Source: Spirochaetota bacterium (GTDB lineage Bacteria; Spirochaetota; Spirochaetia; Treponematales; UBA12059). Taken from it: a DNA stretch of 64,000 nucleotides. Within the stretch, counting starts at the first letter, position 1; each line of letters begins with the position of its first letter. The translations under genes and the position numbers were made by a program. This document shows positions 1-64,000 of the stretch, one piece after another. The stretch covers positions 1-64,000 of the forward strand of contig JAPLSN010000032.1 in assembly GCA_026398615.1 (NCBI GenBank), written 5' to 3'. The notes below the pieces were generated by a model. It saw nothing but the letters and a program-made list of their open reading frames with translations. It was not told the DNA's origin and made no database searches.

Positions 1-69
1 CCGTGCCGTCTTCCCGCTTGCGCGATACCGCGCCACGATCCGTACCCATTCTCCCTGTGTTCTCCGCAT
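1..69 (-). CDS. IS66-type accessory protein (TnpA-like), N-terminus only
   Basis: Only the first 23 codons are inside the window; the gene runs off the left edge. The start is ATG at 69, read on the minus strand, with a GGAGGT ribosome site at 76-81 and an in-frame TAG seven codons upstream, so no longer start is possible. The visible residues include EWVRIVARYRASG. That resembles the opening of the small helix-turn-helix protein encoded first in IS66 elements, whose N-terminus usually reads like EW..LV..YRASGLSQ. The family call is inference from this short match. Any other DNA-binding protein with a similar start remains possible. Confidence 0.4.
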   Translation of the reverse strand, partial: MRRTQGEWVRIVARYRASGKTAR

Positions 70-146
70 GGTGATACCTCCGGGTATCTACCATCGCCAT
101 GCCGGGGCCCGCGAGCGAGATGTGGTTGTATTGACGTTTACTGTCC

Positions 147-184
147 AACGAAAAACCCCTGACTTTCATCAGGGGTTTTTCGTT
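147..184 (-). terminator. Rho-independent terminator after tRNA-Leu
   Basis: A perfect 16-bp inverted repeat (147-162 pairing with 169-184) closes a 6-base loop. It lies 1 base past the 3' end of the tRNA on the minus strand. The stem carries runs of A and T, so a U-rich 3' arm forms on either strand and the hairpin could also stop transcription coming from the left. Confidence 0.8.
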
Positions 185-185
185 T

Positions 186-267
186 TGCGGCGAAGAGGAC
201 TTGAACCTCCATTCCTTTCGGAACTAGCACCTCAAGCTAGCGTGTCTGCCAGTTTCACCATCGCCGC
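186..267 (-). tRNA. tRNA-Leu (anticodon GAG)
   Basis: On the minus strand the sequence starts GCGGCGA and ends with the complementary TCGCCGC plus discriminator A, giving a 7-bp acceptor stem. The T-arm contains GGTTCAAGTCC. The anticodon loop is CTTGAGG with anticodon GAG at 233-231, flanked by a GCTAG/CTAGC-type stem. The extra-long variable arm is typical of class II leucine tRNAs. The 82-base length fits. CCA is not encoded (the next bases are AAA), so it must be added by a nucleotidyltransferase. Confidence 0.93.
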
Positions 268-280
268 AGGGAACCGGCTA

Positions 281-309
281 GTTATAGTAAAAGTAGAAAA
301 AACTGTCAA
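281..309 (-). promoter_or_regulatory. Sigma-70 promoter for tRNA-Leu
   Basis: On the minus strand TTGACA (309-304) is followed after exactly 17 bases by TATAAC (286-281). The start of the mature tRNA is 14 bases further on. This is near-consensus and the strongest housekeeping promoter in the window. Confidence 0.85.
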
Positions 310-322
310 GCGGGGGAGGGTT

Positions 323-348
323 TTTCAAAAGTCAGACGACTTTTGAAA
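323..348. other. 11-bp palindrome between tRNA-Leu promoter and addB
   Basis: TTTCAAAAGTC (323-333) and its reverse complement (338-348) flank a 4-base AGAC spacer. It sits upstream of both the tRNA promoter and addB. It has no downstream T-tract of its own, so it could be an operator or a weak terminator. Function unknown. Confidence 0.4.
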
Positions 349-412
349 TTGGCTCGGGGTTCGGGAAATAGTTCGCGCCGGACCAGGTTCGCCATGATAT
401 GATTCGGGCGTC

Positions 413-3100
413 ATGAAAAACGGGATGGATGCGATCATCAGGGATTCACTTAAGGACCGGGACCTGTCCTTCGTATTCCCGAGCAAGACCGCGGCGGATG
501 CGTGGGCGCGGCGGGCCCTGGGCTTCGCTGAAGCTCGGGCGGTGGAAACCGACCGTTTCATGGCGTGGGACAGATTCCGTGATCTCGTTTTCGGAGGCGA
601 TGCCGGGATCCGGGCGGCCGACAAGAGGACGCGAACCCTCTGGGCGGCATCGGCCCTGGCGGAAAACGAAGCGAACCCCTTCCTTGTTTCTCTGCTCAGG
701 GCGGAGTACCGGAAGAGCTGGGGAGCGTCCGTACCTTTCATAGCCTCCATCCCCCCCGATATAGGCGCGTTTCGGCGGGCTGTTGCGGCGCGCTCGGGTG
801 AAAAGGGGACTTTTGCGGACCTGGATCGGCTCATTTCCCGGTATTCATCATTCCTGGCACGGACGGGTCTGTACGAGAGCGCGTGGTCGCGCGATGTCCG
901 CCTTCCAGCGACCGGCCGCTGGATCGTGTTTCGTCCCGAGCTCATCGAGGATTTCGACGATTATCGGGCGAACCTGGAGAACCAGCCCCGAGTCCGGCTC
1001 ATTCCGGCTCCGGGTCCCGGTTCCAAACCGCCGCTTCCCCGGCTTCTGGAATTCCCGAACCTCCATGAAGAGCTCCGCTGGGTATTCTCGGGCATGGCCG
1101 TGGAGCTGGACTCGGGACGCCGTCCGGAGGAGCTTGCGGTCACCGTCGTCGATCTCACGGCGCTGAGGCCCTGGATCGAGCGCGCCGCCGCCGATTCGGG
1201 TGTTCCCGTCTCCGTCAAATCGGGCTTTACGCTCGCGTGCTACCCGGTGGGGCGATTCTTCAAGGCAGTATCCGCTTGCGTGGAAAGCGGCTTCGATTTC
1301 GAGAGCGTCCGCGCCCTCCTTCTCGACGGGTTTCCGCCGTGGCGCGAGCCGGACCGGATGCGGGCCCTGGTGCGCTACGGCACTGAACGCCACGCGTACG
1401 CCCCCTGGACGGAGGGCGGTCGCATGGTTGACGCATGGGAGGAGAGTTTCCGCGTTTCGGGCGAGCCTTCCGGACTTTCGCTCCGGTCGCTCTACGGGGC
1501 GGTCAAGCGGAGGGTGACCGCCATCGTGAAAGCGCGGAGCTTCGCGGCCATACGGTCCGAGCTGATGATCTTCAGGCGCGATTTCCTGGACGAGGAAGGC
1601 TGGGATCCCGACGGCGAACGCTCCCTCCAGCGGGCCATGGACGAGCTGGCGGCCCTTGCCCGTGCCGAAACCGGATTCGGGCTTGTCGGGGCGATCGGCG
1701 ATCCATTTCCGCTTTTCCTGTCGGCCCTCTCGGAAGCGCCCTATGTTCCCCTGCGCGAAGGCTCGGGCGTCCCCGTCTATCCCTACCGCGTGTCGGCGCT
1801 CGTCGCGCCCGTCCGGCACTTCGTCCTCGGATGTTCCCAGGACGGCCTCCGCGTCCGGTACGATCCCGCGTCCTGGCTCCGCGAGGATCTCAGGCAGGCA
1901 CTCGGCCGCGCGGGGCGGGACGCGTCCGCCGACTTCGCCGCCGCGTACGCGGAATCAGGCGATTCGGTGACGATGAGCTACGCGATCCAGGACCTGCGCG
2001 GCTGGACTGTCCCGTTTTCGGCCTTCGCCGCCGGGCCCGTCGGTCCTCCCGACGACTATCGCCTCGCCAGGGACGCGGATCCCCTGCGGCTCGAAGCCGC
2101 CTTCTGGAGCGGCGAAACCCCCTTGCCGTGCCGCCTGCCCGCAGCCTGCCTGGACGCGGCCGGACGTTCCGTCCCTGCCCCGGAACCCGCGGACACCGTC
2201 GCCGGGCCCGCCCTCGACGCCGTACTGGAAAAGGTCACGCGGGACGGCGCCCTCGAGCTCTCCCAGAGCGCGGTGAAACGCTTCGCGGAATGCCCCTTCT
2301 CCTGGCTCCTCGAGCGCGGGCTGGGCCTCAGGGAAGAGGACGCCGGCATCGGGTTCTTCGACGCGAAGCTCGCGGGCGAGGCGATCCACGCGGCCGTGCG
2401 CGCGCTCAACGAAATGGTCAAGGCGATGGACCCGGTCCCGCGCCCGGAACGCGCTGCCGAGTACCGGGCCCTCGTCGGCAGGGCCATCGCGGAGATGGTG
2501 CCCGTCTTCGAACGTTCGCGGGGGCCCTTCCTGCGGCCCATGCTAGAGTCCTACGCGCCGCTCCTGTCCGACCGGCTCGGGCGGCTCCTGGATTCCGGGT
2601 TCGAACGCTTTCCGGGTTGGGCGATCGGGGACACGGAACTCGACCTCGAAAAGCCGTACCCGGAATTCGGTTGCATTCTCGTCGGACGCATCGACCGCCT
2701 GGCCTTCGACGGCGGGGTGGCGGCCGTCATCGACTACAAGAAGAAAAACCTCCCGAAAGCCTCGGAGGTGTACGCCGGCGACGACGGGATCCTCCCCGAG
2801 CCCCAGACCGCGGCATACGTCGCGCTCGCGGAAGCGGGAGGAAAGCGCGTAACGCGCGTAGAGTACTGGTCCGTCGAGGATGCCAGGGCTTTCGAGGTGG
2901 TATCGGGGGACGGGGGAGCCGACGGGGCGCCGAGGACGCGGGAGGCGTTCGGCCGCGAGGTCGCCGCCTTCGAGGCCGGGCTCGGGCGGGTGTCCGGGGG
3001 AATCCGTTCCGGCGCATTCGCCGCACGGACGGCGGACCGCCGGACCTGCACGTCCTGCGGCATGCGGGCGGTCTGCAGGACCGACTACGCGACGGAGTGA
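413..3100 (+). CDS. addB: AddB-like subunit of AddAB recombination nuclease (PD-(D/E)XK)
   Basis: This 895-residue protein is probably the second subunit of the helicase-nuclease that resects double-strand breaks for RecA. The C-terminal third holds a RecB-family nuclease: GRIDRL near 757 and IDYKKK near 772 supply the D...D-x-K active site. A single Cys in FAECPF (about 626) and three Cys in CTSCGMRAVC (about 878-887) fit the 4Fe-4S staple of AddB. No Walker A motif is seen at the N-terminus (VFPSKTAADAW occupies that place), consistent with a helicase-dead AddB. Its TGA is 3 bases before addA, so the two are surely one operon. The start has no clear ribosome site; ATG at 425 is the alternative. 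Confidence 0.85.
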   Translation: MKNGMDAIIRDSLKDRDLSFVFPSKTAADAWARRALGFAEARAVETDRFMAWDRFRDLVFGGDAGIRAADKRTRTLWAASALAENEANPFLVSLLRAEYRKSWGASVPFIASIPPDIGAFRRAVAARSGEKGTFADLDRLISRYSSFLARTGLYESAWSRDVRLPATGRWIVFRPELIEDFDDYRANLENQPRVRLIPAPGPGSKPPLPRLLEFPNLHEELRWVFSGMAVELDSGRRPEELAVTVVDLTALRPWIERAAADSGVPVSVKSGFTLACYPVGRFFKAVSACVESGFDFESVRALLLDGFPPWREPDRMRALVRYGTERHAYAPWTEGGRMVDAWEESFRVSGEPSGLSLRSLYGAVKRRVTAIVKARSFAAIRSELMIFRRDFLDEEGWDPDGERSLQRAMDELAALARAETGFGLVGAIGDPFPLFLSALSEAPYVPLREGSGVPVYPYRVSALVAPVRHFVLGCSQDGLRVRYDPASWLREDLRQALGRAGRDASADFAAAYAESGDSVTMSYAIQDLRGWTVPFSAFAAGPVGPPDDYRLARDADPLRLEAAFWSGETPLPCRLPAACLDAAGRSVPAPEPADTVAGPALDAVLEKVTRDGALELSQSAVKRFAECPFSWLLERGLGLREEDAGIGFFDAKLAGEAIHAAVRALNEMVKAMDPVPRPERAAEYRALVGRAIAEMVPVFERSRGPFLRPMLESYAPLLSDRLGRLLDSGFERFPGWAIGDTELDLEKPYPEFGCILVGRIDRLAFDGGVAAVIDYKKKNLPKASEVYAGDDGILPEPQTAAYVALAEAGGKRVTRVEYWSVEDARAFEVVSGDGGADGAPRTREAFGREVAAFEAGLGRVSGGIRSGAFAARTADRRTCTSCGMRAVCRTDYATE

Positions 3101-3103
3101 GGG

Positions 3104-6100
3104 ATGAACGGCACTGACGGCAGGAAGCTCGACCCGGACCAGGAAGCGACGGTGGCCTTGCGCGCGAACGGCGCGGTATCCGCGGGGGCGGGCAGCGGGA
3201 AGACGACGGCGCTGGCAGCCAGATTCGTCGACATCGTCGAGAAGGGCGAAGCCGGGGTCGAAGGCATCCTCACGCTCACCTTCACGCGAAAGGCCGCCGC
3301 CGAGATGTACGCGCGCATCTACGCGTCCCTGCGGGCGTCGGGGAGCGACCGGGCCCGGCGCGCGCTCGGGAATTTTTCGGAATCCTCGATATCCACGATC
3401 GATTCCTTCTGCTCGAAGCTCGTCCGGGGGGACGCCGGAATCTACGGGTACGCGCCCGACTTTTCGGTGGACGAGGAGGAATCGAAGCGCATCGCACAGA
3501 GGGTGGCGCTCTCCTTCGTCCTCGAACGGAGGGAGGACCCCGTCGTGGCGCGCCTGCTTTCGAGCCTGGGCTTCGTCGTCGCGTGGAAGGATCTGTTCTC
3601 CGACGCCTCGCTGGCGCTCCATTCGCCCGCCCCTTCCTTCGATCCCGATCCCGCCGAATCGGTCCGGCGGCAGCGCGCGGACCTCTCCCGCTCGGCGGCA
3701 GCCCGCGCGCGGGAGATCCTGGACGCCGCGACGGCCGCGCTCCAGGCGGCGGACGGGGCGGGGGAGCGAGGCAGGGATTCCCGTGCCGCGTTGGCCGCTT
3801 TCGCGTCGCTCCCGGACGATTTAGGCTCCCTGGATCCGTCGGCGGCAGCACGGGCCGCCGAATCGCTCGCGGATCTCGACCTGCGCGGCTACAGGCGCGA
3901 TGACGCCGACGCGGCGATCAAGGAAGCCGTGAAGGCCGCGAAGAAGGCGGCGTGCGCCCTCGCGCTCGACGCGAAGACCTGGGTTTTCATGCCATTCGCC
4001 GAGGAAGCCTACAGGGTGATCGGTGAATGCGGCCGGGCCGTCGTGGAGGCGAAACGGACGGCGGGGGTCATGAATTACCGGGACGTCGCGCTCTGCGCGG
4101 TGGACCTCCTTTCGACCCGGCCCGAAACGCGGGAATTCTGGGCCAGATGCTATCGCTTCATCATGATCGACGAGTTCCAGGACGACAACGACCTGCAGAA
4201 AAAGCTCCTCTACCTGCTCGCCGCCCGACAGGGCGTCGGGTCGGGGATCCCGTCGGCGAACGAGCTGGAACCCGGCAAGCTCTTTTTCGTCGGCGACGAA
4301 AAGCAGAGCATCTACCGTTTCCGGGGAGCCGACGTCGCGGTGTTCCGCGGGCTTTCAGGCGAGCTCGGCGGCGATCCGCCGCGCCTGTCCACGAACTACC
4401 GTTCCGAACCGGCGCTCGTCGGATTCTTCAACGATGTCTTCGCGCGGGTGTTCGCCGGCGCCTCGCTGGATTACGAAGCCCGCTTCGAGGGGATACGCCC
4501 GAGGCCCGCCGGACCCACGCCCGGCGTGGAACCGACGATACGGCTCCTGGCCAGGGAACGGGGCGACGAAGGGCGAAATGCCGACGACCGCGCGCTCGCC
4601 GCCGAAGTGGCGATGTTCATCAGGGAATCCGTCGAATCCGCAGCCCTACGGATTCCCGACGGTTCGGGGGGTGCTCGAGCCGCCGGTTACGGGGATTTCG
4701 CGGTGCTCCTGAAGTCTACCTCCAGGCAGTACGTCATCGAATCCCGGTTCAGGCGGCTCGGCGTTCCCTACTCGTCGGCCGAGGTCAGCGGCGTCTTTCT
4801 CGAGTCGCCGGCCAACGACATCGCCTGCGCGCTCTCGACGGCCATATCCCCTGGGAACGAGCTGGCCTACGCCGCCTTTCTGCGCTCGCCCTTCGTCGGG
4901 CTTTCAGACGAAGGCTTCATCCTTGCGCTCGCACGCGAAGACCGGCGACGGCCGTTTGCCACGGAGGCTGAGGCGGCGCTTGCGCCCGAAGACGCCGCCC
5001 GGTTCGCGAACGGCCGGCGCGTGACGCATGCGATCGGGCGGGACGCGGACCGGATCGCCATCGCCGACATCGTCCTGCGCCTCTGGATGGCCGAAGGCCT
5101 GAGGCTCGCCGTCCTCGCGAAGCCCGACGCCCATCCCTACCTCGAGCATTTCGAGTACCTGTTTTCGCTGGCCGCCGACGCGGACGCCCGCGGCCTGACC
5201 CTCGCGGCCTTCGTCGCCGGGCTGGAGGAAAGCCTCGGCACGCCGGAGCGGCTGCGCGACCTGGACCCGCCCCGGGAAGCCGTCGACGGCGTGCGCATCA
5301 TGACCGTCCATCGTGCCAAGGGCCTCGAATTCCCCGTCGTAATCCTGCCGTTCGCGGAAGGGACGGGCGAGCGCGAGCGTCTGGGTGACGCCTGGTACCG
5401 CTCGGAGGAATTCGGCCTGACCGTCAACCTGAAAGCGGCGGACGAACCGGGCGGGAAGGCGGCCAACGTCTTCTTCGACCGCGCGAAGGGAGAAGAAAAG
5501 GCCAGGCGCCTCGCCGAAGTCAAGCGGCTCTTCTACGTGGCGTGCACGAGGGCGATCGCGCATCTCGTCGTCGCCTGCGTGGTCCCCGCCAGGCGCGACA
5601 GCGAGGGTGCGAGCTTCCTGGCCCTCCTGGCAGGCGGCGGCGGACTGCCGGGCCCCGACGGATCGTACCAGGATCTGCACCCCCTCGTCGGCGTGGAGGC
5701 GGTTCCCGACCCGCCCGGAGGCTTTTCAAACCGGGGAGGCGAACCATACGTCCCGCGCGCGGAAGGCCTGGCCGCCTACCGGGGCGTCGCGCCGATCGAG
5801 CGCGTATTCCGGTCACGCGAGCTGGCTGCGACGGCGTTCAACGCGGCATGGCTGGCTGGCGGGCCCGCGGAGCTCCCGGGGGAAACCCTGCCCGCCAGCG
5901 CGTACGACGTTTTTTCCGGGATCTTCCCCGAAAATCTCTTCGGAGAACTCTGCCACGCCGTCATCCAGCGGAGCTTCGGCGGTGCCGTCGACCCGGCCGA
6001 CATCGTGTCGGGTCTGGAAACCCCGGTCGCCCGGGCGCTACTCTCGGAAGCCGGGAGGCTGGCCGACGGTTTCCTCTCGTCGGAACCCGGGCGGGCCGCG

Positions 6101-6457
6101 TTGGCCGCCGGCAATGCCGGGACGGAACGCGGCTTCCTCCTCGACCCGGGCGATGGCTGGACCGTGTCGGGACGCATGGATTTGGTGTATGAAGAAAACG
6201 GGATTTCGTATATAATGGACTTCAAGAGCGACCGTGTGCGGCGCGAGGGAGAATACGACCTCCAGCTGGCCCTGTACCGTCGCGCCATGGAAGCGGTCGC
6301 CGGCAAGCCGGCCCGGTCCATGCTTTTCTGGCTCAGGGCGGCGAGGCCGGAAACCAGGACGAGGGATTTTAGCGCCGCCGAGATCGTATCATGGGCGCGA
6401 ACAGCGGCCGGGCTCGGGGCCGGTCGCGCCGTCGAAGGCAGGGATGTGGAACGGTGA
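3104..6457 (+). CDS. addA: AddA helicase-nuclease (UvrD/RecB superfamily 1)
   Basis: This 1117-residue protein combines a superfamily 1 helicase with a C-terminal nuclease. Helicase motifs appear in order: Walker A GAGSGKT (28-34), DEFQD (about 355), GDEKQSIYRFRG (about 396), NYRSEP, MTVHRAKGLEF (about 733) and LFYVACTRA. The nuclease domain shows GRMDLVYE followed by MDFKSDRV (about 1037) and then YDLQLALYRR, matching the D...D-x-K...Q pattern of AddA/RecB. It follows addB with a 3-base gap. Its TGA overlaps the GTG start of the next gene, so translation is probably coupled. Two nuclease domains in the pair point to AddAB and not RecBCD. Confidence 0.9.
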   Translation: MNGTDGRKLDPDQEATVALRANGAVSAGAGSGKTTALAARFVDIVEKGEAGVEGILTLTFTRKAAAEMYARIYASLRASGSDRARRALGNFSESSISTIDSFCSKLVRGDAGIYGYAPDFSVDEEESKRIAQRVALSFVLERREDPVVARLLSSLGFVVAWKDLFSDASLALHSPAPSFDPDPAESVRRQRADLSRSAAARAREILDAATAALQAADGAGERGRDSRAALAAFASLPDDLGSLDPSAAARAAESLADLDLRGYRRDDADAAIKEAVKAAKKAACALALDAKTWVFMPFAEEAYRVIGECGRAVVEAKRTAGVMNYRDVALCAVDLLSTRPETREFWARCYRFIMIDEFQDDNDLQKKLLYLLAARQGVGSGIPSANELEPGKLFFVGDEKQSIYRFRGADVAVFRGLSGELGGDPPRLSTNYRSEPALVGFFNDVFARVFAGASLDYEARFEGIRPRPAGPTPGVEPTIRLLARERGDEGRNADDRALAAEVAMFIRESVESAALRIPDGSGGARAAGYGDFAVLLKSTSRQYVIESRFRRLGVPYSSAEVSGVFLESPANDIACALSTAISPGNELAYAAFLRSPFVGLSDEGFILALAREDRRRPFATEAEAALAPEDAARFANGRRVTHAIGRDADRIAIADIVLRLWMAEGLRLAVLAKPDAHPYLEHFEYLFSLAADADARGLTLAAFVAGLEESLGTPERLRDLDPPREAVDGVRIMTVHRAKGLEFPVVILPFAEGTGERERLGDAWYRSEEFGLTVNLKAADEPGGKAANVFFDRAKGEEKARRLAEVKRLFYVACTRAIAHLVVACVVPARRDSEGASFLALLAGGGGLPGPDGSYQDLHPLVGVEAVPDPPGGFSNRGGEPYVPRAEGLAAYRGVAPIERVFRSRELAATAFNAAWLAGGPAELPGETLPASAYDVFSGIFPENLFGELCHAVIQRSFGGAVDPADIVSGLETPVARALLSEAGRLADGFLSSEPGRAALAAGNAGTERGFLLDPGDGWTVSGRMDLVYEENGISYIMDFKSDRVRREGEYDLQLALYRRAMEAVAGKPARSMLFWLRAARPETRTRDFSAAEIVSWARTAAGLGAGRAVEGRDVER

Positions 6458-8124
6458 AACGATCCAATGACAAGTCCGCGGTGATCGAGCGCCTCACCGG
6501 CTTCCTAAAAGAACGCTGCGGCTACGACGACGCCGAAGCCGAGATCGCGGACATCCTCGATGCGTACCGCGACCAGCAGGCCCTCATCGACATCGGGAAG
6601 AGCCTCATGGCGGAGCGGGACACCGACAAGCTCCTCAGGCTCATCCTCATGACGAGCAAGGGCATCACCGGCGCCGACGCGGGTTCCATTTTCCTCGTCG
6701 AAAAGCACGACGAAGGCACCTTTCTCCGTTTCGCCTACTCCCATACCACGTCCATCGACGTGAACTACGAAGTATTCACGATGCCGGCCAATCCCTCCTC
6801 GATCGCGGGTTACGTTTCGCTCGAGGGCGAGATCCTCAACATCGCGGACGCCTATGAGATCGACGATTCCATGCCCTTCCGCTTCAACCGTTCCTTCGAC
6901 GTGAACAACGGCTACCGGACCAAGAGCATGCTCGTGGTGCCCATGCTCGACCATAACGAATCCATCGTGGGCGTCATCCAGCTCATCAACTCCAAGGAAT
7001 CGGTCGAATTCCCCGCGGGCGACCTCGCCTTCTCCCTCATCCTGAAGGCTCCCGCGGACTACGAGGAAAAGGTCGTCCCCTTCAAGAAGCGCTACGAGGA
7101 CCTCATGACCGCGGTCGCGAACCAGGCCGCCATGGCGCTCGAGAATTCGCGCATGATCGAGGAAATCAAGCTCATGTTCGAAAAATTCGTCAACGTGAGC
7201 GCCGACACCATCGAGTCCAACGATCCTTCGACCCGCGGCCATTCCGAGCGTGTCGCCAGGACCGCCGTAGCGCTGGCGCGCGCGATGTCGGCGGAGACGG
7301 AAGGTTCCTATGCCATGCGCTCCTTCACCGAGCCTGAGTACCGGGAACTCTGGTATTCCGGGCTGCTCCACGACTTCGGCAAGATGAGGATCAGTCCCGA
7401 GATCTTCAAGAAGGCCAAGAAGCTCTACCCGAGGGACTTCGACTACCTCATGCTCCGCATCAAGTACCTGCGCAAGGCCCTGGAGCTCGGCTACGAACGG
7501 CTCATGCACGAGATCGACCTCGCCGGCGACGGCCCCGAAGCCGTCAAGGCCCGCGAGGAACGGGCTGCATGCGTCGCCGAACTCCTTGAAGCCGCGGAAC
7601 TCATAAGGATCCTCAACGAACCGACGCCCACGGACCGCGACATCTGCGCCGAAGTATCGCGGCTCCTCGGCTCCAGCTTTCCGGGATTCTGCGTCGACGA
7701 CGACGGCGTGCCCATCCCCCTCCTCACGGAGACCGAAGCCCGCTGCATTTCGGTGCCCAAGGGCAGCCTCACGGACGAGGAACGCCACATCATGCAGATG
7801 CACGTGGACTATACCTACGAGTTCGTGTCGGCGATCCCCTGGCCCGCGGAGCTGCGCAACATCCCCGAGTACTGCTGGGACCACCACGAACTCCTGAACG
7901 GTTCGGGTTACCCCCGTGGCCTCACGGCCAATGCCATTCCCCTGCAGGCGCGCATGCTCGCCATCTGCGACGTCTACGACGCCCTCTCGGCCAGCGACCG
8001 TCCCTACAAGAAGGCCCTTCCCTTCGAAAAGTGCAAAGCCATCCTCGCCGACGAGGGACGCTCGGGCAGGCTGGACGCCGAACTCGTGCGCATCTTCATC
8101 GAGCGTGAAGCCTACAAGGGTTGA
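6454..8124 (+). CDS. GAF-HD-GYP protein, probable c-di-GMP phosphodiesterase
   Basis: The 556-residue protein has an N-terminal GAF sensor (about 35-235; IGKSLMAERDTDKLL is typical) and a C-terminal HD-GYP domain. Metal-binding residues are intact: RGHSERV, LHDFGK (about 304) and HHELLNGSGYP (about 476). An insertion of roughly 130 residues separates the two halves of HD-GYP. The family hydrolyses cyclic-di-GMP. The GTG at 6454 is preferred because it overlaps the addA stop (GTGA) and begins just before the conserved region. The in-frame start at 6391 would lie inside addA and adds an Arg-rich, non-conserved stretch. No transmembrane segment, so cytoplasmic. Confidence 0.87.
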   Translation: MKRSNDKSAVIERLTGFLKERCGYDDAEAEIADILDAYRDQQALIDIGKSLMAERDTDKLLRLILMTSKGITGADAGSIFLVEKHDEGTFLRFAYSHTTSIDVNYEVFTMPANPSSIAGYVSLEGEILNIADAYEIDDSMPFRFNRSFDVNNGYRTKSMLVVPMLDHNESIVGVIQLINSKESVEFPAGDLAFSLILKAPADYEEKVVPFKKRYEDLMTAVANQAAMALENSRMIEEIKLMFEKFVNVSADTIESNDPSTRGHSERVARTAVALARAMSAETEGSYAMRSFTEPEYRELWYSGLLHDFGKMRISPEIFKKAKKLYPRDFDYLMLRIKYLRKALELGYERLMHEIDLAGDGPEAVKAREERAACVAELLEAAELIRILNEPTPTDRDICAEVSRLLGSSFPGFCVDDDGVPIPLLTETEARCISVPKGSLTDEERHIMQMHVDYTYEFVSAIPWPAELRNIPEYCWDHHELLNGSGYPRGLTANAIPLQARMLAICDVYDALSASDRPYKKALPFEKCKAILADEGRSGRLDAELVRIFIEREAYKG

Positions 8125-8145
8125 AAGGCGAGGCCGGGGAATTTC

Positions 8146-8175
8146 TTGCGGAAACCCTGATTTGTCTGCTATAGT
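8146..8175 (+). promoter_or_regulatory. Predicted sigma-70 promoter for pepF
   Basis: TTGCGG (8146-8151) and TATAGT (8170-8175) are separated by 18 bases and lie about 60 bases before the pepF ATG in an otherwise non-coding gap. Confidence 0.55.
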
Positions 8176-8234
8176 GGCCCGGCATCCCCACAGGGACCGA
8201 ACGCCATCCGAACCCGTGCGACAGGAGACGACGC

Positions 8235-10040
8235 ATGCCGACGAAATTCGAAATCCCCCTCAGGAAGGACATACCCCTTCCGGACACCTGGGATCTCTCC
8301 GCGCTCTATGACGGCCCCGAGTCGTGGGAACGCGATTTCCAGAAATTCGAAGCGTTCGCCGAAGCGGCCGAATCCTTCCGGGGCACCCCCGGATCGTCGA
8401 AGGCCGCCCTCGCCGCGGCGCTGGGCACGGTCCGGGACGGCATGCGGCTCGGCGAGTGTCTCTCATGCTATGTCGAGCTCCGCGTCACCGAGGACGAGGG
8501 CGATTCCGCCTCGCGCTCGCGCGCGGGACGTTTCATGATGGCCCAGGCGAAGGCGCAGGGCGCGTGGAGCTGGCTCGAACCGGAACTCCAGCGCATCCCC
8601 GACGCGTCGGTGAACACCTGGCTGGAAGCCCCCGAACTCGCGGAATTCCGCGTCTACCTCAGGAAGATCCTCCGCTTCAAGCCCCACGTCCTCTCGGAAG
8701 CCGAGGAGCGTCTCCTCGCCCTCCAGCTCGAAAAGGATTCGACCGCGCAGGAAACCTTCTCGGTCCTCACGAACGTGGACATGGATTTCGGGAGCGTCGA
8801 TACCGCCGAAGGTCCGCGCCCGCTGTCGCAGTCCACCTTCGCCTCCTTCATGCAGGACCGGGATCGCGACCTGCGAAAGCGCGCCTACGACCGGTTCTAC
8901 GCCGTCTTCGACGGGCACAGGAACGCCGTCGCCTCGCTCTACCAGGGTTCCTGCCAGGTGGACCGCTACCGCGCCCAGGTCCGCAGGTACGGGTCGTCCC
9001 GCGAAGCTTCGCTCTTCCCGGACGACGTGCCGGCCTCGGTCTACGACAACCTCGTCTCGACAATCAACGCCAACCTGCCGGCGCTGCACGGGTACTACGG
9101 CATACGCAGGCGGGCGCTCAAGCTCGACGCGCTCCGCCACTACGACGTCTACGTCCCGATCGTCGACGCGGCCAGGACCCGCCATTCCTACGCCGAGGCG
9201 GTGGACGTCATTTCCGACGCGCTCGCGCCGCTCGGCGAGGAATACGTCGGCACCCTGAAAGCCGGGCTCCTCGGGCGCTGGGTGGACCGTTACGAAAACA
9301 GGGGCAAGCGTTCCGGCGCCTTCTCCGCCGGTTCCTACTCGGGCGATCCCTACATCCTCATGAACTACAAGGAAGAGGTCATCAGGGACATGTTCACCCT
9401 GGCGCACGAAGCCGGGCACTCGATGCACTCCTGGTACTCGGCCAGGTCGAACCCCTTCATGCACTACGGCTGCACGATCTTCGAAGCCGAGGTGGCGAGC
9501 ACCTTCAACGAACAGCTCCTGTTCGCCTGCCTCTACGGCCGCGCCGACTCGAAGCAGCTCAAGACCTACCTCGTCAATTCCAGGGTGGACGATCTCCTCG
9601 CGACCCTGTACCGGCAGACGATGTTCGCGGAATTCGAAAAGCTCTCGCACGAGGCGCTCGAATCGGGCACGCCGCTCACCGTGGATTTCCTGCGCGCCGA
9701 ATACCGGAAGCTCCTCGTGAAATACTTCGGGCCCGAGATGGTCTTCGAGGATTCCAGCGACCTGGAGTGCCTCCGCATCCCGCACTTCTACAACGCGTTC
9801 TACGTCTACAAGTACGCCACCGGCGTATCCGCCGCGATCGCCCTCTCCCGGCGGGTCCTTGGCGGGGGGGCAAGGGAACGCGACGACTACTTCGCCTTCC
9901 TCAGGTCCGGCGGTTCGCGCTTCCCGATCGAAAGCCTCAAGCTGGCGGGCGTGGACATGTCCTCGCCCGGGCCGGTCCAGGCTGCGTGCGACGAGTTCGC
10001 CCGCCTCGCAGGCGAGCTCGGCTCGCTCCTCGGTGAGTGA
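8235..10040 (+). CDS. pepF: Oligoendopeptidase F (M3 family zinc peptidase)
   Basis: The 601-residue length and the motif LAHEAGHSMHSW (HExxH zinc site near residue 392) identify a PepF-type M3 metallopeptidase, which cleaves short peptides in the cytoplasm. A second conserved region, FYNAFYVYKYATG, near the C-terminus is typical of PepF. The start ATG follows AGGAG (8223-8227) with an 8-base spacer. A separate promoter is predicted in the 110-base gap behind the HD-GYP gene. A run of seven G at 9864-9870 lies within the reading frame. Confidence 0.93.
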   Translation: MPTKFEIPLRKDIPLPDTWDLSALYDGPESWERDFQKFEAFAEAAESFRGTPGSSKAALAAALGTVRDGMRLGECLSCYVELRVTEDEGDSASRSRAGRFMMAQAKAQGAWSWLEPELQRIPDASVNTWLEAPELAEFRVYLRKILRFKPHVLSEAEERLLALQLEKDSTAQETFSVLTNVDMDFGSVDTAEGPRPLSQSTFASFMQDRDRDLRKRAYDRFYAVFDGHRNAVASLYQGSCQVDRYRAQVRRYGSSREASLFPDDVPASVYDNLVSTINANLPALHGYYGIRRRALKLDALRHYDVYVPIVDAARTRHSYAEAVDVISDALAPLGEEYVGTLKAGLLGRWVDRYENRGKRSGAFSAGSYSGDPYILMNYKEEVIRDMFTLAHEAGHSMHSWYSARSNPFMHYGCTIFEAEVASTFNEQLLFACLYGRADSKQLKTYLVNSRVDDLLATLYRQTMFAEFEKLSHEALESGTPLTVDFLRAEYRKLLVKYFGPEMVFEDSSDLECLRIPHFYNAFYVYKYATGVSAAIALSRRVLGGGARERDDYFAFLRSGGSRFPIESLKLAGVDMSSPGPVQAACDEFARLAGELGSLLGE

Positions 10041-10094
10041 CGGGATGACGGCGGCCATGGTAGGGTCCGGGACGATGCGGCGGGGAGACCCGAA

Positions 10095-10784
10095 GTGAGG
10101 CGCCTCGGCATCATCATCGCCGTGGACCACGAGGCGGAGATCGTGCTCTCCGACCCGTACTTCGAGTGGAAGGCCACGGAGCCGCGGTTCTACGAATCGG
10201 GCGACGGGCGCGTCGAGCTCGTCATGGCGGGCATCGGGAAGGTATTCGCGTCCTGGGCGGCCGCCCGGCTTTCCGCCATCTGCGACGTCATCTGCACGAT
10301 GGGCACCTCGGGCGGGCTGTCGGACCAGCGCATCGGGGAGATATTCCTCTGCACGGAGTTCGTCGAACACGACATGGGCGGGCGGGAACTCGGCGTCGGC
10401 GACGGGGTCACCCCGTTCTCCGGCATGACGGACTTCGTCATCTCGAACTGCTCACCCGAAACCGCCGATTTCGCGGAATCAGCCTGCGCCAGGGCCGGCA
10501 TACCGGTGACCCGGGGCCGCGCGATGTCGGGGGACCACTTCCTGACCGACCCCGCGGTGGCCGAGGAAAAACGCGAGGAATTCTCTGCCCAGGTGGTGGA
10601 TATGGAAAGCGCCGCGGCCGCCAAGGTCTGCGCGTTCCGGACCGAAAGCGAGTTCTTCGCGCTTCGCTGGGTGTCGGACAACGCGAACCATGACTCCCGG
10701 ACCACCTGGGAAGAGAACGTCCGCCTTTCGTCCTTCGATTTCGCCCGTATCCTTCGTGAACTCCATTCTGCGATAACGAAGTAG
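10095..10784 (+). CDS. MTA/SAH nucleosidase-like phosphorylase superfamily protein
   Basis: At 229 residues it matches the length of the nucleoside phosphorylase/nucleosidase family. It shows VMAGIGKVFAS near the N-terminus, MGTSGGLS for the nucleoside pocket, and VDMESAA (about 167-173), where the Glu binds ribose. The Asp of VSDNAN is the expected catalytic acid. Members with this pattern cleave methylthioadenosine or S-adenosylhomocysteine, recycling methylthio and homocysteine groups. The exact substrate is not settled by sequence alone, so no symbol is given. The GTG start follows GGGGAG at 10082-10087. The next gene is convergent. Confidence 0.78.
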   Translation: MRRLGIIIAVDHEAEIVLSDPYFEWKATEPRFYESGDGRVELVMAGIGKVFASWAAARLSAICDVICTMGTSGGLSDQRIGEIFLCTEFVEHDMGGRELGVGDGVTPFSGMTDFVISNCSPETADFAESACARAGIPVTRGRAMSGDHFLTDPAVAEEKREEFSAQVVDMESAAAAKVCAFRTESEFFALRWVSDNANHDSRTTWEENVRLSSFDFARILRELHSAITK

Positions 10785-10814
10785 CGAACGAGTCCCGGTC
10801 GTTCACGCGCGCGT

Positions 10815-10853
10815 AAAAAAAGCCCGGATCGGCGGAATGCGCCGGTCCGGGCT
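10815..10853 (-). terminator. Rho-independent terminator for the mcp-cheW operon
   Basis: A 14-bp GC-rich stem with one G-T pair (10821-10834 with 10840-10853) and a 5-base loop is followed, in the minus direction, by seven T (A7 at 10815-10821 on plus). It lies 20 bases beyond the cheW stop codon and between convergent genes. Confidence 0.85.
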
Positions 10854-10873
10854 TCATATCTGGTCGGAACCAA

Positions 10874-11365
10874 TCAGGCGCCCGCGGTCGCGCCAGCCGT
10901 TTCGACGATGACGGCCGTCTCCTCGGCGTTGAAGATGCGGTCGATGTCCAGGACGATGATGAAGGAATCATCCTTCTTTCCGACGCCCGTGATGAATTCG
11001 GCCGCGAGCCGCGTCCCGAACCTCGGGGCGGCTTCCATCGTCTTGTCGTCCAGCTCCACGACTTCGTGCACCGCGTCGGCGAGGGCGCCCACGACGACCT
11101 TCCCGAATTCGCCCGCCACTTCCATGACCACGATGGCGGTATCCCTGGTGATCGGGGTTTCCGGAAGCCCGAACTTGAGGCGCAGGTCGATCACGGGGAC
11201 GCCCGCGCCCCGCAGGTTGATGAGGCCTTTCATGAACGCGGCGGTCTTCGGCAGTTTCGTGATCTTGGTGTACTCCAGCACTTCGCGGACCCTTCCGACG
11301 CCGACCGCGTAGTACTCCCCGTCGATCGTGAAGGTCAGGTACTGGTGTTCGATGAGCTCGTCCAT
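10874..11365 (-). CDS. cheW: Chemotaxis coupling protein CheW
   Basis: This 163-residue protein carries the whole CheW fold: an opening with YLTFTIDGEYYAVGV, the INLRG block with VIDLR that contacts the kinase and receptor, and a VGALADAVHEVV strand. CheW links receptors to the CheA kinase at the membrane. It starts two bases after the stop of the chemoreceptor gene, and its ribosome site (GGAG) lies in that gene's last codons, so the two proteins are made together. CheA is not in the window. Confidence 0.93.
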   Translation of the reverse strand: MDELIEHQYLTFTIDGEYYAVGVGRVREVLEYTKITKLPKTAAFMKGLINLRGAGVPVIDLRLKFGLPETPITRDTAIVVMEVAGEFGKVVVGALADAVHEVVELDDKTMEAAPRFGTRLAAEFITGVGKKDDSFIIVLDIDRIFNAEETAVIVETAGATAGA

Positions 11366-11367
11366 GA

Positions 11368-13434
11368 TCAGAACTCCTCGAAATCGTCGTCGTCCTTGCC
11401 GGCGGCGGGTTTTGCCTTGAGCACGATGGCGGTCGGCTTGGCCTGCCCGGCTCCCGCGACGTGCGGGCTTTCCGCGGCGTGCGCGGCTGCCGCCGTAGTG
11501 ATGGCTTTTCTTTCCGCGAGCGACTTGATATGGGCCACTTTGACCTCGTGCCTGCCTGCGTCGGCCGTGACCCTGGCTGTCCCTGCGTCCTTGTCCTTGT
11601 TGGCGGCGAGCTTGAAGAAAGCGATGGCGTCGGCCAGCTGGACCGACTGGCCCGAAAGTTCCTGGGCCATGCTCGCCATCTCCTCGGAGGCGCTCGCGTT
11701 CTGCTGGATGACGTTGTCCAGCTGGGTGATGGCGCGGCCGATCTGGTCGGCGCCCGTGCTCTGCTCGCGCGAGGCGCTGGAGATCTCCTGGATCAGCTCC
11801 GAGGTCTTGCGGATGTCCGGAACGATCTTCTGGATGAGGGCGCCCGCCTGCGTGGCGGTGGCCACCGTGGACTTGGACAGCTCGGTGATCTCGCCCGCGG
11901 CCTTCTGGCTCCGCTCCGCCAGCTTCCTGACCTCGGAGGCCACCACCGCGAAGCCCTTGCCCGCCTCGCCGGCGCGCGCCGCCTCGATGGCCGCGTTGAG
12001 CGCCAGGAGGTTCGTGTTCCGCGCGATCTCGTCGATGATGGAGATGCGGCTGGCGATCTCGTTCATGGCGCCCACCGCCTGCATGACCGTGTTGCCGCCC
12101 GTGGCGCCGTCCTCGGCCGCCTTGCGGGCGATCCCTTCCGTGGCGATGGAATTGTCGGCGTTCTGCTTGATCGACGCGTTCATCTCCTCGATGGACGCCG
12201 AGACTTCCTCGGCGGATGCGGCCTGTTCGGTGGCGCCCTGGCTCATCTGCTGGGCGGTGGAGCTGATCTGCTCGCTGCCGGAGGCCACCTGGTCGGATGC
12301 CGTCTTGATGTCACCCATGATGCGCCGCAGGTTCCCGACCAGTCCGTCCATGGCCTTGCCCAGCGTGCCGATCTCGTCCTTGCGCCGGATGAAGGACGCG
12401 TCCACGTCCCGAATGAGGTCGCCCTGGGCTACCTCCCCGAGCTGCGATACCGCGATGCCGAGCGGTTTGGAGATACTGCGGGCAAACAGGAAAAACAGCA
12501 GAAATGCCACCACCAAGGCGATTCCGGCGATCATCAGGATCAGGTTCCGGATCGCATTGGACGACGCCAGGAACTCCACGTCGGGAACGGTGAGGCCCAC
12601 GCTCCAGCCGGTGATCGCCGACGGCGCATATCCTGCGGTCTTGGCGATGCCCTGGAATACGTATGCATCGACTCCGCTTTCGCCCTTGACCATCTTCGGC
12701 GTGAACGTCGTCATCCCCTCGGCGGTCAGAAGGTTCAGCTTCAGGATGTTGTCCTTGACCGGGTGGGCGACGATGATGCCTTCCTTGTTAATTACAAAAG
12801 CATAACCGGTTTTCCCCATTTTGGCGCTGGCGATCATATCCGTGAGCGCCGTGATGTCGACGAAGTTCGCCAGGACACCGATAACCGCGCCCGACCCTGA
12901 ATAGATGGGGCTTGCCACGGGCACGAACGGCTTTCCCGTCGCCTTGTTGGCGGCCACCTTACCCGTGTTCACCTTGCCCGCCAGCGCCTGCTGGAAATAG
13001 GGGCTTTCGGCGATGGAAACGCCATAATGATCCTTGGAAGATGCGGAAAAAACGATACCATCCATGCCGGCCACGAGAACCGCCTGATAGTCCTCGCCGA
13101 GTCCCTTGGTCGCGATGAACCGGGCCAGCTTCTGGTTGAGGGATTGGATTTCAGCATCGCTTTTGGCAAGTCCCTTTTCCGCGACGGCCATCGCCCCCGC
13201 GATGGTAGCGTTGCCCACGGAAACCTCCACGGCCATTTTCTGCTCGGCCAGGAAAACGCTGTCGATCATCTGGGCGTATTCCTTGGCCCGGCTCGCCATC
13301 TGTTCCCGCGTTATGCCCGTCAGCGCCGCGGAGGCCTGCGTCACCGCGAAAAAGGCCACAATGGCGATCGGCATCAGCACGATCAGTGTTCCCACGAAGA
13401 TCAGTTTCGGCCCGATCTTGATGTTATTCCACAT
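11368..13434 (-). CDS. Methyl-accepting chemotaxis protein with periplasmic dCache sensor
   Basis: The 688-residue receptor has an N-terminal membrane segment (about 9-30), a periplasmic sensor of about 250 residues with the dCache look ([31 protein letters not shown]), a second membrane segment (about 295-318), a HAMP linker, and the cytoplasmic signalling rod. The hairpin tip [23 protein letters not shown] is complete. No CheR-tethering pentapeptide is seen at the C-terminus, which ends in an acidic DDDDFEEF. The ligand is unknown; dCache receptors commonly bind amino acids or other small molecules. GGAGGT precedes the ATG. It forms a two-gene operon with cheW. Confidence 0.93.
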
Positions 13435-13643
13435 ACCCTACCTCCAATATCCAAATGCCGAATCTACGGCGCTTTACCAGCTCGACCATATCCATGTCGA
13501 ATACATCCTCGTACTTTTTCCGGCCGCGCCATCAATCGGGCCACGGCAAAGCATAACGGATGGGACGGCAGATGCAATATCCTTTCTCGGGAAGTTCCAG
13601 GCGCTTTCCCGATCCGATTTCAGAGCCCTTCCCCGTGCGCCGG

Positions 13644-13672
13644 TTGCCGGCGGTACGGGAAACGTATACTAT
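13644..13672 (+). promoter_or_regulatory. Predicted sigma-70 promoter for the exported MBL-fold gene
   Basis: TTGCCG (13644-13649) and TACTAT (13667-13672) are separated by exactly 17 bases and end 40 bases before the ATG at 13712. The rest of the gap 13435-13643 shows nothing definite. Confidence 0.6.
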
Positions 13673-13711
13673 GCGAGGGCGCGGTCCGATGGCCGGGCCG
13701 CTGGAGGATCC

Positions 13712-14446
13712 ATGGGTATCATTCGGAAACCGACCGCCGGAATGACGGTGCTGGCGCTGGGCGCGGCGTTACTGGCGGCGGTAATCCCGACGTTCGGCGC
13801 GGACGGGGCGTCCGCGCAAGGAAAGGGGGCTGCCATGCTCACGTTCATGGGGAGGGCGAGCGTCAAGCTGACGACCGCCTCAGGCCTGGTCATCTACATA
13901 GACCCGTACGCGGGCGACGACTACTCGGCGCCCGCCGATCTCGTGCTCGTCACCCACGGGCACTCCGACCACAACGCGGTCAAGAAGGTCAAACTGAAGG
14001 CCGACGGCGTCATCGTCGCCGCACCCGACGCCGTCCCGAAGGGCCTGTCCCCGAAAACCCTCAAGCGCGGCGAAACGATCCGGATGAAGGGCGTCACCGT
14101 CACGGCGACGGCCGCGTACAACGGGAACCACGGCATCGATTCCACCGTCGGCTTCCTCGTGTCCTTCGATGGAATCGTCGTCTACCATGCCGGCGACACG
14201 TCCAAGATCCCGGAGATGGCCTCTCTCGCCGGCTCGGGCATTTCGTACGCGCTCTTCCCGGTGGACGGCTTCTATAACATGGGGCCCGCGGAAGCCGCCG
14301 AGTGTGCGCTCCTCGTCAAGGCCAAACGTTCCATCCCCATCCACTCGAGCGCGAACGGGCTCTACGATGCCGCGAACTCGCAGGTTTTCAATCCGCCCGG
14401 CGTCATCCGCATGAAACCCGGCGAGTCGATCCCCCTCGAACCCTGA
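13712..14446 (+). CDS. Exported metallo-beta-lactamase-fold hydrolase (UlaG-like)
   Basis: The ATG at 13712 follows GGAGG (13703-13707). It opens a signal peptide: positively charged start, hydrophobic LALGAALLAAVIPTFG, then small residues before AQG, implying export to the periplasm. The mature part has the metal motif THGHSDH (HxHxDH), VYHAGDT with its Asp ligand, and a late HSSANG. This resembles the UlaG/UPF0173 branch of the metallo-beta-lactamase fold, many of which are phosphodiesterases or lactonases; substrate unknown. Most UlaG-like proteins are cytoplasmic, so the signal peptide is unusual. The broken amidotransferase gene starts 9 bases downstream. Confidence 0.8.
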   Translation: MGIIRKPTAGMTVLALGAALLAAVIPTFGADGASAQGKGAAMLTFMGRASVKLTTASGLVIYIDPYAGDDYSAPADLVLVTHGHSDHNAVKKVKLKADGVIVAAPDAVPKGLSPKTLKRGETIRMKGVTVTATAAYNGNHGIDSTVGFLVSFDGIVVYHAGDTSKIPEMASLAGSGISYALFPVDGFYNMGPAEAAECALLVKAKRSIPIHSSANGLYDAANSQVFNPPGVIRMKPGESIPLEP

Positions 14447-14455
14447 AGAAACGCC

Positions 14456-15356
14456 ATGAGGGTGCTGTCGGTCCGTCATTCCTCGCCTTTCGGCGTGCCT
14501 TTCGGCGTGCCTTTCGGCGTGCCTTTCGGCGTGCCTTTCGGCGTGCCTTTCGGCGTGCCTTTCGGCGTGCCTTTCGGCGTGCCTTTCGGCGTGCCTTTCG
14601 GCGTGCCGATTCGGCGTGCCTTTCGGCGTGCCTTTCGGCGTGCCTTTCGGCGTGCCTTTCGGCGTGCCGATCGGTGACAATACCGCCGAAACCCGCTTTA
14701 CCGAGCGCGGCCACGAACTGACCCATCAGTTGTTTTTCGCCGGGGCCCAGGCTCCCGGCATGGATTCCTTCGACGTCCTGGCGGTATTCGGCGGCTACAT
14801 GGGGGCGTACGAGGACGACAAGCATCCCTGGCTGGCCCGGGAACTTTCCTTCGTGGAACGCGCGTGCGCGGCCGGGAAGCCGGTGCTGGGGATCTGCCTC
14901 GGGGCGCAGATCCTCTCGCGCGTGCTCGGTGGGAAAGCATACCGGCATTGCATTCCCGAGTTCGGCTTCCACCCGGTCACCCTCACCGCCGCCGGAAAGT
15001 CCTCGTCGTTCTTCCGCGGCTTCGATCACGAGTTCACGGGCTTCGAATGGCACTTCGACACGTTCGACCTGCCCCCCGGCGCCGTGAGGCTCGCCGAGCG
15101 TCCGACCTGCGTCAACCAGGCGTTCTCCTGGGGCGACCGGGTGCTGGCCACCCAGTTCCACCTCGAGTATACGGGGGAGCAGGTGAGCCGGATGCTCGAG
15201 GAGTCCGCCGCGGGCTTGCCGGCGCCCGGCGCCACAGTGCAGGCTCCCGCCGACATACTCGGCAATCACGGCGGCTTCGAGGCCATCACGCGCGGGATGA
15301 GGATGCTCGTGGACGATTTCCTGGCGTCGGCCTGCCGCGGCGTCGTGCGAGGCTGA
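14456..15356 (+). pseudogene. Class I glutamine amidotransferase, frame broken by an expanded 12-bp repeat
   Basis: The natural N-terminus begins at ATG 14456 (MRVLSVRHSSPFGVP), typical of small class I amidotransferases. The rest, starting IGDNTAETRFTERGHELTH, lies in a different frame. Between them are 15 copies of a 12-bp unit, one of them 13 bases long, which shifts the frame by +1. Reading from 14456 ends at 14677 after 73 codons. The downstream frame is open to 15356 and has the catalytic Cys in GICLGAQ and the His/Glu pair in QFHLEYTGE. In-frame GTG codons inside the repeat (e.g. 14616) lack a ribosome site. The gene is therefore probably inactive or phase-variable; an assembly or sequencing slip is the other explanation. 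Confidence 0.75.
14486..14666 (+). repeat. 12-bp tandem repeat (CCTTTCGGCGTG), 14 perfect copies plus one 13-bp copy
   Basis: Ten perfect units occupy 14486-14605. A 13-base variant (CCGATTCGGCGTG) lies at 14606-14618 and four more perfect units at 14619-14666. In the gene's frame the unit encodes Pro-Phe-Gly-Val. It contains no stop codon in any of the six frames. The odd copy resembles the unique sequence following the array (CCGATCGG), as if the array edge had itself been duplicated with one extra base. Confidence 0.97.
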
Positions 15357-15419
15357 AGACCCGGCCCGAAAACGGCCTTACTGATCCTTACCATTGAAAT
15401 GATCAGCAAGCCGGAAGCG

Positions 15420-15770
15420 TCAGTCGCGGATGAAGTGGGGCATGTTCGTGGGCAGTTCGAGCGAAAGCTCGACGAGACCCGCGGGAACGTCGCTTCCTTC
15501 CTCGTACCAGGGCGACTGGAAGATGAGCTTCCGCACGCCCTTCTTTTCTATCGTGTAGACGTTGGGCTTGCCGCTTTCGAGGATCCCGCGGATGATCTCC
15601 TTGGAGCGTTCCTTGTGGCAGGCCATCAGATCCTTACCGACGAGGGACTGTCCCCCGTCGGAGGCGAAGGTCGCGGCGGACTTGTCGTTGAGGTAGCGGA
15701 TGGCGTGGTCGCGGTCGCTCACGGTGACCGCGCCGGGAAAGCGCTTGACCCAGTCGGGGTCGTTCTGCAT
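15420..15770 (-). CDS. Small PAS-like single-domain protein
   Basis: A 116-residue protein opens with WVKRFPGAVTVSDRDHAIRYLNDKSAATF, which fits the start of a PAS fold. It continues with LVGKDLMACHKE and ends with a strand-rich region. PAS domains sense small molecules or redox state. No output domain is attached, so it may work as a stand-alone sensor or partner protein. ATG 15770 is chosen because it follows GGAG (minus strand, 15780-15777) and begins the conserved region; a longer reading frame upstream is only a shadow of the NUDIX gene. It is divergent from the NUDIX gene. Confidence 0.65.
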   Translation of the reverse strand: MQNDPDWVKRFPGAVTVSDRDHAIRYLNDKSAATFASDGGQSLVGKDLMACHKERSKEIIRGILESGKPNVYTIEKKGVRKLIFQSPWYEEGSDVPAGLVELSLELPTNMPHFIRD

Positions 15771-15885
15771 GGCAGGCTCCTGTTCGGGTGATTGAAGGGC
15801 AGGCTGACGCAAAACGCGGATTTTTTCAACCGGTCGGGACGGGCGGCTTCGGATCCACCGTTCCGTCGCGGGGAAGGGGGGCGGT

Positions 15886-16455
15886 ATGGCGCTCGGGAAC
15901 GAAAGGTGGAAGTCGCTGGCGAGGACGGATGTCGCCGACCTGCGCATATTCCGGGTGGAGAAGCTGCGCAGTGAATCCCCCGAGGGCAGGGTTTCGGACT
16001 TCGCGCTCGTGGACGCTCCCGATTGGGCCTGCGTGCTTCCGCTCGTCGACGTGGACGGCGTGCCGCATTTCGTGACGGTGCGGCAGTGGCGCCACGGGAG
16101 CGCTTCGGTGTCCGTCGAATTCCCCGGCGGGGCGCTCGAGCCCGGCGAGGACCCGGCCTCGGGCGTGGCCAGGGAACTGCTCGAGGAAACCGGCTGGACG
16201 GCGCGCGCGCTCCTGCGCCTGGGCACGATGTCGCCCAACCCGGCCTTCATGGAAAACCTCTTTCACGTCTACCTGGCCCCAGGATGCGTCCCGGGCGCCG
16301 GGCAGGACCTCGACGACGGCGAACTCGTGGACGTGGAGCTGGAACCGGTCGAGAACGTGCTCGCGAAGATGGGGAAACCGCCCTACGACCACGCCCTCAT
16401 GGTCGCCGCCTGCCACCTCTACGAAGTGCATGTCCGGGATTCAGGCATCGCGTAG
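15886..16455 (+). CDS. NUDIX hydrolase, probably ADP-ribose pyrophosphatase-like
   Basis: The 189-residue protein contains the NUDIX box as GGALEPGEDPASGVARELL followed by EETGW, which fits Gx5Ex7REUxEExGU. The box lies near residues 80-102, and FVTVRQWRHGSASVSVEFPGG before it is typical of ADP-sugar pyrophosphatases. Such enzymes hydrolyse ADP-ribose or similar nucleotides to AMP and a sugar phosphate. The start follows an AAGGGGGG-type ribosome site a few bases upstream. The gene is followed by inverted-repeat element A. Confidence 0.83.
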   Translation: MALGNERWKSLARTDVADLRIFRVEKLRSESPEGRVSDFALVDAPDWACVLPLVDVDGVPHFVTVRQWRHGSASVSVEFPGGALEPGEDPASGVARELLEETGWTARALLRLGTMSPNPAFMENLFHVYLAPGCVPGAGQDLDDGELVDVELEPVENVLAKMGKPPYDHALMVAACHLYEVHVRDSGIA

Positions 16456-16476
16456 TGCGACAGGACCGTCAAATCT

Positions 16477-16650
16477 CACCACGGAGACGCGGAGGTACGG
16501 AGGAGGAGGGGGAAGGATGAAGGGAAAGGGGCAGAATCCAGACGCAGGAATCGGAAGCGTGGAGTCATGAAGAACCTGCCAATTCAATTCCATACCCACA
16601 TTTCTCCCTTCTCCGTGGTGTAACTCCGTGCCTCCGGTGCTTTCGTGGTT
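16477..16650. repeat. Dispersed inverted-repeat element, copy A
   Basis: The left end begins CACCACGGAGACGCGGAGG (16477 onward). The right end (16611-16650) reads, on the opposite strand, AACCACGAAAGCACCGGAGG and later CACCACGGAGAAGG. The arms are therefore imperfect inverted repeats about 30-40 bases long around a purine-rich centre. The 174-base element has no convincing coding capacity. It fills the gap between the convergent NUDIX and fumarase genes, ending 8 bases before the fumarase stop. Confidence 0.7.
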
Positions 16651-16657
16651 ATTTTTT

Positions 16658-18328
16658 TTATATCTTGGGCAAACCGGCGTAGAAGTCGGTGCCGCGGGAA
16701 TCGACGGCGACGAGGACCGGGAGTTCGCGCACTTCGACGAGCCGGACGGCTTCCATGCCGAGTTCCACCCAGGCGACGACCCGCGAGGACAACGCGAAAT
16801 CCCTGCCTGCGAGCGCGGCCGCCCCGCCCACCGCGGCCAGGTAGCAGCCGCCGTATCGGGCGCATGCATCCGCGCACGCCTTCGCCCGTTCCCCCTTGCC
16901 GATCGACACGAGCGACACGCCGCGGGACATGAAGGGTTCGAGGTAGCGGTCCATGCGCCGGGACGTGGTGGGGCCGAAGGCGCCGACCGGGAATCCCGGT
17001 CTGGGTTCCGTGGGGCCAGCGTACATGATCGGGTGGCTCGTCGCCCAGGCGGGGGGCGGATCGCCGGCCGACAGGAGCGCGGCGAGCCTGGCGTGGGCCG
17101 CGTCGCGGGCGAACGCCACCGTGCCGGAGAGCCGGAGCATCGTGCCCACGGGGTAGCGGGACAGCGCGGCCGCGTCCGCGGCCAGATCGCCAGACAGCGT
17201 CACGAGCGGGGCTCCCCCAGGCAGGGCCGGCGGAGCGGCGGCCGATCCGGTCCCGAGCGAGCGCGGGTCGCGTTCGAGGCGTTCCAGGAACACGCCGTCC
17301 CTGCCGATCCTGGCGCGGACTTGCCGGTGCGCGGCGCAGGATACCGCGACGACGACGGGGCAGCTCGCCGCGTGGCGGGTCAGGCGCACGACGCGGGCGT
17401 CCAGGGCCATGCGTTCCCCGCCGAACTGCGCTCCCCATCCCGTGCCTTCCGCTATCGAGATCGCCTTCCGCTCCCAGTCCCGCGATCGCAGGGCCGACCC
17501 GTCGGCGGTTGCCGTGTCGGGCAACGCGTCGAGAAAGCCCGCTGACGCCAGCTTCGCCGCGAGCGCCGTTTCCTCCGGCCCCTGTCCCCCGATGGCCACC
17601 GCGATGCGGTAGGGGGGGCAGGCCGACACGCCCAGGCTCCCGATCGCGCGACGCAGGAAGTCTTCGAGCCCGGCGTCCGTGAGTACGGCCTTCGTCTCCT
17701 GGAAGAGCGCCGTCTTGTTGGAGGAGCCGCCGCCCCTGACGACGAGAAGGAAGCGGTACTCGTTCCCGGGCACGGAAAAGGACTCGAAGGGGACGGGGAG
17801 GTTGGTGCCCGTGTTCCGTTCGCTGAAAATATCGACGGGAGCGACTTGCGAGGCGCGGAATCCGCCCTTCCGGTACGCGGTGAGGACGCCCGCGGACACG
17901 GCGTCGTGATCGTCGGCGAGGAAGCCGACCGCGCCCGGACCGGGTTCGACGAAGATCGCGTCGCCCCTGAAGCCGTACACGCAGGCCGTGCCCGTGTCCT
18001 GGCAGAGAGGCAAACCCGTCTCCGCGGCGGCGGCCGCGTTCTCGAGGAGGCTTTCCAGGACGAAGCGCCCGCGCTCCGTCCTGCCCTCGGCCCGAACTGC
18101 GCGCCCGAGCCGTTCGAGGTAGCCCCTCCGGTACAGGAGGTTGGCGTCGGTGGCTGCCTCGCGCAGGAGGGTTTCGATGGCGGGCGCGTTCACGACGACG
18201 ATATCGCGTCCCCGAAAGCGTTCCGTGGTGACAGGGGGCGCGTCCAGCTTCCGGTATTCGATCACCTCGTCGTCGTCGCGTTCGGCGGCCAGGGATTCGA
18301 GGAGGGAACGCAGGAAGGAGGGCGTCAC
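16658..18328 (-). CDS. Class I fumarate hydratase (4Fe-4S, fused alpha-beta)
   Basis: At 556 residues this is the fused, oxygen-sensitive class I fumarase, interconverting fumarate and malate. Three Cys positions expected for the 4Fe-4S cluster are seen: LPLCQDTG (C109), GVSACPPY (about 233) and SCPVVVAVSC (about 320). GGGSSNKTALFQ and the C-terminal beta-domain GPTEPRPGFPVGAFGPTTSRRMD are also family hallmarks. Tartrate dehydratases share this fold, so substrate assignment is by family resemblance. Its use fits an anaerobe. The DUF362 gene lies 13 bases upstream on the same strand. Confidence 0.9.
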   Translation of the reverse strand: MTPSFLRSLLESLAAERDDDEVIEYRKLDAPPVTTERFRGRDIVVVNAPAIETLLREAATDANLLYRRGYLERLGRAVRAEGRTERGRFVLESLLENAAAAAETGLPLCQDTGTACVYGFRGDAIFVEPGPGAVGFLADDHDAVSAGVLTAYRKGGFRASQVAPVDIFSERNTGTNLPVPFESFSVPGNEYRFLLVVRGGGSSNKTALFQETKAVLTDAGLEDFLRRAIGSLGVSACPPYRIAVAIGGQGPEETALAAKLASAGFLDALPDTATADGSALRSRDWERKAISIAEGTGWGAQFGGERMALDARVVRLTRHAASCPVVVAVSCAAHRQVRARIGRDGVFLERLERDPRSLGTGSAAAPPALPGGAPLVTLSGDLAADAAALSRYPVGTMLRLSGTVAFARDAAHARLAALLSAGDPPPAWATSHPIMYAGPTEPRPGFPVGAFGPTTSRRMDRYLEPFMSRGVSLVSIGKGERAKACADACARYGGCYLAAVGGAAALAGRDFALSSRVVAWVELGMEAVRLVEVRELPVLVAVDSRGTDFYAGLPKI

Positions 18329-18341
18329 GGCCGGCTTCCCT

Positions 18342-19466
18342 TCACCAGGGCCTGCGCGAAAGCCGCACCGCGCCCGAGGGGCAGATTTCGTCGCAGCAGT
18401 AGCAGCGCACGCAGCGGGAACGGTCGATGGACACGCGCCGTCCCGCCTTGCCGCCGGGGACGAGGCGGAGGGCTTGCGCCGCGCAGATCTTCACGCAGCC
18501 TCCGCATGCCGTGCACTTTGCCGCGGAAAAGAAGGGCCGGGGCGAGGCGATGTTGCGCACGATCGGACGGAGCTTCGCGGGCAGGAAGCCGTGCAGGAAG
18601 TCCCGCTCGCCGGTCGTCGCGACGAGCCTGAAATCCCCGACCCGTGCGTCCTCCAGGGACACGCCCGCGACGCGCACGGAAGCCGGATCGAACAACCCGC
18701 GCCGCAGCGCGTCCGCCAGGTAGGGCACGACCTCCGGATCGTAGCCGATCATCGAGGCCGCCGCCCAGTCGAGGGCGAAGACATCCGGGGAAGCGAGGAT
18801 GAAGCCGACCCGCCTCGGCGTGCCGTGGTTGGGGCCGGGGCCTTCCATGCAGATGACCGCGTCCATGATCGACCAGGCGGGTCTGGCCGCCAGCGCGATG
18901 TCGACGAGGGCCGCTCCGAATTCCGGCCGTCCGGGGAAGCGGAGATGCATGCCCGCTTTCACCAGTCCGGGAACGACGCCGAAAAGGTTCTTGACGGCGC
19001 CCGTGAAGAACGTAAGACCGTGGGTCTTGAGCTTGGGCAGGCTCACCACGAGATCGGCTTCAGCGACCGCGCGCGCCACCTGGACGCGCTTCAGGACCGT
19101 TCCCGACGGCACTTCGATTTCGACCGGATCCGAAAAATCGACCCACTGCGCGCCCTCGGCGATCGCGGCGGCCTTGAGGCCGGACTTGTCCCCCACGAAG
19201 TCGCCGGACTGGAAGGCGGGGGAGTCCCCGACGCGCACCACGGCCGCCCCGAGTCCGCGGCAGGCGCGGATCGCGGCGCGCAGGACCGCGGGATGGGTCG
19301 TCACCGCGGCGTCCGGTTCGCATGCCCGGAGCATGTTCGGCTTGAGGAGGACGGTCCGACCCCGGGGATCGAAGCCGCCTGAGAGCCCGATGGCGTCCCG
19401 GACTGCCGCGTCGACGAGGTCCTGTTCATAGTCCGGACAGCGCGTTATCGCGACCCGTGGTTCCAT
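18342..19466 (-). CDS. DUF362 protein with C-terminal 2x[4Fe-4S] ferredoxin domain
   Basis: The 374-residue protein has the DUF362 core (VLLKPNML, VVRVGDSPA, DLVVSLPKLKTHGLTFFTGAVKNLFG). A ferredoxin module follows, with CTACGGCVKIC and CVRCYCCDEICP near residues 315-360. Family members occur in anaerobes and are thought to be cytoplasmic iron-sulfur proteins; their reaction is not established. ATG 19466 is supported by AAAGGGA upstream and begins MEPRVAITRC. The longer in-frame reading frame overlaps the PEGA gene and is spurious. It lies immediately upstream of the fumarase and is probably co-transcribed, which may hint at cluster or electron supply (inference). Confidence 0.83.
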   Translation of the reverse strand: MEPRVAITRCPDYEQDLVDAAVRDAIGLSGGFDPRGRTVLLKPNMLRACEPDAAVTTHPAVLRAAIRACRGLGAAVVRVGDSPAFQSGDFVGDKSGLKAAAIAEGAQWVDFSDPVEIEVPSGTVLKRVQVARAVAEADLVVSLPKLKTHGLTFFTGAVKNLFGVVPGLVKAGMHLRFPGRPEFGAALVDIALAARPAWSIMDAVICMEGPGPNHGTPRRVGFILASPDVFALDWAAASMIGYDPEVVPYLADALRRGLFDPASVRVAGVSLEDARVGDFRLVATTGERDFLHGFLPAKLRPIVRNIASPRPFFSAAKCTACGGCVKICAAQALRLVPGGKAGRRVSIDRSRCVRCYCCDEICPSGAVRLSRRPW

Positions 19467-19552
19467 GTCGTGTCCCTTTCGGTTTCCCGGCGCCGCCGGG
19501 CCGCGTGAAAAATGCCATGAAACGGCCCCAGTATCAAGCCGGCCAAGGGGGT

Positions 19553-21166
19553 TCACAGGCGCGCGGAGAGCCCGAACGAAACGTTCCACGTGATGCCGCC
19601 GCCCTCGGGGAAGGCAGCCGCGCATGATGCGTCGAGGGCGAGCGGCAGGGGGAAGGGTTCCACGCAGGCTTCCAGAGCGACGGAAGGGGCGGGGAAGGCC
19701 GTTCCGTCGGGGATGTATGCCCTGGCCGAACACGCGAGCGACCACCAGCTTCCCGACGTGAACAGGCCCGCGCCGCCCGAGGCGCCTGACTGGAAGGAAT
19801 CGCCATATACCGCCGAGAACGCGAGGGAGACGGCGGCCCAGCGCCTGAGCGAGCCGAAACCGGCGGCCAGTGCCGCTTCCCCCGAGTATGATGCCGACCG
19901 ATCGAAGGGAGACGCCGTGTCCGCAGGAGCGCCCCTGCGTTCGAGGGTGGCCCGGGGCGAGAGGGCCCAGCCGCCCGGCAGGACCGCGGCCCAGAGCACG
20001 GAAAGGCGAAGCGATCCATCCCCGACGTACTCCCCGACCGTCGCGTGAAGGCCGGCTTCGAAACCGCCACCGACCGCGATCGCCAGCGAAGCGGCCGCCC
20101 GCGTCGCGTCCACCCCGGTTCCGCCGGTTTCCAGCTCGATGCCCGCGGCCGTCCGCACAGACCAGGGAGGATCGGCGAAGGGAGAGGGAAGGTGTTCCGG
20201 TCCGGGCAGGCCCGATAGAAGGCCCGCGGGGAAACCCGCGCTTCCCGCATCCGCGACGATGAACAGCGGCTCGACGCCGGCGGCTTCCCCGCCGCGATCC
20301 CGCTCTTCCCCGACGTGGACGAAGGGCACGACAAGGTAGCGTCCGTCGGGCACGGGAAGGCCCTCGCCGTCGAGGCCGTCCCATTCCGCGAGGAGCAGGC
20401 CGGGCGACAATTCGGCCGGTTCCATGTACAAGGTGCGGATCGGCGACCCGGCTTCCGCCGAAATCGCGAGATCAACCGACCCGCGGGCCGAAATCTCCGC
20501 GCGGAACCTGACAAGTCCTTCGCGGCCGCGCGCTCCCGGAGCCAAGGTCGTCCTGGACGCCGCCAGCGACAGGAGCGCGAAGGGAGCCGGCTCGAGTCGA
20601 AGTGGCAACACCGTCCGGAGATCCGGGCTGATTTCCACCGTCGTTTCGGCGGGTAGATAGCCGAAGGACGAAACGCGGATCGTCCTGGTACCCGCCAGCA
20701 AGGAATATTTCCGGATGCCCGGCCCGGCGGCCTGCAGTTCCCCGTGGACGAGCGGCGCCGGCTTTCCGTCGATTTCGACGAGCACATCGCGTGGCCAGGT
20801 TTCCAGTTCGAGTTCGCCGCGCGGGGCTTCGAGGATGAGGAGAACGCTGACGGTCGTGTCCCGCTCGATGATCACCTCGAGGAAGGCGTCCGTGAAACCC
20901 GGCTTTCTGGTCCGGATCGTGTGCCGGCCCGGTTCCACCGCCCTGGCTTCCACGGGAGCGTATCCGGCGTAGAACCCGTCGATCTCGATGACGGCGCCCG
21001 GCGTTTCGCAGTCTACAGAGAGCGCCGTGGCGCCCGGAGTCGCCTTGACGGTGATCGTCACGGAAGGGGTCGAAACGTCGGCAGCCGCGCGGAGAAGCGC
21101 CGCGGCGAGGAACGCCAAGGCGAGCGCGCATGGACGGAAGTGGGGATGTCGTGGTTCCATGGTCAT
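19553..21166 (-). CDS. PEGA-domain outer-membrane protein with probable C-terminal beta-barrel
   Basis: The 537-residue protein has a signal peptide (LALAFLAAALLRAAA). Two PEGA-like surface repeats follow: PGAVIEIDGFYAGYAPVEA with PGRHTIRTRKPGF, and WPRDVLVEIDGKPAPLVHGEL with RTIRVSSFGYLP. A region around 225-280 has the look of a FlgD-type Ig fold (LLLAEWDGLDGEGLPVPDGRY). The last 200 residues alternate hydrophobic and polar and end FGLSARL, as outer-membrane barrels do. PEGA domains are common in spirochaete envelope proteins. Function is unknown; an adhesin or structural role is possible. ATG 21166 or the second ATG six bases on could be the start. Confidence 0.72.
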   Translation of the reverse strand: MTMEPRHPHFRPCALALAFLAAALLRAAADVSTPSVTITVKATPGATALSVDCETPGAVIEIDGFYAGYAPVEARAVEPGRHTIRTRKPGFTDAFLEVIIERDTTVSVLLILEAPRGELELETWPRDVLVEIDGKPAPLVHGELQAAGPGIRKYSLLAGTRTIRVSSFGYLPAETTVEISPDLRTVLPLRLEPAPFALLSLAASRTTLAPGARGREGLVRFRAEISARGSVDLAISAEAGSPIRTLYMEPAELSPGLLLAEWDGLDGEGLPVPDGRYLVVPFVHVGEERDRGGEAAGVEPLFIVADAGSAGFPAGLLSGLPGPEHLPSPFADPPWSVRTAAGIELETGGTGVDATRAAASLAIAVGGGFEAGLHATVGEYVGDGSLRLSVLWAAVLPGGWALSPRATLERRGAPADTASPFDRSASYSGEAALAAGFGSLRRWAAVSLAFSAVYGDSFQSGASGGAGLFTSGSWWSLACSARAYIPDGTAFPAPSVALEACVEPFPLPLALDASCAAAFPEGGGITWNVSFGLSARL

Positions 21167-21540
21167 AGTCTACGCCCTTGCGTCGATCGCGTAAAGTTCC
21201 GCCGGGCGCGTCGAAACGGAATCCTTCCGGGAAGGCTGGGTGAAATCCCGGGATCCCCGCGGGCGGAAACGAAAGCGGGCCGCGGAGGCGGTCGAAGGTT
21301 GCGCGGCTGCATGATTCGGTCTAGAGTGTAGGACGGTGCGCGCATTCCGCGCGGCGCCTCTGGCAGGGTGATTAAAAAGGCCATGGAGCCTTGTCCGGCA
21401 CTGCCTTGCATGATGCAATTGCGCAGAAGACCGCAGGGTTCTTCGCGAACAAGTTCGCCGGGGAATTGCGGAGCAGGTCGTTGTCGCGGGTGTGCTCGCG
21501 CAGCCACGGGTTTTTCAACGACCTGCGAGGAGACTACCGC
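21167..21540. other. 374-base intergenic region between divergent genes
   Basis: This gap must hold the promoters of the PEGA gene (minus) and the MinD-like gene (plus). Several GC-rich hairpins are possible, including GGGTGAAATCCC within 21235-21260. I could not assign a known riboswitch, a clear promoter or a terminator. AGGAG at about 21526-21531 serves the downstream gene. Confidence 0.4.
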
Positions 21541-22584
21541 ATGAACACGATCATCCCGATCGCGTCGGGAAAGGGCGGCGTGGGGAAGACCATCCTCGCG
21601 GCGAACCTCGGTCCGGCGCTCGCCGGGCGGGGCAAGACCGTCGTTCTCGTCGACCTTGACCTCGGCGGTTCCAACCTGCATACCTGCCTCGGCGTCAGGA
21701 ACACGCAGCCCGGCATCGGCGCGCTCATCTGGAAGAAGGAGCGCAAGCTCGAAAACGTCCTCGTCGGGACCGATATCGAACGCCTGCATTTCGTGCCGGG
21801 CGACAACCTCATGCCGGGCGCCGCCAACCTGGAATTCTTCGTCAAGAACCGCATCGTCAGGGAACTCGGGAAGCTCGCCTCCGATTACGTGATCCTCGAC
21901 CTCGGCGCGGGCACTTCCTACAACGTCGTCGATTTTTTCCTGCTGTCCTTCCGGGGCATCGTCGTCGTCAGGCCCGAGATCACCTCGGTGCTGAACGCGT
22001 ATTCCCTGCTCAAGACCTGCGCGTACCGCATGCTCTTCCGGTCGTTCGCGAAGAAAAGCCCCGAACGAGGGCGCGTCACGGCCTTCGTGGCCGACCGGCT
22101 GGAAGGCTCCGGCAGAACCTTCCTCGACCTCGCCCGCGAGCTTGCCCGCGATTTCCACGGAACCGCCGCGGCTGCCCTCGGCCAGCTCTCCGGTTTCGTG
22201 CCCCGCGTCGTCGCGAACCAGGCGCGGTCCGCCGAGGAAGTCCCCATCTTCAGGAAACTGCGGGAAGTAGTGTCGCGCAACCTCGGGATCGGCCTGGAAT
22301 TCTCGGCCTTCCTGCCCGACGATCCCTGGGTGCCGGTCTCGGTCGCCGAACGTACCCCGCTCTTCGCGTCCCGGCCCGATGCCCCGTTCTCGAAGGCCGT
22401 GGACGGGCTCGCGGAGGCTTTCGTTTCCCGCGATCCGTCGCTGCCGCCCCGCCTCTTCGACGACGACCTGGACGCGGAGGCGGCCAGGTCCTTCGCGGAA
22501 GCGGGGCTCGCGGGGGTCGAGGCGCCGGATTCAGGTGAAGCGCCGGTCGACCTCTATCCGGGAGACGAAGGACCGTCGTTGTGA
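21541..22584 (+). CDS. MinD/ParA-family ATPase (FlhG-like)
   Basis: This 347-residue ATPase has the deviant Walker A KGGVGKT (11-17), LVDLDLGGSNLHTCLG (Walker A' with signature Asp) and YVILDLGAG. The MinD/FlhG/ParA family uses ATP-driven dimerisation to position structures at cell poles or septa. FlhG controls flagellar number, which would suit a motile spirochaete, but no flagellar or min genes are adjacent, so the partner is unknown. The C-terminal 60 residues are acidic and not part of the ATPase fold; no amphipathic membrane-targeting helix is obvious. The start follows AGGAG with good spacing. Confidence 0.82.
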   Translation: MNTIIPIASGKGGVGKTILAANLGPALAGRGKTVVLVDLDLGGSNLHTCLGVRNTQPGIGALIWKKERKLENVLVGTDIERLHFVPGDNLMPGAANLEFFVKNRIVRELGKLASDYVILDLGAGTSYNVVDFFLLSFRGIVVVRPEITSVLNAYSLLKTCAYRMLFRSFAKKSPERGRVTAFVADRLEGSGRTFLDLARELARDFHGTAAAALGQLSGFVPRVVANQARSAEEVPIFRKLREVVSRNLGIGLEFSAFLPDDPWVPVSVAERTPLFASRPDAPFSKAVDGLAEAFVSRDPSLPPRLFDDDLDAEAARSFAEAGLAGVEAPDSGEAPVDLYPGDEGPSL

Positions 22585-22636
22585 AAACGGTCCGGGGCGG
22601 GGATCCGCTTCCCTGATCAGGGTGAAAAGCGCTACC

Positions 22637-23977
22637 ATGCCGCCCATCATGATCCGCCTTTCCCGGCCCGCGCCGCGGGCGCTTGCCGCCGTTTTCTGCC
22701 TCGCCGTTCTCGTCGCCTGCGGGCGCAAGCCTTCTCCCGCGCCCGCAGGGGTTCCCGCGATCCGGGCCGGCGATCCCGCCGACCTGTACCGCGAGGCGGT
22801 CGCGAAGCTGGTCCCCGACGCCAGGGCGGTCGTCGCCCGGCTGTCCGTCTTCGGGCTCTGCGCCCAGGTGCTCATGGTCGGTATCGGCGGTTCGGGCAGC
22901 ATCCCGCCCGCGACCCGCGATTTCCTGTCCCGGGTACCCGCGGGCGCCGTCATCCTGTTCGCGTTCAACGTACCGAAGGATCCCTTGGCCCTCGCCGCGG
23001 CCCTCGGCGAACTCCAGGACCTGGCGAAGGTTTCGGGAGCGGGCATCCCGCCCTTCGTCGCCCTGGATCACGAGGGCGGGGGCGTGTTCAGGTTTTCAGG
23101 CGGCGTGACGAAGCTGCCGAGTCCCCGGTCGGTCGGCGAGCTCGACGATCCCGCCAGTCCCGCGGACGAGGGCGCCGATGCCGCGTACGCCTTCGGCGGG
23201 ATCGCCGCGTCGGAACTGCGGGCCCTCGGCGTGACGCTCAACCTGGCCCCGGTAGCGGAAGCCGGGGGTTCGGCCTTCCTCGGCGTCCGCGCCTATTCCG
23301 ACGATCCCGGGCGCAGTGGGAAGATTGCGGCGCGTTTCGTCGAAGCCCTGCAGTCCGGAGGCGTGGCCGCGGCCGCGAAGCACTATCCCGGCAATGCCCC
23401 GGGCGATCCGCACGCGGGCCTGGTCACGCTCGATGCCGGGCTCGATGCCCTTGCACGGCGCTACGACCCTCCTTTCGCCGATACCATAGGTGCGGGCGTC
23501 GCCTTTGTCCTGCTGTCCCACGTCATCGTACCCGCCATCGATGCGGAAGCGCCCGTCTCGCTCTCCCGCGCGGCGGTGACGGGAAGACTCAAGGGTTCGC
23601 TTGGCTTTCCCGGCGTCGTGCTCACCGACTCCGTGACCATGAAAGCCCTCAGCTCGCGCATGTCGCCGGGAGAAGCCGCGGTCAGGGCGCTCCTGGCGGG
23701 AGCCGACATGGTCATGGTGTCGGGGCAGGCGGTGGCTTCCGAAGCCCATGCGGCGCTCGTGGAAGCGGTCGGAAGCGGGCGCCTGTCCCGGGAGCGGCTG
23801 GAGGACGCGGCGGTCCGGATCGTCGTCCAGAAACTGCGCTTCGCGCTCCAGGACGAAACGGATCCCGTGAAGCGCTCCGCGCGGCTCGAAGGATTCGCGG
23901 CGCTCGTGAAGGCGAACGGGGAGAAGGCGGTCAGCCTCACGGTGAACCGGGATCGGCGGTCGGTCCCAAAGCCATGA
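22637..23977 (+). CDS. GH3-family lipoprotein, beta-N-acetylhexosaminidase (NagZ)-like
   Basis: The 446-residue protein starts with a lipoprotein signal (AVFCLAVLVAC), so it is probably membrane-anchored outside the cytoplasm. The GH3 catalytic features are present: FVALDHEGGGVFRF, AAAAKHYPGNAPGDPHAGL with the His-containing loop of NagZ-type enzymes, and the nucleophile Asp in LTDSVTMKAL (about 330). Such enzymes remove N-acetylglucosamine from murein fragments or other glycans. NagZ is usually cytoplasmic, so an exported version suggests wall or chitin scavenging (inference). ATG 22637 and 22649 are both possible starts; the ribosome site is weak. Confidence 0.82.
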   Translation: MPPIMIRLSRPAPRALAAVFCLAVLVACGRKPSPAPAGVPAIRAGDPADLYREAVAKLVPDARAVVARLSVFGLCAQVLMVGIGGSGSIPPATRDFLSRVPAGAVILFAFNVPKDPLALAAALGELQDLAKVSGAGIPPFVALDHEGGGVFRFSGGVTKLPSPRSVGELDDPASPADEGADAAYAFGGIAASELRALGVTLNLAPVAEAGGSAFLGVRAYSDDPGRSGKIAARFVEALQSGGVAAAAKHYPGNAPGDPHAGLVTLDAGLDALARRYDPPFADTIGAGVAFVLLSHVIVPAIDAEAPVSLSRAAVTGRLKGSLGFPGVVLTDSVTMKALSSRMSPGEAAVRALLAGADMVMVSGQAVASEAHAALVEAVGSGRLSRERLEDAAVRIVVQKLRFALQDETDPVKRSARLEGFAALVKANGEKAVSLTVNRDRRSVPKP

Positions 23978-23995
23978 AGCCTTTTTTGCTGCCTG

Positions 23996-24385
23996 TCAGG
24001 GGATGGAAGCGACTTCCCAGAAATCGCAGGCGACATGGTATTCGGTGAATCGTTCCGCCGACTTCGAAGGCGATTTCCCGCCGCCCGACACTTCGAGGAC
24101 CGTCCCGTACACGTACAGTTTTTCGCCCGCAGCCGGTTCGTCGGGGAAGTACACGACGATCTGGTACGTGCCAATGTCGAAGTAATAGGGAGTCCTGCCC
24201 GGCAGGTCCGCGATAAGGTGCTGCCAGGGCAGCTCGGAGACCGATCCGAGTATCCGCACGCGCTCGCCTGAAAGCCCGGGCAGTTCCCCCGCGTCCCCGA
24301 CGACGCGGTACTGGGCTTTTCCCGCGCCGGCACAGCCTGCGGCCGCGACGGCGGCTGCCAGGATGAAATTCCCGAAGTGTCCCAT
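23996..24385 (-). CDS. Small lipoprotein, function unknown
   Basis: The 129-residue protein has a lipoprotein signal ending LAAAVAAAGC, so the mature chain starts at Cys18. The rest is beta-rich (RVRILGSVSEL, YYFDIGTYQIVVYFP, EKLYVYGTVLEVSG). This suggests a small OB-like or beta-sandwich fold, as seen in some lipoproteins that bind small ligands, but no family was recognised. ATG 24385 follows GAAGGAGGG, a strong ribosome site. It is convergent with the GH3 gene (18-base gap) and divergent from the phosphohexomutase. Confidence 0.72.
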   Translation of the reverse strand: MGHFGNFILAAAVAAAGCAGAGKAQYRVVGDAGELPGLSGERVRILGSVSELPWQHLIADLPGRTPYYFDIGTYQIVVYFPDEPAAGEKLYVYGTVLEVSGGGKSPSKSAERFTEYHVACDFWEVASIP

Positions 24386-24588
24386 CGTTCCCTCCTTCGA
24401 GCCGTGCGGGCAAGGATTCCGCGGGGCCGTCATGGTGAAGTATAGCCCCAAGCCGCCCGGTTTCGCCCACCCGCCGGGGAATGTTTTTTGTGCGCGGTGT
24501 TGAATAATGTCCGGCGTTCCGACACCATGCCGGTACCGGGGCGCCGGGCGGAAATTCCCGGCATCCGGAAGGAACCTGGAGGTGCCTC

Positions 24589-26613
24589 ATGCCCGTCATG
24601 AAATTCCCGGGAACGGAATTCGCCGTCGGAGATCCCGAAGCCATCCCGCTCCTCCCCGGGAAGCTGCCGTCTCCCGCGGAAACCCGGGCCGCGCTGGATC
24701 GCTGCATCGTCTCGGCGTCGGGGTGGAGGACGGTGTTCGCGGGGGACGGCGGCGGGGATTCGCTCGATCCCGAGCCTTCCCCGGCCAACCGTTTCCTGGC
24801 GGGGTGCATGGCGCTCGCGTTTTCGGAATTCCTCGTTTCGCGGAGCGGACGCGCCCCCGTCGTCGCCCTGGGCGTCGACACCCGCCCCACGGGACCCGCG
24901 ATCGCGGGGATCATGGCGCGGGTTTTCCTCGGAACCGGTGTCCGCGTCCGCTACCCCTTCATGATAGCGGCCCCGGAGATAATGGCGTGGACGCGTGCGT
25001 GCGCCCTGCTCCCCGCGGGCGCGGCGGAGCGGATCGACGGGTTCTGCCTTGTCACCGCGAGCCATAATCCCCCGGGCCACAACGGAGTCAAGTTCGGCCT
25101 CGGTTCCGGGGGCGTGCTCGCCGCCGCCGACGCGCTTCCCCTGGCAGCACGCTTCCGGGAGCTCGCGCTCGATCCGGCCACGCGGGAGCTGCTGCCCGGG
25201 ATTCTGGAAAAAGCGGGGGCTGAACGCCTGGGAAGGCTCTACGCCGGCTGCCTGCGCGAAAAGCGGCTCGCGTATTCCGCCTACCTGCTCTTTTCGCGCG
25301 AAGTGGCATCGGGTACCGACGACCTGACCAAGCAGGAGGAATTCTTCGAATCGCTGTCCGCGGACGTGGCCCGAGCCGCGGGGGCGAGGGCCGGCTGCGC
25401 CTTCGGGGTGGTGGCCGAGATGAACGGTTCGGCGCGCTCGCTCTCCGTGGATGTCGATTTCCTCGAATCGCTTGGCGTCACCGTGAAGGCGGTCAACGCC
25501 GTCCCGGGAACGTTCGCGCATCGCATCGTGCCCGAAGGCTCCAGCCTCGACCTCTGCCGCGTCGAGCTCGAAAAAGCCAGGGCGCAGGATCCCGGTTTCG
25601 TCCTCGGCTACGTGCCGGACTGCGACGGCGACCGGGGCAACATCGTCGCCTGGGACGACCGCCTCGGGCGCGCCCTTCCGCTCGAAGCCCAGGAAACATT
25701 CGCCCTGGCCGTGCTCGCGGAGCTGGGGGACCTCCATCGCTCCGGTGTTATCGGGGGATTACACGGCGCGAAGGCCGCGGTCGTCTGCAACGACGCCACG
25801 TCGCTGCGGATAGACCGCATCGCCTCGACCTTCGGCGTCGAGGTCCGTCGTTCAGAAACCGGCGAGGCCAACGTGGTATCCCTCGCCTCGGCGCTCCGCG
25901 ACGAAGGATACCTGGTCCGCATCATGGGGGAAGGATCGAACGGGGGGAACATCACCCATCCTGAGGCCGTCCGCGACCCGCTCGCGACGATCGCAGCCGT
26001 CATCAAGCTGCTTTCCACCCGCGACGACGGCTCGAAACGGGGGATCTTCCGTTCGTGGCTCGGCCTCCTCGGGCGGGATGGCGACTACCGCGATGATTTC
26101 ACCCTCGCGGACGTGGTCGCCACGCTGCCCGCGGCGCGGACGACCGGTGCCTTCGAGGAGCGCGCCGCGCTCCGGATCGGGACCGTCGACCCCGCGGCCC
26201 TCAAGCGCGCCTTCCAGCGGGTTTTCACGCGCGAATGGCCGTCCTTGCGCGGGGAACTCATGGCGCGCACCGGCGCCGACCGCTTCGACGCGATGGCGAC
26301 CAACGGGACGCAGGAACGCCGCGGCCTGGTCGACCTGGGAGAAGCGGGCGGGGGAGGGCTCAAGCTCCAGTTCTCCCGTCCGGATGGCAGCCCGGTCGCC
26401 TTCATGTGGCTGCGCGGCAGCGGGACGGAGCCCGTCCTTCGCGTCGTGGTCGATGTGTGTCTCGACCCCTCCGCGCGCGTCGTGGTCGATGTGTGCCTCG
26501 GATCCGAAGCGGGAGTCGGGCGCCCGGATGCGGCGGGAATCGAGCGTTTCCTGCATGAAAGGCTCGTCGCCATGGTCCTGGAAGCTGATGCCATGGATGC
26601 CAAAGCCTTGTAA
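24589..26613 (+). CDS. Phosphoglucomutase/phosphomannomutase family protein
   Basis: All four signature loops of the alpha-D-phosphohexomutase family are present: the phosphoserine loop TASHNPPGHNG (about 157), the metal loop PDCDGDRGN (about 344), the sugar loop GEGSNGGN (about 447) and the phosphate loop RGSGTEP (about 609). The enzyme would interconvert sugar 1- and 6-phosphates for glycolysis and polysaccharide synthesis. At 674 residues it is longer than typical bacterial members (450-580), with added segments between loops. A 36-base in-frame duplication lies just after the phosphate loop (26440-26511). The start follows GGAGGT. Confidence 0.88.
   Translation: MPVMKFPGTEFAVGDPEAIPLLPGKLPSPAETRAALDRCIVSASGWRTVFAGDGGGDSLDPEPSPANRFLAGCMALAFSEFLVSRSGRAPVVALGVDTRPTGPAIAGIMARVFLGTGVRVRYPFMIAAPEIMAWTRACALLPAGAAERIDGFCLVTASHNPPGHNGVKFGLGSGGVLAAADALPLAARFRELALDPATRELLPGILEKAGAERLGRLYAGCLREKRLAYSAYLLFSREVASGTDDLTKQEEFFESLSADVARAAGARAGCAFGVVAEMNGSARSLSVDVDFLESLGVTVKAVNAVPGTFAHRIVPEGSSLDLCRVELEKARAQDPGFVLGYVPDCDGDRGNIVAWDDRLGRALPLEAQETFALAVLAELGDLHRSGVIGGLHGAKAAVVCNDATSLRIDRIASTFGVEVRRSETGEANVVSLASALRDEGYLVRIMGEGSNGGNITHPEAVRDPLATIAAVIKLLSTRDDGSKRGIFRSWLGLLGRDGDYRDDFTLADVVATLPAARTTGAFEERAALRIGTVDPAALKRAFQRVFTREWPSLRGELMARTGADRFDAMATNGTQERRGLVDLGEAGGGGLKLQFSRPDGSPVAFMWLRGSGTEPVLRVVVDVCLDPSARVVVDVCLGSEAGVGRPDAAGIERFLHERLVAMVLEADAMDAKAL
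26440..26511 (+). repeat. 36-bp in-frame tandem duplication in the phosphohexomutase gene
   Basis: Copy 1 (26440-26475) and copy 2 (26476-26511) agree at 25 of their first 26 bases, then diverge. They encode RVVVDVCLDPSA followed by RVVVDVCLGSEA, repeating the beta strand after the RGSGTEP phosphate loop. Confidence 0.85.
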
Positions 26614-26762
26614 CTCGGCCGCGTTACCGGTATGATGCGCCGCGGTGATCCCGCGACCGTTTTGCCCGCCGCCCGGGCGGCGTATCGACGCGGGCAACAC
26701 GGTTTTCGGCGCGGCGTCGACGCCGATCGATGGCGGCGCATCTGCCGCAGAGGAACGAATCC

Positions 26763-27638
26763 ATGGGCATCAGGGGCGAATTGTACTCGAACCGGATTTC
26801 GGTCGAGGGCCGCACATATTTCTTCAACGTCAAGGAAAACCGCATGGGCGACATTTTCCTGAACATCGTCGAATCCAAGCCGAGCGAAGGCGAATCCTTC
26901 GACCGCCGGTCCATCGTGGTGTTCAAGGAAGACATGAAGGAATTCCTCCTCGCGCTCGACGGCGCCCTGAAGCACATGGAAGCCGCCAAGGGTGCCCGCC
27001 CGCGCACGGGCCGCAAGGTCATCAGGGAAGGCATGGTGGAAGGCGGGTACCGCGACATCGACGAGGAGGAACTGCGCTCCAACCGTCCGGATGGGCGTCC
27101 GGCCCCGCGTCCCGATCGCCAGGACGGAGCCCGCACGGCAGCTGCCCGCCCGGGACGGGAACGTACGTCCTCCGAACGCGACGCCGATCGTCCCCGCGCC
27201 GGAACCGCCGACCGCAGGCCCGTCGGCCGCCCCTTCGGGAGAACCGCGGACAGGCCTGGCGAACGATCGGCGAGCCATCCTTTCGCGCGGTCCGTCGGCC
27301 GCCGTGACGAACACCGCGAAACCGGGAGACCCTATCGTGGCGCGCGCCGCGACGACGACGATCGCCGACCGTCGGTCGGTCATGACGGGGAAGGCCGCCC
27401 GGCGCCACGGATGCACGACGAGAACCGGCCCGCCCCCCGGCGCTCCGAGGAGGGTCGCGAACGGCGCGTGTCGCTGATCGGCGGGGACGCCCCGAAACGC
27501 AGGACCTATGTCAAGAAACCGGAAGGGGTCAAGCCGCACCGCAAGGGTTCTTCGAGCCCGGGCGCCGCCGGCAAGCGCGTCGTCGTGCGGAAGAAAAAGG
27601 GGCCGGAAGGTTCCGGCGACGGTTTTATCGGCGACTGA
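26763..27638 (+). CDS. PUR-domain nucleic-acid-binding protein (BpuR-like) with long disordered tail
   Basis: Residues 1-75 form a PUR-alpha/DUF3276 domain ([43 protein letters not shown]). In Borrelia this family includes BpuR, a DNA/RNA-binding regulator, and it is characteristic of spirochaetes and Bacteroidetes. Here a tail of about 200 residues follows, rich in Arg, Asp, Gly and Pro with many RP/RPDR-type repeats, ending in a Lys/Arg patch ([14 protein letters not shown]). The family domain alone is only about 80-120 residues, so the tail is a notable extension. ATG 26763 is chosen because AGAGGA precedes it and the domain begins at once; in-frame upstream starts add non-conserved residues. 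Confidence 0.83.
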
Positions 27639-27759
27639 CGGCTTTCCTGACCGTGCACCATGCCCCAGCCTGCCGAAACGAGCGCGGTCTTCGGAGTGAT
27701 GAACCCTGCGGCCGCCGGACCCGTCCTGAACGGTCCCCGAGCCCGCCCCGCGCAAATTC

Positions 27760-28059
27760 CTACAACCCGGTCCCTGCCGTAATATCTTCAGCGGAAACGC
27801 CATGGCGCTCCAGGCGGCGGTTGCGGAGCCACAGGGCGGCGTCCACGCTCACCATGAGGGCGTTGAACGCGTACATCCAGACGACGCCGTCGAGCTGGTA
27901 GAATACCTTGTTGAGGATTCCCGCCCCGTACCCCACGATCACGATGGCCAGGAACGCGAAGCTTTTGCCGCTCGTCCTCCGCGAGGTCCATGACGTGTAG
28001 ATGGAAAACGGCCACGCGGCGCCGAAGCAGAGGAGCATGACGATCTCGAAAACGCTCAT
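27760..28059 (-). CDS. Small membrane protein with three predicted helices, PQ-loop-like
   Basis: A 99-residue protein with hydrophobic segments at about 2-22, 34-52 and 58-78 (IVMLLCFGAAWPFSIYTSW; FAFLAIVIVGYGAGILNKVF; MYAFNALMVSVDAALWL). Short three-helix proteins of this kind occur next to many unrelated genes and may form dimers like half of a SWEET/PQ-loop transporter; that is only a suggestion. The C-terminus is short and soluble. GGGAG precedes ATG 28059. Inverted-repeat element B lies directly upstream. Confidence 0.68.
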   Translation of the reverse strand: MSVFEIVMLLCFGAAWPFSIYTSWTSRRTSGKSFAFLAIVIVGYGAGILNKVFYQLDGVVWMYAFNALMVSVDAALWLRNRRLERHGVSAEDITAGTGL

Positions 28060-28111
28060 GGGTACTCCCGCCGGAATGCGATCCGCCCGAGAAGAATGGA
28101 TCTGTGAATCA

Positions 28112-28272
28112 AGACCACGGCACGGAGATAATGTTGAACAAGAAAGGACAAATGATAAGGGATGAAGTGGATATTGGGTGGAGAAAAGCGTAATTTTCTC
28201 ATTCATTTCGAAATCCCGGATTGTTTTTCTCGTCTATCCCTCTTGCATTCCCTCCGTGTTTCCGTGGTGAAC
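28112..28272. repeat. Dispersed inverted-repeat element, copy B
   Basis: The left end has CCACGGCACGGAGA (28115-28128). The right end (28251-28272), read on the opposite strand, gives GTTCACCACGGAAACACGGA. The centre is AT-richer than the neighbourhood (many AAGG/ATGATAAGG-like words) and resembles the centre of copy C. It sits between the small membrane protein and the CheY-like gene, both on the minus strand, in a 246-base gap without genes. Confidence 0.7.
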
Positions 28273-28305
28273 GCTTTTTCGGTCCATCCGGAAGCGGAAG
28301 GGACG

Positions 28306-28743
28306 CTATTTTTCCAGGATGGTCTGGATGCGCTCGAGGACTTTCTTGCGGTCGAGCGGCTTGACGATATAGCTCTTGGCGCCGAGCAGGAGCGACTTCT
28401 TCACGATGTCTTCCTTGCCGAGGGCGCTGACCATGACGACGATGGCGTTCTTGTCGAACTCGAGGATCTTCTCGAGGGCGGTGACGCCGTCCATCTTGGG
28501 CATGGTGATATCCATCGTGACGAGATCGATGTTGGGGGAGAGTTCCTTGTATTTTTCTATGCCTGCGATTCCGTCGGACGCGCTGCCGGCGACGTCGAAA
28601 CCCTCCGAAGTGAGGATCTGCCCGAGCTGCTTGGCGATGAACATGGAATCATCGACGATGAGAACCCGGTACGGCGTTCCGTCCGGTTTAAGGCCATCCG
28701 GGCGTTTTTCGTTGAGGTTCGGTATGTCGGACTTGGCGATCAT
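28306..28743 (-). CDS. CheY-like single-domain response regulator
   Basis: The 145-residue protein is one receiver domain preceded by a 24-residue lead (MIAKSDIPNLNEKRPDG). Key residues are present: the acidic pair in LIVDDS (about 31-32), phosphoacceptor Asp in LVTMDITMP (about 78), Ser in VMVSALG and Lys in YIVKPLD. It has no DNA-binding output, so it should act through protein contact, as CheY does on the flagellar switch, or in a phosphorelay. AAAGGAG gives a strong ribosome site. Its predicted promoter has a poly-C tract in the spacer (see findings), suggesting its level may vary between cells. Confidence 0.88.
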   Translation of the reverse strand: MIAKSDIPNLNEKRPDGLKPDGTPYRVLIVDDSMFIAKQLGQILTSEGFDVAGSASDGIAGIEKYKELSPNIDLVTMDITMPKMDGVTALEKILEFDKNAIVVMVSALGKEDIVKKSLLLGAKSYIVKPLDRKKVLERIQTILEK

Positions 28744-28852
28744 AGGCGTACCGGCTCCTTTATGACGAATCGGCAGAGGGTTCGCGCGATCCGGACGGAA
28801 GTCAACGCATACCGGATGACGGCCAACGACCCTATCGACTGGCTTCCTGTAG

Positions 28853-28881
28853 TATATATCCCATGGGGGGGGCCTTTGCAA
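28853..28881 (-). promoter_or_regulatory. Predicted promoter of CheY-like gene with C8 tract in the spacer
   Basis: On the minus strand TTGCAA (28881-28876) and TATATA (28858-28853) are separated by 17 bases, and eight of these are consecutive C (28872-28865). The predicted start of transcription is about 100 bases before the ATG. The spacer length would change with slippage of the tract. TATACT two bases further (19-base spacer) is an alternative -10. Confidence 0.55.
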
Positions 28882-28992
28882 GTGCGATCTGCCGTCCGTG
28901 CTTCCGGGTCGATGCACCATTCCTTCGCCGACCGGATGGCTTGATCGAGCGGTCGTGTCCTTTTTCGAGCCCCGAGGACCGGCATCCATCAC

Positions 28993-29021
28993 TTGACCTT
29001 CCGTTTCGGGGCGTGCATAAT
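28993..29021 (+). promoter_or_regulatory. Predicted promoter of the bS22-like gene
   Basis: TTGACC (28993-28998) and CATAAT (29016-29021) are separated by 17 bases, about 80 bases before the GTG of the small basic protein. Confidence 0.6.
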
Positions 29022-29101
29022 GGCTCTCACGTGCCGGGTATGCATATCCGAAAGGTCCTCAGGACAGGTCGGATTCACGCGGCAGATGAAGGAGATACGA
29101 C

Positions 29102-29191
29102 GTGCCCTGCGGAAGAAAGCGGAAACTGCAGAAGATCGCGACGCACAAGCGCAAGAAGAAGAAGAGGAAGAATCGGCATAAGACCCGATAG
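29102..29191 (+). CDS. 29-residue basic ribosomal-type protein (AURKAIP1/COX24, bS22/mS38-like)
   Basis: This very short gene starts at GTG 29102 behind AAGGAG (29089-29094, 7-base spacer) and ends at TAG 29189-29191. The product is almost all basic (17 Lys/Arg in 29) with the pattern GRKRKLQKIATHKRKKKRKKN followed by RHKTR. That pattern is what is seen in small AURKAIP1/COX24-domain proteins of spirochaetes and Bacteroidetes. The family corresponds to mitochondrial mS38 and mycobacterial bS22, which sit in the small ribosomal subunit near helix 44. It has its own promoter and a strong terminator, so it is a single-gene unit. Identification rests on composition, size and pattern. Confidence 0.8.
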   Translation: MPCGRKRKLQKIATHKRKKKKRKNRHKTR

Positions 29192-29233
29192 CGGCGTCGC
29201 GCACAGTCGCGTCGCCCGCGTGCCCGCGACATG

Positions 29234-29268
29234 AAAACGGCCGCCCGTAACGGGTCGGCCGTTTTTTT
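29234..29268 (+). terminator. Rho-independent terminator after the bS22-like gene
   Basis: A stem of 10 bp plus 4 bp (with one bulged T) built from AAAACGGCCG...CGGCCGTTTT closes a 3-base loop and runs into seven T (29262-29268). It ends about 38 bases before the next ATG. Confidence 0.85.
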
Positions 29269-29305
29269 CTTTTCCTCGACGGCTTCACCGTGTACACTGG
29301 TGGAT

Positions 29306-31210
29306 ATGACGACGGATATAGACGTTCTGAGATACCTGAAGCTTTTCGCCGCCAAGACCAAGAGCGGCACCATCGACTACAGGACCTTCGCTGCCCAGCT
29401 CCAGCGCCAGGCCATCGGCGCCGACCGCAGCGTGCCGCTGTTCAGGGACCTGGCGGCCAATCCCGACGTGGTCCTCCTGCCCCGGCTCAAGAAGCTGGAA
29501 ACCGAGCGCAAGGTGTTCCTCAACGTCGTGGGAAACGCCGTGGACTCGATCATCGTTCCCGAGTACTACATCGACCTCATCGCCGGCGAATACCGGAAGA
29601 TGGAGGAAAACCCCGACCTTCCCTTCCCCGACGAGGACTCGCTCGAGATCACCATCCCGTCTTCCTGGATGCTCCATGTGCCGCTCGAGGGCATCGTCGC
29701 GATGATGGAATCGACTTCGGCCGAGGTTCCCTTCCACAAGATCACCTTCTCCGAGGGTTTGCCCGGTTTCGTATGCCCCTCCGGGTTCACGTCCGGACAC
29801 CTCCACGAACTGGCAGTCCTCAAGCTCCGCCATTACCTCCGCCAGGGCAGCAACAAGGATTACATCCAGAAGAAGCTTTCGTTTTCATTCCAGAACAAGG
29901 AAAACCAGCTTCGCGACGCATTCAATTCCCTCATGGTCAGGCCCTTCGAGGTCGTCAAGGACCTGCGTGAAAACGCGAACGATTTTTCCTTCCCCTTCTG
30001 GGCTTACCTGACCTCCCAGATCCGCAAGGATCTGGACCAGAAGCCTGAGAAGACTCCCGAGGACGTCTCCATCCTGCAGGCGGCCGCGCTCTGCGACGCA
30101 TACGGCAATTATTACAAGGGCAAGGCCCAGCGCTCGGTCGACCGGGAAGCGGCTTTCAAGACTCTGGCGCAGAAATTCCGCGAGAGCCCGTTCATCTTTA
30201 CCCTCGAGGAGGTCACTGACTTCCGCGACGCGAACCACCGGCCCCTGCTCGGCAAGTACAGCCGCGAGGATCTCGAGGAACGGCTCCACCGCGCGACGAC
30301 GGAGGCGCCGAACGGGAAGCTTCCCGAACTGCTCGTGCTCGTGACGCCCGACGGCAAGCAGCGCTTCGTCGCGAAGGACAGGCTGCTTCCGCTCGCGGTC
30401 CGTTACATCGGCGAAGCCCGGCAGAGCCTCAGGACCTCGATCGTCAACGAGTGGCGGCTCGTCATGCTGGATCTCGCTTCCGTCCCGCCCATGGAAGACG
30501 AGGGCGCCTACAAGGCCGATCTCTCGTCGAGGCTCGAAAAGGCGTTCCCGGTGTTTTCGCTGCTCATCAAGGACCGCTACCTGCCCCTGGTCTATGCGGA
30601 ACTGCGGACTTCGAAACAGGTGTCGGTCGAGCTCGCTCGCTGCTTCATCCACGACGAGTTGGTGCCGATCGACGAGCTGCTGGGCTTGAAACGGAAGCAG
30701 CTCTACTCAGATGTCAGGATGATGATGCCGCTCTGGTTCTCCTTTCCCTTCCTGCCGTTCATCGCCAGGCTCCTCAAGGCGTTCCTGGGGCCGAAACCCG
30801 GGAAACGCGCGGCGCGGAAGGAAACTGCGGATTCCACCGTTTCCAGGAAGATCGCGTTGCCCCTGGCGCAGGCGCGCAAGATCGAATTCGCCAATGCCGC
30901 CGCCCGGATCGAGAAGGTGTACGTGCCTGTCGGCGTGGCTTTCGAGGCGCACATGGCCGGCCTGGAGCAGCGCTGGAACACCATGCTCGGCGTCGAGGCG
31001 AAGAAGAACCTCACCGAGGACGTCGAAGCCCTCGTGCGGGATTACCTCAGGTCCATGCTGCGGTCGATGAAACCCTCGGAATTCACCGTCGAACGGGTCA
31101 AGAGCCTGACGTCCGCGCTCGCCGACACGCCGAATCTGGCCCAGATCCGCAACCGTGGGGCGCTCGAAGACTACCTGGCGCTCTACATGATCAAACTCCT
31201 CAAGCGCTGA
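29306..31210 (+). CDS. Conserved-looking cytoplasmic protein of unknown function (634 aa)
   Basis: A long single reading frame with no signal peptide and no recognised domain. The protein is rich in charged helices (LAQKFRESPFIFTLEEVTDF, SLRTSIVNEWRLVMLDLASVPP). There is one hydrophobic stretch in the middle (MMMPLWFSFPFLPFIARLLKAF, about 475-495) followed by a basic linker KPGKRAARKE, which could be a membrane-associating hairpin. It stands alone between a terminator and the promoter of the butyrate kinase operon. ATG 29306 follows GGTGG. I do not recognise the family. Confidence 0.75.
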   Translation: MTTDIDVLRYLKLFAAKTKSGTIDYRTFAAQLQRQAIGADRSVPLFRDLAANPDVVLLPRLKKLETERKVFLNVVGNAVDSIIVPEYYIDLIAGEYRKMEENPDLPFPDEDSLEITIPSSWMLHVPLEGIVAMMESTSAEVPFHKITFSEGLPGFVCPSGFTSGHLHELAVLKLRHYLRQGSNKDYIQKKLSFSFQNKENQLRDAFNSLMVRPFEVVKDLRENANDFSFPFWAYLTSQIRKDLDQKPEKTPEDVSILQAAALCDAYGNYYKGKAQRSVDREAAFKTLAQKFRESPFIFTLEEVTDFRDANHRPLLGKYSREDLEERLHRATTEAPNGKLPELLVLVTPDGKQRFVAKDRLLPLAVRYIGEARQSLRTSIVNEWRLVMLDLASVPPMEDEGAYKADLSSRLEKAFPVFSLLIKDRYLPLVYAELRTSKQVSVELARCFIHDELVPIDELLGLKRKQLYSDVRMMMPLWFSFPFLPFIARLLKAFLGPKPGKRAARKETADSTVSRKIALPLAQARKIEFANAAARIEKVYVPVGVAFEAHMAGLEQRWNTMLGVEAKKNLTEDVEALVRDYLRSMLRSMKPSEFTVERVKSLTSALADTPNLAQIRNRGALEDYLALYMIKLLKR

Positions 31211-31234
31211 TGCGGGAAGCCGGGGTGAATTTCA

Positions 31235-31262
31235 TTGCGGATTCACGGCATCGTGGTATACT
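31235..31262 (+). promoter_or_regulatory. Predicted promoter of the buk-ptb-vor operon
   Basis: TTGCGG (31235-31240) and TATACT (31257-31262) with a 16-base spacer lie 44 bases before the butyrate kinase ATG. Confidence 0.55.
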
Positions 31263-31305
31263 GGCCGCGCGCCCGGGATTCACCGGGCGGATTTAAGGAG
31301 CTGGC

Positions 31306-32370
31306 ATGTATACCATCCTCGTCATCAATCCGGGGTCGACCTCGACCAAGATCGGCGTGTTCGAAGGCGACAGGGAGCTTTTTACCGAAAACCTGGCGCA
31401 TTCAGCCGAAGAGATCGCCGCGTTCCATTCCATAGCGTCCCAGTATGAATTCAGGGAAAAACACATTCTCGACCTGCTCAGGAAACGTGATTTCGACCTC
31501 AAAAGGCTGTCGGCCATAGTCGGCCGCGGCGGACTCCTCAAGCCCATACCCGGCGGCGTCTACGCCGTTTCCGAAACCATGAAGAAAGAACTGCTCGAAG
31601 CCCGCTACGGCGAACATGCCTCCAACCTAGGAGCCCTCATCGCCGACAAGCTCGCCAGGCAGCTCGGGGTTCCGGCCTTCATCGCCGATCCCGTGGTCGT
31701 GGACGAACTCTCCGAGCTCGCGAGGGTCTCCGGGCACAAGCTCTTCCAGCGGAAAAGCATTTTCCACGCGCTCAACCAGAAAGCGGTCTGCCGGCGCTGG
31801 TGCGCGGAGAAGGGACGCGCGTACGAGGACGTGAACCTCATCGTGGCCCACATGGGCGGCGGCATTTCCATCGGCCTGCATCAAGGCGGGAAGGTCGTGG
31901 ACGTGAACCAGGCGCTGAACGGCGAGGGACCTTTCAGCCCCGAGCGCTCGGGAACCCTGCCCTCGGGCGACCTCGTCAAGCTCTGTTTTTCGGGGAAGTA
32001 CTCGGAAAAGGACGTTCTCAAGATGATAACGGGCCAGGGCGGCCTCGTGAGCTTCATGGGTTCCAACGACATGCGCGTCGCGGAGAACGGCTTCAAGGCC
32101 GGGGATCCTGCCGCGACGCTCTATCTCAAGGCCTTCATCTACCAGGTCGGCAAGTACATCGGCGGCCTCGCGGCAGCCGCGAACGGCAAGGTGGACGCGA
32201 TCATACTGACCGGTGGCATCGCGTACAGCCAGGACGTCGTGGACGGCATCCGCACGATGACGGCTTTCATCGCGCCGGTCATCGCGTATCCGGGCGAAGG
32301 CGAGCTCCAGGCGCTCGCGCTGGCCGGGATCAGGGCGCTCTCGGGCGAAACGCCCGCCCGATCGTACTGA
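31306..32370 (+). CDS. buk: Butyrate (branched-chain fatty acid) kinase
   Basis: The 354-residue protein shows the acetate/butyrate kinase fold: opening VINPGSTSTKIGVFEG, VAHMGGGISIGLHQGGKVVDVNQALNGEGPFSPERSGTLP and LTGGIAYSQ. The long version of the second loop and the overall length mark the butyrate kinase branch, not acetate kinase. It converts an acyl phosphate and ADP to the free acid and ATP. AAGGAG lies before the ATG. It is first in an operon with ptb (12-base gap) and a 2-oxoacid:ferredoxin oxidoreductase, so the likely substrates are isobutyryl-, isovaleryl- or butyryl-phosphate. Confidence 0.94.
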   Translation: MYTILVINPGSTSTKIGVFEGDRELFTENLAHSAEEIAAFHSIASQYEFREKHILDLLRKRDFDLKRLSAIVGRGGLLKPIPGGVYAVSETMKKELLEARYGEHASNLGALIADKLARQLGVPAFIADPVVVDELSELARVSGHKLFQRKSIFHALNQKAVCRRWCAEKGRAYEDVNLIVAHMGGGISIGLHQGGKVVDVNQALNGEGPFSPERSGTLPSGDLVKLCFSGKYSEKDVLKMITGQGGLVSFMGSNDMRVAENGFKAGDPAATLYLKAFIYQVGKYIGGLAAAANGKVDAIILTGGIAYSQDVVDGIRTMTAFIAPVIAYPGEGELQALALAGIRALSGETPARSY

Positions 32371-32382
32371 AAGGGGCGTACG

Positions 32383-33285
32383 ATGAAAAGCATCGCCGAG
32401 ATCATCGAAGAGGCGAAGAAATCCGGCCGCAAGCGGATCGCGGTGGCCGCCGCCCAGGAACATTCGGCCCTGGAAGCGGCGGTCGACGCGTGGAAGAACG
32501 GGCTGGCCGATCCCATCCTCATCGGGGACGGTGCCGCCATCGACGCGATAGCTTCCGAGCTGGGGCTGGACCTTTCGCCGTTCCGCCGGATCGAGGAAAA
32601 GGACTGCGGCAAGGCCGCCGCCATCGCCGTGTCCCTGGTGAAGTCGGGCGAAGCCGACATGCTGATGAAGGGAATCCTCGACACCTCGATCCTGCTCAAG
32701 GCCGTGCTCAACAAGGAGACCGGGATCAACTCGGGCCGGCTCATGAGCCACGTCGGCGTCATGGAGGCGGATTCGTACCACAAGCTGTTCATCGTGACCG
32801 ATGCGGCCATCAACATCGCCCCCGACATCCCCGCCAAGCTGGACATCATCGCGAACGCCGTCCGCGTGGCGAAGGCCCTCGGCGTCGCGACGCCCAAGGT
32901 CGCCCTCCTGGCCGCCGTGGAAAAGGTGAACTGGGAGAAGATGCCCTGCACCGCCGATGCCGCCATCATCACGCAGATGAACCGCCGCGGCCAGGTGAAG
33001 GATTGCGTGATCGACGGGCCCTTGGCGCTCGACAACGCCATCTCCGCCGGGAGCGCGAGGATCAAGAAGATCGTCTCCGACGTGGCCGGGGACGCGGACA
33101 TCCTCGTGGCCCCCGACATAGAAGCCGGCAACATCCTGTACAAGTGCCTCCTCGACCTCGGTGGAGCCCGCGGGGCCGGCATCGTGGCGGGCGCCGGAAA
33201 GCCGGTGGTCCTCACGAGCAGGGCGGACAGCGCCGGGACGAAGCTGGCGAGCATCGCCCTCGCGTCGCTGGTATCGGGAGCGTGA
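32383..33285 (+). CDS. ptb: Phosphate butyryltransferase
   Basis: A 300-residue phosphotransacylase: KRIAVAAAQEHSALEAAVDAWKNG at the start, MLMKGILDTSILLKAVLN in the middle and DILVAPDIEAGNILYKCL near the end are typical of Ptb. It exchanges CoA for phosphate on butyryl- or branched acyl-CoA, providing the substrate for Buk. AAAGGGG precedes the ATG, 12 bases behind buk. The following Vor genes would produce the acyl-CoA. Confidence 0.93.
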   Translation: MKSIAEIIEEAKKSGRKRIAVAAAQEHSALEAAVDAWKNGLADPILIGDGAAIDAIASELGLDLSPFRRIEEKDCGKAAAIAVSLVKSGEADMLMKGILDTSILLKAVLNKETGINSGRLMSHVGVMEADSYHKLFIVTDAAINIAPDIPAKLDIIANAVRVAKALGVATPKVALLAAVEKVNWEKMPCTADAAIITQMNRRGQVKDCVIDGPLALDNAISAGSARIKKIVSDVAGDADILVAPDIEAGNILYKCLLDLGGARGAGIVAGAGKPVVLTSRADSAGTKLASIALASLVSGA

Positions 33286-33387
33286 GAGGACCGAAGGTCC
33301 GGTACGATTCAAGGCAACATGGCCGGGTGCCGGCGGGAACGCGTCGATGTCCCGACCGGAGTCAACGCCCGCCAACAAGGAGCATAT

Positions 33388-33603
33388 ATGGCAAACAAGG
33401 GCAAGCTCGAGATCGACCGGGAGCGCTGCAAGGGCTGTCTCCTGTGCGCGCGCTCGTGCCCGGTCAAGGTACTGGACGCAGACACCGCGACGAACTCGTG
33501 GGGCTACTATCCGATCAAGGCGGTCGCGGAAGAGAAGTGCATCGCCTGCGGCAATTGCTACCTCGTCTGTCCGGACGTGGCGATCACTGTCTACAAGCTG
33601 TAA
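33388..33603 (+). CDS. vorD: 2x[4Fe-4S] ferredoxin subunit of 2-oxoacid:acceptor oxidoreductase
   Basis: A 71-residue ferredoxin with two full cluster motifs, CKGCLLCARSCP and CIACGNCYLVCP, spaced as in delta subunits of 2-oxoacid:ferredoxin oxidoreductases. It passes electrons from the TPP site to free ferredoxin. ATG 33388 follows AAGGAG. The alpha subunit starts 10 bases after its stop. The order ferredoxin-alpha-beta-gamma is that of the Vor/Kor type. Confidence 0.92.
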   Translation: MANKGKLEIDRERCKGCLLCARSCPVKVLDADTATNSWGYYPIKAVAEEKCIACGNCYLVCPDVAITVYKL

Positions 33604-33613
33604 GGAGGAAGCC

Positions 33614-34681
33614 ATGGCTGAAGAAAAACGCCTCATGAAGGGCAACGAGGCCATCGGCGAAGCCGCCATCAGGGCCGGCTGCCGCGCCTATTTCGGCTAC
33701 CCCATCACGCCGCAGAACGAGCTGACCGCCTACATGGCGAGGCACATGCTCGACCTGAAGCGGACTTTCATCCAGGCCGAGAGCGAAGTATCGGCCATCA
33801 ACATGGTGTTCGGCGCCGCGTCCACGGGCGCGCGCTCGATGACCAGTTCGTCCAGTCCCGGCATCAGCCTCAAGCAGGAAGGCATATCCTACGCCTGCGG
33901 CGCCGACGTCCCCTGCGTGATCGTCAACGTGGCCCGCTCGGGTCCCGGTCTCGGCGGCATCTCCCCGAGCCAGGGCGACTACTTCCAGTCCACCCGCGGC
34001 GGCGGCCACGGCGACTACTACACCTTCGTCCTGGCGCCCAAGAGCGTCCAGGAAGCCGCCGATCTCACGTACCTGGCCTTCGACCTCGCCGACAAGTGGA
34101 GGGTGCCCGTGCTGATCCTCGCCGACGGGCTCATTGGCCAGATGATGGAGGGCGTCGTCTTCCCGAAGGAACGCGACCCATCGAGCCTGCCGGCCAAACC
34201 CTGGGCGACGGGCAACCAGTACAAGACCCATCGTCCGATCAACCACGTGACGTCGCTCAACCTGATGCCTCTCGAGCTGGAGGCGCAGAACAACAGGCGC
34301 TTCGAGCGCTACGCGGAGATCGCGAAATCCGAGGTCAGGTACGAGGAAATGAACGTCGACAAGGCGGAGCTCATCCTCGTCGCGTACGGCAGCTCGAGCC
34401 GCATCTCGCTCGGGGCGATCCAGGCCGCCAAGGCCCTCGGGATCGAGCTCGGCCTCTTCCGCCCCATCAGCCTGTGGCCGTTCCCGGCGAAGCGGATGGC
34501 CGAACTGGCCGCGAAAGGCAAGCGCTTCCTCGTGGTGGAAATGAGCAAGGGGCAGATGGTGGAAGACGTCCGGCTCGCCGTGAACGGAAAGTCACCCGTG
34601 GATTTCTACGGCCGGTGCGGCGGGGTCATACCGACCGAAGAGGAAGTCCTCGCCGAAGCCCGCCGGGTCCTCGGCAAGTGA
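33614..34681 (+). CDS. vorB: 2-oxoacid:acceptor oxidoreductase alpha subunit (VorB type)
   Basis: At 355 residues it has the pyrimidine-binding half of a TPP-dependent 2-oxoacid:ferredoxin oxidoreductase: KGNEAIGEAAIRAGCRAYFGYPITPQNEL, QAESEVSAINMVFGAASTGARSMTSSSSPG and VARSGPGLGGI. The complex oxidatively decarboxylates a 2-oxoacid to acyl-CoA while reducing ferredoxin. Branched-chain 2-oxoacids are the favoured substrates given the Ptb/Buk neighbours; 2-oxoglutarate is the main alternative. TAAGGAGGAAGCC provides the ribosome site. Confidence 0.9.
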   Translation: MAEEKRLMKGNEAIGEAAIRAGCRAYFGYPITPQNELTAYMARHMLDLKRTFIQAESEVSAINMVFGAASTGARSMTSSSSPGISLKQEGISYACGADVPCVIVNVARSGPGLGGISPSQGDYFQSTRGGGHGDYYTFVLAPKSVQEAADLTYLAFDLADKWRVPVLILADGLIGQMMEGVVFPKERDPSSLPAKPWATGNQYKTHRPINHVTSLNLMPLELEAQNNRRFERYAEIAKSEVRYEEMNVDKAELILVAYGSSSRISLGAIQAAKALGIELGLFRPISLWPFPAKRMAELAAKGKRFLVVEMSKGQMVEDVRLAVNGKSPVDFYGRCGGVIPTEEEVLAEARRVLGK

Positions 34682-34710
34682 GCCGGGGCAATCAAGCGAA
34701 GGAGAACAGC

Positions 34711-35486
<776 letters not shown>

Positions 35487-35490
<4 letters not shown>

Positions 35491-36020
35491 CGGAGAAGAC
35501 GTTCATTGCGGGTTTCGGCGGCCAAGGCGTCATTTCCCTCGGCCAGCTGTGGGTATATTCAGGGATGAAGGAAGGACTCGAAGTCACCTTTTTCCCGTTC
35601 TACGGGGCGGAAAAGCGCGGCGGCATCGCGCGCGCGTCCGTCATCGTGTCCTCTTCCGAGATCGCGAGCCCGCTCGTCACGCAGGCCGACTCCGTCATCG
35701 TGATGAACGAGGATTCCCTCGCGATCTGCGAGGAAGCCGTGAGGAAGGGCGGCGTCCTCATCGTGAACTCCAACCTCGTGAAGAGCGCGCCCAGGCGTTC
35801 CGACATACGCGTCGTGAAAGTCGCCTGCAACGAACTGGCCGAAGCGATCGGCGACGCGAAATTCGCGAACATGGTGATGATGGGCGCACTGTCCAGGGTG
35901 ACGGGCGCGGTCAAGCTCGACAGCTTCGAAGCCGTGCTCAGGAGCTTCTTCCCCGAGAGCAAGCACAAGTTCATTCCCATGAACATCAAGGCGGTGGAAG
36001 CCGGCAAGAAGGCCGTGTAA
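35487..36020 (+). CDS. vorC: 2-oxoacid:acceptor oxidoreductase gamma subunit
   Basis: A 177-residue gamma subunit with FGGQGVISLGQLWVYSGM, FPFYGAEKRGGIARASVIVS and ANMVMMGALSRVTGAV, the family's conserved order. It holds part of the CoA-binding site. It is the last gene of the operon and is followed at once by a strong terminator. The ATG overlaps the beta stop. Confidence 0.92.
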
Positions 36021-36039
36021 CGCCCCGTCGTACCTGAGG

Positions 36040-36072
36040 CTGCCGCCGGCACGCTCGCCGGCGGCGGTTTTT
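36040..36072 (+). terminator. Rho-independent terminator of the buk-ptb-vor operon
   Basis: A perfect 9-bp GC stem (36042-36050 with 36057-36065), extendable by two pairs, closes the loop ACGCTC and runs into five T (36068-36072), 20 bases after the vorC stop. Confidence 0.87.
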
Positions 36073-36076
36073 CCGT

Positions 36077-36862
36077 CTACGACGCGTTTGGCGTCCAATG
36101 GCGGTCGATCAGGTCGCGGCACGCGACCGGGTCATGCGGGTCCGCGAAGGCGAGGCCGTCGAGGTCCAGGGGCGTCGAACGGGCCGTGCGGAACCTCGTG
36201 ATGAAATCCCGGCGCGAAACCACACATGCGCCGAGCGCGAGCTTGTAGTCCATTGGCATGCCGAGATCCCAGAGTCCCGCGCCCGCGGCCTCGAGCCAGC
36301 GCCCCGTCGCCGCGAGCTGGACGGTCCCCGCGCCGGAGCGCAGCCTGAAGCCCGTGAAACTCGTATAGCACGAACCGACGAACGCGCCGATCTCCCCGGC
36401 CGCCAGGTCCGCTCCCTCGTAGAGCTCGAAGGAAACGAGGCGGGAACGGCGCGCCGACGCGGTTTCGTGGAGAAAGACGAGGCATTCGCGCAAGGCGGGC
36501 CGCAGCCAGCCATCGCCGTGCATTGTCGCGCAGGTTTCCAGCACATGCCGGAAGCACCCGTCGCGGACGAGCGTGTATCGGCGGCTCTCCCGCCTCGCCG
36601 TGCGCGTCACGCGGACTTCCCGGGGATCGACCACGGCCCGGAAGTCATGGAGCTTGGGCAGGAGCAGATCGCGCCCGTCGTCCGGCCCCTCCGTGGCCAT
36701 CGGGATGAAGCCCGAAGCGCAGAGCGAATCGACGAAATCAGGATCGAAGCTGGCGCTCGCACAGAATTCCAGGGGATAGCCCGAGCAGAACCATGATGCC
36801 AGTTCGTCCGTGTCGAGCGGAGGCATGAAGAAGGGCAGGCTGGTCGCCGGGTCGAAGTCCAC
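36077..36862 (-). CDS. Leucyl/phenylalanyl-tRNA-protein transferase (Aat) family protein
   Basis: The 261-residue protein shares the Aat layout: an N-terminal small domain, LLLPKLHDFRAVVDPREVRV where classic Aat has SLKK...F.V, CFRHVLETCATMHGDGWLRPALRECLVFLHE, matching F..V...CA......WI...M...Y..LH, and GEIGAFVGSCYTSFTGF in place of GGLYGV..G..F.GESMF. It then has WDLGMPMDYKLALG. Classic Aat adds Leu or Phe to proteins with N-terminal Arg/Lys, marking them for ClpAP. The motif drift makes activity uncertain. It is convergent with the vor operon across the terminator. Confidence 0.7.
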   Translation of the reverse strand: MDFDPATSLPFFMPPLDTDELASWFCSGYPLEFCASASFDPDFVDSLCASGFIPMATEGPDDGRDLLLPKLHDFRAVVDPREVRVTRTARRESRRYTLVRDGCFRHVLETCATMHGDGWLRPALRECLVFLHETASARRSRLVSFELYEGADLAAGEIGAFVGSCYTSFTGFRLRSGAGTVQLAATGRWLEAAGAGLWDLGMPMDYKLALGACVVSRRDFITRFRTARSTPLDLDGLAFADPHDPVACRDLIDRHWTPNAS

Positions 36863-37004
36863 CCTCGCACTCTACCCGGACCCGCCCCGCCTGGCAAGGA
36901 CGAACGCTCCATCCAGCCCGAGGCCCGGCCACCGCGGCATTGAACGGCGTCCGGCCATCCGTTACCATTGGAAACAGGCGGCGACGCCGGAAAGGATGGT
37001 TCCC

Positions 37005-38672
37005 ATGAAGATGCCCAAGAGCTTCGTCATCATGCTCCTCGTGATGACGGTACTGTCGTGGTTCGTCGGCGACTACCTCATGCTCCCCGCGTACAACCTG
37101 CAATCCTTCGGCTTCTGGATCTACACGGGCTTCGGCGCCGCGTGGTTCCTGTCCCTGCTCGGGATGCTCCTCGGGATGCGGAAGTGGCCGTTGTTCGGCC
37201 TCGGCATCGGCGGCGGCATCATCTTCGTCGCCATGCTCGCCTCCATCGGCTCGTGGACCCTCTGGCCGGGCAACGATGCCCGCTATTTCCGCCAGATGGA
37301 AGTCGCGGATCGCCCGGGGGAAGCCTTCGTGAAGGATTTCCCCGGCACCGGCGAGTCGAGGGGAAGCGAGAATTTCCTCATGCTCCCGGTCATCGACAAG
37401 GAACTGTCCACCACCATCGCCCAGGGCAAGCTCGGGCAGTACGGCGCCCAGTTCCAGATGGATACGGAGATCTTCACCGCGATCTCGGTCAACAGGGGCG
37501 GCCATCGCGCCATGGTCCGGGTTTCGCCCCTGGACTATTCGGGGTCGATGGTCGCCCTGAGCGCGGGCGGCAAGGGCACCGCGGGCTACATCGAAGTCGA
37601 CCAGCTCACCGAGGAAGCCCGCCTCGTCGAAGTGACCGGCGGGATGAAATATACCCCGGGGGCCATGTTTTCGCGGGACCTGACGCGGCGCCTGCGGTTC
37701 GCGTACCGCACCGCGCTCTTCGGGCCGTACAGCTTCGAGATCGACGACGATGGCAAGCCGTTCTGGGTGGTTCCCGTCCTCCGGAACACGATCGGCCTCT
37801 TCGGCGGCGCAGAACAAAAGGGACTCGTCCTGGTGGATCCCGTCTCCGGCGACCTGAAGTACTTCGAGCGCGGCTCCGAGCCGGCATGGGTCGACCGCTC
37901 GGTGCCCACGTACCTGGCGATGGAGCAGGCCAACAACTATCTGGGCCTCAAGAACGGCTGGGGCAACCGGGCGTTCGGGGAAAAGCGGGAAGTGTTCCAG
38001 CTCTCCGACGGCTACAACTATGTCTTCTCCAACAACGCGTCGGGAAGCGCCACGTGGTTCATCTCCGGCATCACCTCCCCGAACGAATCGGACCAGACCC
38101 TCGTGGGTTTCCTCATGATCAACATGAAGACCAAGGAGGCGCGGCGGTATTCCCTGGGCGGGATCACCGAGATGCGGGCCATGGAGATAGCGCAGAACGA
38201 CGAGCGGGTCAGGGCCCAGACACTTGCGCCCACCTGGCCCATCCTCGTGGAAGTGGACGGGCAGGCGGCGTACTTCCTATTCCTCAAGAACTCGGTCCAG
38301 CGCCAGCGCTTCGTCTACCTCGACGTGGCCACGGGGCAGAAGGTGGCCATGGGCGACACGCTCGAAGGCGCCGCGTCGCAGTTCGCGCTCCTGACCGGAG
38401 GCAGCCCGCAGGCGGGGGTGCCTGCTCTCAGGGCGGCGGGGACGGTATTCCGGGTCCGCCAGAACGCCGCGCAGGGCACGATCCAGTTCATCCTCGATTC
38501 GGATCGGTCCGTCATGTACACCGTCGCCTCGGAGCTTTCCAACGGCGTGCGTTTCCTGGCGCCGCGCGACCGGGTCGAAGTCTCCTACCGCGCCTCCCAG
38601 TCCAATCCGTCGGAACGCTTCGTCACGGAGCTGCGGAACCTGAGCATTGAAGCGGGCGCCGCGAATGAATGA
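37005..38672 (+). CDS. Membrane-anchored protein of unknown function (555 aa)
   Basis: Three hydrophobic helices occupy about 6-24, 34-54 and 62-82 (FVIMLLVMTVLSWFVGDYLML; WIYTGFGAAWFLSLLGMLLGM; FGLGIGGGIIFVAMLASIGSW). A large soluble part of about 460 residues follows, beta-rich and probably outside the membrane. Motifs such as VLVDPVSGDLKYFERGSEP, MINMKTKEARRYSLGG and YLDVATGQKVAMGD repeat a beta-hairpin pattern reminiscent of propeller or PepSY-like folds, but no family was recognised. ATG 37005 is favoured because AAAGG lies 9 bases upstream; ATG 36996 is also possible. Single gene. Confidence 0.72.
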   Translation: MKMPKSFVIMLLVMTVLSWFVGDYLMLPAYNLQSFGFWIYTGFGAAWFLSLLGMLLGMRKWPLFGLGIGGGIIFVAMLASIGSWTLWPGNDARYFRQMEVADRPGEAFVKDFPGTGESRGSENFLMLPVIDKELSTTIAQGKLGQYGAQFQMDTEIFTAISVNRGGHRAMVRVSPLDYSGSMVALSAGGKGTAGYIEVDQLTEEARLVEVTGGMKYTPGAMFSRDLTRRLRFAYRTALFGPYSFEIDDDGKPFWVVPVLRNTIGLFGGAEQKGLVLVDPVSGDLKYFERGSEPAWVDRSVPTYLAMEQANNYLGLKNGWGNRAFGEKREVFQLSDGYNYVFSNNASGSATWFISGITSPNESDQTLVGFLMINMKTKEARRYSLGGITEMRAMEIAQNDERVRAQTLAPTWPILVEVDGQAAYFLFLKNSVQRQRFVYLDVATGQKVAMGDTLEGAASQFALLTGGSPQAGVPALRAAGTVFRVRQNAAQGTIQFILDSDRSVMYTVASELSNGVRFLAPRDRVEVSYRASQSNPSERFVTELRNLSIEAGAANE

Positions 38673-38780
38673 GGCGCGGCGGCGTGCGGCCGTCGCGGCG
38701 CTCGTCGGAGAAGCGGTCCGCGCGCCGGGAAGGTAATGAACCCGTCCGGGCCAGCCCGGACTGCGCTGGAGAGGGAAACG

Positions 38781-40487
38781 ATGGCGACCAGGTACGAAAA
38801 GATCATCAACGCGTCGGGGGATTTCATCTCCCTGATAAACCGGGACTACCGCTACGAGTTCGTCAACGAATCGTATTGCCGGGAAATCGGGATCCCGGTC
38901 GAAAACATCATGGGGAAAACCGTCGCGGAAGTCTGGGGAGAGGAAAAGTTCGCTTCGAGGCTGAAACCCCTCCTCGACAAGTGCTTCGCGGGGATGGAAC
39001 CGCAGGACATCGACCGCTTCAGGTTCGGCGAAGGCTACAGGTACATCCATGTCTCCTATTACCCGTACCGCGAAGACAATATCATCACGCACGTCATGAT
39101 CTACTCGCACGACATCTCCGCGATCAAGGAGCTCGAATCCAGGCTCATCGACTTCGAATTCAAGGACTCCACGACGGGGCTGTTCAACCGCAAGTCTTTC
39201 GACATCGTCCTCGACATGGAGCTAGAAAAGGCGCGCAGGGCCCAACCCGGCGCGCTGCGCGCCATCCTTTTCGTCAACCTGAGGGATTTCACGCAGATCA
39301 ACGCGAGGCACGGCTGCGAGGTGGGCGACCTGATCCTCGAATCCACGGGGATACGGATCAAGGAAGCCCTGCGCGCCTCGGACTACGTGTTCCGCTTCGA
39401 GGGCAAGGAACTCGCGATCATCCTCACCACGATGAAACGGGGGACCGACCTCGCGATCGTCGCCGGGAACATCCGCGCCTCTACGGCGTTCCCGTATCAC
39501 CACAAGGGCACGGAGATCCAGGTCGGCTGCAACATCGGCGCTTCCATCTACCCCGTCGACGGGGATGGCAAGGCCGATCTCGTCGCCTTCGCCATGTCCG
39601 CGATGAACGAGGCGAAGGAGCGCGACGAGCCCTTCGTCATGTTCAACAAGGAACTGCACCGTGAATCCCTGCGCAAGGCGCGCATGCGCTCCGACATCAG
39701 GAAGGCCCTGGTCGAGGAGCAGTTCGATATCCACTTCCAGCCCATCGTGGACGCCGCCGGCGGCATCCTGGGAGCGGAAGCCCTCATCCGGTGGAAGCAT
39801 CCCGAACTCGGATCCGTGCCGCCTTGCGACTTCATGCCCCTCGCGGAGGAAACCGGAGAGACGATCATGATCGGGCGGTGGGTGCTGTTCCGGGTCTGCA
39901 AGTTCATGAAGCGCGTGGCAGCCCTCCTGGGCGGCCGTTTCATCTCGGTCAACCTTTCCTCCAGGGAATTCGGGGGCGATGGGCTCGTGGAGTACCTCGA
40001 GGGGGTGCTGAAGACCGAGGGCGTGGATCCGCGCTCGCTCAAGCTCGAGATCACCGAGACGAGGAGCATGGCCGACATCGAGGACGCCGTCGACAGGATC
40101 CACAGGCTCGCCGGAATCGGCATCGACGTATACGTCGACGATTTCGGCGCCGGGTATTCATCGCTTTCCTGCATCAAGCGGCTTCCCGTCAAGATCATCA
40201 AGATCGATCGCTGTTTTACCGAGAACATCGCCGAAGACGAGGACGATCGCAGGTTCATCGCCGGCATGATCGGCATGATCGGTAGCAAGGGAAAGACGGT
40301 GCTCGTGTCCGGCGTCTCCGACCGGAAGCAGTACGAAACCCTGCGAGCCCTCGGTGTCGACCGCATGCAGGGGTTCTTTTTCAGCCTGCCCATGGGCGCC
40401 GATGCATTCGAGGATCTCCTGGTGATGGGCGGGACACTGCCGCTGGCTGCGATTGACCCACGCTCCGCGGCCCTGCGGGAGCGCTGA
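38781..40487 (+). CDS. PAS-GGDEF(degenerate)-EAL protein, probable c-di-GMP phosphodiesterase
   Basis: The 568-residue protein has an N-terminal PAS domain (INASGDFISLINRDYRYEFVNESYC), a GGDEF-like domain, and a full EAL domain. The GGDEF signature is replaced by FEGKELA (about 206), so cyclase activity is unlikely. The EAL domain keeps EALIRW (about 333), VNLSSREF, LEITETRSM, DDFGAGYSSL and KIDRCF, supporting hydrolysis of c-di-GMP. No membrane helices, so cytoplasmic. ATG 38781 follows GGAGAGGG; an in-frame ATG at 38736 has no ribosome site. Confidence 0.87.
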   Translation: MATRYEKIINASGDFISLINRDYRYEFVNESYCREIGIPVENIMGKTVAEVWGEEKFASRLKPLLDKCFAGMEPQDIDRFRFGEGYRYIHVSYYPYREDNIITHVMIYSHDISAIKELESRLIDFEFKDSTTGLFNRKSFDIVLDMELEKARRAQPGALRAILFVNLRDFTQINARHGCEVGDLILESTGIRIKEALRASDYVFRFEGKELAIILTTMKRGTDLAIVAGNIRASTAFPYHHKGTEIQVGCNIGASIYPVDGDGKADLVAFAMSAMNEAKERDEPFVMFNKELHRESLRKARMRSDIRKALVEEQFDIHFQPIVDAAGGILGAEALIRWKHPELGSVPPCDFMPLAEETGETIMIGRWVLFRVCKFMKRVAALLGGRFISVNLSSREFGGDGLVEYLEGVLKTEGVDPRSLKLEITETRSMADIEDAVDRIHRLAGIGIDVYVDDFGAGYSSLSCIKRLPVKIIKIDRCFTENIAEDEDDRRFIAGMIGMIGSKGKTVLVSGVSDRKQYETLRALGVDRMQGFFFSLPMGADAFEDLLVMGGTLPLAAIDPRSAALRER

Positions 40488-40648
40488 AGCAGGCGCAGCG
40501 CGCCGCGAAAGACCGCCTGGTTTGCCCCTATCCGCGCGTGTGCGTTTCGAGCTATACTCCGTTCCAGGCTGATTATCGGAATACGAAGCGCTCCTCGCCG
40601 CTGCCTCTTCCCCGATCCGGCACACTACCAACGTCTACCACAAGGACC

Positions 40649-42094
40649 ATGATGAACGACAGTACTTTCGCTTCCCTCGGGCTCATCGAATCCATTCTCG
40701 CCAACCTCCTGCGTGAAGGTTACGAACGCCCCACTCCCATCCAGACGGCTTCCATCCCGCCCCTCCTCGAAGGCCGCGACCTCCTCGGTTGCGCCCAGAC
40801 GGGCACCGGGAAGACCGCCGCCTTCGCCCTCCCCATCATCCAGCGTCTCTCGCTTTCCCCGAACAAGCCGAATCCCCGGAGCTGCCGGGTTCTCGTCGTC
40901 GCACCGACCCGCGAACTCGCCGCCCAGATCGACGCCAGCTTCGAAGTCTACGGCCGCGGGTTCCGCCTCGCGCATGCCTGCGTGTTCGGCGGCGTGGGCA
41001 AGGCCCCCCAGGTCAAGGCCCTTTCCCGGGGCGTGGACGTGCTCGTCGCGACGCCCGGGCGCCTCCTCGATCTCCAGTCGGAAGGCCAGGTACGGCTCAA
41101 CGCCGTGGAAATCGTCGTGCTCGACGAGGCAGACCGCATGCTCGACATGGGCTTCATCCGCGACGTCCGCAAGATCATCGCCCTTCTGCCGGCGAAGCGC
41201 CAGACCCTGCTGTTCTCGGCCACCATGCCTTCGGACATCGCCGGTCTCGCCTCGTCGATCCTCAGGAACCCGATCAGGGTTTCCGTTTCCCCCGACAAGC
41301 CGGCGGTCGAGCTCATCGACCAGAAGGTGGCGTTCGTGGAGAAGAACGACAAGCGAGCCTTCCTCGCGGGCCTCATCCACGCGCAGAACGTCGGGCGGGC
41401 CTTGGTGTTCACGCGGACCAAGCACGGGGCCGATCGGCTCGTCAAGTCGCTCGAATCCTCCGGGATTGCGGCGGCGGCCATACACGCGAACAAGAGCCAG
41501 AACAACCGGACGCGGACCATGGACGGCTTCCGTTCCGGTTCGCTGCGCATCCTGGTCGCCACGGATCTCGCCGCCCGCGGGATCGACGTGGACGGCATCA
41601 CCCATGTCTTCAACTTCGAGCTTCCCGACGTTCCCGAAACCTACGTGCACCGGATCGGGCGCACCGCCAGGGCGGGTGCCTCGGGCATGGCCGTGGCCCT
41701 CTGCGACAGCGGTGAAAAACCTTTGCTCAGGGCGATCGAGAAGATCCTCGGCCGGAAGGTTCCCGTGGCGGCCGGACCGGATTTCGAATCGGCCGAAAAA
41801 GCCGCCACCACGGCGCGGCTCTCCGGAGCCGACCGCGAGGTCGAACGCCCGCGCCGCGAATACGGACAGGGGGGAAGGAACCAGGCGCCCGCGCGTGCCC
41901 AGGCGGGTCGGGGAGCAAGCCTGGCGGCGAAACCCGGACGCGATGCTTCGCGCGGCCGCAATGCCGGGAATGGCGGAAGCTCCCAGCCGAACCGCGGCAA
42001 TGCCCGCGGAGGCCAAGCCGCCGGCGGACGCTCCGGATCTCCCCGCGGGGAGCGCAACGAAGGCTACGGCCGCCGGGGCAGCCTCGCTTCCTGA
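40649..42094 (+). CDS. DEAD-box RNA helicase (RhlE-like) with RG-rich tail
   Basis: The 481-residue protein has every DEAD-box motif: the Q motif (GYERPTPIQTASIP), AQTGTGKT, PTRELA, VLDEADRML, FSATMP, ARGIDVDGI and HRIGRTARAG. The helicase core covers about 1-370. The last 110 residues are rich in Arg, Gly, Asn and Ala (GRNAGNGGSSQPNRGNARGG), an RNA-binding disordered tail typical of RhlE-type helicases, which work in ribosome assembly and RNA decay. Two adjacent ATGs (40649, 40652) follow AAGGACC. The tail runs to the convergent gap before the FAD gene. Confidence 0.92.
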   Translation: MMNDSTFASLGLIESILANLLREGYERPTPIQTASIPPLLEGRDLLGCAQTGTGKTAAFALPIIQRLSLSPNKPNPRSCRVLVVAPTRELAAQIDASFEVYGRGFRLAHACVFGGVGKAPQVKALSRGVDVLVATPGRLLDLQSEGQVRLNAVEIVVLDEADRMLDMGFIRDVRKIIALLPAKRQTLLFSATMPSDIAGLASSILRNPIRVSVSPDKPAVELIDQKVAFVEKNDKRAFLAGLIHAQNVGRALVFTRTKHGADRLVKSLESSGIAAAAIHANKSQNNRTRTMDGFRSGSLRILVATDLAARGIDVDGITHVFNFELPDVPETYVHRIGRTARAGASGMAVALCDSGEKPLLRAIEKILGRKVPVAAGPDFESAEKAATTARLSGADREVERPRREYGQGGRNQAPARAQAGRGASLAAKPGRDASRGRNAGNGGSSQPNRGNARGGQAAGGRSGSPRGERNEGYGRRGSLAS

Positions 42095-42331
42095 TCACCT
42101 TCGGGTACCGCGGAAAAAAGGAAGGATCGGTTCCATCACCACTTCCAGGTTTCCACCGACACGCCGCGTCGTTTCCGGTGTCGCCGTGGTGCGGACTCGT
42201 GAACCATGCCGGACGTGTCCTGGCGCGCTCACCGGGCGTCGATGCGGCGGCGGGACGTGCCCATGGGACGGGCAGAACGGGTCCATGATGTGCCCCGTCG
42301 CCGCGCCCGAACCTGGTCGCACGACCCCGAC
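42095..42331. other. 237-base gap between convergent genes, possible degenerate element
   Basis: No gene is credible here. Near 42137-42191 there is an imperfect inverted repeat starting CACCAC and ending, on the other strand, CACCACGGCGACACCGG, which is close to the ends of elements A-C. It may be a worn fourth copy or a transcription stop; support is weak. Confidence 0.3.
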
Positions 42332-43918
42332 TCACCGTGTCGCGATCGTCTCCGCGACACGCATGCCGTCGATGGCCGCCGACATGATGCCGCCCGCGTA
42401 CCCGGCTCCCTCGCCGCAGGGATATAGGCAGCGCACCGCGCTTTCGAGCCGCTCGTCCCTGAGTATCCTGACGGGCGACGAGGTCCTGGTTTCGACGCCC
42501 GTCAGCAGGGCGTCGGGCCGGGCGAAACCCGGGATCTTAGCGTCGAACGCGCGCATGCCCTCGCGGATGGCGCAGGCGACGTAATCGGGAAGACAGCCGT
42601 TCAGGTCGGCCAGGGCGAAGCGGCCCGTGACGGAAGGCGTCACGGCGCCCAGGGACGCGGACGGCCTGCCTTCGCTGAAATCGACGAAAGTCTGGACGGG
42701 CAGGGCGAACGCACCGCCGCCGGCTTCGAAGGCGAGCCGTTCCCACTTTCTCTGGAATTCCATCCCGGCCAGCGCTCCCTCGCCGCCGAAATCATCGGGA
42801 CCCACGGTCACGACGACGGCGCTGTTCGCGTTGGGCGAATCCCGCCGGAAGTCGCTCATCCCGTTGCAGGCGATCATGCCCGGCTCCGAGCTCGAGTTGA
42901 CGACATAGCCGCCGGGGCACATGCAGAAGGTATAGACCCCCCTGCCGTCCGCCGCGCGGTGGGTGAGCCTGTAGTCGGCGACGGGAAGGGCCGGGTGCTT
43001 CCATGCGTCCCCGTACTGCCCGCGCGAGATCATCTCCTGGGGATGCTCCACGCGGAGCCCGATGGCGAAGGGCTTGCGCTCCAGGGGCAGGCCCTGGTCG
43101 TGCAGGAAGCGGAAACTGTCCCGCGCGCTGTGGCCGATCGCCAGCACGACGGCGGCCGCATCGATCCGCTCCGAGCCGCCGACGACGACGCCCGAGGCGC
43201 GATCGCCCGAGAGCAGGATGCCCGTGACCCTGCTCCTGAAGCGGACCTCGCCTCCGAGGGAAACGATCTTTTCGCGCAGCCGTCTGACCACGCCGCGGAG
43301 GTAGTCCGTGCCGACGTGGGGTTTGGCCTCCCAGCGTATCTCCGGGGGCGCCCCAGCTTCGACGAGTTCCCCGAGTATCCTGCCCGAGCGAAAGCCCTCG
43401 TCCGCGATGGACGTGGCGAGCTTGCCGTCCGAGTAGGTGCCGGCGCCGCCCTCTCCGAACTGAATGTTGGATTCCGGGTCGAGGATTCCCGTCTCGAAGA
43501 AAGCGTTCACCGCGCGGTGGCGGGCATCCACGTCATCCCCCCGTTCGAGCAGGAGGGGTCTGTATCCGTGCTCGGCCAGGAGGAGGGCGCAGAAGAGCCC
43601 GGCGGGTCCGGCCCCGACGATGACGGGCCGTCCGTCGAGCGTGCGGCGCGGGGGGGGGAATTCGTATGTCCCGTTGACGGCCACGGACTGGATGCCGTTC
43701 CCGGTCGGGGCCGCGGATGGCTCGCGCTTCAGCTCGACGATCACGGAATAGACGAAGCGGATGTCGCGCCTGTCGCGGGCGTCGACGGATTTCCTTTCGA
43801 TCGAGAATCCGGCGAGGTCGGCGGCCCTGACGCCCAGCAGTTGGAGCGCTTTCCGCTCGATGTCGGATTGGGCGTGGTCGAGCGGCAGCTTCAGCTGCCG
43901 GATCCTGTAGAACGGCAT
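42332..43918 (-). CDS. FAD-dependent oxidoreductase (uncharacterised dehydrogenase family)
   Basis: The 528-residue protein has an N-terminal 90-residue lead, then the dinucleotide fold VIVGAGPAGLFCALLLAEHG with the Glu at the end of strand 2 (LLLERGDDVDARH). It also has FGEGGAGTYSDGKL, AIGHSARDSF, CMCPGGYVVNSS and a final GEGAGYAGGIMSAAIDG flavin loop. This is the widespread family annotated as FAD-dependent dehydrogenases; substrate unknown. ATG 43918 overlaps the TAA of the upstream barrel gene (TAATG). Nine consecutive C in the reading frame (43658-43650) encode part of FPPPR and are a possible slippage site. Confidence 0.85.
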   Translation of the reverse strand: MPFYRIRQLKLPLDHAQSDIERKALQLLGVRAADLAGFSIERKSVDARDRRDIRFVYSVIVELKREPSAAPTGNGIQSVAVNGTYEFPPPRRTLDGRPVIVGAGPAGLFCALLLAEHGYRPLLLERGDDVDARHRAVNAFFETGILDPESNIQFGEGGAGTYSDGKLATSIADEGFRSGRILGELVEAGAPPEIRWEAKPHVGTDYLRGVVRRLREKIVSLGGEVRFRSRVTGILLSGDRASGVVVGGSERIDAAAVVLAIGHSARDSFRFLHDQGLPLERKPFAIGLRVEHPQEMISRGQYGDAWKHPALPVADYRLTHRAADGRGVYTFCMCPGGYVVNSSSEPGMIACNGMSDFRRDSPNANSAVVVTVGPDDFGGEGALAGMEFQRKWERLAFEAGGGAFALPVQTFVDFSEGRPSASLGAVTPSVTGRFALADLNGCLPDYVACAIREGMRAFDAKIPGFARPDALLTGVETRTSSPVRILRDERLESAVRCLYPCGEGAGYAGGIMSAAIDGMRVAETIATR

Positions 43919-45174
43919 TAAAACCGGACCGTCCCGCCCAGGTAGTATTCCATCGGGAAGAGGTAGCTCGGAGCGTCCTTCCCGAAGAGGCGAAGGGAGG
44001 GGAAGGCCTGGAAGCGGTTGTCGTAGGCGATTCCGTCCGGGGGCGCCACGGGCACGACCCCGTCGGCCTGCGCGACTTCCGGCGAAATGAAGCGTGAAAA
44101 GAACGCGACCAGGGGGCGCCATTCCGCGCGGAAACCGAAGCTCCGCCCGAACGATAATTCGACCGCCGCCTTGAACCTTGCGCCCGCCGGCAGCCAGGGC
44201 GAGATCCCATCCCCGAGATCCAGCCGTGAAAGGACGGATCCGCCGAGGAAGAAGCGCCATCCGGAAGCCGGATCGCCCAGCTCGCGAAGGATGCCGATCT
44301 CCGGCTGCAGCCAGGTGACGACGATGGGGCTGAAGCTCGTCATGAGCCGGTTCGTGTCGATCTCGACGGTCAGGAAAAGGCCGCGGACCGGCAAGCGCGT
44401 CTCGAATTCCGGGTACAGGAAGAAGGGGAAGCCGTACATGAGGTGCAGCCCGGTGGAGGGCACGGCCTTCTGGTCCAGGCGAAGGTCCGCCCCCCCGGTT
44501 TCGATGAACACGTCCATGTCCACGGGGTACCAGCCGTACCTGGTCGCCCTGAATACGAGGCTTGAACCCTCGATTTCCTTTTCCAGGGCAAGCAGGCCGT
44601 CGTCGGGAAGCTCGAACCTCCGTCCGTCGCCGAAGGCCAGCGCCGTGCCCGGGACGCCGGCGATCCGCACGGTTGCAAGCTTCGCGCCGGAGCGGTATTC
44701 GAGCTCCTCCACGATCCGCTCGGTGATCTCGTTCCGCACGCGTTGCTCGATCCTGGGCAGGATCCGGCCCGCGGCGTCCGCGAGCGGACCGGCGAGGGTC
44801 GAAGCGATGCCGCGGGCGTCCGCCCCGCCGACGGGGAAATCGAGCGTCGCCGAACGTTCGGGGAAGAGCGCGTCGGTGAAGACCGCGCCGGCCGTCATGC
44901 CGGAACCCGTGCCGGTCCCGAAGGAGATCGCGAGGAAGGCGTCCGCGGCCTCATGCGTCTCCACGATCGCGATCGATTCGACCCCCGTCAGGGCCGTGAT
45001 GATGAGCTCGCGCGCCAGGATCCCCGACACCGCGCCCGTCGGCGTTTCCACGAAAAGCCGACGCTCGACGAGGTCGGCGGGCGCGCCGTCCTGCGCCTCC
45101 GCCGGGGCGGGCAACGCGATGATGCACAGGAGCAGGGCGAGCGCCGCGCCGCAGCGGCTTTTCAGAATTCCCAT
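43918..45174 (-). CDS. Envelope protein: periplasmic domain plus predicted outer-membrane barrel (second of a pair)
   Basis: The 418-residue protein has a signal peptide (ALALLLCIIALPAPAEA), then a first domain (about 30-160) with AREL...ALTGVESIAIVETHEAADAFLAISFG, similar in layout to lipoprotein/TolB- or FlgO-like alpha-beta folds. A PEGA-like strand pair follows (SSLVFRATRYGWYPVDMDVFIETGG), then a C-terminal region typical of a beta-barrel ending YYLGGTVRF. It overlaps the upstream gene by 13 bases and the FAD gene by one. The ribosome site is a run of seven G inside the upstream gene's last codons. Function unknown. Confidence 0.7.
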   Translation of the reverse strand: MGILKSRCGAALALLLCIIALPAPAEAQDGAPADLVERRLFVETPTGAVSGILARELIITALTGVESIAIVETHEAADAFLAISFGTGTGSGMTAGAVFTDALFPERSATLDFPVGGADARGIASTLAGPLADAAGRILPRIEQRVRNEITERIVEELEYRSGAKLATVRIAGVPGTALAFGDGRRFELPDDGLLALEKEIEGSSLVFRATRYGWYPVDMDVFIETGGADLRLDQKAVPSTGLHLMYGFPFFLYPEFETRLPVRGLFLTVEIDTNRLMTSFSPIVVTWLQPEIGILRELGDPASGWRFFLGGSVLSRLDLGDGISPWLPAGARFKAAVELSFGRSFGFRAEWRPLVAFFSRFISPEVAQADGVVPVAPPDGIAYDNRFQAFPSLRLFGKDAPSYLFPMEYYLGGTVRF

Positions 45175-46385
45175 GACGCCCCCCCGAACAGGTTGGCCGA
45201 CGGCAGGGCATCCAGGCCGAAGGTGCCGCCGAAGCGGACGCCGAGGAAGGGATCCAGGTCGCCCGAGGACGTTTCCGCGACGACTTCGAGGAAGGTCCCG
45301 TTTCCGGTTGCCGGAAAGCTCGACAGACCGCCGCGCTCGGCATAGTACCGGAGCGAGCCGGAGAGCCTCACGGGCGAATCGTAGTCGGAGAATGGGTGCC
45401 AGCCCGCCTGGATGGACAGCCTGCCCAGGGTTCCCGGATCGGCGGTCCCTGTCGGATCCATCAGGCGGGCATACGGATCCTCCGGGCTCAGCCAGGCCGC
45501 GGTGACCGAAGCCCCGAGGAAGATCCGGTCCGGCACAGGATACCAGCGGGCTCCCGCTTCGATGCCGAGGGGAAGATCGCCGCACCACGAGGCGAACGCG
45601 TCGAAGCGCCTGATCCTGGCAAGGGCGGGGAAACGCAGCTCGGTCATTTCGGGGACGATGTCGATCGTCAGTTTCCGGTCGTAATGGTCGGCCAGCTTGA
45701 GCGTGACGGAAAGCTGGGTCCCGGCCTTCGCTTCGATGGCGCAGGAGCCGTCCCGGACGGTTCCGAGTTCCCTGGGACCCGCCCATACGCCCGCGCCCTC
45801 GTCCGGCGACCGTACGGCGACGAGCACCGCCGCCCCGCGCCCGGATGGGTCGTCCACGACGCGTTTCACCACGCGGACCTTCTGGCTTCGCACCACGATT
45901 TCGGCCGGACCGAGCGGCTTGAGGGTTTCGCGCGCCCTGGCCGCCACGAGGGCCGCGACGCGGTCGATGGTATCGAAAATGCCCACGCCACCTTCGCCCC
46001 GCTCGACGAGCCCGATGGCGGCGCGGTCGGACAGCACGTCGTAGGCCCTGAGCCCGACCACGATTTCGTCGCCTTCGATCGCGTAGAACCCGATGATGGC
46101 GATGTCGGCTCCCGATCCGGCCGCGCGGCGCATCGCCGCTTCGGCGGAAAGCATGTCGTCCCGTTCCGTTTCCGCGCCGTCACCCCGTACGATCCCGTAT
46201 CCGGCGCGCTCCAGCTCGAGCGAGATGGACCGGGCGAGGACGCCGGAAAATGCGCCGCTGCCCAGCACCTCCGTCGACAGGTCGACGAAACCCGGTATGA
46301 GGGCGAAGCGCTTTCCCTCGTCCTGGGCGGGGACTGACGCCGCGAAGGATGCGAGGAAGAAGATGGCGAGGATAGGGAAGCGCAT
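45162..46385 (-). CDS. Envelope protein: FlgO/CsgG-like domain plus predicted barrel (first of a pair)
   Basis: The 407-residue protein has a signal peptide (FPILAIFFLASFAASVPAQ). A domain with LARSISLELERAGYGIVRGDG and GADIAIIGFYAIEGDEIVVGLRAYDVLSD follows. This is the pattern of CsgG/FlgO-type proteins that rebuild multi-strand assemblies at the outer membrane. A PEGA-like segment and a barrel-like C-terminus ending FGGASWEF complete it. The order of parts equals that of the next gene, so the two probably arose by duplication. ATG 46385 gives the clean signal peptide; ATG 46415 adds ten residues. Confidence 0.7.
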   Translation of the reverse strand: MRFPILAIFFLASFAASVPAQDEGKRFALIPGFVDLSTEVLGSGAFSGVLARSISLELERAGYGIVRGDGAETERDDMLSAEAAMRRAAGSGADIAIIGFYAIEGDEIVVGLRAYDVLSDRAAIGLVERGEGGVGIFDTIDRVAALVAARARETLKPLGPAEIVVRSQKVRVVKRVVDDPSGRGAAVLVAVRSPDEGAGVWAGPRELGTVRDGSCAIEAKAGTQLSVTLKLADHYDRKLTIDIVPEMTELRFPALARIRRFDAFASWCGDLPLGIEAGARWYPVPDRIFLGASVTAAWLSPEDPYARLMDPTGTADPGTLGRLSIQAGWHPFSDYDSPVRLSGSLRYYAERGGLSSFPATGNGTFLEVVAETSSGDLDPFLGVRFGGTFGLDALPSANLFGGASWEF

Positions 46386-46418
46386 ATCCGGGAAAGATAC
46401 GCCGTTCCGGAGCATTTT

Positions 46419-47747
46419 TCAATCCGGGCGCGCCCCGTGCACGCGCGCGGCTTCGAGGTCGACGCCGTTCACCGCGGTGACGCGGGCGCGGATCACGTCG
46501 CCCGGACGGCAGCTCGAGTCGTCGAGGACGACGAGGCCGTCCACGTCGGGCGCGTTCAGGTAGGCCCTGCCGATCGCCAGGTCCTCTCCCTGTATCCGTT
46601 CCTCGACCAGGACTTCGAGTTCCCGCCCGAGGAAGGCGCGCAGCCGCTCCCCGGTGATGGCGAGTTGCGCGTCCTCGATCGTGGCCTTGCGCCAGGCGGC
46701 GATTCTTTTCGGAACGCGCGCCTTGTAGGCCGCCGCGGGCGTCCCGTCTTCCCTCGAGTACACGAAGGCCCCGAGCCACTCGAGCCGGGCACGGTCCTGG
46801 AAATCGCGCAGGACGCCGAAATCGTCCGCCGTTTCCCCGGGAAACCCGACGAGGAAGGTCGAGCGGAGCGCCGCGGCCGGGAGCCTCGAACGTATCGCAT
46901 CTACCAGGCGCAGGTAGGTTCCCGTATCGCCTTTCCGGCCCATGGCGCGCAGGACGGGTTCGGCGGCGTGCTGGAAGGGTATGTCGAAGTAGGGCAGGAT
47001 GCGGGGATCGGCGGCGCAGGTCGCCAGCACTTCCATCGGGAAATGGTCGGGGTGGATGTAGAGCATCCGGACGCGGAAATCGGCATCGATGGTCCGGAGC
47101 CCGTCGAGGAGTTCGGGAAGCATGGCCCTGCCTCCGAGATCCGTCCCGTATGATCCCAAGTCCTGCCCGATCAGGTTGATCTCGAAAATGCCGCGTTGCA
47201 CGAGCGCACTGGCTTCGGCGAGGACATCGTCCATGGGCCGCGAGCGCATGCCGCCCCTGATCAGTGGAATGGCGCAGTAGGAACAGCGGTTGGAGCAGCC
47301 CTCGGCGATCTTGAGGTAGGCGCTTCGGGGAAAGGAAAACAGGCGGGTCCTGTCGACGGGCGCCGGCTGCGCGATCTTCGGGACGAGGGGCCTGCGGTCG
47401 GACGACATCGCGCGACCCGCGGCCGCGACCACATACGAAAGGTCGCCGTTGCCGAAGATACCGTCCGCTTCCCCCAGGTCGGCGGCAAGCTCGGTTCCGT
47501 ACCGCTGGGACAGGCAACCCGCGAGGAGTATGCGCTTGTCCGGCCAGGCGGCCCGCAGGGAGACGACCGCGCCGATGGATTCCTTTTTTGCGTCTTCGAC
47601 GAAGCCGCAGGAGTTCACGATGATGAGGTCGGCCGCCTCGGCGGTCTGGGTGTACGACCAGCCCGAACCTTCGAGCCGGGCGGAGATCTCCTCCGCGTCG
47701 ACCTGGTTCTTCGCGCAGCCGTGATTGTCGATGAAAAACGAGCTCAT
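46419..47747 (-). CDS. rimO: Ribosomal protein uS12 methylthiotransferase RimO
   Basis: The 442-residue enzyme has the MTTase N-terminal Cys triad (C11, C47, C78), the radical-SAM motif CSNRCSYC (C151, C155, C158) and a C-terminal TRAM-like domain. LIIVNSCGFVEDAKKESI is typical of RimO, not MiaB. It adds a methylthio group to Asp of ribosomal protein S12, using two 4Fe-4S clusters and SAM. ATG 47747 opens MSSFFIDNHGCAKNQVD, the expected beginning. It lies 11 bases after the RodZ-like gene and belongs to the minus-strand run. Confidence 0.93.
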   Translation of the reverse strand: MSSFFIDNHGCAKNQVDAEEISARLEGSGWSYTQTAEAADLIIVNSCGFVEDAKKESIGAVVSLRAAWPDKRILLAGCLSQRYGTELAADLGEADGIFGNGDLSYVVAAAGRAMSSDRRPLVPKIAQPAPVDRTRLFSFPRSAYLKIAEGCSNRCSYCAIPLIRGGMRSRPMDDVLAEASALVQRGIFEINLIGQDLGSYGTDLGGRAMLPELLDGLRTIDADFRVRMLYIHPDHFPMEVLATCAADPRILPYFDIPFQHAAEPVLRAMGRKGDTGTYLRLVDAIRSRLPAAALRSTFLVGFPGETADDFGVLRDFQDRARLEWLGAFVYSREDGTPAAAYKARVPKRIAAWRKATIEDAQLAITGERLRAFLGRELEVLVEERIQGEDLAIGRAYLNAPDVDGLVVLDDSSCRPGDVIRARVTAVNGVDLEAARVHGARPD

Positions 47748-47758
47748 GACGCCCGGTG

Positions 47759-48877
47759 TCAGTCCACGTCGTAGAGGACCAGGCTCCAGCTTCCGTTCTC
47801 TACCTGGACCCACTTGATCTGCTTGACGACCACCACGCCGGGCTGGCCCAGATCGATGTCGGCGGCCTTGCCCCCCGATGCCTGGACGATCGCCTTGCAC
47901 GAAGCCGCGTTGGATGCCCAGAGCTTCATGACGTTGTTCGCGTTGACCGTGAGCTGGTCGCTCTTGTGGTAGTAGCGCTCGTCGCGGTCCTTGCGGTCGA
48001 TCTCGTAGCGGAACATGCAGTAGTTCCGGAATGTGGCGGAGAGGACGAACGGGTACGGGCTCTTGTTGCCGGCGAAGAGCGTGACGCCCTTGGCGGGATC
48101 GACGGGCGTTTCGGAAGCGGGCGGGACTGCCGTCACCGAGGCCGGCGTCGTCCCGGCCTCGGGAACCGCGGCGGCCCGTGCGGGTTCGGGGCGGGAAAAA
48201 CGGATGAGGGCGCCGCGCGAGGGGTCGTTCTTGGCGTAGTCGCTCACAAAGATGTTGAGATCCGGCGTGTTGTCCTTGTCGAGGTCGATGGAGCCTTCCT
48301 CGCCGAGGAGGTAGAGGTTCCTCCCGACCGGCGTGTCGATGGCCACGCGCTCGGCGATCTCCGCGAGCGTGAGCCGCTGTTTTTCGCCAGAGTGCTCCAC
48401 GATGACCATGTCCCCGGGATACAGGCGCTTTTCGAGGCTTGAATCGACCAGCGCATACTCGACGGGTTTGCCCGTCTTGTCCGGCTGGGCCGTGGCGCCG
48501 TCCCGGCCATGCCCGGCGAAGAACAGGAACCAGGCTCCAGCGACGGCGGCAACCAGCGCGAAACTGAGCGCGGTGACGGCGACGATCAGGCGGATCGGCG
48601 TTTTCCGGTCCGAGATGAGTTCAGCCACCGGGACGGGCTGTTCCTGTATCCTCATGTTCTTGAAGGACGTGACGAGTTCGGCCGGGTCGAGGCCCAGGTG
48701 TTCGGCGTAGTTCCGGAGGAAGCCGATGATGTACGGATCACCGGGGAATATCGTGAAGTTGTCGTCTTCAAGGGCGGCGAGGTAGCGCCGGGCGATGTTG
48801 GTGTCGGAGGATACCTGGTCGAGGTCCAGGTTCTTGCTTTCGCGAGCCTGGCGAAGCTGTTCGCCGATAACGATCAT
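47759..48877 (-). CDS. RodZ-like cytoskeletal protein (HTH, one membrane helix, DUF4115)
   Basis: The 372-residue protein has the RodZ layout: a Cro/C1-type HTH at about 5-70 (GEQLRQARESKNLDLDQVSSDTNI...YLAALEDD), a linker, one transmembrane helix (about 96-118, LIVAVTALSFALVAAVAGAWFLFF), and a periplasmic DUF4115 part to the end. RodZ ties MreB to the wall-synthesis machinery and sets rod or coil shape. MreB genes are not in the window. The LolA-like gene lies directly upstream (19-base gap). Confidence 0.85.
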   Translation of the reverse strand: MIVIGEQLRQARESKNLDLDQVSSDTNIARRYLAALEDDNFTIFPGDPYIIGFLRNYAEHLGLDPAELVTSFKNMRIQEQPVPVAELISDRKTPIRLIVAVTALSFALVAAVAGAWFLFFAGHGRDGATAQPDKTGKPVEYALVDSSLEKRLYPGDMVIVEHSGEKQRLTLAEIAERVAIDTPVGRNLYLLGEEGSIDLDKDNTPDLNIFVSDYAKNDPSRGALIRFSRPEPARAAAVPEAGTTPASVTAVPPASETPVDPAKGVTLFAGNKSPYPFVLSATFRNYCMFRYEIDRKDRDERYYHKSDQLTVNANNVMKLWASNAASCKAIVQASGGKAADIDLGQPGVVVVKQIKWVQVENGSWSLVLYDVD

Positions 48878-48896
48878 GTACCATGCCTCGCAGTCG

Positions 48897-49583
48897 TCAT
48901 TCTTCGGTCTTGAACAGGAAGTCGTTGTAGGTGCTGGCGCCCGCGGGCAGGTCGTAGCTGAACCGGGCGATCGGGATGTTCTGGTTGGTCTTCACGTCGG
49001 AAAAGGTGAAGCTGATCGTCTCTCCCGAGATCGTGAGGCCCTCGATGCGGCGTATGATCTTCGTCTCGGGATTCACCGAGAGCTTGATGTTCCTGAAGCC
49101 TTCCGCGACGGTTCGGCGATTGAGCGAGAGCCGGATGACGTTTTCCGAAGATCCCGGTTCGAGGGGAACCGGGGAGGGGGAGGTTTCGTACGCCACCGTG
49201 TAGCTCTTCTTCAGGAGCTTGAGCCCTTCGCCCGAAGCCATTCCCGCGCCGGCCGGGCCGCTCGCGGATCCCGGGGCCACTTCCTGGGAAAGGATGGTCC
49301 GGAATTCGGGGAGGTAGACGACGAGGACTTCGCCGTTGAAACAGATGACCTGGTCGGCCGGCTGGGTGAAATCGATGCGGAGGTACGATGGGGACTTGTA
49401 GGAAACGGATCCTTTCATCGTGGTCTTCCCGCTGTCGATCGTCAGCTGGGCTTCGTAATCGGTGACCTGCCCGTAGCGCCCGGAGACGAATTCGAAGAAC
49501 TGGTCGGCGGTCTGCATGCCCTGGGCCTGCAGACCGCCGCAGAGGGCGAGCACGGCGATGCCTGTCGCTATATATCGTTTCAC
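48897..49583 (-). CDS. LolA-like outer-membrane lipoprotein carrier
   Basis: The 228-residue protein has a signal peptide (IATGIAVLALCGGLQAQ) and a LolA/LolB-type half-barrel: FFEFVSGRYGQVTDYEAQLTI, KGSVSYKSPSYLRIDFTQPADQVICFNGE, VLVVYLPEF. LolA ferries lipoproteins from the inner to the outer membrane. The GTG at 49583 is the start: the signal peptide begins there (KRYIATG) with GAGGT 8 bases upstream, and longer in-frame starts would overlap the next gene. It is in line with the RodZ-like and RimO genes. Confidence 0.8.
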   Translation of the reverse strand: MKRYIATGIAVLALCGGLQAQGMQTADQFFEFVSGRYGQVTDYEAQLTIDSGKTTMKGSVSYKSPSYLRIDFTQPADQVICFNGEVLVVYLPEFRTILSQEVAPGSASGPAGAGMASGEGLKLLKKSYTVAYETSPSPVPLEPGSSENVIRLSLNRRTVAEGFRNIKLSVNPETKIIRRIEGLTISGETISFTFSDVKTNQNIPIARFSYDLPAGASTYNDFLFKTEE

Positions 49584-49753
49584 GTGGATGACCTCGCAGG
49601 TTTTCGGGTTGCCTGTCGCGGCTCGGGTGTATCCGGAGCCGATCGATAGTATCCCGCGCCATGAAAAGAAACAAGGCTTCGGGTCCATATGGAAAGGGAA
49701 GATCGCGGCGCACGCCGGTTTGCGGGCAGGAAAGGGCCGTCGTGCGTTCGTCG

Positions 49754-52210
49754 TCAGGACTCGGTTTCCCTGATGTGCTCCCTGACGAGCCAGCGGAGCC
49801 GGTCGTCGGTCAGCTTGAGCGGGACGCCGCAGTCGGGGCAGGTGAAGCGGTCGCCGGACAACTGGTCCTTCCGGCAGCCGATGCAGAAGACCTTTCCGCA
49901 GGACGGGCAGGCTCCGGCCGGGGATTCGTCCGGCGGCATGGCGTGGATCGACGCGGCGCTCTGGAAGGGGATGTTCCTGGGGACCCGCCACCCGCGTTCG
50001 CACGATGCGCAGGAGACCAGTTCGGTCGTGGTTTCGAGGAGTTCAGCGGCGAAGCGCATCCCTCTCGCAGGATCCACTTCCGCGAGGGAGGCGGCCGCCG
50101 CATTGGCCTTGTCGGACAGGCCGCGGGTCAGGTAGTTGCGGGCGAGGGCTTCGCGCGCGGCCGCGTCGGAAGGGTCCGTTTCCACGGCGGAGCGGTACGC
50201 GGTTTCGGCGCGAACCCAGTCGCCGTAGACCGAGGCGACGTCGCCCAGGAGGCGCAGTACGCCGGCGCCCGGGTAAAGCTCGTATGCCCGGCGGAGGGCT
50301 TCCTCGGCGTCGGTCCATCGGTCGAGCGAGCTGCAGCAGGACGCGTAGTTGGCGAGGTAGTCGGATTCGTCGCGGGGAGGGACGACGCCCTTCGCGAGCC
50401 GTATGGCCTTGGAGTATTCGAACGCAGCTTCCTCGATCCGGCCGGCGGCGACGAGGACGTTGCCGCGCTGGTTGAGACAGGCCGGGTCGTCGGGGAACGC
50501 GGAAAGCGCCGCGAGGGCTTCGTCGGCGAGTCCCTGCCGGGACAGGGCTTCGGCCAGGTTGACGGCGGGAGAACTTTCCCCGGGCAGGGCTTCGCGCGCC
50601 ATGCGGAGGGACTTGGCCGCGCCCTCGTGGTCGCCCTTCGCCGAGAGGAATTGGCCTTCCAGGTTGCGGATCCATCCGTCGGCCGGCGCGAGCCCGACGG
50701 CCTTCGCGAGCTGTTCGGACGGATCGTCCCCGGACAGGAAGAGGGCTTCGGCCAGGCGGAAGCGGTAGAGCGGGGCTTCCGGCTCCATCGCGACGGCGGC
50801 GGCGAGATGGAGGACCGCGTCCTTGCGGTTCCCGCGATCGGACAGGATGATCCCGTACAGGTAGCGGAGCGCCGAATCCTCGTGGCCTATCCGGAACAGG
50901 CGCTCGATCGACGCGGCGGCCTGGTCGTACTTTCCCTCGCCGAACAGGACCTTGGCCGATATCGCACCCGTGCCCGGATCATCCGGTTTCAAGGCTTCGA
51001 GCCGCTCCAGGCATTCGGCCAGGTCGTCGAAGTCGTTCTGGTCGAAGAAGCCCCTCGCGGCGCGGAGGAATGCGACAGCCGCACCCTCAGGATCCCCGGC
51101 GCGCTCGCGGGAACGCGCTTCGTTGAGTGAAAAGAGAGGCATCCCCGGTTCCAGTTCGGCGGCGCTGCCGTACGCCGCGGCCGCTTTTTCGATGAGCCCC
51201 AGGTTCGCGTACGCGTGTCCGAGCAGGTTGGACAGGCGGGGACTGGACGCGACGCGGCCGGGATCGGCTTCGAGCTCGTCGCGGAGGTCCAGGAATCTGC
51301 CGCGCAGGTAGAGGAGGTTGGCCCGTTCCTCGCGCGCGCCGCCGTGGCCCGGTTCCGCGTGCAGGCAGGCATCCAGGGCTTCCTCCGCCTCTTCGTGGAG
51401 GCCGAGCGCGATGGCGCATTCCGCCTTGAGGAACGAGGCTGACGCGTCGGGGGAGCGGTCGCGGCCGGCCTTGCGCAGCTCCACGATCGCGGGGAGGGGT
51501 TCGCCCATGGCGAGGAAGGTTCCCGCGAGCCTGACGCGTTGGGCGGGATCGACCGGCGCCGCGGCGGTCAGCCGGTAGTAGAGCGCCTCGACGTCGACCG
51601 GGCGCGACTCCAGGAAGAGGGATTCGAGGACGAAACCCGCGCGGTCGCGTTCTCCGTAATTCTGTCCGGCGAAGGCCAGCGAACCGGAGCCCACCGTGTC
51701 GTCATCGCCCTCGCACGCCCAGCGGTCGTTCACGAGGACGACGTAGCGCGAGCCCCGCGCGATGATCGTGAGGCCGACGGCGGCGCCCGGCGGCTCGGGG
51801 CATTCGGTCCACGCCACGACAGGGTGGGGCTTCCCGTTGAAGACCGCGTCGATCCTGACATAGCCCGCGCTGGAGACGAGGACGTAGGCGAAGTCGCGCT
51901 CGCCGGTTTTCCTGAAGATGAAGCCGGCGGCGGAACGGCCGTTCGCCGGATCGAAGAGGATTTCCGCCTCGAGCACGAAATCGTCGTAGCGGCGCAGGGG
52001 GATTTCCGCCCAGGCGAAGAGGTCGGGCTTGCGGATCTCGAGCGCGAAGCCCCCACGGCCGCAGGACGCGGAATACCGCTCCTCGTCGATGGTTTCGAAG
52101 CGCACGAGCTCCGGAACGGAAAGTTCCGCGATCCATCCCTCGCGGACGATCTCGTCGGGATCGACCTCGACGGGTTTCTTCGCGAACAGGTTTCTCAGGA
52201 ACTTGAACAT
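49754..52210 (-). CDS. Large TPR protein with N-terminal jelly-roll-like domain and C-terminal zinc ribbons
   Basis: The 818-residue protein has no signal peptide. Residues about 25-210 are beta-rich (FALEIRKPDLFAWAEIPLRRY, YVLVSSAGYVRIDAVFNG, YVVLVNDRWACEGDDD) and resemble a LamG/DUF1080-type jelly roll. About 225-720 are TPR repeats (pattern LGLHEEAEEALDACLHAEP; LGLIEKAAAAYGSAAELEP). The C-terminus has Cys pairs CASC, CPSC, CIGC and CPDC, which should hold zinc ribbons. This mix suggests a cytoplasmic scaffold that binds a partner through the ribbons. No known family fits the whole. GGGAG precedes ATG 52210. Confidence 0.75.
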   Translation of the reverse strand: MFKFLRNLFAKKPVEVDPDEIVREGWIAELSVPELVRFETIDEERYSASCGRGGFALEIRKPDLFAWAEIPLRRYDDFVLEAEILFDPANGRSAAGFIFRKTGERDFAYVLVSSAGYVRIDAVFNGKPHPVVAWTECPEPPGAAVGLTIIARGSRYVVLVNDRWACEGDDDTVGSGSLAFAGQNYGERDRAGFVLESLFLESRPVDVEALYYRLTAAAPVDPAQRVRLAGTFLAMGEPLPAIVELRKAGRDRSPDASASFLKAECAIALGLHEEAEEALDACLHAEPGHGGAREERANLLYLRGRFLDLRDELEADPGRVASSPRLSNLLGHAYANLGLIEKAAAAYGSAAELEPGMPLFSLNEARSRERAGDPEGAAVAFLRAARGFFDQNDFDDLAECLERLEALKPDDPGTGAISAKVLFGEGKYDQAAASIERLFRIGHEDSALRYLYGIILSDRGNRKDAVLHLAAAVAMEPEAPLYRFRLAEALFLSGDDPSEQLAKAVGLAPADGWIRNLEGQFLSAKGDHEGAAKSLRMAREALPGESSPAVNLAEALSRQGLADEALAALSAFPDDPACLNQRGNVLVAAGRIEEAAFEYSKAIRLAKGVVPPRDESDYLANYASCCSSLDRWTDAEEALRRAYELYPGAGVLRLLGDVASVYGDWVRAETAYRSAVETDPSDAAAREALARNYLTRGLSDKANAAAASLAEVDPARGMRFAAELLETTTELVSCASCERGWRVPRNIPFQSAASIHAMPPDESPAGACPSCGKVFCIGCRKDQLSGDRFTCPDCGVPLKLTDDRLRWLVREHIRETES

Positions 52211-52383
52211 CAGGGACTCCCGCGCCGCGCCTGTCGCGCGGCCGCCATAGTAGCGCGGGAGCCGTCGGGGACGCAAGGGCGGCGGATCTCCTCGGCCACC
52301 GGTTTCACCCCGCGTTGAAACAGGGGATGAAGCGGTATAGAGTAATGGGTTGGATGCCGTCACAGGAGGCAGGAGGATTAGCC

Positions 52384-54414
52384 ATGCGTGCATGCAGGGC
52401 CGTTATTGCGGCGCTCGCCATTTTTTTGCTGTGCACCTGCGGCGGCGACAGGAAACCGCCCGACGGAGACATGCCTGCGGGTACCCGGCCGGCGACTGAA
52501 TCCGCCCGGCCTCCCGCCGCCGAAGCGGAACGACCCGCGTCGGCCAGGCCCACCGTCGCCTACGTCGAGGGCGACGTACGGCGCGGCTCCGGAGGCTCGT
52601 GGTCGGCGCTCGCCATCGGCGACGCCGTCGGGAACGGGGAAACGGTGCGGACCGGGAAGGACGGCGTATGCGAATTGTCCTTCAGTGGCCGCGCCGTCGT
52701 CAGGATCCAGCCTGACAGCCAGGCCACCGTGACGGACGCCTGGCTCGAATCCGGTGCCACGAAAGTCAGGATAGCCCTGGCCGCCGGTACCGTCTACAAC
52801 AAGGTCGACAAGCTCCTCGGGGGCGATTCGTACAACGTGGCGACCGACCACGGCATTGCGGGCGTCCGCGGGACGGAGTTCACCGTGTCCGCCGGCAGGG
52901 AAGGCACCACGAAGGTCGCGGTCAGGAGGGGAACGGTGACCGTCCTCGTGCGCTCCCGATCAGTCGACGCGCTCCTCGAGGAGGCCAGGGGCAACCTGCT
53001 CGCGCGCATCGCCATGGAAACGGCCGTGCTCCTCGCACCGCGCGTCGGGGAAAACCAGGAACTTGTCGTCGGCGCAACGGCCATGGCCGCTGCCGAAGCC
53101 TCCGCAAGGCCCGTCGCCGCGGAGCTGGCGTCGACGCCGCCGGTCGAAACCCCCGACGCGGGGGATTTCCTGGCGGCCATTCCCGCCGAGCCCCGTGAAA
53201 CGATCATTCCCCCTGCAGCGGCCGAAAAGGCGGCGAAGGTCCGCGGCGAAGCCGGCAGGCGCTTCGCGAAGCCTCCCGCGACGCCGGTGAAAGCCGGGGC
53301 CGCCACGCGGAAGGAGTTCCTGCGCTTCGACGAGATGAAGACGCCGGTATCGGGCGGACCCGAATCCCCCGGAAGCTCGGAGGCGCCCGGCGAAGGGAGT
53401 TCCGGCGCGGCAGTCGCGGCCGGGAAGGAAAAACCCGGAAAGGCTCCATACGACGAATACGCGGTTTCGCGGTGGCAACTCACCGGGTCGATCACCCAGC
53501 TCCCCGGCGCGGCGACCTTCCTGTGCGCGGACAACAAGGGGACGGTCTTCGCGCTGACGCCGGACGGCAGGCCCCTCTGGTCGGTGCCGACGGCGAACAA
53601 GGGTTCCGACCGCGGCTACCCGGTCACCTTCAAGGGGGCCGTCTACTACTCCGGCGGCGCCGAGTTCCTCATTATCGACGGCGCGTCGGGCGACGTGCGC
53701 GCCCGGACGCCGCTTGAACCGAACCGCTCGCACGTTTTCGGGTCGAGGGTCGTTCCCTTCCCCAACGCGCTCCTCTTTCCGACGAACGACGGCATGGACG
53801 TCCTCGATCCAGTCGGAGGCGCCGTCCAGCGGAGCATCCCCGTGGCCGACGGCACCGGAATGACTCCCGCGAACTACCAGGGCATGGCGGCCATCGTGAA
53901 CAACAAGGGCGTGTTCATGCTCATCGACGTGGCGGACGGCCGCGTGGTCATGCAGGTTCCGACGAACGCGGTCCAGCCGATCGCCCTGGCGCCGCGCACC
54001 TTCGAGGACAAGGCCGTGTTCGCCGACCGCAAGGGCCTCATCGTACTCGTGGACCTGACTGCGGGCACCGTGGCCTGGGAACGGAAGATTCCGGAGGGCG
54101 TGTTCAGCGACGTCGAGATCAACAGGGAGGGCGTGTTCGCCTTCGGGAAGTCGAGCATTTTCGGGTATCGGCTGGACGGGTCGGCGGCCATGGAGACGAT
54201 CACCGGCGTGACGGCCCCGCCACTGCTGTCGCGCGGCATGCTGTATTACGGGACCGGCGACAGGGAATTCATCGTCGCGGAAACCAGTCCGTGGCGGATC
54301 GTCAGGCGGATCAAGATCGGCGAAACCGTGTCCACCCGGCCCTTGCTCGGCGACGGCTGCCTCTACGTCGGGACGAAGTCCGGCAAGATCCTCAGGATCG
54401 ACGTGAACGGCTAG
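52384..54414 (+). CDS. FecR-domain lipoprotein with PQQ-like beta-propeller
   Basis: The 676-residue protein has a lipoprotein signal (ALAIFLLCTC), then a FecR domain (about 60-200: VAYVEGDVRRGSGGSWSALAIGDAVGNGETVRTG; DHGIAGVRGTEFTVS). A low-complexity Ala/Pro linker follows, and a C-terminal PQQ-like propeller (VFALTPDGRPLWSVPT; LIDVADGRVVMQVPTN; VLVDLTAGTVAWERKIP; LYVGTKSGKILRIDVNG). FecR domains in lone lipoproteins often act as extracellular binding modules, not iron regulators. AGGAGG lies before ATG 52384. The last codons overlap the convergent SDR gene by 4 bases. Confidence 0.82.
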   Translation: MRACRAVIAALAIFLLCTCGGDRKPPDGDMPAGTRPATESARPPAAEAERPASARPTVAYVEGDVRRGSGGSWSALAIGDAVGNGETVRTGKDGVCELSFSGRAVVRIQPDSQATVTDAWLESGATKVRIALAAGTVYNKVDKLLGGDSYNVATDHGIAGVRGTEFTVSAGREGTTKVAVRRGTVTVLVRSRSVDALLEEARGNLLARIAMETAVLLAPRVGENQELVVGATAMAAAEASARPVAAELASTPPVETPDAGDFLAAIPAEPRETIIPPAAAEKAAKVRGEAGRRFAKPPATPVKAGAATRKEFLRFDEMKTPVSGGPESPGSSEAPGEGSSGAAVAAGKEKPGKAPYDEYAVSRWQLTGSITQLPGAATFLCADNKGTVFALTPDGRPLWSVPTANKGSDRGYPVTFKGAVYYSGGAEFLIIDGASGDVRARTPLEPNRSHVFGSRVVPFPNALLFPTNDGMDVLDPVGGAVQRSIPVADGTGMTPANYQGMAAIVNNKGVFMLIDVADGRVVMQVPTNAVQPIALAPRTFEDKAVFADRKGLIVLVDLTAGTVAWERKIPEGVFSDVEINREGVFAFGKSSIFGYRLDGSAAMETITGVTAPPLLSRGMLYYGTGDREFIVAETSPWRIVRRIKIGETVSTRPLLGDGCLYVGTKSGKILRIDVNG

Positions 54415-55178
54415 AGAGCCGTCCAGCCTCCGTCGACGAGGAGCAGGGTGCCCGTGATCATGTCGGCGGCATCGGAAGCCAGGAACATGACGGCGCCAGC
54501 CACGTCACGGATCGTCGCGACGCGGCCGCGGGGGATGTTCGCCAGCACTCCCGCCAGGAAATCCGGGTCGTCGAGCCGCTCGGCCGTCCCCGGTGTGCGG
54601 ACGAAGGTCGGCCCCACGCAGTTGACGGTCACGCCACGCTTCGACCATTCGACGGCGAGGACCTTGGTCAGCATGTTCAACCCGCCTTTCGAGGCGCAGT
54701 AGACCGATTCCCCGGGGATGGCGACGACGGAAGCCTGGGAACTGATGTTGACGATCCGGCCATGCCCCTGTTCCAGCATGATCCTGCCCGCCGCCTGGCA
54801 GCAGAAGAACGTTCCCTTGAGGTTGAGGTCCATCATGCGATCCCAATCCGATTCGGTGATGTCCGTGGCCGGCATCGGGTTGCCCATGCCGGCGTTGTTG
54901 ACCAGGATGTCGATTTTCCCCGTTTCCAGGCGAATCCGCGCGAAAACGTCCCCGATCATCCCCACGTCCCGGTTGTCCATCACGAAAGCGTCGCAGGCGC
55001 CGCCGTCCCGTACGATCTCTTGGGCCAGGGACAGCAATTCCGCTTCGGTCCGCGCGACGGCCGCGACGCGGGCTCCCTGTTTCGCGAATTCCAGGGCGAG
55101 CCCGCGTCCGATGCCCCTGCTGGCGCCGGTGATCACGGCGACTTTCCCTTCGAGGCCGAATGACGGTTCACCATTCAT
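54411..55178 (-). CDS. Short-chain dehydrogenase/reductase
   Basis: The 255-residue protein is a classical SDR: the NAD(P) motif TGASRGIG (17-24), NNAGMG, catalytic Ser in VNISSQAS, and YCASKGG with the Tyr-Lys pair (about 160-164). The C-terminal TGTLLLVDGGWTAL is also typical. Members reduce sugars, keto-acyl or alcohol substrates; the Asp/Arg pattern after strand 2 (VARTEAE) suggests NADP, but the substrate cannot be told. AAGGAG precedes ATG 55178. It is downstream of pfp on the same strand, 91 bases away. Confidence 0.88.
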   Translation of the reverse strand: MNGEPSFGLEGKVAVITGASRGIGRGLALEFAKQGARVAAVARTEAELLSLAQEIVRDGGACDAFVMDNRDVGMIGDVFARIRLETGKIDILVNNAGMGNPMPATDITESDWDRMMDLNLKGTFFCCQAAGRIMLEQGHGRIVNISSQASVVAIPGESVYCASKGGLNMLTKVLAVEWSKRGVTVNCVGPTFVRTPGTAERLDDPDFLAGVLANIPRGRVATIRDVAGAVMFLASDAADMITGTLLLVDGGWTAL

Positions 55179-55269
55179 GGCGGCTCCTTGCCGAAAAAAC
55201 CCAACACAAAGTCGATCCGGCGGTCCGGAGCCGACGACGCCCCACCATTGGAACGCCGCAAATCCATTT

Positions 55270-56931
55270 TTACTTTTTCAGGCTCTCGAGGCGCAGGGTT
55301 TCCGTGACGGCGTTGCACACCTCGTCGGGGCCGAAGTACTGGATGGCTCCCGGGTAACGGTAGCAGGTCTCGACGGCCCACTCGTCGCGGGCGGCGGCGA
55401 AAACCCCGAAGGGGGCGGCGTCGAGCCCGACGAGGGCCTTGCGGATGACGGGTTTTTCCTCGCCGTGCCGCTTTTCCAGGTTCATCATCATCGTGAGGGG
55501 GATGCCGCCCGCGACCCACTCGGCGGCGGGTGCGGTGAGGTTGCGCACCGAGGAGAGGTAGCCCGAGAGGCCGTTCGCGATGAGCACGAAGGCGGCGAAG
55601 CCGAGGGAGTAGCAGTAGTCGGCGTCGAAGTTGGAGGGGAAGGCGCAGCGGCCCTCGTAGCCGAAGAAGTGGTTCTGCGCGCTCCACGTGCCCCTGTAGG
55701 TTCCAGCGGCCTTCATCGCGGCGAGCCGGTTTTCCACCATGGATATCAACAGCTTCTCGGTTTCGATGCGGGACACCTGGACGTTGCCGTGCGGGTCGCG
55801 GTCCATGATGAGCTGGCGGCGGATGTCCCCGGGGAGGCTGTCGTAGACGGCGCGGGCGGCGGGCGCCAGCCTGCCGGATACGAAGGCGGTGCGCGCGCCG
55901 TCGTCGGAAAGCGCGGCGTAGGCGGCGGCCTCGCGGGCGAGGAGGTCGTTGAGCTCCGCGATGAGGGTCTTGAACTCCGGTACGAACTCGACGAGGCCTT
56001 CCGGCACGAGGACGACGCCGAAGTTGAACCCCCTGTCCGCGCGCCTGACGATGGGATCGCACACCGCGTCCACGACCTGGGTCAGTGTCATGCCTTTGGC
56101 CTCGATCTCCTCGGAGACCAGGGCGACGTTGGGCCGGGTCTGAAGGGCCACCTCGAGGGTGATGTGGCTGGCCGACCTGCCCATGAGCTTCACGAAGTGC
56201 CAGTACTTGCGGGCGGAATTGGCGTCGCGCTCGATATTGCCGACCAGCTCGGCGTAGGTCTTGGTGGCGGTGTCGAATCCGAAGCTGGCTTCGATGTACT
56301 CGTTCTTGAGGTCGCCGTCGATGGTCTTCGGCGCGCCTATGACCGAGATCGCCTCGCCGCGGGACTTGAAGAACTCGGCGAGCAGGGCCGCGTTCGTGTT
56401 GGAATCGTCGCCGCCGATGACGACGACCGCGTCGAGGCCATGGCGCTTCGCCGTCCGAAGCGCCTTCTCGAACTGCTCCGGCGTCTCGATCTTGGTGCGG
56501 CCGGAGCCGATGATGTCGAAGCCGCCGGTGTTGCGGTAGCCTTCCACGAGTTCGGCGGTGATCTCCACGTTCAGGTCGTCGACCAGGCCGGAAGGGCCGC
56601 CCGAGAAGCCGACCAGGCGCGAGCCAGGGTTGCCTTTTTTCAGGCCATCGAAGAGGCCGGCGATGACGTTGTGGCCGCCGGGGGCCTGGCCGCCGGAGAG
56701 GATGACGCCGACGACGAGAGGGCGGCGGTTGCCGCGGTTGGGCTTGGCGACGAAGGTGGCGATCGGCGCGCCGTAGCTCAGCTTGAAGATGTTCCGGAGT
56801 TCGGCGCGGTCGTCGACGGCTTCGGTCGGTTTGCCGAGCTCGATTCCGATCGAGTCCACGTTTCCCCGCAGGACGGCGGGCAGCTTGGGCTGGTAGCTGT
56901 AACGGGCTTTCTGGAGCGGGGAGATATCCAT
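55270..56931 (-). CDS. pfp: PPi-dependent 6-phosphofructokinase (long type)
   Basis: The 553-residue enzyme has GGQAPGGHN (80-88), GGDDS (173-177) and PKTIDGD (about 206). GGDDS in place of GGDGS is the mark of pyrophosphate-dependent enzymes, since the Asp blocks ATP. The length matches the long group found in spirochaetes such as Borrelia and in plants. It phosphorylates fructose 6-phosphate with pyrophosphate, reversibly, saving ATP in glycolysis. A candidate promoter TTCTTG-17-TAGAAT is seen upstream on the minus strand, near 57000-56975. Confidence 0.93.
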
Positions 56932-57064
56932 GGTTCGGCTCCTCGATGGTTGGTTCGACGGGCGGGAGCCCGTGCCTCCATTCTATCAGGACGGTGAGAA
57001 AGCAAGAAGGGGGTTCCAGGAATCAAGGAGGGTCTCGGGCGGACCCGACCGCCCCCGGGGAGCC

Positions 57065-58210
57065 TCAGTCCACGGGGATTTCCCCGGTCTGCAGGGGGCG
57101 AAGGATGCGTACGCCGACTTCCGAGGTGGGTACGACCTTGTCCTTGCCTTCCGGGGTCTTTTCGCCGTGGACCTGGACGATCGGGTAACGAGGGTTTTCG
57201 GAGCTGACGTCGATGACGACGGCCTTCTTGCCGCTCGTGAGGAGGACCCAGCTTCCGATGGGGTAGATCGAAAGAGTGTAGACGAGGGCCTTGATCACGG
57301 TGTCGTCGTATCGCTTGCCTTCGTTCTTGAGGATGTCCACCATCGCGGCATAGCCGTCCTTGGCCGCCTTGTACGGGCGGCTCGCGGTGACGGCGTCGTA
57401 GGAGCAGGCCACCGCGATGATGCGCGAATAGACCGAGATCTTGTCGCCCGAGAGCCCGCGGGGGTAGCCTGACCCGTTCATGCGCTCGTGGTGCTCGAGC
57501 GCGACGAGGCTGACGGCGAGGGGGAACTGCTTTTCCTTGAGGATATTGTACCCGATGATCGGGTGGGCCATGATGGACTTGCGTTCCTGGGGCGTGAGCT
57601 GGCGGTTGACCATGTAGAGCTGGGGCGGCAGGCGGACCATGCCGATCTCGTGGAGGACGCAGGCCACGCCGAGTTCGATGAGGCGGTGGGTCTGGAGCTT
57701 GAAGAAGGATCCGAGCGCGAGCGCGAGGACGGTGGATCGCGCGGTGTGCGCCACGAGGTAGTTCGCCTTGACCTGGGTCTCGGACATCACCCGGAGGACG
57801 AGCCGGCGGTTTTCCACGATCGTCTCGAGGAGGCCCTTGATGCGGTTGTTGATCTCGATCTGACGGACGTCGCCCTTCGTGACATAATTGTTATAGATGG
57901 AATCCACGTAGGAGGTGAACTGCTCGTAATACTGCCGCATGCGGCCGAGCTGGTCTTCCGCGGGAACCGTCTTTTCGACCGCTTCCGCGGGCGCTTCGAC
58001 GGGATCGCCGAACTCGTCCTCTTCGGGCTTGGGCGTCGATCTGACCGTCCCGTCGCAGAGGACTTCCCGGTAGTCCCATTCGATGAGGCGCGGAATGAGC
58101 CCCTTCGTTATCGGGGTTTCATGGGAGAGGATGATGTACTTGCCGTCGAGATAGGCCGGTTCCGTTACATAGCCGTCCTGCTTCAGGTCCTTGACAGGAA
58201 TCGTGTTCAT
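57065..58210 (-). CDS. HD-GYP-family protein with HE in place of HD
   Basis: The 381-residue protein starts with a DUF3391-like region (IPVKDLKQDGYVTEPAYLDGKYIIL), then an HD-GYP domain. The GYP part is normal (HHERMNGSGYPRG, about 248-260), but the HD dyad is LHEIGM (H187, E188), where canonical members have LHDIGK. The Asp and Lys are changed, so metal binding may be altered. A C-terminal part (PIGSWVLLTSGKKAVVIDVSS) follows, as in other DUF3391/HD-GYP proteins. It may hydrolyse c-di-GMP weakly or act as a receptor. It is divergent from the next gene. Confidence 0.83.
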   Translation of the reverse strand: MNTIPVKDLKQDGYVTEPAYLDGKYIILSHETPITKGLIPRLIEWDYREVLCDGTVRSTPKPEEDEFGDPVEAPAEAVEKTVPAEDQLGRMRQYYEQFTSYVDSIYNNYVTKGDVRQIEINNRIKGLLETIVENRRLVLRVMSETQVKANYLVAHTARSTVLALALGSFFKLQTHRLIELGVACVLHEIGMVRLPPQLYMVNRQLTPQERKSIMAHPIIGYNILKEKQFPLAVSLVALEHHERMNGSGYPRGLSGDKISVYSRIIAVACSYDAVTASRPYKAAKDGYAAMVDILKNEGKRYDDTVIKALVYTLSIYPIGSWVLLTSGKKAVVIDVSSENPRYPIVQVHGEKTPEGKDKVVPTSEVGVRILRPLQTGEIPVD

Positions 58211-58308
58211 GGTCCCCCATTGACCCCCTGTTTGGATGGCGCTACACTCCGGATAAACCGGTCGCGTGCCAAACGAACTCCCCCATTATATTATTGGAGC
58301 GATCCCAG

Positions 58309-59157
58309 ATGAAGTTTAAGACTATTTTCATCCTTTTCAACGCGGTCATCGCGGTATCGTTCTTGTTCGTGTTCCTCGTGCCGCTTTTCCTCCTCGGATC
58401 CGGGTATTCGCTCGCGTTCTGGGCCAGGAACGGGCCGCTCGGGTTCTTCTTCGTCGCGGTCTTCGTCACCCTCAACGCCTTTTTCGCGGCCAACCGCGTC
58501 ATCTTCGCTCTCGTGGAGCGCGAGGACTGGGACGGCCTGTCCGCCTGGCTCGCCGACCGCATTTTCGAAAAGAAACGCTACCGGGCGATGCACGTCCGAT
58601 TCCTCATCAGCACCGCCCTCAACAAGTCGGATCTCGCCATGATCGACCGGCTGGAAGCCGAACTCCGCGAGCACAGACCCGCCCTGCTGTGCAAGAACGC
58701 CGTGCTTTTCGGCGTCGTCTACCTCCTCCGAAACGATCCAGCCGCGGCAGAACGCTTTTTCTCGAGCGTCGTCGGAGCCGGGGACGCCGATAATCCTGGC
58801 TGGCTGGATTTCGATTACGGCTTCAGCCTCGTACTCCAGCGTCGTGAAGGAGAAGCCGTTTCCTGGTTCCGGAAAGCCGCCGCCCGGCGGGACGCGGTGC
58901 TCGTCCTGCTCTCCTCCTACATGCTCGGCACCCTCTGCGCCGCGTCCGCCCCCCAGGGGCCGGAACGCTCCGAGCTGGAAGCCTTCGCGGGGCAGAGGCG
59001 GGACGCGCTCCGCAAGCGTTTCGGGCCGGAACGCTGGAGCCGGGAGATCGAACGGGCGCGGGGCGAGGTGCATATCGTTATCCTGACGAAACTCATCGAC
59101 GAGGCCAGCCGCTGGATGAACGAAAGCGGGTCGAACCCCGCCGCGTCGCCGGCATGA
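58309..59157 (+). CDS. Membrane protein with two N-terminal helices and a TPR-like soluble part
   Basis: The 282-residue protein has two membrane helices at about 6-32 and 40-62 (FILFNAVIAVSFLFVFLVPLFLL; GPLGFFFVAVFVTLNAFFA). About 210 mainly helical residues follow, with repeat-like pairs (LRNDPAAAERFFSSV, LQRREGEAVSWFRKAAARRDAV), resembling two or three TPR units. No family was recognised. ATG 58309 follows GGAG (58295-58299). It is the first gene of a pair with the envelope protein 10 bases downstream and is divergent from the HD-GYP gene; the region between has an AT-rich patch (ATTATATTATT) that may hold the promoter. Confidence 0.72.
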   Translation: MKFKTIFILFNAVIAVSFLFVFLVPLFLLGSGYSLAFWARNGPLGFFFVAVFVTLNAFFAANRVIFALVEREDWDGLSAWLADRIFEKKRYRAMHVRFLISTALNKSDLAMIDRLEAELREHRPALLCKNAVLFGVVYLLRNDPAAAERFFSSVVGAGDADNPGWLDFDYGFSLVLQRREGEAVSWFRKAAARRDAVLVLLSSYMLGTLCAASAPQGPERSELEAFAGQRRDALRKRFGPERWSREIERARGEVHIVILTKLIDEASRWMNESGSNPAASPA

Positions 59158-59167
59158 AGGGGGCGCG

Positions 59168-60946
59168 ATGATCGACGCGAAACGTTTCTTCCTTGCGCTG
59201 GCCGCCAGCGCCTGCATCCTGCCCGGCTCCGGCGCGGCGCTCTTCGGACAGGCCGAACCGCGCACCGAGGGCTTTTCCGCGGTCGGCAACGCCTACCTCG
59301 GAACGGCTTCCGCCGTGGCCGACGGGGACGCCGCCGCGGTGTCGGCCGCCAAGACGAAAGCCGTCTGGCTCATCATGGAAGGACTCGGGAAGGACGGGCT
59401 GTTCGCCGAGCTCTTTCTCGCGAATCCCCCGATCACGATAGAATTCAAGGTGAACGGAATCATCCCCGCGGGAAATCGCCGCAAGGCTTCGGTTACCGTC
59501 ACCATCGACGACGAATCCCTGCGGATCATCCACGACGGCATCTACCTCTCCACGGCCAGCAACCTGCTCGACCGGGCCGAAACCGACCTCGCGCAAAGCC
59601 AGGAACTGGCCGGCAAGGCCAAGTCGGCCGAAGCCGAGCGGGAACTCGGCGACGCCGTGGTGCTCTACTGGCAGGCGGTGGACCTTGCCGATTCGGCCGT
59701 CAGGCTCGTATCGCCCATTGGGGACGCGTCCATCTTTTCCACGACGTACAAGAAGAAGGCGCCCGAGATTCGGCTCCTCGCCGCGGCGGTCAATGAGACG
59801 GCCCGGGCCGGGCTCGAACGCATCCAGGAAGCCTCAGGATCGCTCGCCATCGAGGAGGATACGCGGGCAGCCCTCGGAATCCTCGACGAAGTCACGGCCG
59901 ATATCTCCAAGGTGGAAGATTTCCTTCGGGGAATCGAACCTTCCATCATCCGCGTTTCGTCCCTGGACCCCGCCGAACTCAAGCTGTTGCGCGACCGGAT
60001 CGATTCCAGCCGCAGGCTCCTCGCGGACTCGAAGGTGGTGCTCGACCGCAACTGCCCCGGGATACCCGCGGAACGAAAGCAGGCCCGCGCCGGGTACGAG
60101 GTCGCGTACGGGCGCATCAGGAAGTACGGCGCCGACCTCAGGAGCGCGTGGGAAGCCGTGGACCTGGAGATCAGGGACCCGGCCGTCCTCCGTGCCGAGC
60201 GGGAACGGAATCTCCGGTGGATCTTACTCCACGAACCGACCGGTGCGCTCGCCTTCACCGTCGAATCGCCCTTCACCCTGGAGCTCGGCGGCGAGCTGCC
60301 ATCCTTCGCCTGGAACGGGCTCATGGATTTTACCTTCAGCGCCGAAGGCTGCTTTCCGCTCGGGAGCGGCCATGCCTGGGCACGCACCGCGTTCAGGAAG
60401 GACGATGTCCCCCTCTGCTCGTCCGGAGGATCCGATACCGTCGTGAACATGGGCTTGAGCCAGGACGCGGCCATCGGGCTGGACTTCGGCCTGCTCTGGG
60501 GGCTCGGGCTTTCCTGGGACTGGGCCAGGTTCGTCGATGGCATTCCGACCTCCGCCAGGATGCTCAAGTCCACACTGTACCTCGGCGACGTGAACCCGGA
60601 GAGCGGGAGGACGGACTGGCTCGTCGGTCTGTCCTACATCCTGCCTTCCGAAGAGATCCCGACCTGGCATGATGCCGTCAACCTGGGGCTCGACCTCCGG
60701 CTCCTCCTCGGCGCGTCGGTCGAGCTCGATGGCTCGCTCTCCTACCGGGCGCTGGAGGCCGAATACGGTTTCGACAAGGAGTTCGCCGCGTCGATCGGTG
60801 CCGGCTTCCGCCTGCCGCCACCCTTCATCTGGGGGATCGAGTACGATTTCAGGCTGGCCACGCGCCTTTCCGACTCGGGCGACACGCTCGAGGAATTCGG
60901 GTCCACACATTCCGGGTTCCGGTTCATCTTCGGCTATTCGCTCTGA
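59168..60946 (+). CDS. Large predicted outer-membrane protein
   Basis: The 592-residue protein has a signal peptide (FFLALAASACILPGSGAALFG). The first domain (about 40-115; AVSAAKTKAVWLIMEGLG; NPPITIEFKVNG) resembles lipoprotein-type alpha-beta folds. A long helical part, probably coiled coil, spans about 115-360 (LLDRAETDLAQSQELAGKAKSAEAEREL). The last 220 residues form barrel-like strands (WAWAR...; GLDFGLLWGLGLSWDWARF) ending FRFIFGYSL. Such helix-plus-barrel proteins are frequent in spirochaete envelopes; function unknown. It shares an operon with the upstream membrane protein. Confidence 0.72.
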   Translation: MIDAKRFFLALAASACILPGSGAALFGQAEPRTEGFSAVGNAYLGTASAVADGDAAAVSAAKTKAVWLIMEGLGKDGLFAELFLANPPITIEFKVNGIIPAGNRRKASVTVTIDDESLRIIHDGIYLSTASNLLDRAETDLAQSQELAGKAKSAEAERELGDAVVLYWQAVDLADSAVRLVSPIGDASIFSTTYKKKAPEIRLLAAAVNETARAGLERIQEASGSLAIEEDTRAALGILDEVTADISKVEDFLRGIEPSIIRVSSLDPAELKLLRDRIDSSRRLLADSKVVLDRNCPGIPAERKQARAGYEVAYGRIRKYGADLRSAWEAVDLEIRDPAVLRAERERNLRWILLHEPTGALAFTVESPFTLELGGELPSFAWNGLMDFTFSAEGCFPLGSGHAWARTAFRKDDVPLCSSGGSDTVVNMGLSQDAAIGLDFGLLWGLGLSWDWARFVDGIPTSARMLKSTLYLGDVNPESGRTDWLVGLSYILPSEEIPTWHDAVNLGLDLRLLLGASVELDGSLSYRALEAEYGFDKEFAASIGAGFRLPPPFIWGIEYDFRLATRLSDSGDTLEEFGSTHSGFRFIFGYSL

Positions 60947-61006
60947 ACCGCCGCATGCGGCGTCTGCGTTCAAGGCGCCGCCCGGCGCGGCCGACAATCA
61001 AAGGAC

Positions 61007-61864
61007 ATGCGTAACGCGATCGCGATCCTCATGATCCTCATCGTCGCCGTGTGCGCGGCGGCCGCCGCACAGACGGTTCACGTCGTCCAGCCGGGCGAGA
61101 CGGTCTATTCCATAGCCAGGTCCTACAACGTGTCCCCGGACGCCGTGCTCGCGGTCAACGGGATCAAGGATCCGCGGACGATCAAGCCGGGCCAGAAACT
61201 CGTCATTCCCTCGGTCTACAGGGTCCGGAAGGGCGACACGTTCTACGGGATCGCGCGCAAGCATGGCATCAGCGTCGAAGAACTGCTCAAAGCCAACAAG
61301 TTGACCGCGGCGGCCACGCTGAAAGCCGGGGACCTTCTCTACGTCCCGGCCGGCGCTTCCGGCATGCAGGGATCTCCCGAAACCCAGAGGGCGGGGAACC
61401 CCACCGGAACGGCCGCATCGAATACGGCGGCGAAACCGCCTGAAACCGCGACGCCTGCCCCGGCAGCCTCCGCCGGAGCGTCCGGTCCGACGCCGGCGAA
61501 AGTGGACGCTTCCGGGCCCTGGCCCGCGACCGGAACGGTATCCTACCTCGAAGGCAAGCTCTACGGCGTCATGATCGAAACCTCGACGGGATCGAAAATC
61601 GTCGCCGTGAGGAACGGAACGGTGGTATCCGCGGGTCCCTTCCGCGGCTACGGCCTCGTCTGCTTCGTGCAAGCCCCCGACGGGCTCGTGTACGTGTACG
61701 GCGGCGCGTCCAGGCAGAACGTCAAGGTCGGCGATGCGGTTCGGCCAGGCGTCGAAGTCGGCATCGTGGGCGCGGACATGGAGACCGGCAAGCCCATCGC
61801 GTACTTTTTCGTGTTCAAGAACGGGAAAGCGGTGGACCCGGCCAAGGTAATCCGTGACCGGTGA
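61007..61864 (+). CDS. Two-LysM protein with degenerate LytM/M23 domain
   Basis: The 285-residue protein has a signal peptide (IAILMILIVAVCAAAAAQ), two LysM repeats (VHVVQPGETVYSIARSYNV to KLVIPSV; YRVRKGDTFYGIARKHGI to DLLYVPAG), an Ala/Pro linker and an M23-like domain (NGTVVSAGPFRGYGLVCFVQ; VYVYGGAS; IAYFFVFKNG). The zinc ligands of M23 peptidases are absent: where active ones read YAHLS and HLHFE, this has YVYGGAS and IAYFFVF. Such dead LytM proteins in other bacteria (EnvC, NlpD) activate amidases. LysM binds peptidoglycan, so it probably acts in cell separation. Confidence 0.85.
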   Translation: MRNAIAILMILIVAVCAAAAAQTVHVVQPGETVYSIARSYNVSPDAVLAVNGIKDPRTIKPGQKLVIPSVYRVRKGDTFYGIARKHGISVEELLKANKLTAAATLKAGDLLYVPAGASGMQGSPETQRAGNPTGTAASNTAAKPPETATPAPAASAGASGPTPAKVDASGPWPATGTVSYLEGKLYGVMIETSTGSKIVAVRNGTVVSAGPFRGYGLVCFVQAPDGLVYVYGGASRQNVKVGDAVRPGVEVGIVGADMETGKPIAYFFVFKNGKAVDPAKVIRDR

Positions 61865-61883
61865 GTAAAAAAAGTTTCCGGCA

Positions 61884-61912
61884 TTGATTTCCCCGGGTTG
61901 TAGCGATATATT
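61884..61912 (+). promoter_or_regulatory. Predicted promoter for the sigma factor gene
   Basis: TTGATT (61884-61889) and TATATT (61907-61912) are separated by 17 bases. This would give a long leader of about 255 bases before ATG 62173. Confidence 0.6.
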
Positions 61913-62172
61913 TCCCTTTCGCTTCATTCCATGAAAACGCCCGGAGCCCTGAAAGCGCGGACACCGCATTGCGGATCGGAAACCGCCACGTCGATTGACG
62001 AAACGAGCCGTGTCGGGCGGCGAATGGAACTGGCTTCTACACAGGAGGCTCGCGTTTGGATCGGAGTCTCGAGACCGATGGACGCGATTCTCCCCTCGGA
62101 ATTCGCGTTCCGGACCTATGGCCGGGCCTTCCTGCGCAAGCGGCGGGGAAAACGGCCGGGAAGGGAGCCCTC

Positions 62173-63183
62173 ATGACGAACAACGCCGTTCCGCAACCGG
62201 CGACTCCGAAGAAAAAAAAGACCCGGACCATGATTCCCGTCCGCGCGAAGAAACCCAAGAGCCACCCCGAATCGGATCCTCTCGCCCTGTACCTCAAGCA
62301 GATAGCCCGCTATCCCCTGCTCACGGGGGAAGAGGAGCTCAGGCTCGGGGAAGCCATCCAGAAGGCGAGGCGCAAGGTGGAAGCCTTCGACCTGATGCCC
62401 ACGGTGGAGGACACCGTCGAGCGGGAGACGAAACGGGCGCACGATTCGCTCGAAAACGAGCTCATCATGTTCAAGAACAGGATGATTTCATCCAATCTCC
62501 GCCTGGTCGTGGCCATAGCCAAGAACTACCAGCACCGCGGCCTCTCCCTGCTCGATCTCATCGATGAGGGGAACATCGGCCTCATCGAGGCGGTCGACCG
62601 CTTCGACTACACCCGCGGCTGCCGCTTTTCCACATACGGCACCTGGTGGATCCGGCAGGCCATCATCAAGAGCCTGGCCGACAAGGGCAGGGTGATCCGC
62701 ATCCCCATCCACATGCTCAACACCATCAAGAAATGCTATTTCGTCGCCAAGCAGCTCACCCAGGAACTCGGCCGCGACCCGAATCCAGAGGAGCTCGCCG
62801 CAAAGCTCGGCATGGATTCCCGCAAGGTCCAGGAGATCATGAGCCTCTCCCAGGAGACCGCCAGCCTCGATACGACCGTGGACGACGACAACGTCACCCA
62901 CCTGGCGGACCTCATCAAGGACGAGACGGCGGCCGAACCTTTCGAGGAAGTCTTTTCGATGACCCTCCAGGACACCCTCGGTTCGGTCCTCAAGAACCTG
63001 AACCAGCGTGAAAAGACGATCATCACCCTCAGGTACGGCCTCAACGGCGAGGGGCCGCGGACCCTGGAGGAGACGGGGCGCCTGCTCGGGATCACCCGCG
63101 AGCGCGTTCGCCAGATCCAGGAAAAAGCCATCCAGAAGCTCAAGGAGCTCGAACAGCTCTCCGAGTACCAGAGCCACCCGTAG
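62173..63183 (+). CDS. Sigma-70 family RNA polymerase sigma factor (group 2, RpoD/RpoS-like)
   Basis: The 336-residue protein has a region 1.2-like start (DPLALYLKQIARYPLL), region 2 (NLRLVVAIAKNYQHRG, LLDLIDEGNIGLIEAVDRFDY, CRFSTYGTWWIRQAI), region 3 and region 4.2 (TLEETGRLLGITRERVRQIQE). It lacks the long N-terminus of a housekeeping RpoD, so it is likely a group 2 factor. Its role (stationary, stress or life-cycle switch) is unknown. ATG 62173 follows AAGGGAG. A TTG at 62056 behind AGGAGG (62043-62048) is in frame and would add 39 residues, so two starts are possible. Confidence 0.88.
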   Translation: MTNNAVPQPATPKKKKTRTMIPVRAKKPKSHPESDPLALYLKQIARYPLLTGEEELRLGEAIQKARRKVEAFDLMPTVEDTVERETKRAHDSLENELIMFKNRMISSNLRLVVAIAKNYQHRGLSLLDLIDEGNIGLIEAVDRFDYTRGCRFSTYGTWWIRQAIIKSLADKGRVIRIPIHMLNTIKKCYFVAKQLTQELGRDPNPEELAAKLGMDSRKVQEIMSLSQETASLDTTVDDDNVTHLADLIKDETAAEPFEEVFSMTLQDTLGSVLKNLNQREKTIITLRYGLNGEGPRTLEETGRLLGITRERVRQIQEKAIQKLKELEQLSEYQSHP

Positions 63184-63238
63184 CCGCCGTATTTTCGCTC
63201 GGCAAACGAGCCATGGTCCGAAAAGAACCGGGGAAGAA

Positions 63239-63414
63239 TTCACCACGGAAACATGGAGTCACGGAGAAGACAGAAAGGGAAAAGAGAGGATAAATGATTT
63301 GAAAATCAGGAAAACAGTCCGGATGGCCTTTCCCCCGTGTTATCTCATCTATACTCTTTCCCATTCACTCTTTTTTCCCGTATTCCCCCGTGTTCCCAGT
63401 GCCTTCGTGGTTCA
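63239..63414. repeat. Dispersed inverted-repeat element, copy C
   Basis: The left end reads TTCACCACGGAAACATGGAG then TCACGGAGAAG. The right end (63377-63414), read on the other strand, begins AACCACGAAGGCACTGGGAA then CACGGGGG. A 110-base centre rich in A+G on the left and C+T on the right separates them, so the whole could fold into a long imperfect hairpin. Its base composition is far more AT-rich than the neighbouring genes. It separates the sigma factor gene from the dehydrogenase gene. Confidence 0.72.
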
Positions 63415-63468
63415 TCTTGGACGGTTTCCCATTCATGGCGTGACGGCGCTGATCATCGTGGGTAGGAC

Positions 63469-64000
63469 ATGAAGATCGGTTTTGCGATGCCGCTCGACGG
63501 CGAATGGAAGAAGGGGATAGCAGGACTCGCCGCTCGGCGGACGGGGGACGAGTTCGTCGCCGATTCCGACCGAACGCTCGCGGAGATTCGGACGATGGAC
63601 GCCATCGTCGCCTATCCTCTGGCCCGTCGCTATTTCGAGGAAGCCGAACGGCTCAAGGCCGTCTTCGTGCCCTTCGTCGGGGTGAACCACCTTCCGGCGG
63701 ATCTCCTCATCGGTCGCGGGATCCAGGCATACAACTGCCACGGCAACGCCGAAAGCGTCGCGGAACGCGCGCTCGCGCTCACCCTTGCCGGCTTCGGCAG
63801 GATCATCGAATTCCACAACGACATGAAGGCGGGGAAGTGGCACGGATTCTGGGTCGGGCACGGCCTCGAAGACTTCTGGCATTCCATCTGGGGTCTGCGC
63901 TGCGCCATCCTCGGTTCAGGCGCCATCGGCACCCGCCTCGCGCGCATCCTGAAAGCCTTCGACTGCGAGACCGTCGGGTTCCGCCGCAGGACGGACGCCG
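63469..64000 (+). CDS. D-isomer-specific 2-hydroxyacid dehydrogenase, N-terminal part
   Basis: The reading frame runs from ATG 63469 to the window edge (177 codons) without a stop, so the C-terminus is missing. It shows the N-terminal flavodoxin-like domain (DAIVAYPLARRYFEEAERLKAVFV, FVGVNHLPADLLIGRGI), YNCHGNAESVAERALALTLA and the NAD motif LGSGAIGTRLARIL (about 148-161). These enzymes oxidise or reduce 2-hydroxyacids with NAD(P). The catalytic Arg, Glu and His lie beyond the edge. A GGGTAGG site is just upstream, after element C. Substrate unknown. Confidence 0.85.
   Translation, partial: MKIGFAMPLDGEWKKGIAGLAARRTGDEFVADSDRTLAEIRTMDAIVAYPLARRYFEEAERLKAVFVPFVGVNHLPADLLIGRGIQAYNCHGNAESVAERALALTLAGFGRIIEFHNDMKAGKWHGFWVGHGLEDFWHSIWGLRCAILGSGAIGTRLARILKAFDCETVGFRRRTDA

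Follow-up and report, generated by a model that had tools for sequence, protein, structure and literature searches.

A 12-bp tandem array with a frame-shifting unit near the start of a class-I glutamine amidotransferase gene in a member of the Spirochaetota

The array and its gene

The 64,000-nucleotide stretch of DNA analysed here (the window) contains a class-I glutamine amidotransferase gene with an array of short tandem repeats close to its 5′ end. The array spans 14485-14665 and consists of fourteen identical 12-mers (GCCTTTCGGCGT) and one 13-mer. TRF reports a tandem repeat at 14485-14668 with a period of 12, 15.2 copies, 97% matches and a score of 352. Together with a unit-by-unit reading, this confirms the count of fifteen 12-base units, one of them 13 bases long, given in a preliminary description of the locus made from the sequence alone, and the coordinates hold. 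The window has 15 near-matches to the 12-base unit against 0.64 expected, with 14 of the 15 exact and inside the array, which is far beyond chance. The features of the locus are as follows.

13106-14446, + strand: metallo-beta-lactamase-fold gene (PF13483, from Pfam), with a signal-peptide-like start further in
14456-14484, + strand: unique N-terminal part (MRVLSVRHSS, the amidotransferase first strand, in the ATG frame), to which homologue starts align
14456-14677, + strand: open reading frame from ATG, 73 codons, with array-derived RRAF repeats near its end, then TGA (frame reading)
14485-14604, + strand: first sub-array, ten identical 12-mers (GCCTTTCGGCGT) read as PFGV repeats in the ATG frame (TRF and unit-by-unit reading)
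14605-14617, + strand: 13-base unit (GCCGATTCGGCGT), +1 frame break, probable duplication seam (GCCGAT in common with the array 3′ border)
14618-14665, + strand: second sub-array, four identical 12-mers (GCCTTTCGGCGT) (unit-by-unit reading)
14666-14677, + strand: sequence directly 3′ of the array (GCCGATCGGTGA), start of the unique part (unit-by-unit reading)
14667-15356, + strand: remainder of the class-I glutamine amidotransferase in the +1 frame, with GICLGAQ (Cys) and QFHLEY (His/Glu) (PF00117, PRK07053-like, PDB matches)

The remainder of the enzyme is readily placed. It matches the Pfam GATase family PF00117 (E=5e-14, exceeding the gathering score) and carries the catalytic Cys in GICLGAQ and the His/Glu pair in QFHLEY, both in the +1 frame. 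The nearest NCBIfam model is PRK07053 (E=4.4e-46), where the query, which is without the first strand, scores 157.1 bits and does not reach the curated cut-off of 250. Structure matches are to solved amidotransferases (PDB 9xfs, E=7e-34; 1o1y, E=3e-27). Much like PRK07053-like amidotransferases of PF00117 (9xfs, 1o1y), the gene retains the catalytic region, the Cys and His/Glu motifs and the length of the remainder, but here the first strand is cut off from the remainder by the array and is out of frame with it. The original placement of the array at the join of first strand and remainder is supported. Upstream, nine bases separate the amidotransferase ATG from the stop codon of the metallo-beta-lactamase-fold gene, whose last base is 14446. 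Downstream, a short open reading frame on the opposite strand (15423-15770, −) looks PAS-like by eye (FPGAVTVSDRDHAIRYLNDKSA) and has no Pfam match at 0.001.

Reading frames across the array

Translation from the ATG would give MRVLSVRHSS(PFGV)10 PI(RRAF)..., ending at the TGA at 14675-14677, and a Pfam search with this 73-codon product (14456-14677) returned no match. The catalytic frame is +1 relative to the ATG and is open from after a TGA at 14457-14459 to the TGA at 15354-15356. It contains no ATG, GTG or TTG ahead of the 13-mer, its earliest start codon being the GTG at 14616. The first strand and the remainder therefore do not share one continuous frame, as the ATG frame ends at 14677 and the remainder lies in +1. 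No stop codon occurs within the array in any frame. Frame reading thus upholds two earlier observations, that the 13-base unit shifts the frame by +1 and that the repeat unit is free of stops in all frames. Past the break, the downstream frame runs for 228 codons without a stop, with GC by codon position of 0.67/0.48/0.87; a stop-free frame with a coding-type third position is what would be expected if the frame break is young.

Homologues and the ancestral number of units

Eleven homologues were compared, ten from relatives in the family and order and one from Paenibacillus. A search for close orthologues with which to compare copy number found none: the best relatives are approximately 47% identical and belong to other genera, and a scan of genome contigs gave distant ones only. 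None of the 11 homologues has such an array in the segment that links first strand and first helix. Homologues begin MRYLLVRHGPP, MRFLFIRHSP and similar, equally far from a conserved GGYM, and nine of them have 45 residues from the conserved [R/Q/V/K]H to GG, the remaining two having 49 and 52. Joining the window flanks with zero units (HSS-P-IGD, counting the Pro at 14667) gives 45 residues, while retaining one PFGV gives 49. Since the zero-unit join restores the usual spacing, the ancestor most simply had no unit, and the ancestral gene probably carried zero PFGV units, not one. The preliminary description had joined the flanks with a single Pro-Phe-Gly-Val and proposed one ancestral copy, which the homologue spacing does not favor.

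At the loci of the homologues, within approximately 1.5 kb on each side, there is no metallo-beta-lactamase-fold neighbour. The pairing with the amidotransferase is therefore not conserved, and a conserved operon of the two genes was rejected.

A 20-mer of the array has no further occurrence in the source genome, and a search of 293 other genomes of the order, among them all 22 listed family members, did not find it; a 27-mer was not found in IMG/VR contigs. In the sets covered, these searches exclude a broader family built on this repeat. The absence of the array from the 293 genomes of the order and from the 11 homologues makes it a derived feature.

The odd unit as a duplication seam

The 13-mer begins with GCCGAT, the same six bases with which the 3′ border of the array opens, 14666-14671 (GCCGATCGG). 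A match with a period of 61 extends over 62 bases (14549-14610 versus 14610-14671). Most of it is a trivial consequence of the array; what is informative is GA in place of TT in both copies, plus its position. The 13-mer is thus probably the seam of one 61-bp tandem duplication that ends at the 3′ border, rather than the site of a stray base. The two copies of the putative duplicated segment would be as follows.

14550-14610, + strand: upstream copy of the inferred 61-bp segment (period-61 match)
14611-14671, + strand: downstream copy of the inferred 61-bp segment (period-61 match)

As 61 is 5 × 12 + 1, a duplication of this length moves the frame by +1. If the 13-mer is such a seam, the frame break would be a derived, secondary event on an array that had formerly been in frame. 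An independent substitution and insertion could also have produced the odd unit.

The main rival explanation is an error of assembly or consensus, which would have introduced the extra base, or the layout of the two sub-arrays as a whole, into a true 12-bp array of a gene that is really in frame. The source genome is a draft of 43 contigs (3.38 Mb, estimated 99% complete), and the perfectly periodic stretch exceeds 120 bp, close to the limit that short-read k-mers can span. Tandem repeats are described as a recognised cause of misassembly (PMC6868369), and the downstream frame is wholly intact. The odd unit, however, is not a change in homopolymer length, and its specific GCCGAT matches the array border, a seam that mis-joined k-mers of the array could also yield. 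We regard such an error as unlikely, while giving it real weight.

Origin of the array

There are possible explanations for the growth of the array in its sequence. The unit itself is a short inverted repeat (GCC-TTTC-GGC), and adjacent units fold into longer stems that include G-T pairs. Single-strand folding is better than that of dinucleotide shuffles (z=-3.05 as DNA, z=-4.55 as RNA), a comparison in which repeated palindromes always tend to come out ahead. Replicative polymerases have been described to slip in vitro on templates that combine a hairpin with short direct repeats (PMC4134008). Codon choice within the array is uniform: all fourteen 12-mers use CCT (4.3 per 1000 in the window) and none the usual CCG (23.3). 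Because the 12-mers are identical, with the rare CCT in each, their sequence suggests an array that is young or homogenised and bears no trace of age or synonymous drift.

We consider it probable, if well short of settled, that a recent hairpin-assisted minisatellite expansion was followed by an out-of-frame duplication, leaving a recently disabled gene. In the loop that follows the first strand, a 12-bp motif prone to form hairpins would have expanded by replication slippage, each step preserving the frame as the unit comprises four codons (Pro-Phe-Gly-Val). A 61-bp piece reaching from the array interior to the 3′ border (GCCGAT end) would subsequently have been tandemly duplicated out of register, creating the 13-base seam and the +1 frame. 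The product from the ATG would then be a 73-residue repeat peptide, the enzyme would no longer be made in one piece, and the locus would be a newly formed pseudogene or one of the alleles in the population. Recent decay, one of two options in the preliminary description, is accordingly the likeliest reading, its recency being a point that we infer.

The array resembles the intragenic minisatellites of bacteria (in-frame VNTRs) in its head-to-tail identical units, whose length is a multiple of three, in its coding location and in being slippage-prone. A constant 12-base unit within the coding region is found in 14 of the 15 units, whereas the remaining 13-base unit breaks the frame, and the array occupies the first loop of an enzyme that is small and compact, not a surface or linker region. 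If real, the locus is a clean snapshot of a hairpin-prone minisatellite growing harmlessly in frame within an enzyme gene, which one out-of-register duplication then kills.

Expression across the break

One hypothesis that would spare the enzyme is leaky expression, either by +1 frameshifting at a GCC TTT CGG after the seam or from an internal GTG start (14616-14664). After the seam, the ATG frame repeats GCC TTT CGG, at which tRNA-Phe could slip onto TTC. In-frame GTG codons stand at 14616, 14628, 14640, 14652 and 14664, and the downstream frame is intact. However, CGG, the codon that follows TTT-C, is common in the genes of the window (22 per 1000) and is therefore not a hungry codon, and the TTT-C sites have no adjacent stop codon. 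The GTG codons of the repeat are without Shine-Dalgarno-like sequence, and starts at them would lose the first strand of the fold. The arrangement is found in no relative, and nothing at the shift site is conserved. No long homopolymer that would allow transcriptional slippage is present at the locus. Taken together, these points make continued production of the enzyme improbable. A stronger form of the proposal makes the array a hairpin-built translational device, through which ribosomes pass in any frame and a fraction shift +1 at the recurrent TTT-C sites; array length or structure would then set the amount of amidotransferase. To this form we give almost no credence.

The other option raised at the outset was a slippage-controlled switch. 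In simple-sequence contingency loci such as those of Neisseria and Haemophilus, units are not multiples of three and single steps switch the frame. The present array is alike in lying near the 5′ end of a gene whose remaining frame depends on the repeat, but its ordinary 12-base steps keep the frame. As 12 is a multiple of 3 (four codons), a change in copy number cannot switch the frame, which sets the locus apart from an ordinary slippage switch; the frame would shift only if the odd 13-base unit were gained or lost. A contingency (phase-variation) locus would therefore have to turn the enzyme on and off by recombination or slippage between the sub-arrays that adds or removes this unit. Identical sub-arrays on both sides would make its loss by slippage plausible, but re-forming it needs a rare illegitimate event, so that such a switch would be mostly one-way. 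Moreover, the enzyme is neither a surface nor a restriction-modification gene, and the array is not conserved in relatives. Phase variation here thus seems very doubtful, and the recent expansion and duplication described above remain the preferred account.

Tandem repeats in the source genome

For comparison, TRF was run on approximately 415 kb of the source genome, drawn as stretches of 20 contigs and including the window. The array is by far the strongest tandem repeat in this sample (score 352, next best 201), in which just one further array reaches five copies or more. On this sample, a generally array-rich genome is rejected. The minisatellite expansion is an isolated one, in an enzyme gene that is ordinary in other respects, and opens no long-standing question; a locus of this kind can be misread as a frame switch or be a product of assembly. 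The next strongest repeats in the same genome are two arrays close together (L062:16115-16479, G000:C18), of 81 bp × 1.9 and 33 bp × 3.2.
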